Assembly: GCF_039392895.1 (NCBI RefSeq)
Contig: NZ_CP135027.1
Span: 62,001-126,000 of the forward strand
Direction: 5' to 3'
DNA from: Buchnera aphidicola (Mindarus keteleerifoliae)
GTDB taxonomy: Bacteria; Pseudomonadota; Gammaproteobacteria; Enterobacterales; Enterobacteriaceae
DNA: 64,000 nucleotides
Part shown: positions 1-64,000 of the stretch, piece after piece
Layout of the letters: each line of letters opens with the position of its first letter
Position numbering within the stretch: the stretch's first letter is position 1
Made by a program: the position numbers and the translations under genes
The notes under the pieces: model-generated
What the model was told of the DNA's origin: nothing
Seen by the model: only the letters and a program-made list of their open reading frames with translations
Databases searched by the model: none

Positions 1-536
1 TCTTTGTTAGTTAGTTCTGATAAAACAGCAGTTGGATTAAATCCAGCTAATTTAATTAATTCAATAGAAGCTTCAGTATGCCCATTTCTACCTGATAAAC
101 CATCTTTGTGAGCACATAAAGGAAAAACATGTCCAGGTCGATTTAAATCTTCAGGTTGTGCTTTTTTTGATATCGCAGTTTTAATGGTTGTAATTCTATC
201 TTTTGCTGATACTCCAGTAGATACACCTTTAGCTGCTTCAATGGATACGGTAAATCTGGTTCCGTAAGAACTAGTGTTATTTTTAACCATCATAGGTAAA
301 TGTAATTTTTTTCTTTTTTTTTCTGTGATACATAAACAAACAATTCCACTTCCATATCTAATAGATAAAGCCATTTGTTCAACGGTCATCATTTCACCTG
401 AAAATACTAAGTCACCTTCATTTTCTCTATTTTCATTATCTAGTAAAATAATTCCATTTCCATTTTTCAGTTCTTTGATGGCGTTTAAAACTCTATTTCT
501 AGAATTTCCGAATGCTTTTAGTAGATTTTTTTTCAT
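1..536 (-). CDS. ribB: 3,4-dihydroxy-2-butanone 4-phosphate synthase (partial, C-terminus beyond window)
   Basis: RibB converts ribulose 5-phosphate to the four-carbon unit used for riboflavin in the cytosol. Reading the minus strand from 536 gives about 178 residues beginning [20 protein letters not shown], out of roughly 215 in the E. coli family. The metal/substrate motif [11 protein letters not shown] lies near residues 33-43, and the later RPGHVFPL and GHTEASIEL blocks are intact. An AGGAGA ribosome binding site lies seven bases before the ATG and fixes the start. The gene runs off the left edge, so its end is not visible. E. coli ribB carries an FMN riboswitch, but the roughly 190-base upstream spacer shows no recognisable one. 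It works with ribE, found at 43 kb. The identity is secure. Confidence 0.95.
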
Positions 537-729
537 AAGTTCTCCTGTTTTTTTAAAAAAAATAGAAAAAAATTTATTCTTTAGTAGTAAAAACTATTTT
601 ATTTAGTATTAGTTATATTTTATAAAATAATGTTTTTTACAAAATGTTTAATTACTATTGTTATTATAAAATGTTTGAGAATTTTATGTAGAATTAAATT
701 CTCGTATAAATTTAGATATTCTACTGGAA

Positions 730-1707
730 TTATTTAATGATAGAACTCATTTTAACATTTTTAAAAGATTTAATTTTTTTAAGGAGTTCTTTTTGACCAA
801 CAGTTGCAGTACCTAGTTTTTTAACAACTATGCTTGCAGCTACATTGGCATATAAACAAGCTGTTTTAAAAGATTTTTTTAATGATAATATAAGACCTAT
901 CATTGATACAACAGTATCTCCTGCCCCTGTTGGATCATTTACATTTTTAGATAAAGCTTGAAAATGAATGGGATTTTTTTTGTTTTGTATTAATGTCATA
1001 CCTGATTCGGCTTGTGTAATTAGTAAAGCGGATAATTTTAATTTAGAGATTAAATTTTTTCCTTTTTTAATTAAATCTAATTTATTTTTACATTTTCCAA
1101 CTATACTTTGAAATTCTTCTAAATTAGGTGTTAATAATGTTGCTCCGAGATATTTTAAAATGTTTTCTTTTTTAGGATCAATTATCACTGGAATAGATAG
1201 TTTTTTTGCAATTTTAATTATAGATGAAGTTTCTTCTAGAGTTCCCTTGTTATAATCTGATATTATAATTACATCATAATTTTTGATTATATTAAAAGTA
1301 ATATCCAGTATTTTTCTTTTATTTTTAATAAAATATTTTTCTTCTAAATCTAATCGGATTAATTGTTTTTTTTCAGAGATAATTCTTATTTTTTTTATTG
1401 TCGTTGCATTGGAATTAATAATTAAATTATGTTTGATATTGTTATCATTTATTAAATTTTTTACTATAGATCCTTCTAGATCATTTCCTATAATGCCTAT
1501 TAAATGAACATTTCCTCCCATTTTAGAAATGTTTTTTGCAACGTTAGCGGCGCCTCCTGCTCGATTTTCTATTTTTTTTATATTTTTAATAGGCGCAGAT
1601 TTTTCAAATTTTTTTTTTTGATTTTTAACATACCAATATTGGTCTAAAATAATATCTCCAATAATTAATATGTTTGATTTTTTAAAATTAGAAATTATAT
1701 TATCCAT
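730..1707 (-). CDS. hldE: HldE kinase domain only (D-glycero-beta-D-manno-heptose-7-phosphate kinase), truncated
   Basis: HldE (RfaE) normally makes ADP-heptose for the lipopolysaccharide core: an N-terminal ribokinase-like domain phosphorylates heptose 7-phosphate and a C-terminal domain adenylylates it. This protein has 325 residues against about 477 in E. coli. The kinase domain is complete: GDIILDQYW at the start, GGAANVA near residue 53, DYNKGTL near 151, IDPKKENILKYLGATLLTPN near 176, and the catalytic anion-hole motif DPTGAGDTVV near 258. It ends soon after GTATVGQKELL, where the nucleotidyltransferase domain with its HxGH motif should begin. Only about 190 AT-rich bases separate it from ribB, so the missing domain is deleted rather than frameshifted. 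A bifunctional role is therefore not possible from this gene; the kinase may act alone or be on its way to loss. Confidence 0.9.
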   Translation of the reverse strand: MDNIISNFKKSNILIIGDIILDQYWYVKNQKKKFEKSAPIKNIKKIENRAGGAANVAKNISKMGGNVHLIGIIGNDLEGSIVKNLINDNNIKHNLIINSNATTIKKIRIISEKKQLIRLDLEEKYFIKNKRKILDITFNIIKNYDVIIISDYNKGTLEETSSIIKIAKKLSIPVIIDPKKENILKYLGATLLTPNLEEFQSIVGKCKNKLDLIKKGKNLISKLKLSALLITQAESGMTLIQNKKNPIHFQALSKNVNDPTGAGDTVVSMIGLILSLKKSFKTACLYANVAASIVVKKLGTATVGQKELLKKIKSFKNVKMSSIIK

Positions 1708-1903
1708 GATATACCTAAAATTTAAGATGTATAATTAGTTCTTTATATCATATATTTTTTGAGCATAAAAAAATATTTTTTTTTAAAAAATCAAATTTTT
1801 TAAAAGAATTGATTTATATTAATTTAATTAATAAGTTTAATTTTTTATTTAAAATTGATAGTTTTGTTAAATTAATTAATAAAAACTTTTTTTGGAATTT
1901 TTT

Positions 1904-3154
1904 ATGAAAATATATTTGGTAGGAGGAGCAGTAAGAGATAAATTGTTAAATCTACCTATAAAAGATAAAGATTGGGTAGTTGTTGGAGCTACTCCTGAAA
2001 TTTTGTTAAAAAAAAAATATCAACAAGTAGGAAAAAGTTTTCCAGTTTTTTTACATCCAGAAACTAGCGAAGAATATGCATTAGCAAGAGTGGAAAAAAA
2101 AGAAGGATTAGGATATTCGGGATTTAGTACATTTTTTTCTCCTAATATTTCATTGAAACAAGATTTAAAAAGAAGAGATTTAACGATTAATGCTATAGCA
2201 CAAGATATAAAAGGAAATTTGATTGATCCTTTTAATGGTATTAAGGATTTAAAAAATAGATTGTTAAAACATGTATCTTCTGCTTTTTGTGAAGATCCTT
2301 TACGGATATTAAGAGTTGCAAGGTTTGCTGCAAATTTAGCGCATTTAGGTTTTATAGTTTCAGAAGATACTATGAAAATTATGTCAAAAATGGTTGATAG
2401 TAAAGAGTTGATGTATTTAAGTTCAGAAAGAATTTGGATTGAAACAAAAAAGGCATTGAAAACAAAAAATCCTCATGTTTTTTTTGAAATTTTAAAAAAA
2501 TGTAAGGCACTTTCAATTATTTTTCCAGAAATAGATAAGGTGGCTAAAATTCATTATTTTTTTTCGAGTGTTTTAGTTAAAAACTATCAATTTAATTTAT
2601 TATTAATTTTAGCGAAAATTTCAAAAAATACAAAAGATATTTCTATTAAGTTTTCTTGTATTTTTTCATTGTTAAATAATATTATTTATTCAGAAAATTT
2701 ATTTTTTTTTCAAAAATTTGATTTTTTTTCAGCTACATTAACTAAAAAAATGTGCGATCGATTAAAGATTCCAAAATATATTCAGGATTTTTCAGTATTA
2801 ATTTCTGGTTTTTTTGGGTTTTTAAGAAATTTAAACTTACAAAAAGAAGAAAAAATAATTTATTTTTTAAATCGAATGGATGTTTGGAGAAAACCAATTC
2901 GAATAAAACAAATTTCATTTTTGATTAAAAGTGGTTTTATTTTTTTTGAGTTAAATAATTTTAAAAGCAATAATTATTGTTTTTTTTTAAGTAAATATTT
3001 ATATGAAATATTTATTATTTCTTCAAAAGTATCAGTAAAATCAATAATAGAAAAAGGAATTACTGGTTCAGATATTAGTATTGAATTGAATCGATTGAGA
3101 ATTGCTAAAATTAAAAAATGGAAAAAAAAGAATTATCAGAAATATTTTTTCTAA
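1904..3154 (+). CDS. cca: CCA-adding tRNA nucleotidyltransferase
   Basis: Cca adds or repairs the 3' CCA end of tRNAs. It is essential here in practice because the four tRNA genes in the window do not encode CCA. The 416-residue protein (E. coli 412) starts MKIYLVGGAVRDKLL. It has the catalytic pair Asp21 and Asp23 in KDKDW, the RRDLTINA motif and EDPLRILRVARFAA. The N-terminal transferase half is very well conserved. The C-terminal half is not: the E. coli HD phosphohydrolase motif (CHDLGKG) is replaced by hydrophobic, Phe-rich sequence, although WRKPIR and the final helix remain. The ATG at 1904 is chosen over an in-frame TTG twelve bases upstream because it matches the family N-terminus. 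Confidence 0.95.
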   Translation: MKIYLVGGAVRDKLLNLPIKDKDWVVVGATPEILLKKKYQQVGKSFPVFLHPETSEEYALARVEKKEGLGYSGFSTFFSPNISLKQDLKRRDLTINAIAQDIKGNLIDPFNGIKDLKNRLLKHVSSAFCEDPLRILRVARFAANLAHLGFIVSEDTMKIMSKMVDSKELMYLSSERIWIETKKALKTKNPHVFFEILKKCKALSIIFPEIDKVAKIHYFFSSVLVKNYQFNLLLILAKISKNTKDISIKFSCIFSLLNNIIYSENLFFFQKFDFFSATLTKKMCDRLKIPKYIQDFSVLISGFFGFLRNLNLQKEEKIIYFLNRMDVWRKPIRIKQISFLIKSGFIFFELNNFKSNNYCFFLSKYLYEIFIISSKVSVKSIIEKGITGSDISIELNRLRIAKIKKWKKKNYQKYFF

Positions 3155-3950
3155 TCTTATATAATATAAAGAAGAAGCTGACATTGAATTATTAGCGAAA
3201 AAACAATGAATTAATTTTTTTTTAAATTTATTCAAAAAAATTTTATGTTTATATAAGTAATTAAGAAAGTTATGAAAAATTCAATCATTAAAATAGGTAT
3301 GATAGTATAAAAAATAAGATTAAAATTTTTTGTTAAGTTCAATAGAGAAGCGTTTGTGATAACAATAGAATCTATGAAAATAAAAAATAATAAAAGAGTT
3401 TTTTAGGAATTTTTATAAACATAGTTTCAGAAATATTTAAACTTAATTTAGAAAACTTGTTTTATAAAGATAAACATTGAGAAATATTAATGATTAATAA
3501 TTTTATTACAGTTATTTTTTTTTTAAAAAATTTATTTTTGTTGTTATTAACAGTGTAATACTGCTTATTAATGAGGGAAACATGGTAAATTTTACAGAGA
3601 AAAACTCTTTTATATTCTTGTAAAGAATTAATCCAATTGTTGAATTTAGAAAATTTTTGAAAATAATGCTTTTAATGAAAAATTTTTTCTTTAAAAAAAA
3701 TGCGTAAAAATATATTTCGCTATTTTTTTTTGAAATAAAATAGATAAACTTGAACTTATTTAGGTGATTAGTTAGAATAAATTCGGTTATTTCTTATCAT
3801 AATATGTTAAATAATCTGTTAATATTATAGATCCAGTTGAAGAAAATCGAAATATTTTAGTTGTACTTTAAACAGTAAAAAAAATTGTTTTTATATAAAG
3901 TTCGTATAAATTTATTAAACTTTTTTCCTTATTTTAAAATATGTTATAGA
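3155..3950 (+). pseudogene. uppP: non-coding stretch, probable decayed uppP (bacA)
   Basis: About 850 bases between cca and crr have no open frame of note. In E. coli uppP (undecaprenyl-diphosphatase, 273 codons) lies directly after cca, and the gap is the right size for it. Two scraps fit. At 3171, EEADIELL can be aligned with VEGLTEFL. At 3619, codons beginning with Cys and reaching MLLM can be aligned with the CLALWPGFSRSGAT-GGMLM segment; the two are 448 bases apart, against 447 expected. A third weak match (an Ile-Asn followed by hydrophobic residues near 3493) is about 10 bases off. Stops and indels interrupt every frame. The identity is an inference from position, size and weak matches. 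Confidence 0.4.
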
Positions 3951-3958
3951 ATCTAAAC

Positions 3959-3999
3959 CTTACAGTTTAAACGGTAAAAATTTCCGTTCAAACTGTAAA
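3959..3999 (-). terminator. hairpin after crr (end of PTS transcript)
   Basis: Two 15-base arms (3960-3974 and 3984-3998) flank a nine-base loop four bases after the crr stop. The single imperfect position is a G-U pair in the minus-strand transcript but an A-C mismatch in the plus-strand transcript, so the structure suits RNA coming from crr. There is no clear U tract after it, so it may stabilise or process the 3' end instead of terminating. Confidence 0.6.
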
Positions 4000-4002
4000 G
4001 AA

Positions 4003-4494
4003 CTATTTTGTTATAGTCATAATTTTTGTTTTTCCTGCAATAATTTTTCCTGAAAATTTTTTTATTTTATGTATTTCTTCCATATTAGAAATAATTATTG
4101 GAGTTATTGTTGAAACTGCGTTTTTTTTTAAAAATAGCAGATCTAAACCGATAATTGGTTCTCCTACTTTAACCCTGGTTTTTTTTTTAATTAAACGGTT
4201 AAACCCTTTTCCTTTTAGTTTTACCGTATCAATACCAAAATGTACAAATAACTCTATATTTTCATCAGATTTTATAGAAAAAGCATGTAGTGTTTTAAAT
4301 ATTTTTCCAATAGTTCCAGAAAAAGGAGCAACTAGTTGATTTCCTGATGGTTTGATGGCTACACCATCCCCAACTATTTTTTTTGAGAAAACTTCATCAG
4401 GTACTTTTTCAAGTTCTATTATTGTTCCTGACAAAGGTGCGAAAATATCAATTTTTGTATGTTTTTTTTTAAATAGTTTAGAAAAAAAATTCAT
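4003..4494 (-). CDS. crr: PTS glucose-specific enzyme IIA (EIIA-Glc)
   Basis: This soluble phosphocarrier passes phosphate from HPr to a membrane sugar permease. The protein has 163 residues (E. coli 169). Both active-site histidines are present: His70 in [10 protein letters not shown] and the phosphorylated His85 in [15 protein letters not shown]. The APLSGTI and [14 protein letters not shown] blocks are also kept. It starts with a short, Lys-rich N-terminus like the amphipathic tail of the E. coli protein. It is the last gene of a ptsH-ptsI-crr cluster, 46 bases after ptsI, with a hairpin following its stop. No EIIBC permease is in the window, so its sugar partner must be encoded elsewhere. 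Confidence 0.96.
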
Positions 4495-4540
4495 TTTTTC
4501 CTCTTTAGCTTGATCAGTTTAACAATTTTTTTGAGCATTT

Positions 4541-6250
4541 TTAATTAAATTGTTGAATTATTTCTAAAATTTCTTTGGATGTGGATTTTTTCAATGCCAA
4601 ATTAGCAATTTCAGAAGATTTTTTAAAGGTTGTTTTTCTGATAATGTTTTTAACATAAGGAATTGAAGTAGAGCTCATACTAAATTCATTTATACCCATA
4701 CCAATTAATAAAACTGTTGCATTTTTATCTGCTGCTAATTCTCCGCAAATTCCAGTCCATTTTCCTTCTGAATGAGAAGCATCAGTAACTCTTTTTATTA
4801 AATTTAAAACTGATGGACTCATAGGGTCATATAAATGTGAAATTAAATCATTTCCTCTATCAACTGCTAAAGTATATTGAGTTAAATCATTAGATCCTAT
4901 GCTGAAGAAATCAACTTCTTTTGATAAGTGATTGGCTATTATTGCAGCAGCAGGTGTTTCAATCATAATTCCAATTTTTATTTTTTCATCAAATTTATAT
5001 TTTTCTTTTTGTAGTTTATTTTTGACAAATTCCAATTCTTTTTTAAGAAATTTTATTTCTTCTACAGAAATAATCATAGGAAACATAATTTTTATTTTTC
5101 CAAATGCCGAAGCTCTTAATAATGCTCTTAATTGAGTATGTAAAATATCTTTTCTATCAATTAAAATTCTAATTGCTCTCCATCCTAAAAATGGATTTTC
5201 TTCTTTAGGAAGATTCATATAAGGAATATTTTTATCTCCTCCAATATCTAAAGTTCTAATAATAACAAATTTTCCTTTCATAGATTTTGCTACAGATTTA
5301 TAAGCAGAAAATTGTTCTTCTTCAGAAGGAAGTGAGTTTCTTTCCATAAATAGAAATTCTGTTCTATATAATCCTATGCATTCGGCTCCATACTTTTTAG
5401 CATTGTAGATATCTCTTATGCTGCTAATGTTAGCACCAATTTCTATTTTGTGATTATCTAATGTGATAGCCGGATATTTTTTTAGTTTGAGTAATTTGTT
5501 TTTTTCTAATAAAAAAATTCTTTTTTTCTTTTTGAATTTTTTTATTAATAAAGAATCGGGATTAATAAAAATTTGATTATTAATACTATCTAAAATTAAA
5601 AAATCTCCATTTTTAACTTTTTTAGTAATATTAGTTGTTCCAACAATAGCTGGTAATTCTAAAGATCTAGCTATGATGGATGAATGCGATGTTTTACCTC
5701 CTAAATCAGTAATAAATCCTATTATTTTTTTTATGTTAATTTGTGTTGTTTCTGAAGGTGTTAAATCTTTAGCAATTAGAATTACTTGATCTGATATATT
5801 TTTTAAATCAACAATCTTAAATTTTAAAATATTTTTTAATAATCTATTACTAATATCTTTGATATCGATAGCTCTATTTTTTAAATATTCGTCATTTAAA
5901 TTCTCTAGTTCATCTACTTGTTTTTTAAAAATTGTATAAACTGAAAATTCAGCAGAAGCATTATTCCGTTTTATATAAGAAACGATTTCTTTAGTTAATT
6001 CTTCATCTTGAAGTAACATAATGTGACCTTCAAAAATAGATTCTTTTTCTTTTCCAAGATTTAATGCTGTTTGTAACTTTATTTGCTCTAATTGTTTTAT
6101 TGATTTTTTTTTAGCAATAATGAATTTTTCTATCTCTTTGTTTAATTCATTTAGAGAAATTTTTTTTTGATTAATAACAATAGGTTCTTCTTTGATTAGT
6201 AATGCTTTACCAAAAGCGATACCTGGAGATGCTATGATACCAGAAATCAT
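4541..6250 (-). CDS. ptsI: PTS enzyme I (phosphoenolpyruvate-protein phosphotransferase)
   Basis: Enzyme I takes phosphate from phosphoenolpyruvate and gives it to HPr, the first step of sugar uptake by the phosphotransferase system. The 569-residue protein (E. coli 575) carries the phosphorylated His189 in [19 protein letters not shown], at exactly the E. coli position. It also has the PEP-binding blocks [10 protein letters not shown] and [19 protein letters not shown], the [13 protein letters not shown] signature and the catalytic cysteine in [10 protein letters not shown]. It is complete, follows ptsH by about 83 bases and precedes crr. Confidence 0.97.
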
Positions 6251-6333
6251 AATATTACCTTAAATATAATGATAGCTTATTTTGGGGAAATTGAACTTTA
6301 ATATTTTAATATTCTTTTTTTTAAAAAGAAAAT

Positions 6334-6594
6334 TTATTCTTTCAGTTCAGAAATTAATTTAACTAAAGATTCAACAGCTTTTTTTTCATCTTCTCCTTCT
6401 GCGGATATATTAATTTTAGAACCTTTGATTAAGCCTAATGTTTGTAGTTTAAACAAACTTTTTGCGTTTACAATTTTTTTATCTTTTTCTACAGTAATGT
6501 AGGATTTAAATTTTTTTGCTTCCTTTACAAACTGAGCTGCTGGTCGGATATGTAATCCATTGGATAACTTTATTTCTACTATTTTTTGAAACAT
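6334..6594 (-). CDS. ptsH: PTS phosphocarrier protein HPr
   Basis: HPr shuttles phosphate from enzyme I to the sugar-specific IIA proteins. The 86-residue protein (E. coli 85) starts [20 protein letters not shown], with the active His15 in LHIRP. Ser46 lies in AKSLFKLQT, and the ISAEGEDE block follows. A longer frame opens 63 bases upstream, but the chosen ATG matches the family N-terminus and has AAGGAA at a good distance. It is the first gene of the ptsH-ptsI-crr group and lies about 90 bases downstream of cysK on the same strand. Confidence 0.97.
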
Positions 6595-6684
6595 AATTGT
6601 TTCCTTAAAAGAATTAATGATTGATTTTTTATCAAAGCTAATTTTTATTTTAAACACAAAAATTTTTGAAACTATTTTAAAAAA

Positions 6685-7623
6685 TTAAGCAAATAAAGCA
6701 GTGCTTAAATATCTTTCTCCTGAAGAAGGTAAAATTACCACTATTTTTTTTTCTTTAAATAAAGGGTTTTGATTAATTTTTACAGCAGCAGCTACAGCAG
6801 CTCCTGAAGAAATACCAGCTAAAATTCCTTCTTTTTTCATTAATTTTCGAGCGAATTTTATTGCTTCTTCATCGCTAATTAATACGATCTTATCGATTAA
6901 ATTTAAGTCTAAATTTTTTGGAATAAATCCTGCTCCAATTCCTTGAATTTTATGAGAAGTAATAGGATAATTTTTATTATATTTTACATTGGTAATTATA
7001 GGAGAATTTTTTGGTTCTACAGCTATACTTAATATTTTTTTGTTTGTTTTTTTATTAAAAAATCGATTTACCCCTGTAATGGTACCTCCAGTTCCAACAC
7101 CTGAAACAAAAATATCTATTTTTCCCTTCATATCTTTCCAAATTTCAGGTCCTGTAGTTTTTTCATGTATTTTAGGATTGTCAGGATTTTCAAATTGTTT
7201 TGTATGAAAGTATTTTTTAGGATTTAATGAAATGATTTCTTTTAATTTTTTAATAGCTCCTTTCATACCTTGTTTTCCATTAGTTAAAATTAAATTAGCT
7301 CCTAACATTTTAAGTAAATTTATTCTTTCTTTTGACATAGTTTCAGGCATAGTCAGAGTTATTTTGTAATTTTTTGAAGCCGCAACACAAGCTAAAGAAA
7401 TTCCTATATTTCCGCTGGTTGCTTCTATTAAATGGTGATTTTTTTTAAGTTTTCCTCGTTTTTCTGCATTTTTGATTATATTTTCGCTAACTCTACATTT
7501 TACACTAAAACCAGGATTTCTAGATTCTATTTTTGCAAAAATATTTCCATTTCCTATATGATTTAATTTAACAATAGGAGTTTTTCCGATAGTTAAAGAG
7601 TTATTTTCGTATGTTTCGTACAT
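6685..7623 (-). CDS. cysK: cysteine synthase A (O-acetylserine sulfhydrylase)
   Basis: CysK joins O-acetylserine and sulfide to make cysteine, the last step of sulfur assimilation. The 312-residue PLP enzyme (E. coli 323) has the Schiff-base Lys42 in GFSVKCRV, the substrate loop [10 protein letters not shown], the phosphate-binding [10 protein letters not shown] and the SSGAA segment near 270. It lies upstream of ptsH as in E. coli (cysK-ptsHI-crr), so the block is ancestral. The neighbours cysZ and zipA, which separate cysK from ligA in E. coli, are missing. Function as a cytosolic homodimer is inferred from the family. Confidence 0.96.
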
Positions 7624-8071
7624 AATTTTTCGTTTATCTTTAATATTTATTTGAAATGCGTAATTTTACCGTTTTTTTTTAAAAAAGAATGCAAATTAGC
7701 AAATTTTCTTTCAAAATTTTTATAAAAATATTTATTTGATTTAGTTAAAAAAAATTTAATAATTTTTTTTAAAAGAAATTATTATTTTTATAAATAAAAT
7801 TTTATAAGTATTTGTTTTTTAAAAAATGTTTAATAAAAATTTTTTTATAAAATTAAATTTTATGACATTTTTTTTGATAAAAATTAGGGCTTTTTAAAAA
7901 ATTTTTTATATTTAAAATTTTTTAATTGAAAGAGTATGTTAACATTAAAATAATAGAAAACAAGCGATCTAACGTATAAAAGTTAGAATTAATATATCAA
8001 TTAAAAAAAATTAATGTTTAAAATTTCTTTTAAACATTAATTTTTTTAATATATTTCAAGTAAGGATATTT
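7624..8071. other. spacer between divergent cysK and ligA
   Basis: These 448 bases are almost pure A/T and hold no supportable gene. In the ancestral order cysZ and zipA would lie here, and I see no remnant of either. The stretch must hold both promoters for the divergent genes, but the composition hides them. The only clear structure is a long hairpin just upstream of ligA, listed separately. Confidence 0.6.
7998..8050 (+). promoter_or_regulatory. long hairpin in the ligA leader
   Basis: Arms at 7998-8021 and 8028-8050 are complementary over about 23 positions with one extra A, around a six-base loop. The structure ends about 21 bases before the ligA ATG, leaving a free AAGGA ribosome binding site. 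It is A/T only apart from one or two pairs. It could be a terminator for anything transcribed from upstream, since it ends in a run of seven T, or an element protecting the 5' end of the ligA message. Confidence 0.45.
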
Positions 8072-10104
<2,033 letters not shown>

Positions 10105-10119
10105 TAATTTTATATTTTT

Positions 10120-10192
10120 TGGGTCGTGCAGGATTTGAACCTGCGACCAATTGATTAAAAGTCAACTGCTCTACCAACTGAGCTAACGACCC
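10120..10192 (-). tRNA. trnK: tRNA-Lys (anticodon UUU)
   Basis: The minus strand folds as a full cloverleaf with acceptor GGGTCGT/ACGACCC, D-arm GCTCAGTTGGTAGAGC, anticodon loop CTTTTAA and T-arm CAGGTTCGAATCCTG. The anticodon TTT lies at 10157-10159. The discriminator is A and CCA is not encoded, so Cca is needed. It lies in tandem downstream of tRNA-Val on the same strand. Confidence 0.97.
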
Positions 10193-10231
10193 ATTTTTAA
10201 TAAGTTGATATTTTAATTGTTAATTTAATAA

Positions 10232-10304
10232 TAGGTGATGACAGATTCGAACTGCCGACATCCTCCGTGTAAAGGAGGCGCTCTACCAACTGAGCTAATC
10301 ACCC
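10232..10304 (-). tRNA. trnV: tRNA-Val (anticodon UAC)
   Basis: A minus-strand cloverleaf with acceptor GGGTGAT paired to ATCACCT (a G-U at the first pair), a standard D-arm, anticodon stem CCTCC/GGAGG and T-loop GTTCGAATC. The anticodon TAC lies at 10269-10271. CCA is not encoded. It is paired in tandem with tRNA-Lys, the same pair that clusters in enteric valU-lysV loci near gltX. Confidence 0.96.
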
Positions 10305-10454
10305 AATAAGACTATTATAAATGCAAAAAAAAATGAGTCAATGATTATTTTAGATATAGTAATTTTATATATGTACATACTTTTTAAAATGATGTAAATT
10401 TTTTAAAAAATGTAGAAAAATTTTTTATATTTTGTTTTTTTTGAGGATAGTATT

Positions 10455-11849
10455 ATGAAAATAAGAACAAGGTTTGCTCCTAGCCCGACAGGACTTTTAC
10501 ATATTGGAGGAGCTAGAACAGCGTTGTATTCTTGGCTGTTTGCTAAAAGACATAAAGGATCCTTTATTTTAAGAATAGAAGATACAGATGTTAAAAGATC
10601 ATCGTCAAAAGCAATTAAGTCCATTACAGAAGGTTTAATTTGGTTAGGTATAAAATGGGATGAAGGTCCATTTTTTCAAGTTGATAAATTGTCTTATTAT
10701 CAAAGAATTATAAAATCAATGATTTTAAATAAAATGGCATACAAATGTTATTGTTCAAAGGAAAGATTAGAAGTTCTTAGAAAATCTAAAATGTTAAAAA
10801 AAGAAAAACCTAAATATGATCGAAGATGCAGAAAAATAAAACAATTATATGAAGATAATCGATCATATGTTGTTAGATTTTGTAATCCATTAGAAGGTTC
10901 TGTAATAGTTGATGATCAAATAAAAGGAAAAATAATATTTCAAAATAAGGAGTTGGATGATCTTATTATTCAGCGTGTAGATGGTATGCCAACATATAAT
11001 TTTTGTGTCGTTATAGATGATCGAGACATGAAAATCTCTCATATAATTAGAGGAGAAGATCATATTAATAATACTCCTCGACAAATAAATATTCTAAAAT
11101 CTTTAGGAGCCGATATCCCTGTTTATGCGCATTTACCCCTAATAGTTGATAAAAAAGGGAAAAAAATTTCAAAAAGAGATAATTTGATAGATATCATAGA
11201 GTATAATAAGAAAGGGTTTTTACCTGATTCATTAGTAAATTATATGCTTAGATTAGGTTGGTCTAATGGAGATAAAGAAATTTTTTCTATAGAAGAGGTG
11301 AAAAAAATTTTTAATTTAAAGGATATTAGTACTTCATCTAGTACATTTGATATAGAAAAATTATCTTGGTATAATCGTTTTTATATAAGAAATGCGTCGG
11401 TAGATTATTTGGAAGATATTTTAAAAAAACAATTTTCAATTATGAAAGTAAATTTAGATAATAATCCTCGTTTGAAAGATTTAATTCAATTTTTAAGATT
11501 TAGATTTGATACAATAAAAGATATGGCTTTAGCCTGTAGTTTTTTTTATGAAGAGCACATTGTTATTAAAAATATATATAAGAAATATTTTTTTGTAAAT
11601 ACGAAAGAAATTTTACTTTATTTTTTCAAAAAAATAAATTCTGTTAAAAAATGGAATGTTAAAGAAATTTCTTTGATTTCAAAAAAAATCTTAGAAAAAT
11701 TTAAAATAAATTTTAAAGATTTAGCTATTCCTTTAAGAATAATTTTAATAGGAAAAGATAGTTCTTTTCCTATAAATGTAATAGTTTTTCTTTTAGGAAG
11801 AAAAAAAGTGTCATTAAGAATTAAAAAAGGATTAGAATTAATAAATTGA
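10455..11849 (+). CDS. gltX: glutamyl-tRNA synthetase
   Basis: GltX charges tRNA-Glu. The 464-residue class I enzyme (E. coli 471) has the HIGH-type motif in FAPSPTGLLHIGGARTALY at the N-terminus and KKISKRD (the KMSKS equivalent) near residue 238. The tRNA-contact block HIIRGEDHINNTPRQ is also clear. Two cysteines (CYC) and a third near residue 125 recall the zinc site of the E. coli enzyme, although the fourth ligand is not obvious. The start ATG has a GAGGAT site at good spacing. It is flanked by tRNA genes, as in enteric bacteria. The C-terminal anticodon-binding half is divergent but open to the usual length. Confidence 0.96.
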   Translation: MKIRTRFAPSPTGLLHIGGARTALYSWLFAKRHKGSFILRIEDTDVKRSSSKAIKSITEGLIWLGIKWDEGPFFQVDKLSYYQRIIKSMILNKMAYKCYCSKERLEVLRKSKMLKKEKPKYDRRCRKIKQLYEDNRSYVVRFCNPLEGSVIVDDQIKGKIIFQNKELDDLIIQRVDGMPTYNFCVVIDDRDMKISHIIRGEDHINNTPRQINILKSLGADIPVYAHLPLIVDKKGKKISKRDNLIDIIEYNKKGFLPDSLVNYMLRLGWSNGDKEIFSIEEVKKIFNLKDISTSSSTFDIEKLSWYNRFYIRNASVDYLEDILKKQFSIMKVNLDNNPRLKDLIQFLRFRFDTIKDMALACSFFYEEHIVIKNIYKKYFFVNTKEILLYFFKKINSVKKWNVKEISLISKKILEKFKINFKDLAIPLRIILIGKDSSFPINVIVFLLGRKKVSLRIKKGLELIN

Positions 11850-11898
11850 AATAATCATTATTACTTTTAATATTATTTATATTTGATTTCATAAAAAA

Positions 11899-11972
11899 GG
11901 GACTATAGCTCAATTGGTTAGAGCATTTGCATGGCATGCAAAAGGTTGCTGGTTCGATTCCAGTTAGTTCCA
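11899..11972 (+). tRNA. trnA: tRNA-Ala (anticodon GGC)
   Basis: A plus-strand cloverleaf with acceptor GGGACTA/TAGTTCC, anticodon stem TTTGC/GCAAA around loop ATGGCAT, and T-arm CTGGTTCGATTCCAG. The anticodon GGC lies at 11933-11935, so this is the alanine isoacceptor for GCC/GCU codons. It starts 49 bases after gltX and may be co-transcribed with it. CCA is not encoded. Confidence 0.95.
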
Positions 11973-12045
11973 AAATAAAATTAATTATAATTATTTTTAA
12001 TACAGTAGTTAAACTACTTGATAAAAAAAATTTTTAATTAACAAT

Positions 12046-12342
12046 TTATAATTGTAAATTCATAATTTCTTGATAAATTAAGATTAATTTGTTGGCAATT
12101 CTCATTGCTGCTTCAGTAGAAATTTCAGATTTTTCTAATTTAATAATAGAATCATTAAAAGATAACTTTTCTTTTTTCTTTTTTATAAAATTGGATTTAT
12201 TTTTTTCATTAATATTAATTTTTTTATTTTTTTCTTGAGGAAAGGTGATAAATTTTTTAAATTTGATAGTTTCTTTTATTTTTAGATTTTTTATTTTATC
12301 AGTGTAAAGTGATTCACAATTGTTATTTGTTGTAATCAACAT
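12046..12342 (-). CDS. fliE: flagellar hook-basal body adaptor FliE
   Basis: FliE is the small adaptor that joins the membrane MS ring and export gate to the rod. The 98-residue protein (family about 104) is recognised by its C-terminus: NKLILIYQEIMNLQL against E. coli NKLVAAYQEVMSMQV, and by a preceding helix with AAMRIA. The N-terminal two thirds are Lys/Asn/Phe-rich and poorly conserved. It is divergent from fliF across 153 bases, as in enteric flagellar region III. It remains although the rotor genes are absent, so a structural role in a basal-body remnant is inferred. The identity rests mainly on the last 30 residues plus position. Confidence 0.85.
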   Translation of the reverse strand: MLITTNNNCESLYTDKIKNLKIKETIKFKKFITFPQEKNKKININEKNKSNFIKKKKEKLSFNDSIIKLEKSEISTEAAMRIANKLILIYQEIMNLQL

Positions 12343-12495
12343 TGTTTTTTGAAATTATTTTTTAGTTTATTCAAGATTATAATTTGTAAGAAAAATTTTT
12401 CAACTTTTTTTTGGTAAATGATAAGAAAAATTTTCTTGATTCTAAAAAATAAATCGAATAAATAAAAAAAATAGTTTAGTTATAGGGTGATTTTT

Positions 12496-13971
12496 ATGAA
12501 AATAAATCATATTCAAGATATGTACCAAAAAATTAGACAAAAAATAAATTTTATTACAAAAAATTTAATTAATGACTATAGGATTTTATTTTTTATTGCT
12601 TTTTTAATATTATCAGGAATGATCATTTTTTTTTTGTGGAATAATTCTTCTAAATATTCTGTAATATATTCAAATTTGTCTAATGAAGAAAAACAAGTTT
12701 TCATAAATAAGTTGGAAGATTCTAAAATTCCGTATAGATTTTCAAAAGATTCTAATAGTTTATTAGTTCCTACAGAAAAACTAGAAAACACGAAAAATTT
12801 TTTGTTTAAAAACTCTTCTTCTGAAAAAAAAGAAGTAGGATTTGAATTATTAGATAATCAAAAATTTGGAATTAGTCAATTTAATGAAAGAATTAATTAT
12901 GAACGCGCCTTGGAAGGAGAACTCTCTAAAACTATTCAAAAATTAATTTTGGTTAATAATGCTCGAGTTCATATAGCTTGGCCTAAATCTTCTTTATTTA
13001 TGGAAGAAAAAAAAGAACCTTCAGCATCAGTTTTTTTAGAACTTAAACCAAACTTTTCATTGAATTTAGAACAAATAAATGCTATTAAAAATTTAGTTTC
13101 GAATAGTATAACAGGGTTATCTGTCAAAAAAGTTATGATATTAGATCAGTTTGGAAGATTATTAGATGATTCAAATGCACAGCTAAGTTTTTTTGATGAT
13201 TTTAAAAATAAATATATTTCAAATATAGAATCTAAATATAAAAAAAAAATAAAGTCTCTTTTGATTCCTATTTTTGGGTCTAAAAATATACAAGTTGAAG
13301 TTACAGCACAAATAGATTTTAATGAAAAAGAAAGAACAAACGAAAGTTATTCCCCAAATTTGGAAAAAGGTCATCAATCAATTAGATCAGAAGAAAATTC
13401 TATTGACGAAAAAGTCATTTCAAAATATCTTGAAGCATTAAAAGAATTAATTTTATCAACAAGAAAACTTTCGTTACATAATTCTGAAAAAGATGTATTT
13501 AGTCGAAAAGAATTAGAAAAAAATGTTATTTTTCAGAAAAAAAACAATATTGATTTTTTAAATTTTTTAAATGTTCGTGATTTTAATAATAAAATTATTA
13601 ATTATGAATTAAATCGTTCAATATCACATATTAGAGTAAGCACTGGAAAAATTAAGAAATTATCAATAGGAGTAGTTATTAATTATTTAAAAAATGGACT
13701 TAATAAAAAAAAATCAATCTCTGATTCTGATTTAAATAAAATAAAAAAATTAATTTCTGGTGCTGTAGGATATTCCTTGAAAAGAGGCGATCAGATTAAT
13801 ATCGTTAGTGCTTTATTTTCAAATAATGATTTAAAAGAATCTAAAATAACGGTCCATCCTTTAAATGGATTTAATTTTTTTTTAGAATATAAGAGTATAG
13901 GATATATATTTCTTTTTTTACTTTGTTTAATTTTATTAAATTTATGTTTTCTTATAAGAAAAAGATCATAA
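12496..13971 (+). CDS. fliF: flagellar MS-ring protein FliF, C-terminal tail missing
   Basis: FliF forms the membrane ring that houses the flagellar export gate. This protein has 491 residues against about 550-560 in E. coli and Salmonella. It has a first membrane helix (FFIAFLILSGMIIFFLW), the ring-building blocks KFGISQFNERINYERALEGELSKTI (split here only by citation length) with AIKNLVSNSITGLS, and IKKLISGAVGYSLKRGDQ. It ends four residues after the second membrane helix. The cytoplasmic segment that binds FliG in the family is absent. The ATG at 12496 with a GGGTGA site is preferred over a GTG nine bases earlier. The truncation fits the absence of fliG next door. Confidence 0.93.
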   Translation: MKINHIQDMYQKIRQKINFITKNLINDYRILFFIAFLILSGMIIFFLWNNSSKYSVIYSNLSNEEKQVFINKLEDSKIPYRFSKDSNSLLVPTEKLENTKNFLFKNSSSEKKEVGFELLDNQKFGISQFNERINYERALEGELSKTIQKLILVNNARVHIAWPKSSLFMEEKKEPSASVFLELKPNFSLNLEQINAIKNLVSNSITGLSVKKVMILDQFGRLLDDSNAQLSFFDDFKNKYISNIESKYKKKIKSLLIPIFGSKNIQVEVTAQIDFNEKERTNESYSPNLEKGHQSIRSEENSIDEKVISKYLEALKELILSTRKLSLHNSEKDVFSRKELEKNVIFQKKNNIDFLNFLNVRDFNNKIINYELNRSISHIRVSTGKIKKLSIGVVINYLKNGLNKKKSISDSDLNKIKKLISGAVGYSLKRGDQINIVSALFSNNDLKESKITVHPLNGFNFFLEYKSIGYIFLFLLCLILLNLCFLIRKRS

Positions 13972-14572
13972 TTTTTTTTAAAAAAATGCTAAAAGAATTT
14001 TTTTTTAAATTATTAATAAAAAAAGAAATAAATTTTTAGTATTTGATTTTCAACAACGATTTTATAACTTTATTTTTTTTTAAAATTAAATTTAAATTAA
14101 AGAAAATATTTTTTTATTGAATGGGTTTTTTTACATTTGAATTTTTCATAATATTAAGAAGTTGAGTTCAACATAAATTTTACTTCTTTCAGTTTTTGAT
14201 TAGAATAAAAATTATTAAAAATTTTTTTTAAATATAACGTTAAACATATTTATTGAATAAAATATTTAGAGATATAATTTTAAGATTTTCATAAAAATGT
14301 TTTCATAAATTCAGTATTTTTTTAAAAAAGTTTTAAGTAAGTTAAATTTTTTAAAGCATTATTTTAATCAAAAAACATTAATAAATTAGTTATTTAACAT
14401 AATAAAAGATGAAGATAATAGATTGTTAGAAAGATTAATATATAAAATTTTTTCACTTAAAAAATTATGATTTTTAAATTAAAAATCATCTTTTAAAAAA
14501 AGAGTTATTGAATAAATAATTAAAAAAATTAATTTTTTTTTGAAATTTATATTTAAATTAGGTAAGTTATTC
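13972..14572. other. spacer where fliG-fliN would lie
   Basis: About 600 bases between fliF and fliO with no open frame worth calling. In enteric flagellar clusters fliG, fliH, fliI, fliJ, fliK, fliL, fliM and fliN lie between these two genes. The spacer is far too short to hold them and I could not recognise any motif (for example the FliI Walker A or the FliN C-terminus) in any frame. It is best read as the scar of a large deletion that has drifted to A/T. Confidence 0.7.
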
Positions 14573-14926
14573 ATGCAAAAAATAATACATTCATTAGAAA
14601 ATTATTTGTTTTTTCAAAACAAGATTATTCAACCTAAAGATTTTTTATTATTAATAGTACTAATGCTTTTAGCAATGATAATTTTTTTATTTTTGTTGAA
14701 AATTAAAAATATACTTAAATTTAAAAATAATAAACATATTCAAATTATTGCTAAAACTTTTATAGGACCAAGTGAATATATATTAATAATTAAATATAAT
14801 CAAATATTATTAATATTAGGTATAACCAAAAAAAGTATTACTTGTTTACATAAAATTTTACCTCAATATCGAATATGTAATAAGAAATCATTTCTTCAAG
14901 GTGATAAAAATGCTAAAAAAAAATAA
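14573..14926 (+). CDS. fliO: flagellar export-gate assembly protein FliO
   Basis: FliO is a small membrane protein that helps assemble the FliP ring of the flagellar type III export gate. The 117-residue protein (E. coli 121) has one membrane helix ([19 protein letters not shown]), followed by a short cytoplasmic fold. The signature [18 protein letters not shown] matches LVLGVTAGQINLLHKL of E. coli FliO. The ATG at 14573 is chosen over an upstream TTG on family length and a GGTAAG site. It overlaps the start of fliP by 17 bases, which supports translational coupling. Confidence 0.85.
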
Positions 14927-15683
14927 TTATTTTTTTTTTAAAAAAACTAATATTTTCCAATTATTTTGTTTTTTTCCTTGTTTTATTTCATCAACAGCTT
15001 ATGGAAATACCCAAAGTTCATTTTTTAATGATATATTGAATAATAAGTATGAATATTTTCCGTCTTCTCTTAAAACATTCATATTGATAGCTTTATTAAC
15101 ATTTTTACCGGCATTTTTATTAATGATGACTAGTTTTACAAGAATTATCATAGTTTTCAGTTTATTAAGAAATGCTTTAGGAATACCAAATTCTCCTTCT
15201 AATCAAATAATAGTAGGTCTTTCACTTTTTTTAACTTTTTTTATTATGTCTCCGGTTTTGAATGAATCTTATAAAATAGGGTACGTTCCTTTTTCAGAAA
15301 ATAAAATCACAATAAAGGAAACTATAGAAAAAAGTATAAATCCTTTTAAAAAATTTATGTTAAATCAAGTGAAAGAATCTGATCTTATTGCTTTTTCTAA
15401 TCTTTCTCATGAATTTACTTTTCAAAAAAAAATAGATGTTCCTATGAATATTTTATTACCTTCTTTTATTATAAGTGAATTAAAAGCTGCTTTTCAAATT
15501 GGGTTTACTATTTTTATTCCTTTTTTAATAGTAGATTTAGTAGTAGCTAGTGTTCTAATGTCATTAGGCATGATGATGGTTCCTCCATCAACTATTTCCC
15601 TACCATTGAAATTAATGTTATTTGTTTTAGTTGATGGTTGGCAATTGTTAGTTTTTTCATTATCAAATAGTTTTCATATTTAA
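14910..15683 (+). CDS. fliP: flagellar type III export-gate protein FliP
   Basis: FliP forms, with FliQ and FliR, the membrane gate through which flagellar proteins are exported. The 257-residue protein (E. coli 245) starts with a Lys-rich, Phe-rich signal sequence ending near AYG. It continues with the strongly conserved [51 protein letters not shown] and [20 protein letters not shown] segments. All FliP membrane helices are present. The ATG at 14910 has AGGTGAT four bases upstream and overlaps fliO. A GTG nine bases earlier overlaps that site and is rejected. Confidence 0.97.
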
Positions 15684-15744
15684 TTTTTACTATATTTTTA
15701 ATGCAAAATTTTTACAAAATAAAATTATTAAAAAAAGGAATTAT

Positions 15745-16011
15745 ATGTCTTCTGAATATGTTGTAACAATTTTTAAAGAAGCTTTAAAAGTAACATTAAT
15801 GTTATCTTTACCGTTATTATTAGTATCGTTAATAACGGGTTTGGTAGTTGGGGTTTTTCAAGCTGTAACTCAAATTAATGAACAAACGTTATCTTTTATA
15901 CCTAAGATGATTTCGGTTATTATAACTTTATTTTTTTTAGGACCTTGGATGTTAAGAATAATTAAAGAATTTTTTTATTTTTTGTTCAATGGTTTTCAGT
16001 TGAATAATTAA
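15745..16011 (+). CDS. fliQ: flagellar type III export-gate protein FliQ
   Basis: FliQ is a two-helix hairpin membrane protein that wraps the FliP-FliR export gate. The 88-residue protein (E. coli 89) has helices around LMLSLPLLLVSLITGLVVG and SVIITLFFLGPWMLRII, with the conserved FQAVTQINEQTLSFIPK loop between. An AAAAGGAA ribosome binding site precedes the ATG. It sits two bases from fliR and 61 bases after fliP, an intact fliPQR unit. Confidence 0.97.
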   Translation: MSSEYVVTIFKEALKVTLMLSLPLLLVSLITGLVVGVFQAVTQINEQTLSFIPKMISVIITLFFLGPWMLRIIKEFFYFLFNGFQLNN

Positions 16012-16013
16012 AA

Positions 16014-16769
16014 ATGTTAGATGACAATTTATATAATTTTTTACAAGATCTAAATTTTTATATTTATTCTGTAATTAGAATTTATTCATTTATTATGACT
16101 GTTTCAGTATTGAATAATAGAATTATAAGTTATAAAACTAAATTTTTGTTTTCAATATTAACTAGTTTTATCTTGAAATCAGGCCAATTTTCTGAAGATA
16201 TTGTTTTTTTTTCGTTAAAAAGTTTTTTAATTATATTAGAACAAATTGTCATAGGAATGATGATAAGTCATGTTTTAAATTTAATTTTTTCAGTTTCTAA
16301 AATAGCAGGAGAAATCATAAGTATACAAATGGGACTATCTTTCTCTGCTATGTTTGATTTTAATTCAAACTTAAATAGTTTGGTTATTTCAAGATTTATG
16401 AATTTATTTACAAGTTTTTTATTTTTTTCATTTAATGGTCATATTATAATAATAAATTTAATTGTTAAAAGTTTTCAGTTTTTTCCTATACAAAACATTT
16501 TTTTTTCAAAAAGAATATTTTTTAATTTAGTTGTTTTTTTTAATGCAATTTTGTTAGAAAGTTTAATGTTTATTTTTCCAATAGTAATATGTTTATTATT
16601 AGTAAATATAATAATTTCTATTTTAAATCGTATTTGTTATCAGTTATCTGTTTTTTCAATTGGAATTCCTATCATATTATTAGTAGGTATTTTAATGATA
16701 TATTATATTGTATCTATAATGTCATTTAAATTTAACGAATATTTTTTTAATTTATTGAATCAGCTATAA
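16014..16769 (+). CDS. fliR: flagellar type III export-gate protein FliR
   Basis: FliR completes the core of the flagellar export gate. The 251-residue protein (E. coli 261) is hydrophobic throughout, with several membrane helices. It has the family blocks ILEQIVIGMMISHVLNL and GEIISIQMGLSFSAMFDF, and a C-terminal region with LSVFSIGIPIILLVGILM. It starts two bases after the fliQ stop, so the two are translated together. It ends only 15 bases from the convergent rpmG stop. The partners FlhA and FlhB are not in this window. Confidence 0.94.
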   Translation: MLDDNLYNFLQDLNFYIYSVIRIYSFIMTVSVLNNRIISYKTKFLFSILTSFILKSGQFSEDIVFFSLKSFLIILEQIVIGMMISHVLNLIFSVSKIAGEIISIQMGLSFSAMFDFNSNLNSLVISRFMNLFTSFLFFSFNGHIIIINLIVKSFQFFPIQNIFFSKRIFFNLVVFFNAILLESLMFIFPIVICLLLVNIIISILNRICYQLSVFSIGIPIILLVGILMIYYIVSIMSFKFNEYFFNLLNQL

Positions 16770-16784
16770 TTTCTAGCAAAAAAA

Positions 16785-16955
16785 TTATTTTTTTATTTTT
16801 TTTTCAGTATATAAGACATGTTTTTTTATTTTTGGATCATATTTTTTTAATTCTAATTTTGTTAATTTTGATCTTTTATTTTTAGTTGTGGTATAGTAAT
16901 GTCCAGAACCGCTAGAAGAAACTAATTTTATTTTTTCTCTAATTTTTTTAGCCAT
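16785..16955 (-). CDS. rpmG: 50S ribosomal protein L33
   Basis: L33 is a small protein of the large ribosomal subunit near the E site. The 56-residue protein (E. coli 55) starts [14 protein letters not shown], with the YYTTTKNKR core. It is of the type without zinc cysteines. A GGAG site fixes the ATG at 16955; an in-frame start 12 bases upstream is rejected. It follows rpmB, as in the enteric rpmBG operon. Confidence 0.97.
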
Positions 16956-16996
16956 GATTTTCTCCAATTTTTTATTTTAATGATTTATAAAAAGTT

Positions 16997-17221
16997 TTAT
17001 ATCTTTTTATTTTTGTTAAGAAAAAATTGTATACCTTTTTTGTCAATTAAACGAATAGCTTTTGTTGAAATTTTTAGTTTTATAAATTTTTTTTCTTTAC
17101 TAATCCAGAATCTGTGAGATTGTAAATTAGGTAAAAATTTTCTTTTGGTAGCATTCATAGAATGAGACCGGTTATTTCCAGACATTGGTTTTTTTCCTGT
17201 TATTTTGCAAATTTTAGACAT
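16997..17221 (-). CDS. rpmB: 50S ribosomal protein L28
   Basis: L28 belongs to the large ribosomal subunit. The 74-residue protein (E. coli 78) starts [20 protein letters not shown] and keeps [17 protein letters not shown]. The C-terminus is slightly shorter and Lys/Asn-rich. It is the first gene of the rpmB-rpmG pair, 41 bases upstream of rpmG. An AAGGT site is seen before the ATG. Confidence 0.97.
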
Positions 17222-17316
17222 TTCGGTTTTACCTTAATAAAAATATAAAAATATTGAAAATAGTTAAGAATTAAAAAAAAATTCTATTATTTAGTTTTTA
17301 ATTTAAGAAAAAATTT

Positions 17317-17832
17317 TTATTTTAAACAAAATAGGATTTCTTTTTTTGCTTCTTTTTGATTACACCATTGAATATTTTTTACCCATTTTCCTGGTTCAAG
17401 ATCTTTATAATGTAAAAAAAAATGTGTAATTTTTGATTTTAAATCTTTAGAAATATCATCTACGTCTTTTATATTGTTATAAATATCTGTGATATGTTCA
17501 TGAGGAACAGCTATAATTTTATTATCTTTTCCGTTTTCATCTATCATTTTAAGCAACCCTACAGGACGACACAAAATAACCGAACCTTCTAAAATTGGGT
17601 AAGGTGAAGGTATTAAAACGTCTAAAGGGTCTCCATCTTCGGATTTTGTTTTATTGATATATCCATAATTACATGGATAAAACATTGGAGTTGGAATAAA
17701 TCGATCTACAAAAAGAACTCCTGTTTTTTTATTTACTTCATATTTTATAGGGTTTGAATTAGAAGATATTTCAATAATAACATAAATGTTTTCAGGAATT
17801 TTTTTTCCGGATGGAATTATATTTAAATTCAT
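17317..17832 (-). CDS. ppa: inorganic pyrophosphatase
   Basis: Ppa hydrolyses pyrophosphate and so pulls biosynthetic reactions forward, including tRNA charging and DNA synthesis. The 171-residue protein (E. coli 176) has the family-I signature DGDPLDVLIPSPYP and the upstream YPCNYGYI segment. It also has KYEVNKKTGVLFVDR near the start and WCNQKEAKKEI at the end. Metal-binding aspartates are intact. It lies alone on the minus strand behind rpmB, with a divergent spacer of about 257 A/T-rich bases separating it from pmbA. Confidence 0.97.
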   Translation of the reverse strand: MNLNIIPSGKKIPENIYVIIEISSNSNPIKYEVNKKTGVLFVDRFIPTPMFYPCNYGYINKTKSEDGDPLDVLIPSPYPILEGSVILCRPVGLLKMIDENGKDNKIIAVPHEHITDIYNNIKDVDDISKDLKSKITHFFLHYKDLEPGKWVKNIQWCNQKEAKKEILFCLK

Positions 17833-18089
17833 AATTTTTCTTAATCTTTATTTAATTTTTATATGTGTTTAAATTATTATTTATAATAACAAAAAAAATG
17901 AAAAAAAAACAATTTTTTTATTTTTTGATTCTTAAACTAAATAAATTTTTTTATTTAATAAAAAATTAATTTTGAAATTAAAGAATTAAAATTCTAGCAT
18001 CGATAAAAAATATTTGTTAAAGTTTTTTAAAAGAACAAAAAATTCTAAAAATGAATTATTTTAATTATTTTTAATAAAAGGAATTCTTT

Positions 18090-19436
18090 ATGAATATTTT
18101 TCATTCAACAAAAGTAGAAGAATCGTTATTTAAAAACAGAATAAGAACAATTTTAAATCTTGTTAGAAATAGAATAGATGGTTCTGAAATAACAATTTTA
18201 AAAAGTACTGGTATTACTATGAATTTAAGATTTGGAAAAATAGAAAACATAGAATTTCATAATGGATCAAGTTTAACTGTTACGGTTTTTAATAATAATA
18301 AAACAGGGACTGCTTCTTCTTCTGATTTAAGTATGAATGGAATAAAAAAGATTATTGAAGGTGCGATTAGCATTTCAAAGAATACAAATTCAGATCCTTT
18401 TTCTAGTTTACCTGAAATAGAGTTATTAGCGTTTAAAATGGAAAAGATAGATTTATTTTATCCTTGGATTTTTGAATTAGATAAAGTAAAAAATTTTTTA
18501 AAATTAGCCGAAGAAGCAGCTTTCAATTTTGATAAAAGAATTATAAATACAGAAGGAATTTCTTTCAATGCTTGTATTACTACAAAAGTATTTGGTAATA
18601 CGCACAATATGATTCAAGCGTATCATACAAGTCAATATTCTTTATCTAGTTGCGTGGTTGCAAAAGACAAATTTGATATGCAAAGAGATTATGAATATTC
18701 TTATGTTCGAGATATGAAAGAAATTCAAAATCCAATTTGGATAGGTAAAAAAAGTGCAGAAAAGGCTTTATCTAGATTATCCCCTATCAAAATCAAAACA
18801 ATAAAATCTTCGGTTATATTGAATCCTGATGTAGCAGCTAGTATTTTTTTTCATTTTTCTGAGGCAATTAAAGGAATAAATGTATATAAAAATTCAACGT
18901 TTTTGTTAAATTATTTAGGAAAAAAAATATTTCCTCATTGGTTAAATATTCAAGAAGATCCAAATTTAAAAAAAGGAATTGCATCTAAACCGTTTGATGA
19001 TGAGGGGGTAAAAACTAAATTTCAGTATATTATTGAAAATGGAATATTAAATACATGGTTATTAAATAGTTATTCAGGAAGAAGATTAGGAAAATTAAGT
19101 ACTGGAAATTCGGGAGGAATTCATAATTGGAAAATTTGTTCAACTTTAAAATTAAATTTTAAAGAATTACTCAAAATGATGAATTCAGGACTTTTAATAA
19201 CTGAATTATTAGGAAGCGGAACCAATTTGATAACAGGAGATTTCTCTTATGGTGCTGTAGGATTTTGGGTTTCAAATGGTGAGATTCAATATCCTGTAAA
19301 TGAAATTACTATTTCTGGAAATTTAAAAAATTTATTTCTTAATATAGAAGGAATAAGTAACGACGATATTGATAAACGAAATAGCATACAATGTGGTTCG
19401 GTTCTTGTATCAAACATTCAAATATCAGGAAGTTAA
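18090..19436 (+). CDS. pmbA: TldE/PmbA, non-catalytic partner of the TldD metalloprotease
   Basis: PmbA (TldE) forms a heterodimeric protease with TldD that trims peptides such as microcin precursors. In reduced genomes it is thought to help general peptide turnover. The 448-residue protein (E. coli 450) aligns over its length, with SGRRLGKLSTGNSGGIHN and LLGSGTNLITGDFSYGAVGF near the C-terminus. The zinc motif HExxxH belongs to TldD and is not expected here. The ATG has an AAAGGAA site. TldD is not in this window, so the partner must lie elsewhere or be lost. Confidence 0.93.
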   Translation: MNIFHSTKVEESLFKNRIRTILNLVRNRIDGSEITILKSTGITMNLRFGKIENIEFHNGSSLTVTVFNNNKTGTASSSDLSMNGIKKIIEGAISISKNTNSDPFSSLPEIELLAFKMEKIDLFYPWIFELDKVKNFLKLAEEAAFNFDKRIINTEGISFNACITTKVFGNTHNMIQAYHTSQYSLSSCVVAKDKFDMQRDYEYSYVRDMKEIQNPIWIGKKSAEKALSRLSPIKIKTIKSSVILNPDVAASIFFHFSEAIKGINVYKNSTFLLNYLGKKIFPHWLNIQEDPNLKKGIASKPFDDEGVKTKFQYIIENGILNTWLLNSYSGRRLGKLSTGNSGGIHNWKICSTLKLNFKELLKMMNSGLLITELLGSGTNLITGDFSYGAVGFWVSNGEIQYPVNEITISGNLKNLFLNIEGISNDDIDKRNSIQCGSVLVSNIQISGS

Positions 19437-19484
19437 TAGAAATGTTTTGTGTTTATCTTCATTTATAACATGATTATTTAAATT

Positions 19485-19854
19485 ATAGAAGTTGACCTAT
19501 AAGCCGGGTTTTGTTTTAAATAGTCATTTATCTAGACTAATAATCACTTATTAGTTCGAGCAGCTTACCCAGGTTTTTAAGTAAGGGCTAAAATAATTAT
19601 TTACCTTGTTTAGCTTTGCTCCAAGTGGAGTTTACACTGCCAAAATTATTACTAATCTTGCGGTAAGCTCTTACCTCACCTTTTCACCCTTCCCAAATTT
19701 TTAACATTTAAAAAAATTGGAGGTTTTTTTCTGTTGCACTATTCGTAGGTTTACACCTCCCAGGCGTTACCTGGCACTTTTAGCCCTTTTGGAGCCCGGA
19801 CTTTCCTCTCCTGATCATTTAAATTAAATCAGCAGCGACTATTCAGTCAACTTC
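19485..19854 (-). ncRNA. rnpB: RNase P RNA (M1 RNA)
   Basis: The minus strand has the universal RNase P core: GAGGAAAGTCCGGGCTCC near the 5' end, GTGCCAGGTAACGCCTGGG, ATAGTGCAACAGAA, GGTGAGGTAAGAGCTTACC, and ACAAAACCCGGCTTATAGG near the 3' end. The first bases GAAGTTGAC pair with the last, GTCAACTTC, to close helix P1. This ribozyme matures tRNA 5' ends. The variable arms are A/T-rich and shortened, but the A-type bacterial layout is kept. It lies just behind pmbA, facing it. Confidence 0.97.
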
Positions 19855-20232
19855 TTTTTAAAAAATATGTTTATTACAAATTTGGTTTTTACTAGTTAGT
19901 TTTAAGCTTAAGATTTTTTTATAAAATAAGAAGTATAAAGATTTATTTAAAGAATTTAATTCTATCATAAACAATTAAAAATTAATATTTTTGAATTGAT
20001 TTTATTTTTTAAAATAGCTTTTCTATTTAAAGGAATAAAAAGATAATTTTAAGTAAAATTAGGGTATTTTGAATGTATATATAATTTTTTTTAATTTTAT
20101 GCATAAAAGTATTTTTTTTATAAGTATTTTAAATTATAAAATAATTTAAAAGTTTTTATAAAAAAACTTTAAAATACTCATTTATTTTTTTGATTATGTA
20201 TAGACATATATTTACTATAAGGTATATTTTAC
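19855..20232. other. spacer between rnpB and fabB
   Basis: About 380 bases with no supportable gene. It should hold the minus-strand rnpB promoter and the plus-strand fabB promoter. One imperfect hairpin is visible, with arms near 20124-20134 and 20168-20178, made almost entirely of A-T pairs. Nothing else stands out. Confidence 0.5.
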
Positions 20233-21462
20233 GTGAAAAGAGTTGTTATTACGGGGTTAGGTATTATTTCTAGTATAGGAAATAATAGTAAAGATGTATT
20301 GATTTCGTTAAAAAAACAAAGTTCAGGCATAGTATTTTCTAATTTTATGAAAAAAATAGGTGCTCAAAGTCAAATCTTCGGTAATATAAAAAATAATATG
20401 GATATTTTAAGTAAAATTTGTAATAAAAAAATTCGATTTATGAATTTTTCTTCAGCATATGCTTATTTAACAATGTTGGAAGCTATTAAAGATGCTAACT
20501 TAAAAGAAAATGTTTTTCAACGAAATCCTCGTGTAGGAATTATTGTAGGTTCTTCTATAAATTTTTTTTCTAAATTTAATTTATTCAAAAATAAAAAAAT
20601 AACAAAACAAAAAAAAAAATTTAGTACTTATTCTTTAATACAAACAATGACATCGAATATTTCTTCTTGTCTTTCTACTTTTTTTAATATTTATGGAATC
20701 AGTTATTCGATCAGTTCTGCTTGTGCTAGTTCAGCTCATTGTATAGGAAACGCTTATGAATTGATTAAATGTGGTAAGCAAGATATTATTTTTTCGGGTG
20801 GATCAGAGTCATTAAATAAAGAATTGATATTAAAATTTGATGCAATGAGAGTGCTATCTAAAAAAAGAAACCATAATCCTAAAGAAGCTTCTAGAGCTTA
20901 TGATTTTGACAGAGATGGTTTTGTTATATCTGAAGGGTCTGGTATTTTAGTGCTAGAAGAATTAAATCATGCTATATCTAGAAATGCAAAAATATATGCT
21001 GAAATAGTAGGGTATGGTTTTAGTTCAGATGGAAAAAATATGGTGAAACCTTCAGTTAAAGGAATTTTTCAATGTATGAAACTAGCATTAAATGAAATAA
21101 ATTATCCAATAGATTATTTAAATACACACGCTACTTCTACTAAAGTAGGAGATATATCTGAACTAATTGCTATCGAGCAAATATTTAAAAAAAAAATTCC
21201 ATTTATTTCCTCTACAAAGAGTTTAACTGGTCATTCATTGGGATCTTCAGGTGTACATGAATTAATTTATTCTATTTTAATGTTAAAATACGGATTTATT
21301 GTACCAAGTATTAATATTTTTAACTTGGATCCTAATGCTAAAAAATTTCCGATAGTACAAAATTTTATAAATTCTAGAGTTAATACTATTATGTCAAATA
21401 GCTTTGGATTTGGAGGTACTAACGCATCATTAATTATAAAAAATTTTTTTCTTAATCTTTAA
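20233..21462 (+). CDS. fabB: 3-oxoacyl-[acyl-carrier-protein] synthase I (beta-ketoacyl-ACP synthase)
   Basis: FabB elongates fatty acids by condensing acyl chains with malonyl-ACP. The 409-residue protein (E. coli 406) starts with GTG and reads MKRVVITGLGIISSIGNN. The catalytic Cys is in SISSACASSAHCIGNA and the two His are in LNTHATST and LTGHSLGSSG. The NSFGFGGTNAS end motif is present. An AAGG site lies about ten bases before the GTG. The protein groups with FabB, not FabF, by its N-terminus and the SSAHCIGNA block. Confidence 0.95.
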   Translation: MKRVVITGLGIISSIGNNSKDVLISLKKQSSGIVFSNFMKKIGAQSQIFGNIKNNMDILSKICNKKIRFMNFSSAYAYLTMLEAIKDANLKENVFQRNPRVGIIVGSSINFFSKFNLFKNKKITKQKKKFSTYSLIQTMTSNISSCLSTFFNIYGISYSISSACASSAHCIGNAYELIKCGKQDIIFSGGSESLNKELILKFDAMRVLSKKRNHNPKEASRAYDFDRDGFVISEGSGILVLEELNHAISRNAKIYAEIVGYGFSSDGKNMVKPSVKGIFQCMKLALNEINYPIDYLNTHATSTKVGDISELIAIEQIFKKKIPFISSTKSLTGHSLGSSGVHELIYSILMLKYGFIVPSINIFNLDPNAKKFPIVQNFINSRVNTIMSNSFGFGGTNASLIIKNFFLNL

Positions 21463-21556
21463 AAAAATTAAATGAAACTAAATACTAAAAAATATTTAAT
21501 AAAATTCATTATTTTTTTAAATTTATATTTAATTCTAAAAGAGGTTTTTATTCATA

Positions 21557-22507
21557 ATGAATCAATTACGAAGTTTAAAAAAAATTACAACTGTTGTAGC
21601 AGATACAGGAGATATTAAATTTATTAAAAAATATCAACCTAAAGATGCAACTACTAATCCAACTCTTATTTTACGAGCAATTAATTTACATGCTTATCAA
21701 CATCTTATTATTTCAGCTTTGAAATATGCTAAATTAAAAGGAGGAAATTATCAAAAGAAAGTTGTTAATGCTAGTGAAAAAATTTCAGTTTTAATAGGTG
21801 CTGAAATATTAAAATATATACCTGGAAAAATTTCGACTGAAATAGATGCTAGATTATCTTTTAATAAAGATCAATGTATTGAAAAAGCACATTCGATTAT
21901 AAGAATGTATGAAGAAGAAGGTATCGAACGATCTAAAATTTTAATTAAAGTAGCAGCTACTTGGGAATGTATTTGTGCTGCTAAAGAACTAAAGAAAGAT
22001 AATATTAATTGTAATTTAACTTTATTATTTTCATTTGCTCAAGCTAGAGCATGTGCAGAAGCTGAAGTATTTTTAATTTCTCCTTTTGTAGGAAGAATCT
22101 ACGATTGGTATCAATCAAAATTTCCTACTAAAACATATTTAGTTGAAAATGATCCAGGAGTAAAGTCTGTTAAAAAAATTTATAAATATTATAAAGAAAA
22201 TAATTATAAAACAATCGTTATGGGAGCTAGTTTCAGAAGAATCGAACAGATATTAGCGTTAGCAGGATGCGATTGTTTGACGATTTCCCCTGAATTGTTA
22301 AAAGAATTAGAAATTAAACCAGGGAATGTTGAACAAATTTTGAAAGATGAAAAAAAATACTGTAAAGATAGTAGTATTCTATCAGAATCTGAGTTTAGAT
22401 GGGATCATAATGAAGACCCTATGGCTGTTGAAAAATTGTCTGAGGGAATTCGAAAATTTTCGGAAGATCAAGAAAAATTAGAAAAAACATTTTCCAAAAA
22501 GTTTTAG
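21557..22507 (+). CDS. talA: transaldolase
   Basis: Transaldolase moves a three-carbon unit between sugar phosphates in the non-oxidative pentose phosphate path. The 316-residue protein matches TalA in length. It has [11 protein letters not shown] near the start, [10 protein letters not shown], and the Schiff-base Lys in [12 protein letters not shown]. The [12 protein letters not shown] and [18 protein letters not shown] blocks follow. Its place directly before transketolase mirrors the enteric talA-tktB pair, so talA is preferred over talB. An AGAGG site precedes the ATG. Confidence 0.95.
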
Positions 22508-22568
22508 TTAAAAAAAATATTTTTTTCAAGATTTATTTCGATTATTAAATTTATTTATAAGGATTATT

Positions 22569-24569
22569 ATGTATTCAAGAAAAGAATTAGCTAATTCACT
22601 TCGAGCGTTAAGTATAGACGCTATAGAGCAAGCTAACTCCGGACATCCTGGTGCTCCAATGGGAATGGCAGATATAATGGAAGTATTATGGAGAGATTTT
22701 TTCAAACATAATCCATTAAATCCTAAGTGGCCTAATCGGGATCGATTTGTTCTTTCTAACGGACATGCCTCAGCTTTATTATATAGTATTTTACATCTTA
22801 CCGGTTATAACTTATCTATGGATGAATTAAAAAATTTTAGAAAATTAGGTTCAAAAACACCAGGACATCCTGAATTAGGTTCTACAGAAGGAATCGATGT
22901 AACAACCGGTCCTTTAGGACAAGGATTAGCCAATGCAGTTGGAATAGCTATTGCTGAACGTACTTTAGGAGCATATTTTAATCGACAAGATTATTCTATA
23001 GTAGATCATTATACATGGGCCTTTGTTGGCGACGGTTGTTTAATGGAAGGAATTTCGCATGAATCTTGTTCATTAGCTGGAACTTTAGAATTAGGAAAAT
23101 TAATAGTTTTTTATGATAGCAATAAAATATCTATTGATGGTCCAGTAGTTAATTGGTTTAGTGAGAATATAAAAAAACGATTTGAAGCATATAATTGGCA
23201 TGTAGTTGAAAATGTAGATGGGCATAATTCTAAATCGATTTTTAATGCGATTTTAGAAGCAAAAAAAAATGTTAAAAAGCCTTCAATAATCATTTGTAAA
23301 ACGATTATAGGTTTTGGTTCTCCGAACAAATCTAATCGAGAAATTGTTCATGGTGCTCCTTTAGGAAAAGTGGAATCAAATTTAACAAAAAAAAATATAG
23401 GTTGGAAATATCCAGAGTTTTTTATTCCTGAAGATATGTATAACGTTTGGAATGCCCAGAAAAAAGGTCAAGTATTAGAAAAAAAATGGAAAGATATTCT
23501 AAAAAATTATAAAAAGGAATATCCAAAATTATCGTTGGAATATAAAAGAAGAATTTGTAATTTATTACCTGAAAATTGGAATAAAAAAATGAATTTTTTT
23601 ATTAATGAATTACAAAACAATCCTGAAATTATTGCAACAAGGCAGTCTTCCCAAAAAATTTTGTCATTTATTGGAAAAATTTTACCAGAATTAATCGGAG
23701 GTTCTGCTGATTTATCTCCTAGTAATTTAACTATGCATAGTAATTCTGTTTCGATAAAAAATAATCATAATGGAAATTACATACATTATGGAGTTAGAGA
23801 GTTTGGAATGACAGCAATTTCTAATGGAATTTCCGTATATGGAGGATTTATACCTTATTCAGCGACTTTTTTAGTTTTTTCAGAATATGCAAAAAATGCG
23901 ATTAGGATGGCTGCATTAATGAAAATTCAACAAATTTTTATTTATACTCATGATTCTATAGGATTAGGAGAAGATGGTCCTACCCATCAACCAATCGAAC
24001 AATTATCTCATTTGAGATTAACACCTAACTTAAGTGTATGGAGGCCTAGTGATCAAGTTGAAACAGCAGTAGCTTGGAAATTCGCTATAGAAAGAAAAAA
24101 AGGTCCAACTGCATTAATTTTATCTAGGCAAAATTTAAAACAATTTAAAAGGACAAACAAAGAGTTAGAGAATGTTTCTAAAGGTGCGTATATTATTAAA
24201 GAGGCTGAAAAATGTCAACCTAATTTAATTTTAATTTCTACAGGTTCTGAATTATTTTTAACTTTAAAAGTATCTAAAAAAATAGATGCATTAGGGTATT
24301 CTTGCAGAGTGATTTCAATGCCATCTTCTGATAAATTTGAAGAACAGAGTAAAGAATATAAACAATATCTTTTTCCTAAAAAAATTAAAAAAAGAATAGC
24401 TATCGAAGCTGGAATAACAGATTTCTGGCATAAGTATGTTGGTTTAGAAGGAAAAATAATAGGGATTAATCGATATGGAGATTCTGCTTCTGGAGAAGTT
24501 TTATTTTCTAAATTTGGATTTACGGTAGAGCATATAGTTAAAAAAATTAAGTTATTTTTAAATTGTTAA
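22569..24569 (+). CDS. tktB: transketolase
   Basis: Transketolase moves two-carbon units between sugar phosphates and links the pentose phosphate path to glycolysis; it supplies erythrose 4-phosphate for aromatic amino acids. The 666-residue protein (E. coli TktB 667) has [14 protein letters not shown], the thiamine diphosphate motif from GDGCLMEG to DSN near residue 185, and [20 protein letters not shown]. The LSRQ and [15 protein letters not shown] segments are intact. The symbol follows the adjacency to talA. AAGGAT lies before the ATG. Confidence 0.95.
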
Positions 24570-24672
24570 TAATATAGTTTATTAAGTTTAAAAAATAAAA
24601 AATGAGAATTATATTCTTATATACAAAAAATAAACAAAAATATTTGAATTATTATTTTTTTAAAGGCGTTGT

Positions 24673-25803
24673 ATGAAGAATTTTCCTATTGTTAAATTGG
24701 CTAGAAAATTAATCTCTATACCTTCCATAAGTCCATTAGATTTGGGTTGTCAAGAAATTATAGCAAATAGATTGAGATCTATTGGGTTTACGATTAAACA
24801 TATAAATATTAACAACACTTCTAATATTTGGGCTTTTCGAGGTAAAGGAAAAACTTTGACATTTGCTGGACACACTGATGTAGTGCCTGCAGGTAAAAAA
24901 AAACTTTGGAAATTTCCTCCGTTTGATGCGGTAATTGAAAAAAATATTCTTTTTGGAAGAGGTGCTATTGATATGAAAGGAGCTCTAGCAGCTATGATAA
25001 TAGCTGCTGAAAAATTTGTTTATTTAAATCCTAATCATAAAAATCGAATATCTTTTCTAATAACTTCTGATGAAGAATCAAATGCTATTGATGGTACTAA
25101 AGCAGTAATTGAGAATTTAATTTCTCAGAAAGAAAAAATAGATTATTGTATTTTAGGCGAACCATCTAGTACTAAAGTGATTGGAGACTTTATAAAAAAT
25201 GGACGTAGAGGCTCAATAACAGCACATTTAAAAGTTTTTGGAATTCAAGGTCATGTTGCTTATCCGAAATCTTTTGATAATTCTATACATAAAACTATAC
25301 CTTTTTTATTTCGATTAATAAATCATGAATTTGATACTGGAAATAATTTTTTCCCTTCTACAAGCATACAAATAGTTAAGATTAGATCTGATTCAAATTC
25401 AGAAAATGTTGTTCCAGACGAATTATCTATGGTATTTAATATACGATTCAGTCCTGTTATTAATGTAAATGAAATAAAACATTTTGTTGAAAAAATACTG
25501 TTCAAATATAGAATAAAATATTCTATTAAATGGAAAGTTTCAGGTTATCCTTTTTTTACTTCACCAGGTGTACTAACTAAAACAGTTACCGAGGCTGTTC
25601 AATTTGTTAATAAAATAAAATCAAGATTATCGACTTCTGGAGGAACTTCAGATGGTCGATTTATTTCATTAATAGGTGCAGAAATAGTTGAACTTGGTTT
25701 AATAAATAAAACTATACATCAAGTCAATGAGCAAGTAAAAATCGAAGATTTGTCTATTTTAAGTCAAATTTATCAAAGAATAATGGATAAATTATTAATT
25801 TAA
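24673..25803 (+). CDS. dapE: succinyl-diaminopimelate desuccinylase
   Basis: DapE removes succinate from N-succinyl-diaminopimelate in the lysine and peptidoglycan route. The 376-residue zinc enzyme (E. coli 375) has metal ligands in FAGHTDVVPAG, RGAIDMKGALAAM, ITSDEESNAIDGT and LGEPSST, and the last histidine in TIHQVNE. The dimerisation domain between is complete. It is the last plus-strand gene before a clear hairpin. Together with dapA, convergent across the spacer, it serves lysine provision to the host. Confidence 0.96.
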   Translation: MKNFPIVKLARKLISIPSISPLDLGCQEIIANRLRSIGFTIKHININNTSNIWAFRGKGKTLTFAGHTDVVPAGKKKLWKFPPFDAVIEKNILFGRGAIDMKGALAAMIIAAEKFVYLNPNHKNRISFLITSDEESNAIDGTKAVIENLISQKEKIDYCILGEPSSTKVIGDFIKNGRRGSITAHLKVFGIQGHVAYPKSFDNSIHKTIPFLFRLINHEFDTGNNFFPSTSIQIVKIRSDSNSENVVPDELSMVFNIRFSPVINVNEIKHFVEKILFKYRIKYSIKWKVSGYPFFTSPGVLTKTVTEAVQFVNKIKSRLSTSGGTSDGRFISLIGAEIVELGLINKTIHQVNEQVKIEDLSILSQIYQRIMDKLLI

Positions 25804-25816
25804 TTTCTTAAAATTG

Positions 25817-25852
25817 TAGAGCATCATTAAGATGCTCTAGATTAAATTTTTA
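25817..25852. terminator. hairpin between convergent dapE and dapA
   Basis: A perfect nine-base stem (25817-25825 with 25831-25839) closes a five-base loop just after the dapE stop, followed by a T-rich stretch. It is one of the few G/C-bearing hairpins in the window and looks like an intrinsic terminator for the plus strand. The arms would also fold in transcripts arriving from dapA, but those have no U tract. Confidence 0.7.
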
Positions 25853-26014
25853 CCTTAAAATTTAAGAAATAAGTTTGTTTATTTTAAATTTGTATTTTTT
25901 TAAATTTAATTAATTTCATTTAATTTAAAAAATCATTTAAAAAGTTTAATTCAAATAAATATTTCACGTTTTTTAAATTTTTTTAAAGGTAAAAAAATTT
26001 TAATTTGTTGTTTT

Positions 26015-26896
26015 TTAATATGATAATTTTATTTTATTTAAAATATTTTCTAAAATAATTTTAGTAGATTTAGAAATTGATATCATAGGAAGTCTAAGGG
26101 TATCACTTGAAATTAAATTTAGTTTTTTAGCTGCCCATTTGATAGGCATTGGATTTGGTTCAACAAATAATATTTCATGTAAATCCATTAATTTTTCGTT
26201 GATTTTTCTGGCAGAAAAAAAATTTTTATTTAAAGCTAAATTGCACATTTTAGACATTTCTTTTGCTGCAATATTTGCAGTGACTGAAATTACTCCATTT
26301 CCTCCTAATTGAATAAAATCAAGAGCAGTTGCATCATCTCCGCTAAATAATAAAAAATTTTGAGAAACGTATTGTTTGATGTTGTTTACTCTAGATAAAT
26401 CTCCCGAGGCTTCTTTTATACCTATAATGTTTTTAAGTTTAGATAATTTAATTACAGTTTTTGGCAATAAATCACAACCTGTTCGAGAAGGTACATTATA
26501 AAGAATTTGAGGAATTTTAGTACTTTCTGAAATTAATTTAAAGTGCTGATACAGTCCTTTTTGAGTAGGACGATTATAATAAGGGGTAACACTTAAACAA
26601 CCAGAAATTCCAGAATTTTCTAATTTTTGAGTTAATAGAATTGCTTCTGATGTAGCATTAGCTCCAGTTCCTGCAATTATAGGAATTTTCCCATTAGCTA
26701 TTTCTACAGTATGCATAATTAAGTTACTATGTTCATTTTGATTTAAAGTTGCCGATTCTCCTGTTGTTCCTACAGATACTATAGCATTTGTTCCAGATTC
26801 AATATGGTAATTAATTAATCGTTTTAAACTATTTTTACAAATGTTTCCTTTTTCATCCATTGGCGTAATAAGAGCTACAATACTTCCTTTAAACAT
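26015..26896 (-). CDS. dapA: 4-hydroxy-tetrahydrodipicolinate synthase
   Basis: DapA condenses aspartate semialdehyde with pyruvate, the committed step to diaminopimelate and lysine. The 293-residue protein (E. coli 292) starts [17 protein letters not shown]. It has Schiff-base Lys161 in IGIKEASG, and Tyr133 and Arg138 in [10 protein letters not shown]. The residues that bind inhibitory lysine in E. coli (His56, Asn80, Glu84, Tyr106) are all conserved at the same numbers, so feedback control may still work. A frame extension of 20 codons upstream is rejected because the ATG at 26896 matches the family. GGAAG lies just before it. Confidence 0.97.
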
Positions 26897-27469
26897 TTTT
26901 AGTTTTTCCCAAAAATAAATTTTATATAGTACGTTTGAAAGGTATGTAAAAAGCAAATAGAAGATTGTATGCTTAACACATGATTAATTTTGCAAGATTT
27001 TAAATAATTTTAAAAGTAAAATTAAAAAATTATTTTTTCATTAAGTAATTTAATATTTTTTATTTTTAGAATTGTAAAGTATTCATATTTTATCTCGAGA
27101 AATTTGAATAGTAGTTTTATGATACATAAAATTTAAATTTTTAGAAAGATATAATCATAATATCAATGTTATTGTTTTTTTATATGTTTTTACTATATAA
27201 AGAATAAAGAGTTAGAAATTTTATACTTGAATTTAGAACTTTTTAGAAAAAATAAAATTTGATGCACAAAGAATTTATTCAAAAATTTAGTTTTTACAAA
27301 ATTATTATAGGTAAGGTTATAAGTAATTTTGATATTTAATTATAGTATAAACGTCGCTAAACGATTGATTTAGCGATGTTTATACATTTAAATTTCGAAA
27401 TAAATAATAATATATATGTTTAATGTAAAAATATTAAATATACATTTTTTTTATTATTTTTTTATAGAA
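26897..27469. other. spacer between aroC and dapA
   Basis: About 570 bases between two minus-strand genes. It contains a 17-base-pair hairpin close to the aroC stop (listed separately) and otherwise A/T-rich sequence with no supportable frame. It must hold the dapA promoter. I could not recognise a decayed gene. Confidence 0.5.
27345..27385. terminator. 17-bp hairpin after aroC
   Basis: Arms 27345-27361 and 27369-27385 are complementary at 16 of 17 positions around a seven-base loop, 85 bases past the aroC stop. The odd pair is G-U if read on the plus strand and A-C on the minus strand, so the perfect form is not the one expected for aroC RNA. It is still the most likely aroC 3' end. No strong U tract follows. 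Confidence 0.5.
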
Positions 27470-28534
27470 TTAAATATTATTACATTGTGCTTTATATCTT
27501 AATAAATGATCCATCAAAATAATTGCAGTCATCGCTTCAGCAATTGGAACTGCTCTTATTCCAACACAGGGATCGTGTCTTCCTTTAGTAGAAATTAAAG
27601 TATTTTCTCCATTAACATTAACAGTTTTTCCAGGAATTCTTATGCTAGAAGTAGGTTTTAATGCTATTTTAGTAATAATTGGTTCTCCATTACTAATTCC
27701 TCCAAGTATTCCTCCAGAATGGTTACTCATAAATTTTTTATTGTTCATCTCATCTCTATGTTGAGAACCTTTTTGATTAATTACAGAGAATCCATCTCCT
27801 ATTTCTACACCTTTTACTGCATTGATACTCATTAAAGCATGTGCTAAATCAGCATCTAATCGATCAAATACAGGCTCTCCTAATCCAATTGGAACGTTTT
27901 CTGAAACTATAATTATTTTTGCTCCTATAGAGTTTCCTTCTTTTTTAAGTTTTCGAATAATTAATTTAAGTTGATCTATTTTTTCGATATCAGCACAAAA
28001 AAATGGATTTTTATTAGTTTCTTCCCAAGATTTTAAATGACAAATAATATTTCCTAATTGAGCTAAATATCCTCTAATAATAATATTATGTTTTTCAAAT
28101 AAATATTTTTTTGCTATTGCTCCTGCTGCTACTCTCATTGCTGTTTCTCTAGCAGAAGAACGACCTCCACCTCTATAGTCTCTAATTCCGTATTTTTTAT
28201 AGTAAGTATAATCAGCATGTCCTGGTCGAAACAAAGTTTCATGATTTTTATAATCTTTGGTTCTTTGATCAGTATTATGTATTATTAATCCAATACTAGT
28301 ACCTGTAGTAATATTGTTAAATACTCCTGAAAGTATTTTTACTTTATCAGCTTCTTTTCTTGGAGAGGTATAAATAGAATTTCCTGGTTTTCTTCTATTA
28401 AGTTCTTTTTGTAGATCTTGATTACTTAATTTTAACCCAGGGGGAACTCCATCAATGATACAACCTAATGATTCTCCATGAGATTCACCATAAGTGGTAA
28501 CACAAAAATTTTTTCCAATAGAGTTTCCAGCCAT
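27470..28534 (-). CDS. aroC: chorismate synthase
   Basis: AroC makes chorismate, the branch point for phenylalanine, tyrosine and tryptophan, using reduced FMN. The 354-residue protein (E. coli 361) starts [20 protein letters not shown]. It has [20 protein letters not shown] (the family signature), [17 protein letters not shown] and [18 protein letters not shown]. All FMN/substrate residues that I can place are intact. It is divergent from smrB, as the two are neighbours in E. coli; prmB, which lies beside them there, is absent. Confidence 0.97.
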
Positions 28535-28712
28535 TTTTTTTTAATCCTTATTTTTTAAAATAGTAGTATATTATTTTTTTAATTTAAAAATTAAATTTTT
28601 GCTATAATATAAAAATATTTAGTTATAATAAAATTATTATTCATTTAATTATTTATAATATAAAAGTTTTAAAAATCATTTAATTTTAACAATATTTTAT
28701 ACAAAAGATGTT

Positions 28713-29261
28713 ATGGTAATTAAAAAAAATATGCAAAATAATAAAACATTTTTATTTAATGATTTTTCTTCATTTCGAGAATCTTTTAAAGACATTAGTA
28801 AAATTAAACAAGACACTATTTTTCATTATAAAAATTGTTATGAAAAAAGTTCCTTTTTTTCAAAACGAAAAATGTTTGAATACGATCTTAATTCTCATTT
28901 ATTATCTAGTAATAATTCAAACTATGATATTAAATACGATCCTATTTCGTATATTCGAAATAAAAGCGATAAAGATGAATTAAGAAAAATTAAAATAGGA
29001 GAATATATTCCGGAAATCACTCTTGATTTACATGGATTGAATCAATTACAAGCTAAAAAAGAATTAGGGGTGTTAATTTCTGTTTGTCTTGAAGAAAACA
29101 TTTTTTGTGCTTCTATAGTACATGGGCATGGAAAAAATATTCTTAAAAAACAGACGTCATTTTGGTTGTCTCAACATCCAGATATTATTGCATTTCGTCA
29201 AGCGCCTAAAAGTTTGGGTGATGCAGCTGCCTTAATTGTATTAATTGATTGTTCAGTTTAA
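28713..29261 (+). CDS. smrB: SmrB, ribosome-collision rescue endonuclease (YfcN)
   Basis: SmrB binds stalled and collided ribosomes and cuts the mRNA between them so that rescue can follow. The 182-residue protein (E. coli 183) has a divergent N-terminal tail and a well-kept Smr domain. This includes LDLHGLNQLQAKKELG, with the DLH catalytic motif, and the loop VHGHGKNILK. The end segment AFRQAPKSLGDAAALIVLI is also conserved. The start ATG has no strong ribosome binding site; an internal ATG 18 bases later is an alternative. Its retention in such a small genome is of interest. Confidence 0.92.
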   Translation: MVIKKNMQNNKTFLFNDFSSFRESFKDISKIKQDTIFHYKNCYEKSSFFSKRKMFEYDLNSHLLSSNNSNYDIKYDPISYIRNKSDKDELRKIKIGEYIPEITLDLHGLNQLQAKKELGVLISVCLEENIFCASIVHGHGKNILKKQTSFWLSQHPDIIAFRQAPKSLGDAAALIVLIDCSV

Positions 29262-29435
29262 ATATTTCAATATTTTCATTGTTAAGAATAATTTTTGTAA
29301 AATTATTTTTTGTTTTGAATATTAATTTCTAATTTTAAATGGGTTTTTTTTTAAGTAAATTATAGAAATGTTTTTTATTTTTAATAGATATGTTCTTCTA
29401 ACAATTTGTTCAATTTTTAGATGAGGTAAAAAATA

Positions 29436-30338
29436 ATGCTAAAAAAAAATCATCGCGTTAGAATTGCGATGCAAAAATCAGGTAGATTGAGTGATGATTC
29501 TAAGGAATTATTAACTCGTTGTGGTATCAAAATTAATTTACAGCAGAAAGGTTTAATTTTTTTTGCTGAGAATATGCCTATTGATGTTATGTATGTTAGA
29601 GATGATGATATTCCTGGACTGGTAGTTGAGGGAGTAGTAGATTTAGGTATTGTAGGAAAAAATGTATTAAAAGAAATTTTTTTAGAACAAAAAGAGAAAT
29701 TCAAAAAAAGTTTGTTAAAAGTTCTATGCAACCTTGATTTCGGAACGTGTAGATTATCATTATCAATACCATTGAATATCGAGTATAGTGGATTAGATTA
29801 CTTTCAAAATAAACGTATTGCTACTTCATATCCTAATTTATTAAAAAATTTTTTGGACAAGAAAAAAATTCAATTTAAGTTATGTTCTTTAAATGGGTCG
29901 GTAGAAGTTGCTCCAAGATTGAATTTAGCAGATGCGATATGTGACTTAGTTTCTACAGGAGCTACTCTTAAAGAAAATAGTTTATATGAAGTAGAAACTG
30001 TATATGTATCTTCTGCATGTCTAATTAGCGGACTACAGGAAATATCAATTTTTAAAAAAAATATAATTGATAAATTAATCACTCGTATTCAAGGAGTTAT
30101 CAAAGCAAAGGAGTCTAAATATATTATGTTACATGTTCCTATTTCTAAATTAGAAGAAGTAACTTCTTTATTACACGGAGCTGAAAATCCAACAATTTTA
30201 AAATTGGCAAATGATCAAACAAAAGTTGCTATGCATGTTGTAAGTAGTGAAACTATATTTTGGGAAACAATGGAAAAATTAAAAATATTAGGAGCTAGTT
30301 CTATATTAGTTTTACCAATCGAGAAAATGATGGAGTAA
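29436..30338 (+). CDS. hisG: ATP phosphoribosyltransferase (long form)
   Basis: HisG starts histidine synthesis by joining ATP and PRPP. The 300-residue protein (E. coli 299) has [53 protein letters not shown], with the PRPP-binding STGATLKEN after it. The regulatory C-terminal domain is complete, ending [18 protein letters not shown] as in E. coli. It leads the hisGDCBHAFI operon with a GAGGT site before the ATG. The 174-base leader has no His-rich peptide, so the enteric hisL attenuator is gone. Confidence 0.97.
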
Positions 30339-30343
30339 ATAAT

Positions 30344-31663
30344 ATGATAAAAAAAAATATTGTTTTTTGGGATAAATTAAATTTAGAAGAAAAAAATAAA
30401 ATTTTAATTAGACCTTATTTAAAAAATTCAAATTCAGTTAGTAAAATTGTTTCGGAAATTATTAATAATGTTTATCAATTTAGAGATAAAGCAATAAATA
30501 AATATTCAAAAATATTTGATAAGATTGAAGTTAAAGATTTTTCTTTAAATCTGAAAAAAATTTCATTGAATTCATTAAATATAAGTCGTGATGTTGAAGA
30601 TTCAATATTAATTGCTTTTAAAAATATAAAATTGTTTCATAAATTAAAACGAAAGTTAGATTACGAAGTTGAAATACAACCAGGTATTAAATGTTCTCAA
30701 TTGGTGTTGCCTATTGAATCAGTTGGATTGTATGTTCCTGGAGGATCTACATCGTTATTTTCCACTGCTTTAATGTTAGCAATACCAGCTAATATTGCTG
30801 GTTGTAAAAATATTGTTATTTGTTCTCCACCTCCGATTTCTAAAGAATTGCTATATGTATCTAAATTATGTGGGGTAAATAAAATATTTCAGGTAGGTGG
30901 AGCACAGGCTATAGCGGGATTAAGTTTCGGTACTAAAATTATGCCTAAGGTTGATAAAATATTTGGACCTGGAAATGTATATGTTACCGAAGCAAAATTG
31001 CAAGTAAGTAAATCTTTTTGTAATGTTGATATTGATATGATAGCTGGTCCTTCAGAACTTTTAGTGCTTTCAGATCATACCGCTAATCCTGAATTTATAG
31101 TTTCTGATTTATGTTCTCAAGCAGAACATGGTTCTTCTTCTCAAGTTTTTTTAGTTACTTCATGTAAAAAAATGGCCATTTCTACTTTATCAATTTTATT
31201 AAAAAAAATGAATTCTATTTGTAATTCGAACAGAATTAAAGAATCTATTATGAATAGTAAAATAATTTATTCAAAAAACATGTCAGAATGTATTAATATA
31301 GTGAATAGATATGGTCCTGAACATTTAATAATTCAAACCCGTTCTCCTGAAAAAGAATTGAAAGAAATTGTTAATGCAGGTTCAATTTTTCTAGGAAAAT
31401 GGTCTCCTGTTTCTGTTGGAGATTATGCATCAGGAACTAATCATGTTTTACCTACTTCTGGTTCGGTAAATACTCGTTCTGGTTTATCTGTATTAGATTT
31501 TCAAAAAAGAATCAATGTTCAAAAACTTAATAAGAGAGGATTAAAAAATTTAGCCTTTACTGTTCAAACTTTAGCGAAAAAAGAAAAAATGATGGAACAT
31601 TATAATGCAGTAAAAGTTAGAATAGACTATTTAAATTCATTAAAGGAAAGATATGATATTTAA
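30344..31663 (+). CDS. hisD: histidinol dehydrogenase
   Basis: HisD oxidises histidinol to histidine in two NAD-dependent steps. The 439-residue zinc enzyme (E. coli 434) has the signature IDMIAGPSELLVLSDHTANP, with SQAEHGSSSQ, YGPEHLI and GDYASGTNHVLPT downstream. The metal-binding Gln, His and Asp residues within these blocks are kept. It starts five bases after hisG and overlaps hisC by 11 bases. Confidence 0.97.
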   Translation: MIKKNIVFWDKLNLEEKNKILIRPYLKNSNSVSKIVSEIINNVYQFRDKAINKYSKIFDKIEVKDFSLNLKKISLNSLNISRDVEDSILIAFKNIKLFHKLKRKLDYEVEIQPGIKCSQLVLPIESVGLYVPGGSTSLFSTALMLAIPANIAGCKNIVICSPPPISKELLYVSKLCGVNKIFQVGGAQAIAGLSFGTKIMPKVDKIFGPGNVYVTEAKLQVSKSFCNVDIDMIAGPSELLVLSDHTANPEFIVSDLCSQAEHGSSSQVFLVTSCKKMAISTLSILLKKMNSICNSNRIKESIMNSKIIYSKNMSECINIVNRYGPEHLIIQTRSPEKELKEIVNAGSIFLGKWSPVSVGDYASGTNHVLPTSGSVNTRSGLSVLDFQKRINVQKLNKRGLKNLAFTVQTLAKKEKMMEHYNAVKVRIDYLNSLKERYDI

Positions 31664-32720
31664 CATTGAAAAGTTAGTTCGACCTCACTTGCTTAATTTT
31701 ACTCCTTATCAGTCAGCAAGAAGAATAGGTGGAAAAGGAAATATATGGTTAAATGCAAATGAATCTCCTATTTCTATTAAATATAAATTTAAAAATAGCA
31801 ATTTGAATAGATATCCTGAGTCTCAACCTAAAAACATGATATTAAGATATGCAAATTATTCTAAGATAAATCCTGAAAATGTATTAGCAACTAGGGGTTC
31901 TGATGAAGGAATAGATTTATTAAGTAGGATGTTTTGTATTCCTGAAAAAGATGCAATTATGATTTTTCCTCCTACTTATGATATGTACTCAATTGTTGCT
32001 AATATAATGAACGTTGATGTAAAGGAGATTCCATTGTTGAAAGATTGGAATCTTGATTTGTTAAATTTAAAATTACATATGAATAATGTAAAGATAATTT
32101 ATTTATGTAGACCTAATAATCCCACTGGAAATTGTTTTAGTGAAAAAGTTATTAAAAAAATATTAAAAATAGCATATAAAAAAGCAATAGTCGTAGTTGA
32201 TGAAGCGTATATTGAATTTTGTTATGATAAGAATATTTCATCTTGGTTATGTAATTATTCTCATTTAGTTATATTACGGACATTATCGAAAGCATTTTCA
32301 TTAGCTGGTTTAAGATGCGGATTTTTGTTGAGTAATGAAAAAATAATTAAAATGTTATCTAGTATTATTCCTCCTTATCCTATATCAGTGTCTACTTCAG
32401 ACATAGTAGAAGAAGCATTAAATAAAAAAAATATTTATAATATAAAAAAAAATGTTGTTCTATTAAACAAAAATAAAAATTGGTTAGTAAAAAAATTAAA
32501 AAGTAATATTTTAGTAAAAAGAATACATGATAGTGATGCTAATTATATTTTAGCGGAGTTTTATCATTCTGACAAAGTTTTTAATTTTTTATGGAATAAA
32601 GGAATTATAATTCGAGATCAAAGTAAAAAAATGAATTTAGAAGGACATCTTAGAATTTCTATTGGAACTAGAAGTGAGTGTGAAGAATTAATTGAATCTT
32701 TAAATTTTTTAAAATTTTAA
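31653..32720 (+). CDS. hisC: histidinol-phosphate aminotransferase
   Basis: HisC transfers an amino group from glutamate to imidazole-acetol phosphate. The 355-residue PLP enzyme (E. coli 356) has NANESP near residue 35, RGSDEGIDLL, CRPNNPTGN, VVDEAYIEF and the Schiff-base Lys in LRTLSKAFSLAGLRCGF. RISIGTRSE ends the protein. It begins inside the hisD 3' end, which indicates translational coupling. The enzyme may also act on aromatic or other amino acids in a genome poor in aminotransferases; that is speculation. Confidence 0.97.
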   Translation: MIFNIEKLVRPHLLNFTPYQSARRIGGKGNIWLNANESPISIKYKFKNSNLNRYPESQPKNMILRYANYSKINPENVLATRGSDEGIDLLSRMFCIPEKDAIMIFPPTYDMYSIVANIMNVDVKEIPLLKDWNLDLLNLKLHMNNVKIIYLCRPNNPTGNCFSEKVIKKILKIAYKKAIVVVDEAYIEFCYDKNISSWLCNYSHLVILRTLSKAFSLAGLRCGFLLSNEKIIKMLSSIIPPYPISVSTSDIVEEALNKKNIYNIKKNVVLLNKNKNWLVKKLKSNILVKRIHDSDANYILAEFYHSDKVFNFLWNKGIIIRDQSKKMNLEGHLRISIGTRSECEELIESLNFLKF

Positions 32721-32752
32721 TTTTATTAAATTTATTATAATAGAGAATGAAT

Positions 32753-33829
32753 ATGTCTAAAAAAATTTTATTTATTGATAGAGATGGAACATTAGTTTCT
32801 GAACCTACAGATAATTTTCAAATTGATAAATTAAATAAAGTCAAATTAGAAAAAAATGTTATTCCTTCTTTAATTTTATTGCAGAAAAAAAAATATAAAC
32901 TGGTTATGGTTACAAATCAGGATGGCTTGGGGAGTTCTTCATTTTCTTTAAAAGATTTTAATTTAACTCATGATTTTATAATTAATATTTTTTTTTCGCA
33001 AGGTATTTTTTTTGAAAAAGTATTAATTTGTCCTCATAATGAAAAAGATAATTGTAAATGCAGAAAACCTAAAACGAAGCTAGTAGATTCCTTTATACTA
33101 GATCAAAAAGTATTGTTTAAAAGAAGTTACGTTATTGGAGATCGAAAAAGTGATATGGAATTTGCAAAAAATATAGGGGTTAAAGGTTTACATTATGATC
33201 AAAATAAATTTGGCTGGGACCAAATAGTAGAAAAAATTTTGAGTAAAGAAAAAGGTAGAGTATTTAAAATAGAAAGAAAAACAAAAGAAACAAAAGTTAA
33301 AGTAGAAATTTGGTTAGATGAGAAAAAAGATAATAATATCAGTACAGGAGTTAACTTTTTTGATCATATGTTAGAACAAGTGATGGTTCATGCTGGAATT
33401 TCGGCTGAAATAAAAGTAATTGGAGATACGAAAGTAGATGATCATCATACTGTAGAAGATACTGGAATAGTATTAGGAATAGCGTTAAAAAAAGCTTTAA
33501 GAGATAAAAAAGGTATAAATAGATTTGGATCATATGTACCTATGGATGAAAGTTTGTCTTCTTGTGTTATAGACATTTCAGGACGTCCTTATTTGAATTT
33601 CAAATCGAGTTTTTCTTATCAATATATAGGTGATTTAAGTAGTCAAATGATTAAACATTTTTTTTATTCTTTATCATATTCCATGAATATAACATTACAT
33701 TTAAACGCTAAAGGAACAAATGATCATCATATTGCAGAGAGTATATTTAAATCATTTGGATGTTCTTTAAAGCAAGCTATTCAAATTAATAAAAGAGAAA
33801 GTATACCTAGTTCAAAAGGAGTTTTGTAA
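32753..33829 (+). CDS. hisB: bifunctional histidinol-phosphatase / imidazoleglycerol-phosphate dehydratase
   Basis: HisB carries out two steps of histidine synthesis. The 358-residue protein (E. coli 355) has an N-terminal HAD phosphatase with LFIDRDGTLVSEP and a zinc site in CPHNEKDNCKCRKPK. The C-terminal dehydratase has TGVNFFDHMLEQ, DDHHTVEDTGI, RPYLNF and NDHHIAES, whose histidines bind manganese. The ATG at 32753 is chosen over one six bases upstream because the GAG site then has a seven-base spacing. Its stop overlaps the hisH start by one base. Confidence 0.97.
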   Translation: MSKKILFIDRDGTLVSEPTDNFQIDKLNKVKLEKNVIPSLILLQKKKYKLVMVTNQDGLGSSSFSLKDFNLTHDFIINIFFSQGIFFEKVLICPHNEKDNCKCRKPKTKLVDSFILDQKVLFKRSYVIGDRKSDMEFAKNIGVKGLHYDQNKFGWDQIVEKILSKEKGRVFKIERKTKETKVKVEIWLDEKKDNNISTGVNFFDHMLEQVMVHAGISAEIKVIGDTKVDDHHTVEDTGIVLGIALKKALRDKKGINRFGSYVPMDESLSSCVIDISGRPYLNFKSSFSYQYIGDLSSQMIKHFFYSLSYSMNITLHLNAKGTNDHHIAESIFKSFGCSLKQAIQINKRESIPSSKGVL

Positions 33830-34422
33830 TGAAAAAAGTTATGATATTAGATACTGGATGTGCCAATTTAGCATCCTTAGAGCATTCTGTTAAAAAATTA
33901 GGTTTTGATGTCAATATTAGTTCAAGTATCGATGATTTATTAAAATCTAATAAACTGCTTATACCAGGAGTAGGCACTCCAATAGCTGCAATGAAAAGAA
34001 TTAGATTAAATAACTTATCTTCTTTCATTAGAAATTATCAAGGGTTTATTTTAGGAATTTGTTTAGGAATGCAATTGTTATGTTCTTTTAGCGAAGAGTG
34101 TAAGGATGTAGAAATGTTAAATATATTTAAAATTCGAGTTAATCGAATAAACGTAAAAAATCTCCCCTTACCACATAATGGTTGGAATACTATTTGTTGG
34201 GGAAAAGAAAATATTTTATTTAAAAATATTAATAGAGAAGAAAAATTTTATTTTTTGCATAGTTATGCTGCACCTGTTAATAAATATACAATTTGTAAAT
34301 CAAATTACGGAATTAATTTTTCTGCAGCTATACAAAAAAAGAATTTTTTTGGAGTGCAATTTCACCCAGAAAAATCTGGTTTAGCAGGATCAAAACTAAT
34401 CAAAAATTTCTTAGAGATATAA
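33829..34422 (+). CDS. hisH: imidazole glycerol phosphate synthase, glutaminase subunit
   Basis: HisH frees ammonia from glutamine and passes it to HisF. The 197-residue class-I amidotransferase (E. coli 196) has the nucleophile Cys in LGICLGMQLLC and the His-Glu pair in VQFHPEKSG. The oxyanion strand PGVGT is near residue 46. It overlaps hisB by one base (TAATG) and ends one base before hisA, so coupling is tight. Confidence 0.97.
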   Translation: MKKVMILDTGCANLASLEHSVKKLGFDVNISSSIDDLLKSNKLLIPGVGTPIAAMKRIRLNNLSSFIRNYQGFILGICLGMQLLCSFSEECKDVEMLNIFKIRVNRINVKNLPLPHNGWNTICWGKENILFKNINREEKFYFLHSYAAPVNKYTICKSNYGINFSAAIQKKNFFGVQFHPEKSGLAGSKLIKNFLEI

Positions 34423-34423
34423 T

Positions 34424-35161
34424 ATGATTATTCCATCTATTGATATAATAAAAGGAAAAGTAGTACGTTTGTATCAAGGAAAATATAGTCAAATAAAAAA
34501 ATATAGCGAAACTGTTGAACATTATATTGAACAGTATTTAATTAGTAATGCAGAAATGATTCATTTAGTGGATCTTGATGGTGCTAAAAATTATGAAAAA
34601 AGACAGACATCTTTTTTTAAAACTTTATTATTGAAAAAACCTAATTTTTTTCAAATAGGAGGGGGCGTTAAAAATGAAAAAGATATAGAAATATTATTAT
34701 CATTCGGAGTAAAAAGGGTGGTAATAGGATCATCAGCATTAAAAAATACAGATAAAGTAAAAAAGTGGTTAAAAAATTATGGACCTGAAAGGATTGCTTT
34801 AGCCATTGATATATACATTCATAAAAATTCTTTTAAGGAGGTTGTTATTTCTGGTTGGAAGGAAAGAACTGGAAAAAGTTTTGAGAACATAATTTCTGAA
34901 TTTTCTTCTTCAGGATTAAAACATGTATTATGTACAGATGTATCCAGAGATGGAACGTTATCTGGTCCAAACTTTTTTTTATATAAAGAAATTTCAGAAA
35001 AATATCAAGACATTGAATTTCAAGCTTCTGGAGGAGTATCTTCATTAAAGGATATTTCTATTCTTAAAAAGAATAAAATTAAGAGTATTATTATAGGGAA
35101 AGCATTATTAGAAAATAAATTCACATTATTAGAGGCAAAAAAATGTTATCAAAAAGAATAA
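34424..35161 (+). CDS. hisA: ProFAR isomerase
   Basis: HisA isomerises the aminoaldose ProFAR to the aminoketose PRFAR. The 245-residue TIM barrel (E. coli 245) has [18 protein letters not shown] with the catalytic Asp8, the phosphate-binding QIGGGVKNE and [10 protein letters not shown] loops, and [14 protein letters not shown] with the second catalytic Asp. Its end overlaps hisF by 19 bases. Confidence 0.97.
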
Positions 35162-35919
35162 TTCCTTGTTTAGATATAAAGGACAACTTAGTTGTTAAAG
35201 GAGTTCAATTTTTGAATCATGAAGTAATTGGAGATATTTTATCTTTAATAAAAAGGTATGTGGATGAAGGAGCTGATGAATTAGTTTTTTACGATATAGA
35301 AGCATCTGTAAAAAATAGATCCGTAGATAGAAGTTGGATAACTAAAATTGCAAAGGTAATAAATATTCCTTTTTGTGTTGCAGGAGGAATAACAAATTTA
35401 AATAGTGCTGTAGAAATTCTTTCTTTAGGAGCAGATAAAATATCTATAAATACTCCTGCGATAGAGAATGCTAATTTAATTAACGAAATAGCAGAACATT
35501 GTGGAGTTCAATGTGTAGTAGTAGGAGTAGATTCTTGGTTTGATGAAATTGATCAGGTATATCGAGTTAAGAAGTATACAGGAGATCCAAATAAATCAGA
35601 AATTACTAATTTAAAAACCATAAATTGGATTCGGGAAGTGCAAAGTAGAGGTGCTGGAGAAATTGTATTAAATGTAATGAATCAAGATGGAATGATGCAA
35701 GGATACGATATAAAACAATTATCAAAAGTTAGAGAAATATGTAAAGTTCCTTTAATCGCTTCAGGAGGGGCTGGAAAAATGGAGGATTTTTATAAAGTTT
35801 TTAACTATTCTAACGTAGACGGTGCTTTAGCAGCATCTGTATTTCACAAAAAGGTTATTAAGATAAGCGATCTTAAAAAATTTTTATTTAGCAGAGGCAT
35901 AGAAATTAGAAAATGTTAA
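35143..35919 (+). CDS. hisF: imidazole glycerol phosphate synthase, cyclase subunit
   Basis: HisF uses ammonia from HisH to form imidazole glycerol phosphate and AICAR. The 258-residue TIM barrel (E. coli 258) has [19 protein letters not shown] with the catalytic Asp11, [22 protein letters not shown], and [15 protein letters not shown] with the second catalytic Asp. The final phosphate loop is [11 protein letters not shown]. It overlaps hisA by 19 bases and hisI by seven. Confidence 0.97.
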
Positions 35920-36557
35920 AAAATAAAGATTTAATCCTTAAAATAGATTGGAAAAAAGTTAATTATTTAGTTCCGGCAATAATTCAGAATCAATATTCTG
36001 GAACTGTATTAATGCAAGGGTATATGAATAAAGAGGCATTATTGAAAACTCAAGAAAAAAAGTTAGTTACTTTTTATTCTCGTACTAAAAAAAGATTATG
36101 GACTAAAGGAGAAGTTTCAAAAAATTTTTTAATTGTAAAAAAAATATTTTTAGATTGTGATTCAGATTCTCTTCTAATACTTGTTTCAAGTTCAGTGAAT
36201 ACATGTCATTTAGCTAAAGAAAGTTGTTTTAATGTAAAGCATACTTATTTTTCTTTTTTGTATAATTTAGAACAAATTTTAGAAAGTAAAAAAAAATTAG
36301 ATGTAGGTGATAAATCATATACAAATAGATTGTATCAAAAAGGAATTGAAAGAATTTCTCAAAAAGTTGGAGAAGAAGCTATAGAAGTAATAATTGCTTT
36401 TATTTCTCAAAATAAAAAAGAAATGGTTAATGAGTCTTCTGATTTAATTTACCATTTGTTAGTTTTGTTAAAAAAAAGCAATTTAACTTTTAATGCTATT
36501 ATTAAAAACTTGATAAGTAGATCTAAAAAAAATTTTTCTGAAAGTTATTTCAAATAA
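35913..36557 (+). CDS. hisI: bifunctional phosphoribosyl-AMP cyclohydrolase / phosphoribosyl-ATP pyrophosphatase
   Basis: HisI (HisIE) carries out the second and third steps of histidine synthesis. The 214-residue protein (E. coli 203) has the cyclohydrolase domain with [11 protein letters not shown], the [12 protein letters not shown] motif and metal ligands in [17 protein letters not shown]. The C-terminal pyrophosphatase has [14 protein letters not shown] and [13 protein letters not shown]. It is the last gene of the operon, overlapping hisF, and precedes gnd by 86 bases as in the enteric his-gnd region. Confidence 0.96.
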
Positions 36558-36643
36558 ATGATAATAACTTATTAAATGATTTATAAGCAAATAACTGATT
36601 TTATTATTAATGAAAGTTAATTTAGTTTTTTGGGGAAAATATT

Positions 36644-38053
36644 ATGTCAAAAAAACAAGTTGGTGTAATAGGTATGTCAGTAATGGGAAAAAATTTGGCA
36701 CTAAATTTAGAAAGTAAGGGATATTCAGTATCTATTTTAAATAGAAGTAAAGAAAAAACTAAAAAAGTAATTTTAGAAAATAAAGGAAAAATGTTATTTC
36801 CTTATTTTAATTTTTCTAAATTTGTTAATTCTTTAAATGAACCTAAATGTATTTTTTTAATGGTTCAATCTGGAAAAGCTACAGATGAAACTATTTCTAG
36901 TATTGTACCTTTGTTAAAAAAAGGAGACATTTTGATAGATGGAGGTAATACTTTTTATAAAGATACAGTTCGAAGATTCAATGAAATTTCAAAAATAGGT
37001 ATTAATTTTGTTGGAGCTGGAATATCTGGTGGAGAAGAAGGGGCTTTAAAGGGTCCTTCTATTATGCCAGGAGGTTCTAAAGAAACTTATGATTTAATTT
37101 CTCCTATGTTGAAAAAAGTTTCAGCAAAGTTTGAGAATGAACCTTGTGTAACCTATATAGGTCCAAATGGAGCAGGTCATTATGTTAAAATGATCCATAA
37201 CGGAATTGAATATGGAGATATGCAATTAATCGCTGAATCATATTTTTTATTAAAGTTTATTTTGAAGTTAAATAATAAAGAAATGGCTGACGTTTTTTCT
37301 GAATGGAATAAAGGAGAACTTAATAGTTATTTAATAGATATTACTAAATATATTTTCTTAAAAAAAGATAATAAAGGAAATTATTTGATTGATATGATAT
37401 GTGATAATGCAGAAAACAAAGGTACTGGAAAATGGGTAGCTATAGATGCATTAAATCTTGAAGAACCGCTTTCTTTAATTACAAGTTCTGTTTTTTCTCG
37501 TTATTTATCTTCTTTAAAAGATCAACGTATGGAAGCTTCAAAAATATTAAAAGGACCAAAACAAAAATTTAGTTTAGTAAATAAAAAAAAAGAGTTCATT
37601 GAAAAGATTAGAAAAGCATTATATTTAGGTAAAATTATTTCATATGCACAAGGTTTTTCACAGTTGAAAAAAGCATCTGAAAAATATAATTGGGAATTAA
37701 ATTTTGGAAAAATAGCTAAAATTTTTCGAGCAGGATGCATTATTAGAGCAGAATTTTTAAAAAAAATAACTAACGCTTATTCAGAAAACAAGAATGTTTC
37801 AAATTTACTTTTAACATCTTATTTTAAAAACATTGCTAATGATTATCAAGTTTGTTTAAGAGAAGTAGTTTCTTTTTCTATCAAGAATGGTATAGCAATT
37901 CCAGCTTTTTCTTCAGCCATATCATATTATGATACTTATCGTTCAGAATTTTTACCGGCTAATTTAATTCAAGCACAAAGAGATTTTTTTGGAGCACATA
38001 CCTATAAACGTATTGATAAAAAAGGAATTTTTCATACTAATTGGTTAACGTAG
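36644..38053 (+). CDS. gnd: 6-phosphogluconate dehydrogenase (decarboxylating)
   Basis: Gnd oxidises 6-phosphogluconate to ribulose 5-phosphate and yields NADPH, feeding PRPP for histidine and nucleotides. The 469-residue protein (E. coli 468) has the NADP fold in [20 protein letters not shown], the ISGGEEGAL segment, the signature with catalytic Lys in [17 protein letters not shown], and [11 protein letters not shown]. The C-terminus ends with RRDFFGAH-like sequence ([14 protein letters not shown]). A GGGGAAA site lies before the ATG. A long hairpin follows. Confidence 0.97.
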
Positions 38054-38112
38054 TTATTTTTTTTTAGTATAAAAAATATTTTTTTGCATAAAAGATTTTA
38101 TATGAAAATATA

Positions 38113-38161
38113 TTTTTCTTTAAGATTCCAGAGACTATATCTCTGGTAATTTTAAAGAAAT
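38113..38161 (+). terminator. long hairpin downstream of gnd
   Basis: Two arms of about 22 bases (near 38113-38134 and 38140-38161) pair around a five-base loop, with a perfect CCAGAGA/TCTCTGG top and a bulge or two below. It lies about 60 bases past the gnd stop and 100 bases before dcd. It is probably the 3' end of the his-gnd transcript. Confidence 0.55.
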
Positions 38162-38262
38162 ATGTTTTTAGAAAAACAAAAGTATTTTGTATTTATAAAA
38201 AATTTTATTTTTTATATTTTTTTAAAAAAAGAGTTAGATCTAAAAGATATAGGAATACAGTT

Positions 38263-38844
38263 ATGCGTTTATGTGATAAAGAAATAAATATTTGGTTAAA
38301 GAAAAAAAAATTAATTATAACTCCTATGCCAAGCAAATCTTCAATAACAGGTATAACAGTTGATGTTCGATTGGGAAATAAGTTTCGGACATTTAATAAT
38401 GAAAAAAAATCATTTATTGATTTAAGTGCTGATAAAGAAAATATTGCTTTAGAGATAAAAAAAAATATGAGTCGAGAAATTTTTGTTAATAATGACAATG
38501 TATTTTTTATATCTCCGAAAGAGCTAATTTTAGCTACTACTTTGGAAAAATTTAGTATTCCTGATAATTTAGTAGGTTGGTTAGATGGAAGATCCTCATT
38601 GGCTAGATTAGGATTAATGATTCATGCAACTTCTCATAGAGTTGATCCAGGCTGGAAGGGTAATATTGTTTTGGAATGTTTTAATTCAGGAAATATAAAA
38701 CTGGCATTAAGGCCTGGGATGTTTATAGCAGCGTTAAGTTTTGAAACTTTATCACAGTCGGTATCGCATCCATATAGTTCTAGGAATGAAGCAAAGTATC
38801 GCAATCAGAAAAGTGTGATAATAAGTCGAATTAATCAAGATTAA
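38263..38844 (+). CDS. dcd: dCTP deaminase
   Basis: Dcd turns dCTP into dUTP, the main source of dUMP and so of dTTP in enteric bacteria. The 193-residue protein (E. coli 193) starts MRLCDKEINIWL. It has the catalytic region DGRSSLARLGLMIHATSHRVDPGW, with the Glu in IVLECFNSGN and the C-terminal Q/Y block SVSHPYSSRNEAKY. The ATG has no strong ribosome binding site. Its stop codon is part of a perfect hairpin shared with the convergent thiD. Confidence 0.96.
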   Translation: MRLCDKEINIWLKKKKLIITPMPSKSSITGITVDVRLGNKFRTFNNEKKSFIDLSADKENIALEIKKNMSREIFVNNDNVFFISPKELILATTLEKFSIPDNLVGWLDGRSSLARLGLMIHATSHRVDPGWKGNIVLECFNSGNIKLALRPGMFIAALSFETLSQSVSHPYSSRNEAKYRNQKSVIISRINQD

Positions 38845-38880
38845 ATAATGAATAATTTTAGCTAATTATTCATTATTTAA
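38841..38880. terminator. perfect bidirectional hairpin between dcd and thiD
   Basis: Arms 38841-38857 and 38864-38880 are perfectly complementary over 17 bases with a six-base loop. The arms are A/T apart from one G-C pair. The dcd stop codon is inside the first arm, and thiD ends 12 bases beyond the second. Being symmetric, it can serve both convergent transcripts. Confidence 0.6.
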
Positions 38881-38891
38881 AGAAAATTTGT

Positions 38892-39692
38892 TCACCACCA
38901 TTTATAAAAGTGATTAATTGGTCCTCTTCCAGTTCCAACATTTAAATTATTAGAATTAATAATAGCTCCTTGTAACCATTTTTTAGCTTTTTTAATAGGA
39001 TCAATCCAATTTTTATAATTTGGTTTTATTGTAGCTAATGCAGAAGATAAACAACATCCCGTCCCATGAGTATTAAGTGTATTAATTTTTTTCATAGAAA
39101 ATCTTTTTTCAATTTTTTCAGTAAAAAGCCAATCAGGAGAGTAAGTATTGTTTAAATGTCCTCCTTTCAACAAAACAGCTTTACTTCCTAATTTTAATAA
39201 TTCTCTTCCTTGAAATTGCATATCTTCTTCAGATTTTGCTATTTTACAATTTAATAAAATAGATGCTTCTAATAAGTTAGGAGTAATTATAGAAGAAATA
39301 GGAAACAAGTATTTAATTAACGTTTTAATTGAATTTTTTGATAGTAAAGAAAATCCGTTTTTTGTATACATAACAGTATCAAGTACTATACATGGAAGAT
39401 CAACTTCTTTTAATTTATTGGAAATACATTTAATAATTTTTGAATTTCCAACCATTCCTATTTTACAACTATTTATTTTTACATCGTTTAAGACAGAGTT
39501 TAATTGTGATAAAACTAATTTGCTATCTAAAGAAAAAATTGATTGAACAGAATAAGTATTCTGTGCAACAATTGCTGTAATGACGCTAGTACTATAAGCT
39601 TTTAAAGCAGAAATAGTTTTTATATCTGCTTGTATTCCGGCACCTCCGGTAGGATCTGTTCCAGCAATTGTAAGTATATTAATAGGTTTCAT
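38892..39692 (-). CDS. thiD: hydroxymethylpyrimidine / phosphomethylpyrimidine kinase
   Basis: ThiD phosphorylates the pyrimidine precursor of thiamine twice. The 266-residue protein (E. coli 266) starts MKPINILTIAGTDPTGGAGI and has the ribokinase-like motifs: AQNTYSVQ, DTVMYTKNGFSLL, TPNLLEASILL, LLKGGH, and the anion-hole/catalytic THGTGCCLSSALA. It ends GPINHFYKWW, almost as in E. coli. In E. coli thiD is not far from metG, its neighbour here, so the gene looks ancestral. No other thiamine gene is in the window. It could salvage pyrimidine precursor, or perhaps phosphorylate a B6 vitamer as some relatives do. Confidence 0.93.
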   Translation of the reverse strand: MKPINILTIAGTDPTGGAGIQADIKTISALKAYSTSVITAIVAQNTYSVQSIFSLDSKLVLSQLNSVLNDVKINSCKIGMVGNSKIIKCISNKLKEVDLPCIVLDTVMYTKNGFSLLSKNSIKTLIKYLFPISSIITPNLLEASILLNCKIAKSEEDMQFQGRELLKLGSKAVLLKGGHLNNTYSPDWLFTEKIEKRFSMKKINTLNTHGTGCCLSSALATIKPNYKNWIDPIKKAKKWLQGAIINSNNLNVGTGRGPINHFYKWW

Positions 39693-39795
39693 ATATTTGA
39701 TATTTTTCGTATAATAATTTTTATTATATAAAATATATTAAATATCTCAAATATTTTGCATTTTAAATTTTATAGGAAATTTTTAACGGTGAAAA

Positions 39796-41439
39796 ATGGT
39801 CAATAAAATAAAAAAAATTCTAGTTACTTGCGCATTTCCATATGCAAATGGACCTATACATTTAGGTCATATGTTAGAACATATTCAGGCGGATATTTGG
39901 GTAAGATATCATAGGATGCAAGGTAAAGAAATATGGTTTATTTCAGCTGACGACAGTCATGGAACAGCTACAATGCTAAGGGCAAAAAAACTTAACATTA
40001 GTCCTGAAGAATTAACTTTAAAAAGCTATAAAAGACATAAATTAGATTTACTAAATTTTAATATTTCGTATGATAATTATTATTTGACACATAGCGAAGA
40101 AAACTATTTTTTTTTAAAAAAAATATTTCATGAATTAAATCAAAAAAAAATGATAGAAAAAAAGGTAGTTTATCAATTATATGATTCTGTTAAAAAAATG
40201 TTTTTACCTGATCGATTTATTAAAGGAACTTGCCCAATTTGTTTTTCTGATGATCAGTATGGAGATAATTGCGAAAAATGTGGTTCTATCTACTCAGCAA
40301 TAGATATGATCAACCCAAAATCAGTTATTTCTGATGCAATTCCAATCGTTAAAGAATCTACTCATTTGTTTTTCAAATTAGAAAAACTTACTAAAATGCT
40401 TGAAGTTTGGATAAGGTCAGGAACTTTACAAAAATCAGTGGTAAATAAAACTAAAGAATGGTTTAAGAATGGTTTAAAAAATTGGAATATTTCAAGAGAT
40501 GCTCCTTATTTTGGTTTTAAAATACCAAATTTTTTAAATAAATATTTTTATGTTTGGTTAGATGCACCTATAGGGTACATTAGTACTTTTAAAAATTTAT
40601 GTAATCAAAATAAAAACATTGATTTTGATGAATTTTGGAAAAAAAATTCCAATTGCGAATTATATCACTTTATAGGAAAAGATATCATTTATTTTCACAG
40701 TTTATTTTGGCCAGCAATATTAGAAAGCAGTTCTTTTAGAAAACCAACAAAAATTTTTGTTCATGGGTATTTGACTAATAATGGAAAAAAATTATCAAAA
40801 TCTAAAAATTCTTTTATTAAAGCTTCTGATTGGACTAAATATTTTAATACGGATAGCATTAGATACTATTATGCTAGTAAGTTATCTTCTACTATAGAAG
40901 ATATAGAATTTAATTTAAGTGATTTAGTACAGAAATTTAATTCTGAAATAATTAATAAAGTCATTAATTTAGCATCTAGAAGTGCTAGATTTATTAATCT
41001 TAATTTTAATAATTTGTTATCTTCTAGTATTGATGAAGAAGAATTATTTCTTTTATTTTGTAAAGAATCAGATACAATTGGAAATTTTTTTAAAAAAAGA
41101 GAATATTTTTTAGCTATTAAAAAAATTATGTTTTTTGCTGATTTAGCAAATAAATATATGACAGAAAAATCACCTTGGATAATAGCTAAAAAAAATTCTA
41201 AAAGTTTAGTAATACAATCAATATGTTCTATGGGAATTAATTTATTTAGAATAATAATAATTTGGTTATCACCTGTTATGCCTGAATTATTTTTAAAAGT
41301 CGAAAAATTTTTAAATACAAAATTGTTCTGGAAAGAAATTTCTATTCCTTTGGTTAATCACAAAATTTTGTTATTTAAACCTTTATATAATCGTTTAAAT
41401 ATTCCAAATGTTGATTTATTTTCAGATACTAAAAATTAA
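39796..41439 (+). CDS. metG: methionyl-tRNA synthetase (without the C-terminal dimerisation domain)
   Basis: MetG charges initiator and elongator tRNA-Met. The 547-residue class I enzyme has the HIGH motif in YANGPIHLGHMLEH, the zinc knuckle CPICFSDDQYGDNCEKCGS and the KMSKS equivalent in GKKLSKSKNSF. The catalytic and helical anticodon-binding domains are complete. The E. coli protein is 677 residues; the missing part is the EMAPII-like C-terminal domain that mediates dimerisation and is dispensable for catalysis in E. coli. A GGTGA site sets the ATG. Its end lies only 16 bases from that of the convergent tilS. Confidence 0.96.
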   Translation: MVNKIKKILVTCAFPYANGPIHLGHMLEHIQADIWVRYHRMQGKEIWFISADDSHGTATMLRAKKLNISPEELTLKSYKRHKLDLLNFNISYDNYYLTHSEENYFFLKKIFHELNQKKMIEKKVVYQLYDSVKKMFLPDRFIKGTCPICFSDDQYGDNCEKCGSIYSAIDMINPKSVISDAIPIVKESTHLFFKLEKLTKMLEVWIRSGTLQKSVVNKTKEWFKNGLKNWNISRDAPYFGFKIPNFLNKYFYVWLDAPIGYISTFKNLCNQNKNIDFDEFWKKNSNCELYHFIGKDIIYFHSLFWPAILESSSFRKPTKIFVHGYLTNNGKKLSKSKNSFIKASDWTKYFNTDSIRYYYASKLSSTIEDIEFNLSDLVQKFNSEIINKVINLASRSARFINLNFNNLLSSSIDEEELFLLFCKESDTIGNFFKKREYFLAIKKIMFFADLANKYMTEKSPWIIAKKNSKSLVIQSICSMGINLFRIIIIWLSPVMPELFLKVEKFLNTKLFWKEISIPLVNHKILLFKPLYNRLNIPNVDLFSDTKN

Positions 41440-41455
41440 TATTATGAATATGAAG

Positions 41456-42787
41456 TTAATTATATAAAAAAGATTTTTTTTGTTTAGAAGTTTTTATCAA
41501 ACTATACCAAGAAATATTATAACTTAAGTTATTTTTAAAATATTTATTTTTAAGAACAAATAAACCTAAAATTCCAATCAATTTATTTTTATAATAAAAA
41601 ATGGGAATTTTATTTCTTAGCCAAGGGGGAATATTATACATTTGCCATATTTTTTTAATGGTCATTGATTTCTTTTTTTTTGAAAAATAGATTTTTTCGC
41701 TTTTTTTAACATGAAAACGAATGTGTATATTTTTTTTTTTAGTAGGGAAAAAAAATTTCATTCCTAAATCATTGATACTTATCTTTTCAAAATTATCTGA
41801 AAGATATATTGATTTTTTTAAATCTTTCCAGAAAAAAATTTTTTTAGTAGATAAGTTTTTTTTAGTCCAATATAAAATATTTTTATATTTTTGTATTTCA
41901 AAATTATTTAAACATATTTTTATATTCTCTTTTTTTTTATTGAATATAATTTGTTTAAATATTTGATTTATAAAATTGCTGCTAGGTGAAATTAAGCTAT
42001 TTTTTTTAATCCAAATACGTATGATTATTTTTTGAATTAATTTATTTTCTTTTTTAAATTGAACAATGTTTAATCCGTTATCAACTGAAGATAGATTTTT
42101 AATTTTTTCAATTATTAGTTTATTTACTATTAATTCTTGCTCTTGTAAAATACGCATACTTTTATAACAATTTTTTAAAAAAAAAGGCCACTTTTTTTTT
42201 AATTTTGGAATAATTTTCTTTCTTAAAAAATTTCTTTCAAACTGAATATTGTTATTGCTAGGATCTTCAATCCATAAAAGTTTATTTTTGATAGCTATCT
42301 CTTTTAATTGAGATTTTTTTATTTCTAAAAAAGGACGAATTATTTTGTTTCTATTAAGATTAATAATTTTTGATATTCCAGAAAGACCTTTTGTGCCACT
42401 CCCTCTTTTTAAACGTAAAAAAAAAGTTTCTATGTGATCATCTAAATGATGACCAGTAAGAATTATTTCATCAAGAAAAGCATGTTGAATAATAGTTTCA
42501 TATCTTAATTTTCTAGCTGCTGATTCTATCCCGGTCTTTTTAGGTAAAAATATTTTTTTAATACTTAAAGGTATATTAAATTTTTTGCATTCTTTTTTGC
42601 AAAAATCTGACCAATAATTTGAAAGAATATGCAAATTATGATTTATATGAATAGCTCTTAATTTTATAAATGAATATTGAGTTTTTAGTTTAAACAATTT
42701 GTATAATAATACGGAAGAATCTAATCCACCACTATATGCGACTAAAAATTTTTGATTTTTTTTAATTTTTTTTTCGATAGTTTTCAT
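41456..42787 (-). CDS. tilS: tRNA(Ile)-lysidine synthetase
   Basis: TilS modifies the CAU anticodon of a minor tRNA-Ile to lysidine, so that it reads AUA as isoleucine. AUA is frequent in this AT-rich genome, so the enzyme should be essential. The 443-residue protein (E. coli 432) has the PP-loop FLVAYSGGLDSSVLLYKL, HINHNLH, and AARKLRYE, followed by TGHHLDDHIETFFLRLKRGS. The C-terminal domains are divergent, Lys/Ile/Phe-rich. It is convergent with metG and lies 40 bases downstream of tRNA-Val on the same strand. Confidence 0.95.
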   Translation of the reverse strand: MKTIEKKIKKNQKFLVAYSGGLDSSVLLYKLFKLKTQYSFIKLRAIHINHNLHILSNYWSDFCKKECKKFNIPLSIKKIFLPKKTGIESAARKLRYETIIQHAFLDEIILTGHHLDDHIETFFLRLKRGSGTKGLSGISKIINLNRNKIIRPFLEIKKSQLKEIAIKNKLLWIEDPSNNNIQFERNFLRKKIIPKLKKKWPFFLKNCYKSMRILQEQELIVNKLIIEKIKNLSSVDNGLNIVQFKKENKLIQKIIIRIWIKKNSLISPSSNFINQIFKQIIFNKKKENIKICLNNFEIQKYKNILYWTKKNLSTKKIFFWKDLKKSIYLSDNFEKISINDLGMKFFFPTKKKNIHIRFHVKKSEKIYFSKKKKSMTIKKIWQMYNIPPWLRNKIPIFYYKNKLIGILGLFVLKNKYFKNNLSYNISWYSLIKTSKQKKSFLYN

Positions 42788-42827
42788 TTTTAGTTAAAAA
42801 TTAATAATTTATAATTTTTAAATTTTA

Positions 42828-42902
42828 TGCGTTTAAGTGGATTTGAACCACTGGCCTTCTTCATGTCATAAAGATGCTCTAACCAAGCTGAGCTATAAAC
42901 GC
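42828..42902 (-). tRNA. trnV: tRNA-Val (anticodon GAC)
   Basis: A minus-strand cloverleaf with acceptor GCGTTTA/TAAACGC, D-arm GCTCAGCTTGGTTAGAGC, anticodon loop ATGACAT and T-arm CAGTGGTTCAAATCCACTT-like. The anticodon GAC lies at 42865-42867. The anticodon stem is weak (TCTTT/GAAGA, with a T-G at the loop end). It resembles enteric tRNA-Val(GAC). CCA is not encoded. With the UAC species at 10 kb it covers all valine codons. Confidence 0.94.
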
Positions 42903-42998
42903 AATTTTTTTGTTTTCATATTATCATTGATTATGTTTAAATCAAAATAAAAAACATTTAAATAAATTTATTTATTAAAAATTTTAAAAGGAAAAAAT

Positions 42999-43613
42999 AT
43001 GTTTTCTGGAATTGTTCAGGGATATACTCAATTAGTAAATATAAAGAAAAAAAATAAATATTTAACTTATGTTTTTAAATTTAAAGAAGATCAAGTAAAA
43101 AATTTAAATTTAGGGAATTCAATTTCACATAATGGATGTTGTCTTACAGTTTCTAATATAAATAAAAATTTTATTAGTTTCGATATAATTAGTGAAACAT
43201 TAAATTTTACTAATTTAAAATTTTTAAAAATAGGGGAATATACAAATTTTGAAAGAGCTTCAAAATTTAATGATGAAATAGGAGGACATATAGTTTCTGG
43301 ACATATTATGACTATGGTTAAGATTAAAAAAGTTATTAATGATGAAAAAGAATATGCAATTTGGGTAACAGTATTAAATTCTAAAGTTATGCAGTTCATT
43401 TTACATAAAGGTTTTATTTGTCTAGATGGAATGAGTTTAACTATAGCAAAAATTAAAAAAAATGATTTTTGTGTACATATAATTCCTGAAACTTTAAGAT
43501 TAACAACTATAGGAAGTAAAAAGAAAGATGACTTTTTAAATTTAGAAGTGGATTATTTTACTCAAATTGTAATTACTACAATAAGTAGGTTTAAAAAACA
43601 GAAAAATTTATAA
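42999..43613 (+). CDS. ribE: riboflavin synthase (alpha chain)
   Basis: This enzyme makes riboflavin from two molecules of dimethylribityllumazine (ribC in E. coli naming). The 204-residue protein (E. coli 213) starts with the typical MFSGIVQG and consists of two similar barrels. The first has GNSISHNGCCLTVS, the second GFICLDGMSLTIAK, and GGHIVSGHIM lies at the junction. An AAAAGGAA site precedes the ATG. No FMN riboswitch is visible upstream. It feeds flavin to the flavoproteins RsxD and RsxG encoded just downstream. Confidence 0.95.
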   Translation: MFSGIVQGYTQLVNIKKKNKYLTYVFKFKEDQVKNLNLGNSISHNGCCLTVSNINKNFISFDIISETLNFTNLKFLKIGEYTNFERASKFNDEIGGHIVSGHIMTMVKIKKVINDEKEYAIWVTVLNSKVMQFILHKGFICLDGMSLTIAKIKKNDFCVHIIPETLRLTTIGSKKKDDFLNLEVDYFTQIVITTISRFKKQKNL

Positions 43614-43687
43614 AATATTAAAGTATTTAACAGAATTAAATTCTTTATAATTAAAATGTTTTAAAAAATTTTTTTAGGTAGATGATT

Positions 43688-44269
43688 ATGAAAGAATATT
43701 TTTGGTTTTTTATTAGTAACATTTTAATTGATAATTTGATTTTATCAAAATTTTTAGGAATGTGTCCATTTATGGGAATTTCTCAAAAAATGAAAAATTC
43801 TATTGGAATAGGATATGCAACGATCTTCGTAATTACATTGACTTCGATTCTTTCATGGTTAATTAATTTTTTTGTTTTAAAGCCATTTGATTTAATGTAT
43901 TTAAATACAATATTTTATATATTATTGATTGCTGTCAGTGTTCAGTTATTAGAAATAATAATTCGTTCATTGAGTTTTAAAATGTATAATTCATTAGGAA
44001 TTTTTTTACCTTTAATTACGACTAATTGTGCTGTTTTAGCAATTCCTTTGGTTAATTTAAGGTTAAATTCATCATTTTTAGAAAGTTTTTTGCGAGGATT
44101 AAGTTCTTCAATTGGATTTTTTATAGTTATAACTATATTTTCTAGTTTACGAAATAGCATTTCTAAAAAAAATATCTCATATTTTTTTAAAGGAGCTCCT
44201 GTTTCTCTTATAACTGCTGCTATAGTTTCCGTAGCATTTATGGGATTTAACGGATTGGTAAAATTTTGA
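43688..44269 (+). CDS. rsxA: Rsx/Rnf electron-transfer complex subunit A
   Basis: RsxA is a membrane subunit of the complex that exchanges electrons between NADH and ferredoxin while moving ions. The 193-residue protein (E. coli 193) has six predicted helices and the conserved KFLGMCPFMGIS, GIFLPLITTNCAVL and AFMGFNGLVKF blocks. The Cys in each of the first two is conserved in the family. The second of two nearby ATGs is preferred, since an AGG site is well spaced only from it. It overlaps rsxB by four bases. Confidence 0.96.
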   Translation: MKEYFWFFISNILIDNLILSKFLGMCPFMGISQKMKNSIGIGYATIFVITLTSILSWLINFFVLKPFDLMYLNTIFYILLIAVSVQLLEIIIRSLSFKMYNSLGIFLPLITTNCAVLAIPLVNLRLNSSFLESFLRGLSSSIGFFIVITIFSSLRNSISKKNISYFFKGAPVSLITAAIVSVAFMGFNGLVKF

Positions 44270-44778
44270 TTTATAATATATTAAAAGCAGTATTTTTTTT
44301 TACAATCATTAGTATAATATTAGCTATATTTCTAAGTTTTTTTTCTTTTTTTTTATCAGTAAAAAAAGAAAAAATTATTAAAAAAATAGATAATTTGTTA
44401 CCTCAAACACAGTGCGGACAATGCGGATACCCAGGATGCTATCCTTATGCTAAATCTATTTTTCAAAACAAGGAAAATATTGATAGATGTGTTCCAGGAG
44501 GAAAAAAGACTTACTTAAAAATAGCAAAAATTTTAAAAGTTAGTGTTGATTACAATTGCTTAAAACATAAAAAATTTAATTTTAAAGATATAAATTATAC
44601 AATATATATTGATGAATTGAATTGTATAGGATGTTCAAAGTGTTTAGATTCTTGTCCTGTGGATGCAATTGTTGGTTCATTTGGATATATGCATACAATC
44701 TTGCAAAAATTTTGCACAAGTTGTGAAATATGTATTTCGGTATGTCCAATGAATTGCATTAAAAAAAAAGAAAAATAA
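44266..44778 (+). CDS. rsxB: Rsx/Rnf complex ferredoxin subunit B
   Basis: RsxB is the iron-sulfur subunit that passes electrons at the cytoplasmic face. The 170-residue protein (E. coli 192) starts with a TTG overlapping the rsxA stop; no ATG is available near the N-terminus. It has one membrane helix, a first cluster motif in QTQCGQCGYPGCYPYA with a later Cys in DRCVPGG, and two 4Fe-4S ferredoxin motifs, CIGCSKCLDSCPVDAI and CTSCEICISVCPMNCI. The family's C-terminal tail is trimmed. Confidence 0.94.
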   Translation: MIYNILKAVFFFTIISIILAIFLSFFSFFLSVKKEKIIKKIDNLLPQTQCGQCGYPGCYPYAKSIFQNKENIDRCVPGGKKTYLKIAKILKVSVDYNCLKHKKFNFKDINYTIYIDELNCIGCSKCLDSCPVDAIVGSFGYMHTILQKFCTSCEICISVCPMNCIKKKEK

Positions 44779-44780
44779 TC

Positions 44781-46394
44781 ATGAATATTATTTCGACAAT
44801 AAGAAAAAAATTTTTAAATATAAATTTCATTCGTTCTTTTTTTTTAAAAAGAAAATTTTTAGTTTCAGGAATTTTTCTTTCTTTAAAGAAAAACAAATGT
44901 ATAAATTTTTCTTTAAAAAAAATTTTTATGCCAATGCATTTTAAAATAAAATTACAAAATACAATGATTCATAAAAGTAGAATAATTATCAAATCAGGTG
45001 AGTGTGTTTTAAGAGGACAGGTTTTAATTAAAGGAAATTATTTTGAAATACCAATTATATCTCCTACTTCAGGATATATAAAAATAATTTATTTTTCAAA
45101 CAATTTTAAGTTTTCTCCTTTTAAAAAGATAAAAAAAATAATTATTTATCCTGATGGAAAAGATTCTTGGAAAAAATTTAAATCTTTATATGATTATTAC
45201 AAGCATTCTTCTTTAACATTGATAAATCGAATTTATGAAGCAGGTATTTTAGGATTAGGAGGGGGGTCATTTCCAACATTTGTAAAATTTCGTTCTGCTA
45301 TGAAATTTAATGTTAAAACATTAGTTATTAATGGTATTGAAAGCGATCCTTTTACATCTTCAGATAGCATTTTGATATCAGAAAAAATTGATGAAATTAT
45401 TTTAGGATGTAAGATTATTTCTCATATTTTAAATTTAAAAAAAATATTTTTTTCTGTTACTAAAGATAATGTAGTATGCATTAACGTTTTAAAAGAAAAA
45501 ATTTTAAATTTACCTATTTTCAAATTATTTATTGCACCTCCATTGTATCCTTTAGGAAGTTCAAAAATATTAATAAAAAAAATTTTTGGAAAAGAAATTC
45601 CTATAGGTTTTCGATCATTCAATATAGGTATTATCGTACATAATGTTGGAACAATTTATGCAATTAAAAGAGCCATAATAGATGGAGAAGGATTTACAGA
45701 ACGTGTTATAACGATAACAAAAATTTTTTCTTCTATACAAAAAGAAAATATATGGGGAAGGATAGGTACTCCTATTGAACATATTTTAAATATATATGAT
45801 ATTGATCATGATAAAGATTCAAAAAATATTTTAATTAACGGATCTATTATGGGATCTAAAATAAAAAATGTTTTTTCCCATTATGTTTCTTCAAAAACAA
45901 ATTGTATTGTAGCAATATCTAATGTTAAAAATAATGTTTTTCATTCAGAAAAAGAGTGTATTTTTTGCTCTAAATGTTCTGATGTATGTCCTGTAAATTT
46001 ATTACCTCAAAAATTATATTGGTATATCAAAGAAAAAAATCATATTAAAACAAAAGAGTATCAGATTGCTTCGTGTATTGAATGTAAAAATTGTGAATTA
46101 GTTTGTCCAAGTAATATACCATTAGTGAGTTATTATAAAAAAGAAAAGAAGATAATAAAAAAGAAAGAGATCAACTTTTCATTAAAAAAGGATTTAAAAA
46201 TTCGCTTTGAAAGACATAAATATAGAATGCAGATTAAAAATCAAGATAGTGTTTTTTTTGCTTTGAATAAATCAAAACTTAAAAGTAATAAAAAAAAATC
46301 TTTAAAAGAAACTAATCTTTTAGAGACAAAAAAAGATAAGAAAAAGTATATTCAAGATGCTATTTTACGGGTAAAGCTAAAAAGAAAAATATGA
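44781..46394 (+). CDS. rsxC: Rsx/Rnf complex NADH/ferredoxin subunit C
   Basis: RsxC is the peripheral subunit with NADH/FMN and iron-sulfur sites. The protein has 537 residues against about 740 in E. coli. The flavin/NADH region (AGILGLGGGSFPTFVK, VINGIESDP) is present, as are two ferredoxin motifs, CIFCSKCSDVCPVNLLP and CIECKNCELVCPSNIPL. What is lost is the long Ala-rich repeat tail of the enteric protein, replaced by about 90 Lys-rich residues. It starts two bases after rsxB. Confidence 0.94.
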   Translation: MNIISTIRKKFLNINFIRSFFLKRKFLVSGIFLSLKKNKCINFSLKKIFMPMHFKIKLQNTMIHKSRIIIKSGECVLRGQVLIKGNYFEIPIISPTSGYIKIIYFSNNFKFSPFKKIKKIIIYPDGKDSWKKFKSLYDYYKHSSLTLINRIYEAGILGLGGGSFPTFVKFRSAMKFNVKTLVINGIESDPFTSSDSILISEKIDEIILGCKIISHILNLKKIFFSVTKDNVVCINVLKEKILNLPIFKLFIAPPLYPLGSSKILIKKIFGKEIPIGFRSFNIGIIVHNVGTIYAIKRAIIDGEGFTERVITITKIFSSIQKENIWGRIGTPIEHILNIYDIDHDKDSKNILINGSIMGSKIKNVFSHYVSSKTNCIVAISNVKNNVFHSEKECIFCSKCSDVCPVNLLPQKLYWYIKEKNHIKTKEYQIASCIECKNCELVCPSNIPLVSYYKKEKKIIKKKEINFSLKKDLKIRFERHKYRMQIKNQDSVFFALNKSKLKSNKKKSLKETNLLETKKDKKKYIQDAILRVKLKRKI

Positions 46395-46490
46395 TTTTTT
46401 TTATGTTTTAAAATAATTACATTTTAAATTTATATTTTATTTTTTATGCATTATAAATTAATATTTTTTAATTTAAATAAAGTGATTAAT

Positions 46491-47543
46491 ATGTTTACTT
46501 TTCCTTATATTTATAAGAAATATGATACAAATCAGATTATGATATATGTCATCATAGCTATGTTTCCTGGAATTTTGGTGAAATCTTATTATGATCATTT
46601 CAGTACATTAATACAGTTAACAATATCTTTAGTTTCTGTTTCAATTTTAGAGATATTAATCTTAAAATTAAAGAAAAAAAAAATAAAAAATATTCTTCAA
46701 GATTTTTCTTTTATTATTACAGGAATTTTAATAGGTATTAGTATACCTTCTTTTTCGTCTTGGTGGATTAATGTACTAGGTATTTTTTTTTCCATTGTTT
46801 TTGCTAAAGAAATATATGGAGGATTAGGAAAAAATATATTTAATCCTGCAATGGTAGGATATGCAATGTTATTAATTTCTTTTCCGGATTTTATGAGTTA
46901 TTCTATAATACCCTATAAATATATTTCTGAAGATATTCATTTTTCAAATATAATAAGTAGTATTTTTTCAAATGATTCTATTGATTTTTGGAAGCGTTTT
47001 GAACAGTCTATTGGAAAAATTGATTTTGTAACCCAGCCTACTCCTTTAAATTATTTAAAAACTTATGGTAATCAAGATCAAAGTTTTTTTTTAGACTATT
47101 TAATAAAAAAAAATAAATATTGTTTTTTAAATTTTTTAATTTCCAAGAAAATTAATATAGCTTTTTTTTTAGGAGGTTTATTTTTAATTTATAAAAAAAT
47201 TATAAATTGGAGAATTCCTTTTTCGTTTTTAATTACAATTACTATGATATCTGGAATCAATTGGTTTTTTTTTCAAGAAAAATTAATATCTCCTTACGTT
47301 CATTTATTTTCTGGATCAACAATGTTAGGAGCTTTTTTTGTGGCAACTGATCCTGTAACTACATGTTGTACTAATTTTGGAAAAATTGTCTTTGGTGTAA
47401 TAATTGGTCTTTTAGAATGGATGATACGTACGTTTGGTGGATATTCTGATGCAATTGCTTTTTCAGTGTTAATTGCTAATATGTTGGTACCTTTATTAGA
47501 GCATTATGTTCGATGTAATGTTTATGGAGTAAAAAATGATTAA
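46491..47543 (+). CDS. rsxD: Rsx/Rnf complex membrane flavoprotein subunit D
   Basis: RsxD is a multi-helix membrane subunit that carries covalent FMN. With the ATG at 46491 the protein has 350 residues (E. coli 352), MFTFPYIYKKYDTNQIM at the start; an ATG 45 bases upstream has no ribosome binding site and adds residues unknown in the family. Conserved blocks are AKEIYGGLGKNIFNPAMVGY, SGSTMLGAFFVATDPVT and RTFGGYSDAIAFSVLIAN. The usual flavinylation motif SxAT (SQATPL in E. coli) reads TQPTPL here, keeping the Thr. Confidence 0.93.
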   Translation: MFTFPYIYKKYDTNQIMIYVIIAMFPGILVKSYYDHFSTLIQLTISLVSVSILEILILKLKKKKIKNILQDFSFIITGILIGISIPSFSSWWINVLGIFFSIVFAKEIYGGLGKNIFNPAMVGYAMLLISFPDFMSYSIIPYKYISEDIHFSNIISSIFSNDSIDFWKRFEQSIGKIDFVTQPTPLNYLKTYGNQDQSFFLDYLIKKNKYCFLNFLISKKINIAFFLGGLFLIYKKIINWRIPFSFLITITMISGINWFFFQEKLISPYVHLFSGSTMLGAFFVATDPVTTCCTNFGKIVFGVIIGLLEWMIRTFGGYSDAIAFSVLIANMLVPLLEHYVRCNVYGVKND

Positions 47544-47545
47544 AA

Positions 47546-48178
47546 ATGTTAATAAAAATATTTAGAAATATAGCAATAATCGGGTTTTTTTCAATAATTT
47601 TTTCCGGATTAACAGCTTTTGTGCATGAAAATACAAAATATATTATTAATAGTAATATCGAAAAAAAAGAAAAAGAAAATTTAAGAAAAATAATGAATTA
47701 TAATAAATATGACAATAATATAAATAAAAATTGCTATATTATTTCTAATAAATTATTAGGAGATAATAAAATTCATCATGTTTGGTTGATTAAAAGAAAA
47801 AATAAATCGTATGGAATGATAGTAGAATCTGTTGCATTAAATGGATATTCAGGTTCAATTAAAATGATGGTAGGAAGTGATTTTTTAGGAAAAATTTTTG
47901 GAGTTAGAATTCTTGAACATCATGAAACTCCTGGATTAGGAGATAAAATCGAATTAAAAATTTCAAATTGGATAACTTTTTTTTCTGGAATGAATTTTTT
48001 TGATTTAGATACAAAGGGAAAGTTTGCTTTAAAAAAAGATGGAGGTATAATAGATCAGTTTACTGGAGCAAGTATAACACCTAGAGCAGTAATTAATCAG
48101 ATTAAAAATTCTGTAATATTTATATCAAATCAAAAAAATATCCAATATTTACAAACTTGTAAAAATAGAAAAGAATAA
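47546..48178 (+). CDS. rsxG: Rsx/Rnf complex flavoprotein subunit G
   Basis: RsxG carries a covalently bound FMN outside the membrane. The 210-residue protein (E. coli 206) has one N-terminal membrane helix, GYSGSIKMMVG, LEHHETPGLGDKIE and KFALKKDGGIIDQFTGAS. In E. coli the last motif is TGAT, with FMN bound to the final Thr; here that residue is Ser176. It follows rsxD by two bases. Attachment of FMN needs the transferase ApbE, which is not in this window. Confidence 0.94.
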   Translation: MLIKIFRNIAIIGFFSIIFSGLTAFVHENTKYIINSNIEKKEKENLRKIMNYNKYDNNINKNCYIISNKLLGDNKIHHVWLIKRKNKSYGMIVESVALNGYSGSIKMMVGSDFLGKIFGVRILEHHETPGLGDKIELKISNWITFFSGMNFFDLDTKGKFALKKDGGIIDQFTGASITPRAVINQIKNSVIFISNQKNIQYLQTCKNRKE

Positions 48179-48182
48179 ACAA

Positions 48183-48839
48183 ATGAAGATTAAAATCTTT
48201 TATCAAATTTGGATTAAAAATGTTACTTTAGATAAATTATTAGGGCTGTGTCCTGTTTTAGCTGTTACAACTAGTGCATCAAATGCACTAGGATTAGGCT
48301 TTTCTACAATAATAGTTTTAGTGTTAACAAACGGAATAATATCAATTATAAAAAATTGGATACCTAATGATCTTCGAATTCCTATTTATATGATAGTTAT
48401 TTCTTCTGTCGTAACATGTATAGATTTATTATTATGTTCTTATGCTTTTAATTTACATGAATCATTAGGAATTTTTATTTCCTTAATTATAACTAATTGT
48501 GTTATTTTGAATTCTGCTGAAGAAATAAAAAAAAAGGAAAAAACAAGTGTTTCGTTAATTAATGGATTTTTAATTGGAATAGGTGCAACCTTTTCCATGT
48601 TAATTTTAGGAATTTTCAGAGAAATATTAGGAAAAGGTACAGTATTTGTTGATATAGATAATTTATTAGGTTCTAATTTTAATTTTCTTTATTATAAATT
48701 TATAGATTCATCTTCATTTTTTAGATTAGCTAGTTTACCTCCTGGTGCTTTATTCATTTTAAGTTTGTTATTAGTTATTAAAAGACTAATAAAAAATAAG
48801 AGTGTTAAAAAAATAGATTGTATTATAAATTATAAATAA
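48183..48839 (+). CDS. rsxE: Rsx/Rnf complex subunit E
   Basis: RsxE is a membrane subunit homologous to RsxA. The 218-residue protein (E. coli 231) has about six helices and the conserved LDKLLGLCPVLAVTTSASNA and ESLGIFISLIITNCVIL blocks, with the family Cys in each. GIFREILGKGTVF follows. It starts four bases after rsxG and closes the rsxABCDGE operon, with nth 47 bases downstream as in E. coli. Confidence 0.95.
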   Translation: MKIKIFYQIWIKNVTLDKLLGLCPVLAVTTSASNALGLGFSTIIVLVLTNGIISIIKNWIPNDLRIPIYMIVISSVVTCIDLLLCSYAFNLHESLGIFISLIITNCVILNSAEEIKKKEKTSVSLINGFLIGIGATFSMLILGIFREILGKGTVFVDIDNLLGSNFNFLYYKFIDSSSFFRLASLPPGALFILSLLLVIKRLIKNKSVKKIDCIINYK

Positions 48840-48886
48840 TTTTATATACGGTTTTTTGCTTTTAATTATTAAAAAATAAATAAATT

Positions 48887-49537
48887 ATGAATAATAAAAA
48901 AAGATATAAAATATTATTATTATTTAAAAAAAATAATCCAAATCCTAAAATGGAACTTATTTTTTCTTCAACGTTCGAATTGTTAATTTCTGTGATTTTA
49001 TCAGCGAGAACAAAAGATAGTCAAGTTAATGAAGCAACTAGGAAATTATATTCGGTAGCTAATACGCCAAAAAAAATTATTAATTTAGGAATAAAAAAAA
49101 TTAAATATTACATTAAAAATATCGGTTTATTTAATGTTAAGAGTAATTATTTAATTCAGTCTTCTATTTTAATAGAAAACAAATATAATGGATTAGTTCC
49201 AAGGACTAGAAAAAAATTAATGACATTACCAGGAGTGGGAAGAAAAACCGCTAATATTATTTTAAATGTAGCATTTAAAAAAAATACTATTGCAGTGGAT
49301 ACACATGTTTTTAGAGTAGTTAATCGTATTAATTTTGTTTCAGGAAAAAATGTTTCTACAATAGAAAAAAAATTAATTAGATTAATTCCATTAGAGTTTA
49401 AATATTATGCTCATTCTTGGTTTGTATTACATGGTAGATATATTTGTTTAAATAGAAAACCAAAATGTGATATATGCATAATTTTTAAATTTTGTGAATT
49501 TTTTAAAAAAAATGATTATCTTTCATTTAAAAATTAA
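48887..49537 (+). CDS. nth: endonuclease III (base-excision DNA glycosylase)
   Basis: Nth removes oxidised pyrimidines from DNA and cuts the abasic site. The 216-residue protein (E. coli 211) has the helix-hairpin-helix LPGVGRKTANIILN with the catalytic Lys, VDTHVFRVVNR with the catalytic Asp, and the iron-sulfur loop C-x6-C-x2-C-x5-C (CLNRKPKCDICIIFKFC). It directly follows the rsx operon, the enteric order, and is probably co-transcribed with it. It is one of very few repair genes here. Confidence 0.97.
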   Translation: MNNKKRYKILLLFKKNNPNPKMELIFSSTFELLISVILSARTKDSQVNEATRKLYSVANTPKKIINLGIKKIKYYIKNIGLFNVKSNYLIQSSILIENKYNGLVPRTRKKLMTLPGVGRKTANIILNVAFKKNTIAVDTHVFRVVNRINFVSGKNVSTIEKKLIRLIPLEFKYYAHSWFVLHGRYICLNRKPKCDICIIFKFCEFFKKNDYLSFKN

Positions 49538-49632
49538 GCATTTTTTTATGTTTTTGTATTTTTAAAATATATTTAAAATTAGATAAAAATTTATTAAGTA
49601 TTATTTTTAATAAACAGAATAAGGAAAATGCA

Positions 49633-50904
49633 ATGAGTGTCGATTTAATTTCTAAATTAAAAAGTAGGGGTTTAATTGAAAATATAACTAAAGTTAAAGA
49701 ACTTTCGAAAATTCTTTTAGAAAAAAAAATAAAAGTATATTGCGGATTTGATCCAACAGCAGATAGTTTGCATGTAGGACATTTATTGCCTTTAATTTGC
49801 TTAAAAAGGTTTTTAAAGAATGGGCATAAATTATTTATTTTAATAGGAGAAGGTACTGGTTTAATTGGAGATCCAAGTTTTAAAAGAAAAGAAAGAAAAC
49901 CGAATTCTGTTTCTTATTTAAATGCTTGTAGTAAAAAAATTGAAAATCAACTTTTTAATTTTTTTAAAAAAGATAAAAAATTTTCTAATTTTAAAATCGT
50001 GAATAATTTAAATTGGTATAAAAATTTATATTTATTAGATTTTTTATCTAATATAGGGAAATCTTTTTCTGTTAATTCAATGATTAATAAAGAATTCGTA
50101 AAAAAAAGAATTAAAAGAGTTGATCAAGGAATATCATTTTCCGAATTTTCTTATAATATTTTACAAGCTTACGATTATTTGTATTTACATCAAAGAAAAG
50201 GAACAGTTTTGCAAATAGGAGGATCGGATCAGTGGGGGAATATTTCTTCTGGAATTAATTTGATTAAAAAAATTACTAAAAAAACAGTTTTTGGTTTAAC
50301 TCTTCCTTTATTGGTGTCTTCTAATGGATTAAAATTTGGAAAAACAGAAAATGGAACGATATGGTTAGATTCAAAAAAAACAAGTTCATATAAATTTTAT
50401 CAGTTTTGGATAAATACATCCGATCATAATTTATATGATTTTCTTCGAAAATTTACTTTTTTGAAAAGTACAGAAATTGACGATTTTGAAAATAAAAAAA
50501 ATTTTAAAAAATATATTTTTTTAGCGAAAAAAAAATTAGCAGAAAATGTTACGATGCTAGTACATGGGAAAGAAAAATGCGATTCTGCTAAAAGAATTAC
50601 TCATTCTATTTTCTTTGATAACCTAGAGAAAATGACAGAATTTGATTTTTCTCAATTAAAACAAGATGGTTTACCTACGGTAAAATTGTCTAAGTCTGAT
50701 GATTTACAGCAAGCTTTAGTTAAGTCAGGATTATCCTCTTCTAGGGGACAAGCTAGGAATATGATTTTATCAAATGCTGTATATGTTAATCATATAAAAG
50801 AAAAAAATGTAAAATACAAATTTTTTTGTAAAGATAAAATCTTTGGTAAATATGCTTTATTAAGAAGAGGTAAAAAAAGTTATTGTCTACTCTGTTGGAA
50901 ATAA
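49633..50904 (+). CDS. tyrS: tyrosyl-tRNA synthetase
   Basis: TyrS charges tRNA-Tyr. The 423-residue class I enzyme (E. coli 424) has YCGFDPTADSLHVGHLLPL with the HIGH-type motif, the tyrosine pocket ILQAYDYLYL and GGSDQWGNI, and KFGKTENG as the KMSKS equivalent. A C-terminal S4-like RNA-binding domain (LVKSGLSSSRGQARNMILS) is present. An AAGGAAA site precedes the ATG. Confidence 0.97.
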   Translation: MSVDLISKLKSRGLIENITKVKELSKILLEKKIKVYCGFDPTADSLHVGHLLPLICLKRFLKNGHKLFILIGEGTGLIGDPSFKRKERKPNSVSYLNACSKKIENQLFNFFKKDKKFSNFKIVNNLNWYKNLYLLDFLSNIGKSFSVNSMINKEFVKKRIKRVDQGISFSEFSYNILQAYDYLYLHQRKGTVLQIGGSDQWGNISSGINLIKKITKKTVFGLTLPLLVSSNGLKFGKTENGTIWLDSKKTSSYKFYQFWINTSDHNLYDFLRKFTFLKSTEIDDFENKKNFKKYIFLAKKKLAENVTMLVHGKEKCDSAKRITHSIFFDNLEKMTEFDFSQLKQDGLPTVKLSKSDDLQQALVKSGLSSSRGQARNMILSNAVYVNHIKEKNVKYKFFCKDKIFGKYALLRRGKKSYCLLCWK

Positions 50905-50955
50905 ATTATGCTTTAAATACGTTAAAAATGATTTATTATTAACTTTAATTTATTT

Positions 50956-51339
50956 TTATATATTGAAACTTTCTCCACAGCCGCAAAATTCTTTTATTTT
51001 AGAACTTTTAAATTTAAAGACCCAATTAACACCCTTTTTTATAAAATCTATTTTTGTATCAATAAGAAATGGAATTATTTTTATAGGTACGAATATATTA
51101 AAACCATTTTTTAAAAAAAATATTTCTTTTTCATCCTTTTTTATACACTTATCTTTAATAATTTCTAGAGTATATTTAAAACCAGCACAACCTGTTTTTT
51201 TTAAATTAATTCTAATTCCTATTCCCGAAGAACTTTTTTTTATTAAAAATTTTATTTGTTTTTCTGCTGCTTTAGTAATATAAATTTTTTTGCATTGTTT
51301 AAGAAATTCTATTTTTTTTTCAATAGTTAGATCAATCAT
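50956..51339 (-). CDS. sufA: A-type iron-sulfur carrier, SufA-like
   Basis: A-type carriers receive iron-sulfur clusters and hand them to target proteins such as the Rsx subunits and Nth. The 127-residue protein (E. coli SufA 122) has the three cluster cysteines: one in KKTGCAGFKYTLE and two in EFCGCGESFNI. The flanking FKFKSSKIKE resembles SufA FKFHNPKAQN more than IscA or ErpA, so SufA is preferred. It is alone on the minus strand between tyrS and ydiK; the rest of the suf or isc machinery is outside the window. Confidence 0.87.
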   Translation of the reverse strand: MIDLTIEKKIEFLKQCKKIYITKAAEKQIKFLIKKSSSGIGIRINLKKTGCAGFKYTLEIIKDKCIKKDEKEIFFLKNGFNIFVPIKIIPFLIDTKIDFIKKGVNWVFKFKSSKIKEFCGCGESFNI

Positions 51340-51629
51340 AAAAATTTCCTTTTTTATATTTTGATTTTTTAAGAAAGCATTTTAAATTAATTTCAAAGTA
51401 ATATTATGGTATAATTAGTTACAGTACATTCTTGACTTATAAACTTGATTTATGTGTTTTATTGAAAAAATATACGATTTTTTTTTTATTTTTCAATCTT
51501 ATTTTAATAAAATAAAAAAACTATTAAAAGAAAACAACCACTTTAATCATAATTTAAATTATATGATGTGTAAAGTATAGTTTTTTATATAAAAGACAAT
51601 TTGAACACAATTGAGGTATGATTGTTTAT

Positions 51630-52745
51630 ATGCAAAATACAGAAGAAGGTATGGATTCACCGAAGTCTGTTTTTTCTTTAATGTTTATAGGTTTAATGAT
51701 ATTAGTTAGTTTTTGGGTTCTTCGCCCTTTTTTATTAAGTTTCTTATGGGCTAGTATGATTGTTATAGCTACTTGGCCTCTTATGTTAAAAATTCAGGAA
51801 CTCGTAGCTGGAAGACGATTTTTTGCAGTTAGTACCATGATAATAGGATTATTACTTTTATTTTTTGTTCCTTTAACGTGTATAATAAATAGTCTGATTA
51901 ACGGTAGTATTCCTTTTATTAATTGTTTTATATCTGGAAATTTTGATTTTCCAAATTTGATTTGGTTGCAAGATATACCAATTATAGGAAAAAAAATGTT
52001 TTTTACTTATCATAAATTATTGAAAGGAGGAGGAGGATTATTAATCAGTCAAGTTCAACCTTATATAGGAAAAACAACTTATTTTTTTGTCACTCAAGCA
52101 GAAAATGTAGGTCATTGCATTATACATTTTATTTTCACAGTAGTATTTAGCACTTTTCTTTATTGGAAAGGTGAAAAAATAGCGCATATTATACGATATT
52201 TTGCCTTTAGGTTAGCTGATCAATCAGGAGACGCAGTTGTTTTATTAGCAGGACAAGCGGTTAGGGCTGTTGCTTTAGGAGTAGTAGTAACAGCATTTAT
52301 TCAAGGAATGTTAGCAGGGGTAGGATTAATAATTTCAGGTATTCCTTATTCTGCTTTACTAATGTTATTAATTTTTTTGTTATGTTTAATACAACTAGGT
52401 CCTCTACCTGTATTGGTTCCAGCAATTATTTGGTTATTTTGGAGAAATAATGTTACTTGGGGTACTATTCTTTTATTTTGGAGTTTTTTTTTATTCGTAT
52501 TAGATAATATTTTACGTCCTATGCTTATAAGAATTGGTGCTGATTTACCTACAATATTAATTTTGTCTGGTGTGGTAGGGGGATTATTAGCATTTGGAAC
52601 AATAGGAATATTTGTAGGCCCCGTTGTTTTATTAATTTCATACAGATTAATTACATCTTGGATGAACGAAACTTCATACTCAGGATCAATATCTAAAAAA
52701 GTAATATATCAATTAAAGAAAAATGTTTATAAAAAAAACATATAG
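51630..52745 (+). CDS. ydiK: AI-2E family inner-membrane transporter YdiK
   Basis: YdiK is a multi-helix membrane protein of the AI-2E transporter family; its substrate is not established. The 371-residue protein (E. coli 370) aligns over its length. It has FLWASMIVIATWPLMLKIQE near the start, FRLADQSGDAVVLLAGQAVR, LLCLIQLGPLPVLVPAIIWL and FVLDNILRPMLIRIGADLP. At least seven hydrophobic helices are visible. The second of two in-frame ATGs gives the E. coli length; the first (51618) has GAGG only one base away, so the choice is not certain. Confidence 0.9.
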   Translation: MQNTEEGMDSPKSVFSLMFIGLMILVSFWVLRPFLLSFLWASMIVIATWPLMLKIQELVAGRRFFAVSTMIIGLLLLFFVPLTCIINSLINGSIPFINCFISGNFDFPNLIWLQDIPIIGKKMFFTYHKLLKGGGGLLISQVQPYIGKTTYFFVTQAENVGHCIIHFIFTVVFSTFLYWKGEKIAHIIRYFAFRLADQSGDAVVLLAGQAVRAVALGVVVTAFIQGMLAGVGLIISGIPYSALLMLLIFLLCLIQLGPLPVLVPAIIWLFWRNNVTWGTILLFWSFFLFVLDNILRPMLIRIGADLPTILILSGVVGGLLAFGTIGIFVGPVVLLISYRLITSWMNETSYSGSISKKVIYQLKKNVYKKNI

Positions 52746-53275
52746 GAAGATATTTTTAATTTTTCAAAATAATTATTTTTATTATTTGAGAATTAAATTT
52801 AGGTAAAATTTAAACATTTATTTTTATATAGTAAATGTTAAAATTACATTTTTAAATATAAAATTTGTTTTTTTTAAACTAACTTGTATGAAGCATATAA
52901 TTCAAAATTTTTTTATTAAATACTTTTTAAATTGTTTCAATATATAAAATATGATTATTAATATATAAATATAATTTTATATTCAATTAAGCAAACTTTT
53001 ACAATATATAAAAATGTAAAAAATGTGTGAAATTTAATTAAATGCATAACAAATATATAAAAATCATTAAAAATATAAAAATATTTTATTAAAAAAATTT
53101 TTTCTTCATTTTCTTTTGAAAAGAATTTGTATGATTTTAAAGAAAGTATATATATTTTTATAACTTATATAATTTTTTTACATAAAAGGTATCTTTTATT
53201 ATTAATAATTATTAATAAATAATTTATTATAACTTATTATTCTTTTCAGAATAAAAAACTCATTTAGAGAAAAAA
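52746..53275. other. spacer between ydiK and aroH
   Basis: These 530 bases have no supportable gene and are A/T-rich throughout. No Trp operator or Trp-rich leader peptide is visible before aroH. Small A/T hairpins can be drawn (for example near 52810-52840), but none is convincing. Confidence 0.5.
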
Positions 53276-54322
53276 ATGAAAAAAACAGATGAATTACGAA
53301 CAATAAGAATAGATCCATTAATTACTCCTTCAGAATTGGCTAAACGTTATTTTATTACTTCTGAAATTATGGATAATGTTATAAATTCTAGAAAAAATGT
53401 TTCTAACATTATTACGGGAAAAGATTTACGATTATTAGTTATTGTTGGACCATGTTCAGTACACGATCCTATAGCAGCTATTGAATATGCAAATAAATTA
53501 AATGTTTTAAGAAAAAAGTATTCTTCTACTCTTGAAATTATTATGAGAACTTATTTTGAAAAACCTAGAACAGTTGTAGGTTGGAAAGGATTAATTTCTG
53601 ATCCTAATTTAGATAACTCTTTTGATGTAAATTTTGGTTTGTCTATAGCTAGAAAACTGTTGTTAGATATTAATAAAATAGGTATGCCTTCAGCAACTGA
53701 ATTTTTAGATATGGTTATAGGACAGTTTATCGCCGATTTAATAAGTTGGGGTGCAATTGGAGCTAGAACAACAGAAAGTCAAATTCATAGAGAAATGGCA
53801 TCAGCATTATCTTGTCCAGTTGGATTTAAAAACGGAACTGATGGAAACATTAGGATAGCAATTGACGCAATTCGTGCTGCTCAAGCTAGACATTTATTTT
53901 TAGCTCCTGATAAACATGGAAAAATGACGATCAATCATACTAGTGGTAATCCTTATTCTCATATAATTATGAGAGGAGGAAAATTTCCAAACTATCATAA
54001 AGAGGATATTGAGTCTGCTGTTAAACATTTGAAAGAATTTAATCTTTTAGAATATTTAATGGTTGATTTCAGCCATGGTAATTGTCTTAAAGAACATAAA
54101 CGACAACATTTGGTTTCGGATTCTATTTGTAAACAAATCACAGATGGATCAAGATTTATAACAGGAGTTATGATTGAAAGTTTTTTAAAAGAAGGATCAC
54201 AAACAGTCGTAGAAGGTCAATCATTAAATTATGGTCAATCTATTACAGATCCTTGTTTAGGTTGGGATGACACTGTTGTTATATTAGAAAATTTATCTAA
54301 AGCAGTAAGTAATCGATTTTAA
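53276..54322 (+). CDS. aroH: 3-deoxy-7-phosphoheptulonate synthase (AroH type)
   Basis: This enzyme condenses PEP and erythrose 4-phosphate, the entry to the shikimate pathway. The 348-residue protein equals E. coli AroH in length and starts MKKTDELRTIRIDPLITP. It has VGPCSVHDP, RTYFEKPRTVVGWKGLISDP, GAIGARTTESQIHREMASAL, PVGFKNGTDGN and VDFSHGNC, and ends SITDPCLGWDDT. It resembles the Trp-sensitive isoenzyme more than AroF or AroG. It matters for aromatic amino acids delivered to the host. Whether it keeps tryptophan inhibition cannot be seen here. Confidence 0.95.
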   Translation: MKKTDELRTIRIDPLITPSELAKRYFITSEIMDNVINSRKNVSNIITGKDLRLLVIVGPCSVHDPIAAIEYANKLNVLRKKYSSTLEIIMRTYFEKPRTVVGWKGLISDPNLDNSFDVNFGLSIARKLLLDINKIGMPSATEFLDMVIGQFIADLISWGAIGARTTESQIHREMASALSCPVGFKNGTDGNIRIAIDAIRAAQARHLFLAPDKHGKMTINHTSGNPYSHIIMRGGKFPNYHKEDIESAVKHLKEFNLLEYLMVDFSHGNCLKEHKRQHLVSDSICKQITDGSRFITGVMIESFLKEGSQTVVEGQSLNYGQSITDPCLGWDDTVVILENLSKAVSNRF

Positions 54323-54329
54323 ATTTTTT

Positions 54330-54362
54330 AATGCTAGTCAAAAAATAGACTAGCATTTTTTA
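54330..54362 (+). terminator. intrinsic terminator after aroH
   Basis: A perfect ten-base stem (54330-54339 with 54348-54357) around an eight-base A-rich loop, running straight into a T tract, eight bases after the aroH stop. It is the best intrinsic terminator in the window. Confidence 0.85.
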
Positions 54363-54486
54363 AAATTTATTTATTTTATATTTTAAAAGAATTTCAGACT
54401 TCAATTAGAATAGAAAATTCTATTTCTTTTTAAAATTTTTATGAGCAAAATTTTATTAATAAAAGAATAAAATTAAGGATTTTTAG

Positions 54487-56415
54487 ATGCCTATTATTAC
54501 TTTTCCCGATGGTTGTCGTCAAATTTATGATCGGTCTGTTTCATTGATGGAAATAGCTAATGATATAATGGGACGTAAAGCTTCTAATTTTTATGTTGCT
54601 GCTATCGTTAATAATGTTCTTGTTGATATTGAAAAAATAATTAAAGAAGATAGTGAAATACGGTTCATAACAATTAAAGATAAATTAGCTTTGAATCTTA
54701 TTAGATATTCTTGTATGCAGCTTTTAGCGTATTCAGTTAAAAAAATTTGGCCTGAATCAAAAGTAGCAACTGGGTGTATTACAGAAAATGGTTTTTATTA
54801 TGATTTTGATGTTAATAGATCTTTAACATTTCAAGATATTGAAATGATAGAAAGGAAAATGAAGGAATTATCTAAAAAAAAGTACAAAATAATAAAAAAA
54901 CAAGTTGAACGGAATTTAGTAAATAAATTATATAAAAAAAATAAAGAGTATTATAAAATTGAAGAAATTAATGACAAGTTTAAAAAAATAGATAATTTTT
55001 TTTTATATTATCATGAAAATAACGTTGATTTTTATGGACCTCAAGTATCGAATATTAAATTTTGTCAATTTTTTAATTTATTAAACATTTCAGGGGCTTA
55101 TTGGAAAAGAAAAAAAAGTAATAAAATGTTACAACGGATTTATGGTACTGCATGGACTAGTGAAAAAGAATTAAAAATGCATTTATGTTATCTTAAAGAG
55201 TTAGAAGATCGAGATCATCGAAAAATTGCAAAAGAATTAGGTTTCTTTCATTTTCAAAAAAATTCGCCAGGAATGGTTTTTTGGCATAGTTTTGGATGGA
55301 TTATTTTCAGAGAATTGGAAACATTTATTAGATCAAAACTAACAAGTCATAAATATCAAGAAGTAAAGAGTCCTTTGTTGATGGATAAGATTTTGTGGGA
55401 AAAAAGTGGACATTTAGATAATTATTTTGAAAATATATTTACCACCATGTCTGAAAATAAAATTTATTGTATAAAACCTATGAATTGTCCTGGACATATA
55501 CAAATATTTAATATTGGAACAAAATCATATAAAGATCTTCCTGTTAGGATGGCAGAATTTGGACTTTGTCATAGAAACGAAACATCTGGTTCTTTACATG
55601 GTTTAATGAGAGTTAGATCATTTACACAAGACGATGGACATATATTTTGTACTGTTGATCAGATTCGGACAGAAATCAATGATTGTATAAAAATAATATA
55701 TGAAGTATATCATTTATTTGGATTTAAAAACATTCAAGTTAAATTGTCTACTCGGCCTAAAAAAAGAATTGGAACTGATTTTATGTGGGATCAAGCTGAG
55801 TTAAATTTGTCGGCAGCATTAAAAGAAAATAATATAAAATTTCAACTTCAGGTTGGAGAAGGAGCTTTTTACGGTCCAAAAATAGAATTTTCTTTTTTTG
55901 ACAATTTAAAAAGAATTTGGCAATGTGGAACTATTCAACTTGATTTTTATCTACCTGAAAGATTACAAGCTTTATATATAGATGAAAACAATGAAAAAAA
56001 ACCAGTAGTAATGATTCATAGAGCTATTTTAGGTTCTATGGAAAGATTTATTGGAATATTAATTGAAGAATATAAAGGAAAGTTTCCAACTTGGATTTCC
56101 CCAATACAAGTAGCAATAATTAATGTTAATAAAATTCATACTAATTATGTAACGCAACTATCTAAAAGAATGTTAGAATTAGGAATTCGTGTAAAAGCAG
56201 ACTTACGAAATGAATCTATTAGTTTTAAAATTAGATATTATACTTCGAAATGTGTTCCGTACATATTGATTTGTGGAGATAAAGAAGTTGCTAATAACAC
56301 AGTTTCGATTAGAACTAGAACTGGAAAAAATATAAATAATCTTAATTACAAATTTTTTATAGAAAAAATAAAAAAAGAAATTTATAATCGTAGTTTTTTT
56401 CAATTGGAGGAATAA
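54487..56415 (+). CDS. thrS: threonyl-tRNA synthetase with a degenerate editing site
   Basis: ThrS charges tRNA-Thr. The 642-residue class II enzyme equals E. coli in length. The N-terminal TGS-like domain, catalytic core and anticodon domain are present. The zinc ligands Cys (KPMNCPGH), His (DDGHIFC) and His (VMIHRAILG) are intact. The N2 editing domain, which clears Ser-tRNA-Thr, has lost its metal/catalytic residues. E. coli HxxxH (73/77) reads Tyr74 and Gln78, and CRGPH (182/186) reads YGPQ. Charging should work but proofreading should not. An AAGGAT site precedes the ATG. The infC start follows its stop by three bases. Confidence 0.96.
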   Translation: MPIITFPDGCRQIYDRSVSLMEIANDIMGRKASNFYVAAIVNNVLVDIEKIIKEDSEIRFITIKDKLALNLIRYSCMQLLAYSVKKIWPESKVATGCITENGFYYDFDVNRSLTFQDIEMIERKMKELSKKKYKIIKKQVERNLVNKLYKKNKEYYKIEEINDKFKKIDNFFLYYHENNVDFYGPQVSNIKFCQFFNLLNISGAYWKRKKSNKMLQRIYGTAWTSEKELKMHLCYLKELEDRDHRKIAKELGFFHFQKNSPGMVFWHSFGWIIFRELETFIRSKLTSHKYQEVKSPLLMDKILWEKSGHLDNYFENIFTTMSENKIYCIKPMNCPGHIQIFNIGTKSYKDLPVRMAEFGLCHRNETSGSLHGLMRVRSFTQDDGHIFCTVDQIRTEINDCIKIIYEVYHLFGFKNIQVKLSTRPKKRIGTDFMWDQAELNLSAALKENNIKFQLQVGEGAFYGPKIEFSFFDNLKRIWQCGTIQLDFYLPERLQALYIDENNEKKPVVMIHRAILGSMERFIGILIEEYKGKFPTWISPIQVAIINVNKIHTNYVTQLSKRMLELGIRVKADLRNESISFKIRYYTSKCVPYILICGDKEVANNTVSIRTRTGKNINNLNYKFFIEKIKKEIYNRSFFQLEE

Positions 56416-56418
56416 AGT

Positions 56419-56961
56419 ATTAAAGTCGGAAAAAGAATTCAATCATCTAGAATGAATCGAATTAATAAAGAAATTCGAGCATCGGAAGTTCGTTTAATGA
56501 ATGTTAAAGGTGATCAAATAGGTATATTATCTTTAAAAGATGCTCTAAAAAAAGCTGAAATTTTAGGAGTAGACTTAGTTGAAATAAGTCCTAATGCAAT
56601 TCCACCAGTATGTAAAATGATGAATTACGGAAAGTTTTTGTATGAAAAAACTAAATTGCTTAAAGAGCAAAGAAAAAAACAAAAAATTATTCAAATTAAA
56701 GAGATAAAATTTCGTCCAAGTACAGAAATTGGAGATTATCAAGTAAAATTAAAAAAATTAATACGATTTTTAAAAAATGGAGATAAAGTTAAAATTACAT
56801 TACGTTTTAGAGGAAGAGAAATGGCACATCAAGATATAGGAATTGATATGTTAAAAAGAATTAAAAACGATTTGTTTCACGTTTCTATAATGGAATATTT
56901 TCCTCGAAAAATTGAAGGTCGTCAAATGGTAATGATTTTATCGCCTAAAAAAAATAAATAA
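56419..56961 (+). CDS. infC: translation initiation factor IF-3, AUU start codon
   Basis: IF-3 binds the 30S subunit and rejects non-standard start codons and wrong initiator tRNA. From the ATT at 56419 the frame gives 180 residues, exactly the E. coli length. The N-terminus (M)[15 protein letters not shown] matches E. coli MKGGKRVQTARPNRIN. GGAGG lies eight bases before it. The first ATG (56452) would delete this conserved start. The N- and C-domains are complete, with [25 protein letters not shown] and [17 protein letters not shown]. In E. coli the AUU start is how IF-3 represses its own synthesis, and the same control is inferred here. Confidence 0.95.
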
Positions 56962-57015
56962 ACTGATAATCATTTTCAAAAATATAACTTTTATTAATAG
57001 AGAACAATTATTTTA

Positions 57016-57213
57016 ATGCCAAAAATTAAAACTTTAAAGAGTGCAGCTAAACGATTTAAAAAAACTGAATCAGGTCAATTTAAACGTAAACAAGCAAACT
57101 TAAGACATCTTTTAACAAAAAAAACAACTAATAGAAAACGTCATTTACGTTCAAAGGTTATGGTTTCCAAAAGTGATATAAATCGAATCGTATCTTTTTT
57201 ACCTTATTCATAA
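57016..57213 (+). CDS. rpmI: 50S ribosomal protein L35
   Basis: L35 is a small basic protein of the large subunit. The 65-residue protein equals E. coli in length, with [17 protein letters not shown] at the start and the Lys/Arg-rich [16 protein letters not shown] core. It lies between infC and rplT, the conserved order. In E. coli L20 represses this gene through the leader RNA; I could not verify a comparable fold here. Confidence 0.97.
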
Positions 57214-57273
57214 TATCATAAACTAAAATTTTAATACAATCATGTTTCATCGAGCATGTAGGGAGTTTAAAAA

Positions 57274-57648
57274 ATGGCTCGCATAAAACGAGGAAAGGTT
57301 GCTCGAGCTCGTCATAAAAAAGTTTTAAAAAAAGCAAAAGGATATTATGGTGCTAGATCCAGAACGTATAGATCAGCAAATCAGGCTGTAATTAAGGCTG
57401 GTCAATATGCGTATCGTGATAGGCGTCAAAAAAAACGTCAATTTCGTCAACTTTGGATTATAAGAATTAATGCTGCTGTTCGACTTCATAAGATTTCGTA
57501 TAGTACTTTTATATTTGGTTTAAAAAAAATGTCAATTGACATTAATCGGAAAGTTTTATCAGATATTGCAATCACCGATAAAATTTCTTTCGATTTATTA
57601 GTAAAACAATCACAAGTTGCTTTACAAAAAAATTTATGTAAAAAATAA
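57274..57648 (+). CDS. rplT: 50S ribosomal protein L20
   Basis: L20 is an early assembly protein of the large subunit and, in E. coli, the repressor of rpmI-rplT. The 124-residue protein (E. coli 118) starts [19 protein letters not shown]. It keeps [36 protein letters not shown] and [19 protein letters not shown], with a slightly longer C-terminus. A GGGAG site lies upstream. A terminator-like hairpin separates it from pheS. Confidence 0.97.
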
Positions 57649-57673
57649 TTTATATAACTAAATAAAAAATAAA

Positions 57674-57717
57674 TAGAGGGAATGAGATATTCCCTCTTGT
57701 TATTTTTATTTTTTTAA
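57674..57717 (+). terminator. terminator/attenuator-like hairpin between rplT and pheS
   Basis: A nine-base stem (57675-57683 with 57689-57697), containing GAGGGAA/TTCCCTC and a five-base loop, is followed by a T-rich run to about 57716. In E. coli the pheM leader peptide and the pheST attenuator lie at this place. Here no short Phe-rich frame precedes the hairpin, so attenuation by Phe is unlikely and partial termination after rplT is the simpler reading. Confidence 0.8.
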
Positions 57718-57743
57718 AAAATAGATAAAAAATAACAAAGGTA

Positions 57744-58754
57744 ATGAAGTTGATTATATATGATGAAATTACATTTAGTTTAAAGAAAGCTAAATTATTT
57801 AAAAGTAAAATTGTAAAAATGAAAGATATAAAAGAGTTAGAAAGAATTAAGTTAATGTTCCTTGGGAAAAAAGGAGTTTTTACTAACATTTTTAAAAAGA
57901 TATCTTCATTGTGTTTGTCGGAAAGAAAAAAATTAAGTATGAGTGTAAATTCAATTAAAAAGGAAATTCAATTTTTAATAAATACTAAAAAAAAAGAAAT
58001 AATTAAAATGAATTTACAAAGAAAAATTAATTTAGAAAAAATTGATGTTACCTTACCATGTAAACGATTTAACATAGGTTCAATTCATCCAATTAGTAAA
58101 ACTATATCTGATATAGAGGAGTATTTTTCTAAAATTGGATTTAATATAGTTACAGAAAATTTTGAAATAGAAAACCAATATTATAATTTTGATGCTCTTA
58201 ATATTTTTCAAGATCATCCTGCTAGAACATCTCAAGATACTTTTTGGATTAATAAAAATTATTTATTGCGAACTCAGATGTCCAGTATGCAAGTTAGGAT
58301 GTTAAAAAAAAGTAAGTTACCTATTAAAATATTAGTTTCAGGAAAAGTGTACAGAAATGATTATGATTCTAAACATACTCCAATGTTTCATCAAATTGAG
58401 GGATTAGTTATTGAAAAAAAAATAAATTTTTCTAATTTAAAATGGATGATGAATGAATTTATTGACTATTTTTTTGAAAATAAAGTTGTTAAACGTTTTA
58501 GAAATTCTTTTTTCCCCTTCACAGTTCCTTCTATGGAAGTAGATGTTTTAGAAGAAAAAAAAAATTGGATAGAAATATTAGGATGCGGTATGGTTCATCC
58601 TTCAATTTTAAATAAAATAGATGTTGATTTAAATGATTATCAAGGATGTGCATTTGGAATAGGGGTTGAAAGATTAGCGATGTTACGTAATAATATTAGT
58701 GATATTCGTTTATTTTTTGAAAATAATCTACGTTTTTTAAGACAATTTAAATGA
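57744..58754 (+). CDS. pheS: phenylalanyl-tRNA synthetase alpha subunit
   Basis: PheS carries the catalytic core of the alpha2-beta2 enzyme that charges tRNA-Phe. The 336-residue protein (E. coli 327) has an N-terminal coiled-coil region, FLGKKGVFT, NFDALNIFQDHPAR, LLRTQMSSMQVR and KVYRNDYDSKHTPMFHQIEG (class II motif 2). LGCGMVHPSIL and FGIGVERLAMLR (motif 3) follow, and it ends RFLRQFK as in E. coli. The ATG at 57744 has AAAGG too close for a good site; a TTG six bases on is an alternative start. Confidence 0.95.
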   Translation: MKLIIYDEITFSLKKAKLFKSKIVKMKDIKELERIKLMFLGKKGVFTNIFKKISSLCLSERKKLSMSVNSIKKEIQFLINTKKKEIIKMNLQRKINLEKIDVTLPCKRFNIGSIHPISKTISDIEEYFSKIGFNIVTENFEIENQYYNFDALNIFQDHPARTSQDTFWINKNYLLRTQMSSMQVRMLKKSKLPIKILVSGKVYRNDYDSKHTPMFHQIEGLVIEKKINFSNLKWMMNEFIDYFFENKVVKRFRNSFFPFTVPSMEVDVLEEKKNWIEILGCGMVHPSILNKIDVDLNDYQGCAFGIGVERLAMLRNNISDIRLFFENNLRFLRQFK

Positions 58755-58774
58755 AAAATTAGGTGATATTTTTA

Positions 58775-61177
58775 ATGAAATTTAGTAAAAAATGGTTATT
58801 AGAAAGAGCTAATTTGTCAATTAGCAGTAAAAAAATTTGTAGTCAAATGACTCAAGCAGGATTAGAAAGTGAAATATTGACGGATGAATTAAATAAATTT
58901 AAAAAAATAATTGTTGGTAAAATTATTTCTTATCATTTACATCCAAAATCTAAAACTTTAAAAGTTATTAAGGTTAAAATTGAAAAAAAAAGAATAATTC
59001 AAATTATTAGTAATGCTAAGAATTGTAGAGTGGGAATAAAAGTTGCTGTAGCTACTAAATCTAGTGTAATTTTAAAAGATAAAAAAGTTTTTTCTAAAGT
59101 AATATTAGGAGAATTATCTGAAGGAATCTTATGTTCTTTTCAAGAATTAGGTATGATAGATAATCAAATAAACAATGTAATTGAATTGCCATCATTTGCT
59201 TTAATCGGAAGAACAGTAAAAGAATATTTTTATCCAAATGATACTACAATAGTAGTTAATTTACCTTCTAATCGTTCTGATATATTAGGAATAATAGGCA
59301 TAGCAAGAGAAATGTCTGTTTTAAATGGTTTAAGTTTTGCTAAATTTGAAAAAAAAAAAGTAATTCCTAAAATAAAAGATGTAGGGAAAGTTAAAATATT
59401 AACACATAAAGAATTTCCTAAATACGTAGGAAGAATAATTAAAAATATTGATTTACAAGTAGATACTCCTTTTTGGATAAAGGAAAGATTAAGATTTTGT
59501 CAAGTTTCTTTAGAAGAAAATGTAATAAATAATATTATTAATTATGTTTTAATTGAATTTAATCAACCGTTACATGTATTTAATTGGAATTATAATAATT
59601 CCAATTTAATCTTTCGATATTCTAAAAAAAATGAATTAGTTAAATTAGAAAATGGCGAATCATTTTTTTTAGATGAAAAAATAATTGTAGGAACATGTAA
59701 AAATTCAAAAATAATTTTTATACCTTTAGGATTAAATTTGAAGAATGGAAGAATTTCTTTTTCTTCAAAAAACATTTTATTATGTAGTGTTTTTTTAACC
59801 CCATCATATGCAAAAAATTTTTCAAATCAAAAATGGGTTTCTTTCAAAATGTTGGAAACTTATAAAAGAGGTATGGATTTTAGTTTTCAAAATTATGTTT
59901 TGGAGTATGCTACTGAATTGATATTAAATATCTGTGGGGGTTTGCCTGGACCTATTTTAAATAAAAAAACATTTTCAAATTATTTCAAAAGAAAAAAAAT
60001 TCTTTTTAATTTTAAAAAAATTAAAAAAATTCTTGGATATGAAATAGACATTTTCAGAATAGAAAAAATTTTAGTTCTTTTAGGATTTGAAATAATTAAA
60101 TGTAAAAAAAATATTTGGGAAATAACTATTCCTACATGGCGAAATGATATTTCTTTAGAAGAAGATATTATTTCTGAAGTTATTCGTGTTGTTGGATGCG
60201 ATAAAATTAAATCAATTCCTATAAAGTCAAAAGTTATTATTGGTAAAAAAAATAAAATAACTTCTTCTTTAAAAGAAATAAAAAGTATGTTTTTTTATAA
60301 AGGATATAACGAAGTAATTAATTATTCTTTTGTTAATCCTTCCCAACAAAAAATTTTTTTTAAAGATAAGGAATTAATTTCATTATTAAATCCTATTTCA
60401 ATAGAAATGTCTTCTATGAGATCAACTTTGCTTGTTGGTTTGTTAAATAACATATCTTATAATCAAAGTAGACAAGAAACTTCAATTCGTTTATTTGAGA
60501 TTGGTTTATGTTTTTCTCTTGAAGAAAAAAAGAAATATGAAGTGAATCAAGAATTATTTATTGCAGGAGTAATTAGTGGAAAATTAACTGAAAAGCATTG
60601 GAATATAAAAGATAGAAAATTTAATTTTTTTGATTTAAAAGATGATGTGGAAACTATGTTGTCTTTAACAAGACATCATTCAAATATTTTTTTTTCTCCT
60701 AAAGTTTTTTTCGGATTACATTCTCATCAAAGTGCAGAAATATTGCTTAATAATCAATCGATTGGAAAAATTGGAACATTAGATCCTATCTTAATAAAAA
60801 AATTTAATTTAAAAGAATCTGTTTTTTTATTTGAAATATCTATGGAAAAATTATTTCCATTTAATAATTTTTCAGTTAAAGATATTTCTATTTTTCCTGG
60901 TAGTAAGAAAGATATATCTTTTTTAGTTTCTAATAAAGTTTTATCTATTGATATTATTAAAGAATGTGAGTCCGTATCTCCAGGAAATATTAAGAAAGTT
61001 TCCTTAATTGATATGTATACTGACAAAAAATTTTTGAAGGGAACAAAAGGTATCTCAATTAGTTTATTTTTTCAAAATCAATATAAAACATTAGAAGAGT
61101 CTGAAATATTACAATTAGTAGAAAAATGTATCTCTCAATTAAGAAAAAAATTTAATATTATACTAAGAAACGAATAA
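58775..61177 (+). CDS. pheT: phenylalanyl-tRNA synthetase beta subunit with a degenerate editing site
   Basis: PheT supports the catalytic alpha subunit, binds tRNA and normally hydrolyses Tyr-tRNA-Phe. The 800-residue protein (E. coli 795) starts MKFSKKWLLERA at an ATG with AGGTGAT; an in-frame start 12 bases upstream is rejected. The tRNA-binding OB domain, B5 and the C-terminal anticodon-binding fold are present. In the B3/B4 editing domain the E. coli segment around Glu334 (GGEHSGV) aligns with LNLKNGRI, and HTDASHRYERG (Thr354, Ala356) with SFKMLETYKRG. The editing residues are therefore lost, while flanking structure (YKRGMD, ICGGLPGP) is kept. ihfA, next in E. coli, is absent. Confidence 0.95.
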   Translation: MKFSKKWLLERANLSISSKKICSQMTQAGLESEILTDELNKFKKIIVGKIISYHLHPKSKTLKVIKVKIEKKRIIQIISNAKNCRVGIKVAVATKSSVILKDKKVFSKVILGELSEGILCSFQELGMIDNQINNVIELPSFALIGRTVKEYFYPNDTTIVVNLPSNRSDILGIIGIAREMSVLNGLSFAKFEKKKVIPKIKDVGKVKILTHKEFPKYVGRIIKNIDLQVDTPFWIKERLRFCQVSLEENVINNIINYVLIEFNQPLHVFNWNYNNSNLIFRYSKKNELVKLENGESFFLDEKIIVGTCKNSKIIFIPLGLNLKNGRISFSSKNILLCSVFLTPSYAKNFSNQKWVSFKMLETYKRGMDFSFQNYVLEYATELILNICGGLPGPILNKKTFSNYFKRKKILFNFKKIKKILGYEIDIFRIEKILVLLGFEIIKCKKNIWEITIPTWRNDISLEEDIISEVIRVVGCDKIKSIPIKSKVIIGKKNKITSSLKEIKSMFFYKGYNEVINYSFVNPSQQKIFFKDKELISLLNPISIEMSSMRSTLLVGLLNNISYNQSRQETSIRLFEIGLCFSLEEKKKYEVNQELFIAGVISGKLTEKHWNIKDRKFNFFDLKDDVETMLSLTRHHSNIFFSPKVFFGLHSHQSAEILLNNQSIGKIGTLDPILIKKFNLKESVFLFEISMEKLFPFNNFSVKDISIFPGSKKDISFLVSNKVLSIDIIKECESVSPGNIKKVSLIDMYTDKKFLKGTKGISISLFFQNQYKTLEESEILQLVEKCISQLRKKFNIILRNE

Positions 61178-61287
61178 CTTTTATTATTAGGGTTTAATTT
61201 ATTTAAATTAGATTTAATATTTATACATTTTAAAAAAATATGATAAAGTTAGGAGAAAATTAATGTAAAACTTTATGAAAAATACAT

Positions 61288-62364
61288 ATGTATTGCTTTT
61301 CTGATTTTGATTTTTTTTTACCTAAGCATCTTATTCCTTATTATCCTCTTGAGTCAAGAAGTGAAAGTCGATTATTAATAGTTGATGGAAAAGATGGCAA
61401 TATTAAGCATGCTTTTTTTAAGAATATCGTTGATCATTTTAATCCTAATGATCTATTAGTTTTTAATGATACTAAAGTTATTCCAGCTAGAATTTTTGGA
61501 ATTAAAAAAAAAACAGGTGGAAAAATAGAAATTTTTATTATAAAGATAATAACTAACAATAAAGTAGTTGCAAAAATAAAATCTTCTAATTCCTGTAAAG
61601 TAGGAGATATATTTATTTTAGGAGAAAAAAAAAATTTTTCTTGTTCAATAATATCAATAAAGAAAAAATTTTTTGAAATAAAATTTCATAATGTCGAAAA
61701 GATAATGAATTTTTTATATCGTCTAGGACACATGCCTTTACCACCTTATATTCATCGAAAAGATAATATTCAAGATCACGTGTCTTATCAGACAGTTTAT
61801 GCGAATCATTTAGGATCTGTAGCAGCTCCAACTGCTGGATTGCATTTTGATAATGATTTATTAAAAAAATTAAAAAAAAGAAAAGTTCAATTTGCTTTTA
61901 TTACTTTACATATTGGTTTAGGTACATTTCAACCTATTAAAAATAATAATTTGAAAAGTCATATTATGCATTCTGAACATTTTCGTGTAAATTCAAAAGT
62001 TTTAAAAGAAATATTAGAATGTAAAAAAAGAGGAAATCGAGTTATAGCCGTAGGAACAAGTACACTAAGAGCACTTGAATCAATTCAAAGTAAAAAGAAG
62101 AATGATTCTTCTTCTTTCAAAAAAACAAATATTTTTATATATCCTGGTTATAACCATACTATAGCAGATGGATTAATAACAAATTTTCATTTTCCTAATT
62201 CTACTTTAATATTATTAGTTGCTTCTTTTTTAGGTTGTAAAAATACGATTAATGTTTATAAAGAAGCAATTAAAAAAAATTATAGATTTTTGAGCTATGG
62301 AGATTCAATGTTTATTACAAATAAAAAAAGAAATGAAAAAAAAAATGTTTTTTTGTTTAAATAA
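61288..62364 (+). CDS. queA: S-adenosylmethionine:tRNA ribosyltransferase-isomerase
   Basis: QueA adds the ribosyl-derived ring to preQ1 in tRNA, making epoxyqueuosine. The 358-residue protein (E. coli 356) has YPLESRSESRLL, LLVFNDTKVIPARIFG, GHMPLPPYI, YQTVYANHLGSVAAPTAGLH, HIGLGTFQPI and RVIAVGTSTLRALES, and ends with YRFLSYGDSMFI. The ATG at 61288 gives the family length. It has no good ribosome binding site; a strong AGGAG lies 33 bases upstream next to an ATG followed at once by a stop. It pairs with tgt 33 bases downstream. Confidence 0.95.
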   Translation: MYCFSDFDFFLPKHLIPYYPLESRSESRLLIVDGKDGNIKHAFFKNIVDHFNPNDLLVFNDTKVIPARIFGIKKKTGGKIEIFIIKIITNNKVVAKIKSSNSCKVGDIFILGEKKNFSCSIISIKKKFFEIKFHNVEKIMNFLYRLGHMPLPPYIHRKDNIQDHVSYQTVYANHLGSVAAPTAGLHFDNDLLKKLKKRKVQFAFITLHIGLGTFQPIKNNNLKSHIMHSEHFRVNSKVLKEILECKKRGNRVIAVGTSTLRALESIQSKKKNDSSSFKKTNIFIYPGYNHTIADGLITNFHFPNSTLILLVASFLGCKNTINVYKEAIKKNYRFLSYGDSMFITNKKRNEKKNVFLFK

Positions 62365-62379
62365 AAGAAAAATTTTTAA

Positions 62380-63504
<1,125 letters not shown>

Positions 63505-63720
63505 TTGTATAGATATAAATATATCAACAATCAGTTTTTAGTTTTTTAGTTGTTAATAAAAATAAATTTTTATTTATCATTAAATAAATATGATCATGTA
63601 TATCTTGGATAGATATATCTAATACTTGGAATTAATATTTCATTTTTATAGATTTTTTATTTTAATGTTTGTTATCATAATTTTTTTTAATAGAAAATAT
63701 TTAGTTAAATTTCATTTGAT

Positions 63721-64000
63721 TTAAATTAACAATGCAAAATTTGTTATCTTTAAGAATATTTTTTTTACTTCATTTAACAATGACAAACGATTTAAGCAAA
63801 TATCATCATTTTTGTCATAAACAATTGTTTGTTCAAAAAAATTTTCTATAAATTTTATTAAATTAATAATTTTTAATAATGATTCTTTATATTTTTTTTT
63901 AGATAAAAGTTTTTTTATTGTGATTTTGTATTTTTTCAGTTCAAAAAATAGTTTTATTTCACTTTCATGAATTAGAAGTTTTTCATTTACAAAATAATTT
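63721..64000 (-). CDS. glyS: glycyl-tRNA synthetase beta subunit (C-terminal end, partial)
   Basis: Reading the minus strand from the right edge gives an open frame to a TAA at 63721. Its last residues include FIENFFEQTIVYDKNDD, LNRLSLLNEVKKIFLKITN and a final ALLI. This aligns with the end of E. coli GlyS (VDAFFDKVMVNA, LNRLALLNKVRSLF, SLL), the DALR-type anticodon-binding region. About 92 codons are visible of a protein near 690. The rest, and glyQ, lie beyond the window. The 216-base spacer to the convergent tgt holds only A/T-rich sequence and a weak hairpin. Confidence 0.85.
   Translation of the reverse strand, partial: NYFVNEKLLIHESEIKLFFELKKYKITIKKLLSKKKYKESLLKIINLIKFIENFFEQTIVYDKNDDICLNRLSLLNEVKKIFLKITNFALLI

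Follow-up and report, generated by a model that had tools for sequence, protein, structure and literature searches.

Editing-deficient PheRS, LeuRS, and ThrRS of Mycoplasma, together with loss of editing across host-restricted bacteria, have been published, according to the accessible parts of several papers (PMC7373986, PMC10057733, PMC11415595, PMC4014445). In Mycoplasma the defects of PheRS and LeuRS were confirmed biochemically, and editing loss is reported for most host-restricted bacteria (PMC10057733, PMC7373986; accessible text). A 2019 paper, in the part available, names the Leu, Thr, and Phe enzymes as the ones losing editing and stresses that AlaRS fidelity is needed (PMC6918089); Portiera strains which lack alaS yet carry the Ala editing protein alaXp (PMC5322561, accessible text) fit with retention of Ala editing. 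For Thermus PheRS, Glu334 and His261 are described in the available text as key to recognizing and anchoring Tyr-tRNA(Phe) (PMC3275996). A literature search, mostly of papers outside subscription access, yielded no description of PheRS editing loss in Buchnera in the accessible text of sources including PMC4014445, PMC3544837, PMC5322561, and PMC2659769.

Here we analyze a 64,000-nucleotide stretch of Buchnera DNA (the window) whose PheRS has lost the residues of the editing site. This loss is of an ordinary, already described kind in host-restricted bacteria, and its mild interest lies in the order and extent of decay.

The pheT Gene and Its Genome

The gene under study had been named correctly in an earlier note on this DNA, including strand and coordinates, as profile matches, domain matches, and alignments all indicated:

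58775..61177, forward strand: pheT, PheRS beta subunit, 800 amino acids (TIGR00472, five Pfam domains)

The NCBIfam model TIGR00472 matched residues 1–798 with 616 bits against a cut-off of 403, and the Pfam domains tRNA_bind, B3_4, B5, CLM, and FDX-ACB form a complete set; the product is a full-length bacterial PheRS beta subunit. Its open frame spans 804 residues without a frameshift, and an in-frame GTG at 58763, upstream of the pheT start, is an alternative start. The gene is present once in the genome, and the protein is about 35% identical to that of E. coli over its whole length.

The genome to which the window belongs (G000 in our numbering) has 551,674 bases, is 98.5% complete, and is that of a small-genome host-restricted bacterium. 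A contig of 6,435 bases matches leucine plasmids of Buchnera aphidicola, the best match being that of Buchnera from Greenidea ficicola (72.8% over 94% of 3,000 bases), which bears out the earlier note's assignment of the DNA to Buchnera. The first 1,500 bases of a smaller contig (G000:C3, 2,728 bases; L317) had no match in plasmid records, a collection which includes Buchnera plasmids.

Degeneration of the B3/B4 Editing Pocket

The editing domain and its altered sites are as follows:

59417..59938, forward strand: B3/B4 editing domain, residues 215–388, fold kept, pocket degenerate (Pfam PF03483, 97 bits)
59723..59737, forward strand: Pro317-Leu318 ... Asn321 at E. coli Gly314-Gly315 and Gly318 (alignment)
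59783..59785, forward strand: Cys337 in place of E. coli Glu334 (phmmer, MAFFT)
59843..59851, forward strand: Phe357-Lys358-Met359 at E. coli Thr354-Asp355-Ala356 (phmmer and MAFFT alignments)

E334, T354, and A356 (E. coli numbering) are the residues which we take to mark editing competence. Alignment with E. coli K-12 PheRS beta from NC_000913 and with PDB chain 3pco_B revealed C337, F357, and M359 in their place. The protein therefore has none of these three residues of an editing-competent bacterial PheRS, and it shares with naturally editing-deficient PheRS a B3/B4 domain that is present, pocket residues that are replaced, and a single gene copy. The earlier note had read Lys, Phe, and Met at the three positions. 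Phe357 (59843–59845) and Met359 (59849–59851) are indeed at T354 and A356, but the Lys (Lys358, 59846–59848) sits at D355, and the gapless anchor around E334 (E. coli NVLLECAFF, window NILLCSVFL) puts Cys337 there instead. The note had also described the flanking sequence as alignable without gaps; the stretches with E334 and T354–A356 are anchored on both sides, but the phmmer and MAFFT alignments gave the window one extra residue close to E. coli position 308, within the segment in question, and another near 247–251, just upstream of it. The observation of a destroyed editing site thus holds in substance, if not in every detail, and the loss is wider than had been noted: R244 is changed to Ser, D247 and D251 to Asn, T253 to Ile, G314-G315 to Pro-Leu, G318 to Asn, G319 to Leu, and H358 to Glu.

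Two pocket residues, H265 and N254, are retained. In addition, all three genomes of the genus have a Ser directly ahead of Phe357, aligned with H353; a one-residue shift could bring its hydroxyl near the Thr354 site, with Glu334 and Ala356 still missing.

Taking as invariant the positions that are identical in 22 PheRS beta sequences from large genomes, the window protein keeps 37/95 within B3/B4 versus 161/304 elsewhere (Fisher P-value = 0.019), or 34/92 versus 162/302 with Pfam-based borders (P-value = 0.006). This excess of loss is only moderate, since the whole protein is just about 35% identical to its E. coli counterpart.

An AlphaFold2 model built from a 26-sequence alignment (mean pLDDT 79.8) predicted a complete B3/B4 module, whose weakest stretch, residues 351–360 (mean pLDDT 61), includes Phe357 and Met359. 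Using VIA-align, we found that the model can be placed along its entire length on PheRS beta of P. aeruginosa (Z = 38.8) and of E. coli (Z = 38.5), with an rmsd of 18–24 Å over the whole long chain. Because this comparison yields ranges only at such rmsd, it confirms membership of the family but not the register of the pocket. Similarly, the model supports the fold and not the pocket, since its input alignment already contained such relatives.

Distribution of the Loss

The survey was based on 149 genomes, 53 of which are at most 2.0 Mb; pheT was taken from 52 of these (G077, which had no place listed, was dropped) and from G149. The large set comprised 22 rows, namely E. coli K-12 and 21 of the 96 larger genomes, which were the best-scoring ones rather than a random draw (G028 was left out since its pheT match was in pieces). 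All of E334, T354, and A356 were kept in 22/22 large genomes, 9/13 genomes of 1.0–2.0 Mb, 4/11 of 0.65–1.0 Mb, and 1/29 of at most 0.65 Mb. Conversely, none of the three was kept in 0/22, 0/13, 3/11, and 19/29 genomes, respectively; the last 19 include one C-terminal half only (G132) and one poorly aligned sequence (G102). The alignment of B3/B4 across lineages that the earlier note had proposed as a check thus found both sister genomes and most small-genome relatives without the editing residues. The three positions read C/F/M in the window and S/H/I and S/Y/I in two sister genomes of the genus, and such differing replacements are as expected of sites without function.

In a quick tree only 11 of 55 inner branches were starred, and the 15-member clade containing the window is therefore used as a working grouping. 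No match was obtained when E. coli genomes were searched at the DNA level with the window sequence. A scan of genome contigs for relatives gave none in a first pass and 80 named loci in an alignment-based pass, nearly all from free-living organisms and none named Buchnera.

Searches for Backup Proofreading

We searched the window's genome for other proteins which might hydrolyze mischarged tRNA. The sole B3_4 match was pheT itself, at the same place, and neither a second B3/B4 domain, a second pheT, nor a free-standing B3/B4 protein was found in this genome. Searches of it for a YbaK/ProX-type deacylase (controls matched in 12/14) and for a Dtd-type deacylase (controls matched in 8/14) were also negative, and the tRNA_SAD domain was detected in alaS and thrS only.

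Editing Sites of Seven Synthetases

According to the accessible text of a review (PMC7373986), Mycoplasma genomes are not known to have lost more than two editing functions; for this reason, all seven editing synthetases were counted. The count covered 30 genomes picked for small size, and an enzyme was considered lost when at most one site residue was kept. The sites, which we assume to be the editing positions and for which the sole check was that E. coli carries the stated residue, were E334/T354/A356 in PheRS, H73/H77/C182/H186 in ThrRS, T247/T248/T252/D345 in LeuRS, E218/K279/D350/H369 in ProRS, T242/T243/H333/D342 in IleRS, T222/K277/H282/D283 in ValRS, and H564/H568/C666/H670 in AlaRS.

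The window's genome keeps 0/3 residues for Phe, 0/4 for Thr, 1/4 for Leu, and 0/4 for Pro, and 4/4 each for Ile, Val, and Ala. Hence, where the earlier note had counted two lost proofreading functions, editing sites are lost in four of seven synthetases (PheRS, ThrRS, LeuRS, and ProRS), and those of IleRS, ValRS, and AlaRS are intact. The features concerned are

54487..56415, forward strand: thrS, editing domain dead (H73Y, H77Q, H186Q, C182 removed)
G000:C1:224451-225734, reverse strand: ProRS (L220), 436 amino acids, insertion (editing) domain mostly deleted (sequence comparison)

In ThrRS, DMCRGPH is changed to DFYGPQ, a one-residue deletion taking out C182, and in LeuRS, TTRPDT reads IKNLEC. 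Only 45 of 184 residues of the ProRS insertion domain remain, whereas in the two sister genomes this domain still has 179 and 186 residues and shows little identity to that of E. coli. Short ProRS proteins like that of the window's genome also occur in G018, G120, and G127.

The earlier note had remarked that the ThrRS and PheRS losses lie within 6 kb. Both sites are lost, but the order thrS-infC-rpmI-rplT-pheS-pheT is that of E. coli too, and the closeness of an inherited gene order carries no information. A single local event behind the neighboring losses was rejected on the same ground. As a separate observation, ThrRS open frames of about 409–447 amino acids, with the N-terminal editing half missing, occur in 11 of 43 ThrRS rows (E. 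coli row excluded): L033, L035, L039, L057, L058, L064, L065, L067, L068, L072, and L073, all from lineages outside the window's genus.

Among the 30 genomes, all site residues were kept in 1 for Phe, 1 for Thr, 6 for Leu, 2 for Pro, 26 for Ile, 26 for Val, and 28 for Ala, a split between Phe/Thr/Leu/Pro and Ile/Val/Ala that runs through these small genomes. The two Ala misses are not clean losses, because alaS is cut at a contig end in G006 and fragmented in G123. At least three of the Phe, Thr, Leu, and Pro functions were lost in 12 of the 30, and all four in the window's genome only. The split is not strict: many genomes show only partial decay of the Leu and Pro sites, and the ValRS site of G123 is altered. 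As the 30 genomes are related, the losses are not independent events.

Two further observations concern the retained enzymes. IleRS (L125; G000:C1:139433-141922, reverse strand) reads TTTIWS instead of TTTPWT in the window's genus, the other examined editing residues being kept. G123, the sole candidate for Ala or Val editing decay among the genomes counted, has alaS fragments with a stop and the ValRS motif TSSPET versus TTRPET (G123:C2:525368-527232 and 307836-310646; L195, L163).

Selection on the Editing Domains

Identity to E. coli is lower in the editing domain than in the rest of the protein for PheRS (29% vs. 37%), ThrRS (44% vs. 60%), and LeuRS (26% vs. 51%). The ProRS editing domain is also less conserved than the rest, those of ValRS and AlaRS are not, and IleRS lies between (43% vs. 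52%). Within the genus, identity of B3/B4 is 59–70% versus 65–76% elsewhere in PheRS beta (P-value = 0.12–0.22), and dN/dS, calculated by NG86 and giving rough values in such an AT-rich genome, is 0.45–0.55 versus 0.34–0.36. The dead ThrRS editing domain is as constrained as the catalytic part (0.21–0.27 vs. 0.25), and the LeuRS editing domain is clearly faster within the genus (P-value = 0.003, one pair tested).

The earlier note had suggested relaxed selection on translation fidelity. The low identity of B3/B4 to E. coli fits relaxed selection during the descent from an ancestor resembling E. coli, but its conservation and dN/dS within the genus indicate that the domain is not freely drifting now. 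Since the IleRS, ValRS, and AlaRS sites are intact, the relaxation of selection on fidelity concerns certain errors and is not general. Overall, that interpretation stands in part: loss of PheRS and ThrRS editing chemistry is well supported by sequence. As read from these residues, PheRS editing chemistry is apparently gone and the B3/B4 scaffold is retained.

Interpretation and Alternatives

The best reading is that ordinary reductive evolution has ended the post-transfer proofreading of Tyr-tRNA(Phe) by PheRS (rough probability 0.88); B3/B4 would still fold, and the Tyr-tRNA(Phe) pocket would be gone. The replacements, the similar state of the sister genomes, the lack of a second B3/B4 domain in the window's genome, and the decayed ThrRS, LeuRS, and ProRS sites argue for it. 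Against it stand the retained H265 and N254, the Ser next to Phe357 in all three genomes, and the conservation of B3/B4 within the genus, which is unlike a part without any use. The enzyme would lack deacylation activity, and Tyr would enter some Phe codons. A host-protected life and weak selection may have left tolerable errors uncorrected (Ser for Thr, Tyr for Phe, and other residues at Leu and Pro codons), with mistakes at codons for Ile, Val, and Ala probably still under negative selection. The dead B3/B4 would persist as a structural element within the large beta subunit.

It is possible, though unlikely, that the loss is compensated by a synthetic site in the alpha subunit which discriminates better against Tyr and thereby keeps mistranslation low, as reported for mitochondrial PheRS; that editing loss may accompany higher specificity is also suggested by ProRS without an editing domain (PMC11415595, accessible text). 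The gene in question is

57744..58754, forward strand: pheS, PheRS alpha subunit, aminoacylation site mostly preserved (Ala294 retained; T170M, E252V, F293C; MAFFT)

T170M and E252V are found in all three genomes of the genus and F293C in two of three (Phe in G149). These three residues are presumably near the amino acid pocket, and Ala294, which we take to govern pocket size, is kept. E252 is replaced by V, I, T, or L in all 15 examined members of the window's clade, but it is still Glu in most editing-deficient small genomes outside the clade, and the change therefore does not track editing loss generally. Moreover, in Mycoplasma PheRS, the studied case, Phe codons are read as Tyr according to the accessible text of PMC10057733. 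T170M and E252V are nevertheless a lead for altered Phe/Tyr specificity.

Still less probable is that B3/B4 is kept for another job, such as contacts with tRNA or between subunits or a pocket rewired for another mischarged amino acid, with purifying selection reflecting that job. The dN/dS values of B3/B4 and of the dead ThrRS domain, the predicted whole fold, and the full-length match to E. coli PheRS beta are all compatible with such a role, but folding alone can hold a large internal domain. Of the 58 invariant positions lost in B3/B4, 22 have the same new residue in all three genomes; such fixed replacements are at least as frequent elsewhere in the protein (70/143), so they carry no special signal. 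Finally, a pocket that is merely shifted in the alignment or hidden by sequence error is very improbable: one-residue insertions are required near E. coli 308 and 247–251, but the E334 and T354–A356 stretches are anchored on both sides, the 804-residue frame is intact, many symbionts agree, and the agreement of the two sister genomes speaks against sequence error as the source of the replacements, which we reject.

Comparison with Known Systems

Under reductive loss of editing, the pattern shows which controls on translation are dispensable to a cell, and the intact Ile, Val, and Ala sites point to the mistakes that apparently stay intolerable even while a genome decays. We tentatively propose, as a generalization with slightly less than even odds, that insect symbionts lose editing in a set sequence, with Thr and Phe followed by Leu and Pro and never Ile, Val, or Ala; that the window's genome stands at four of seven, against two in Mycoplasma in the accessible text of the review; that its proteins would be statistically heterogeneous at four codon families; and that dead domains are scaffolds under purifying selection. 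Given the review's limit of fewer than three losses in Mycoplasma (PMC7373986, accessible text), a symbiont with four offers a direct proteomic test of that limit. That a mutualist which cannot profit from antigenic variation shares its losses with parasites speaks against immune escape as their cause and for tolerance of particular errors.

Mitochondrial PheRS is monomeric and has no B3/B4 domain. Like the window's enzyme, it lacks editing and belongs to a host-dependent compartment (Roy et al. 2005, cited in PMC11415595); it is reported, in the accessible text of the latter, to compensate by specificity, and the window's enzyme differs in retaining B3/B4. The editing-deficient PheRS of Mycoplasma (Li et al. 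2011; Han et al. 2022; as cited in the available part of PMC10057733) likewise has B3/B4 present, the pocket replaced, and a host-restricted small genome. In contrast, the window comes from an insect mutualist related to E. coli with more editing synthetases hit per genome. The disappearance of editing domains from host-restricted bacteria, described by Melnikov et al. (2018, via the accessible text of PMC7373986, PMC10057733, and PMC11415595), is the same phenomenon, with the same enzymes and link to small genomes. Beyond that work as cited there, our analysis adds one genus, a per-genome count, the deletion of the ProRS insertion domain between sister genomes, and the constraint on dead domains.
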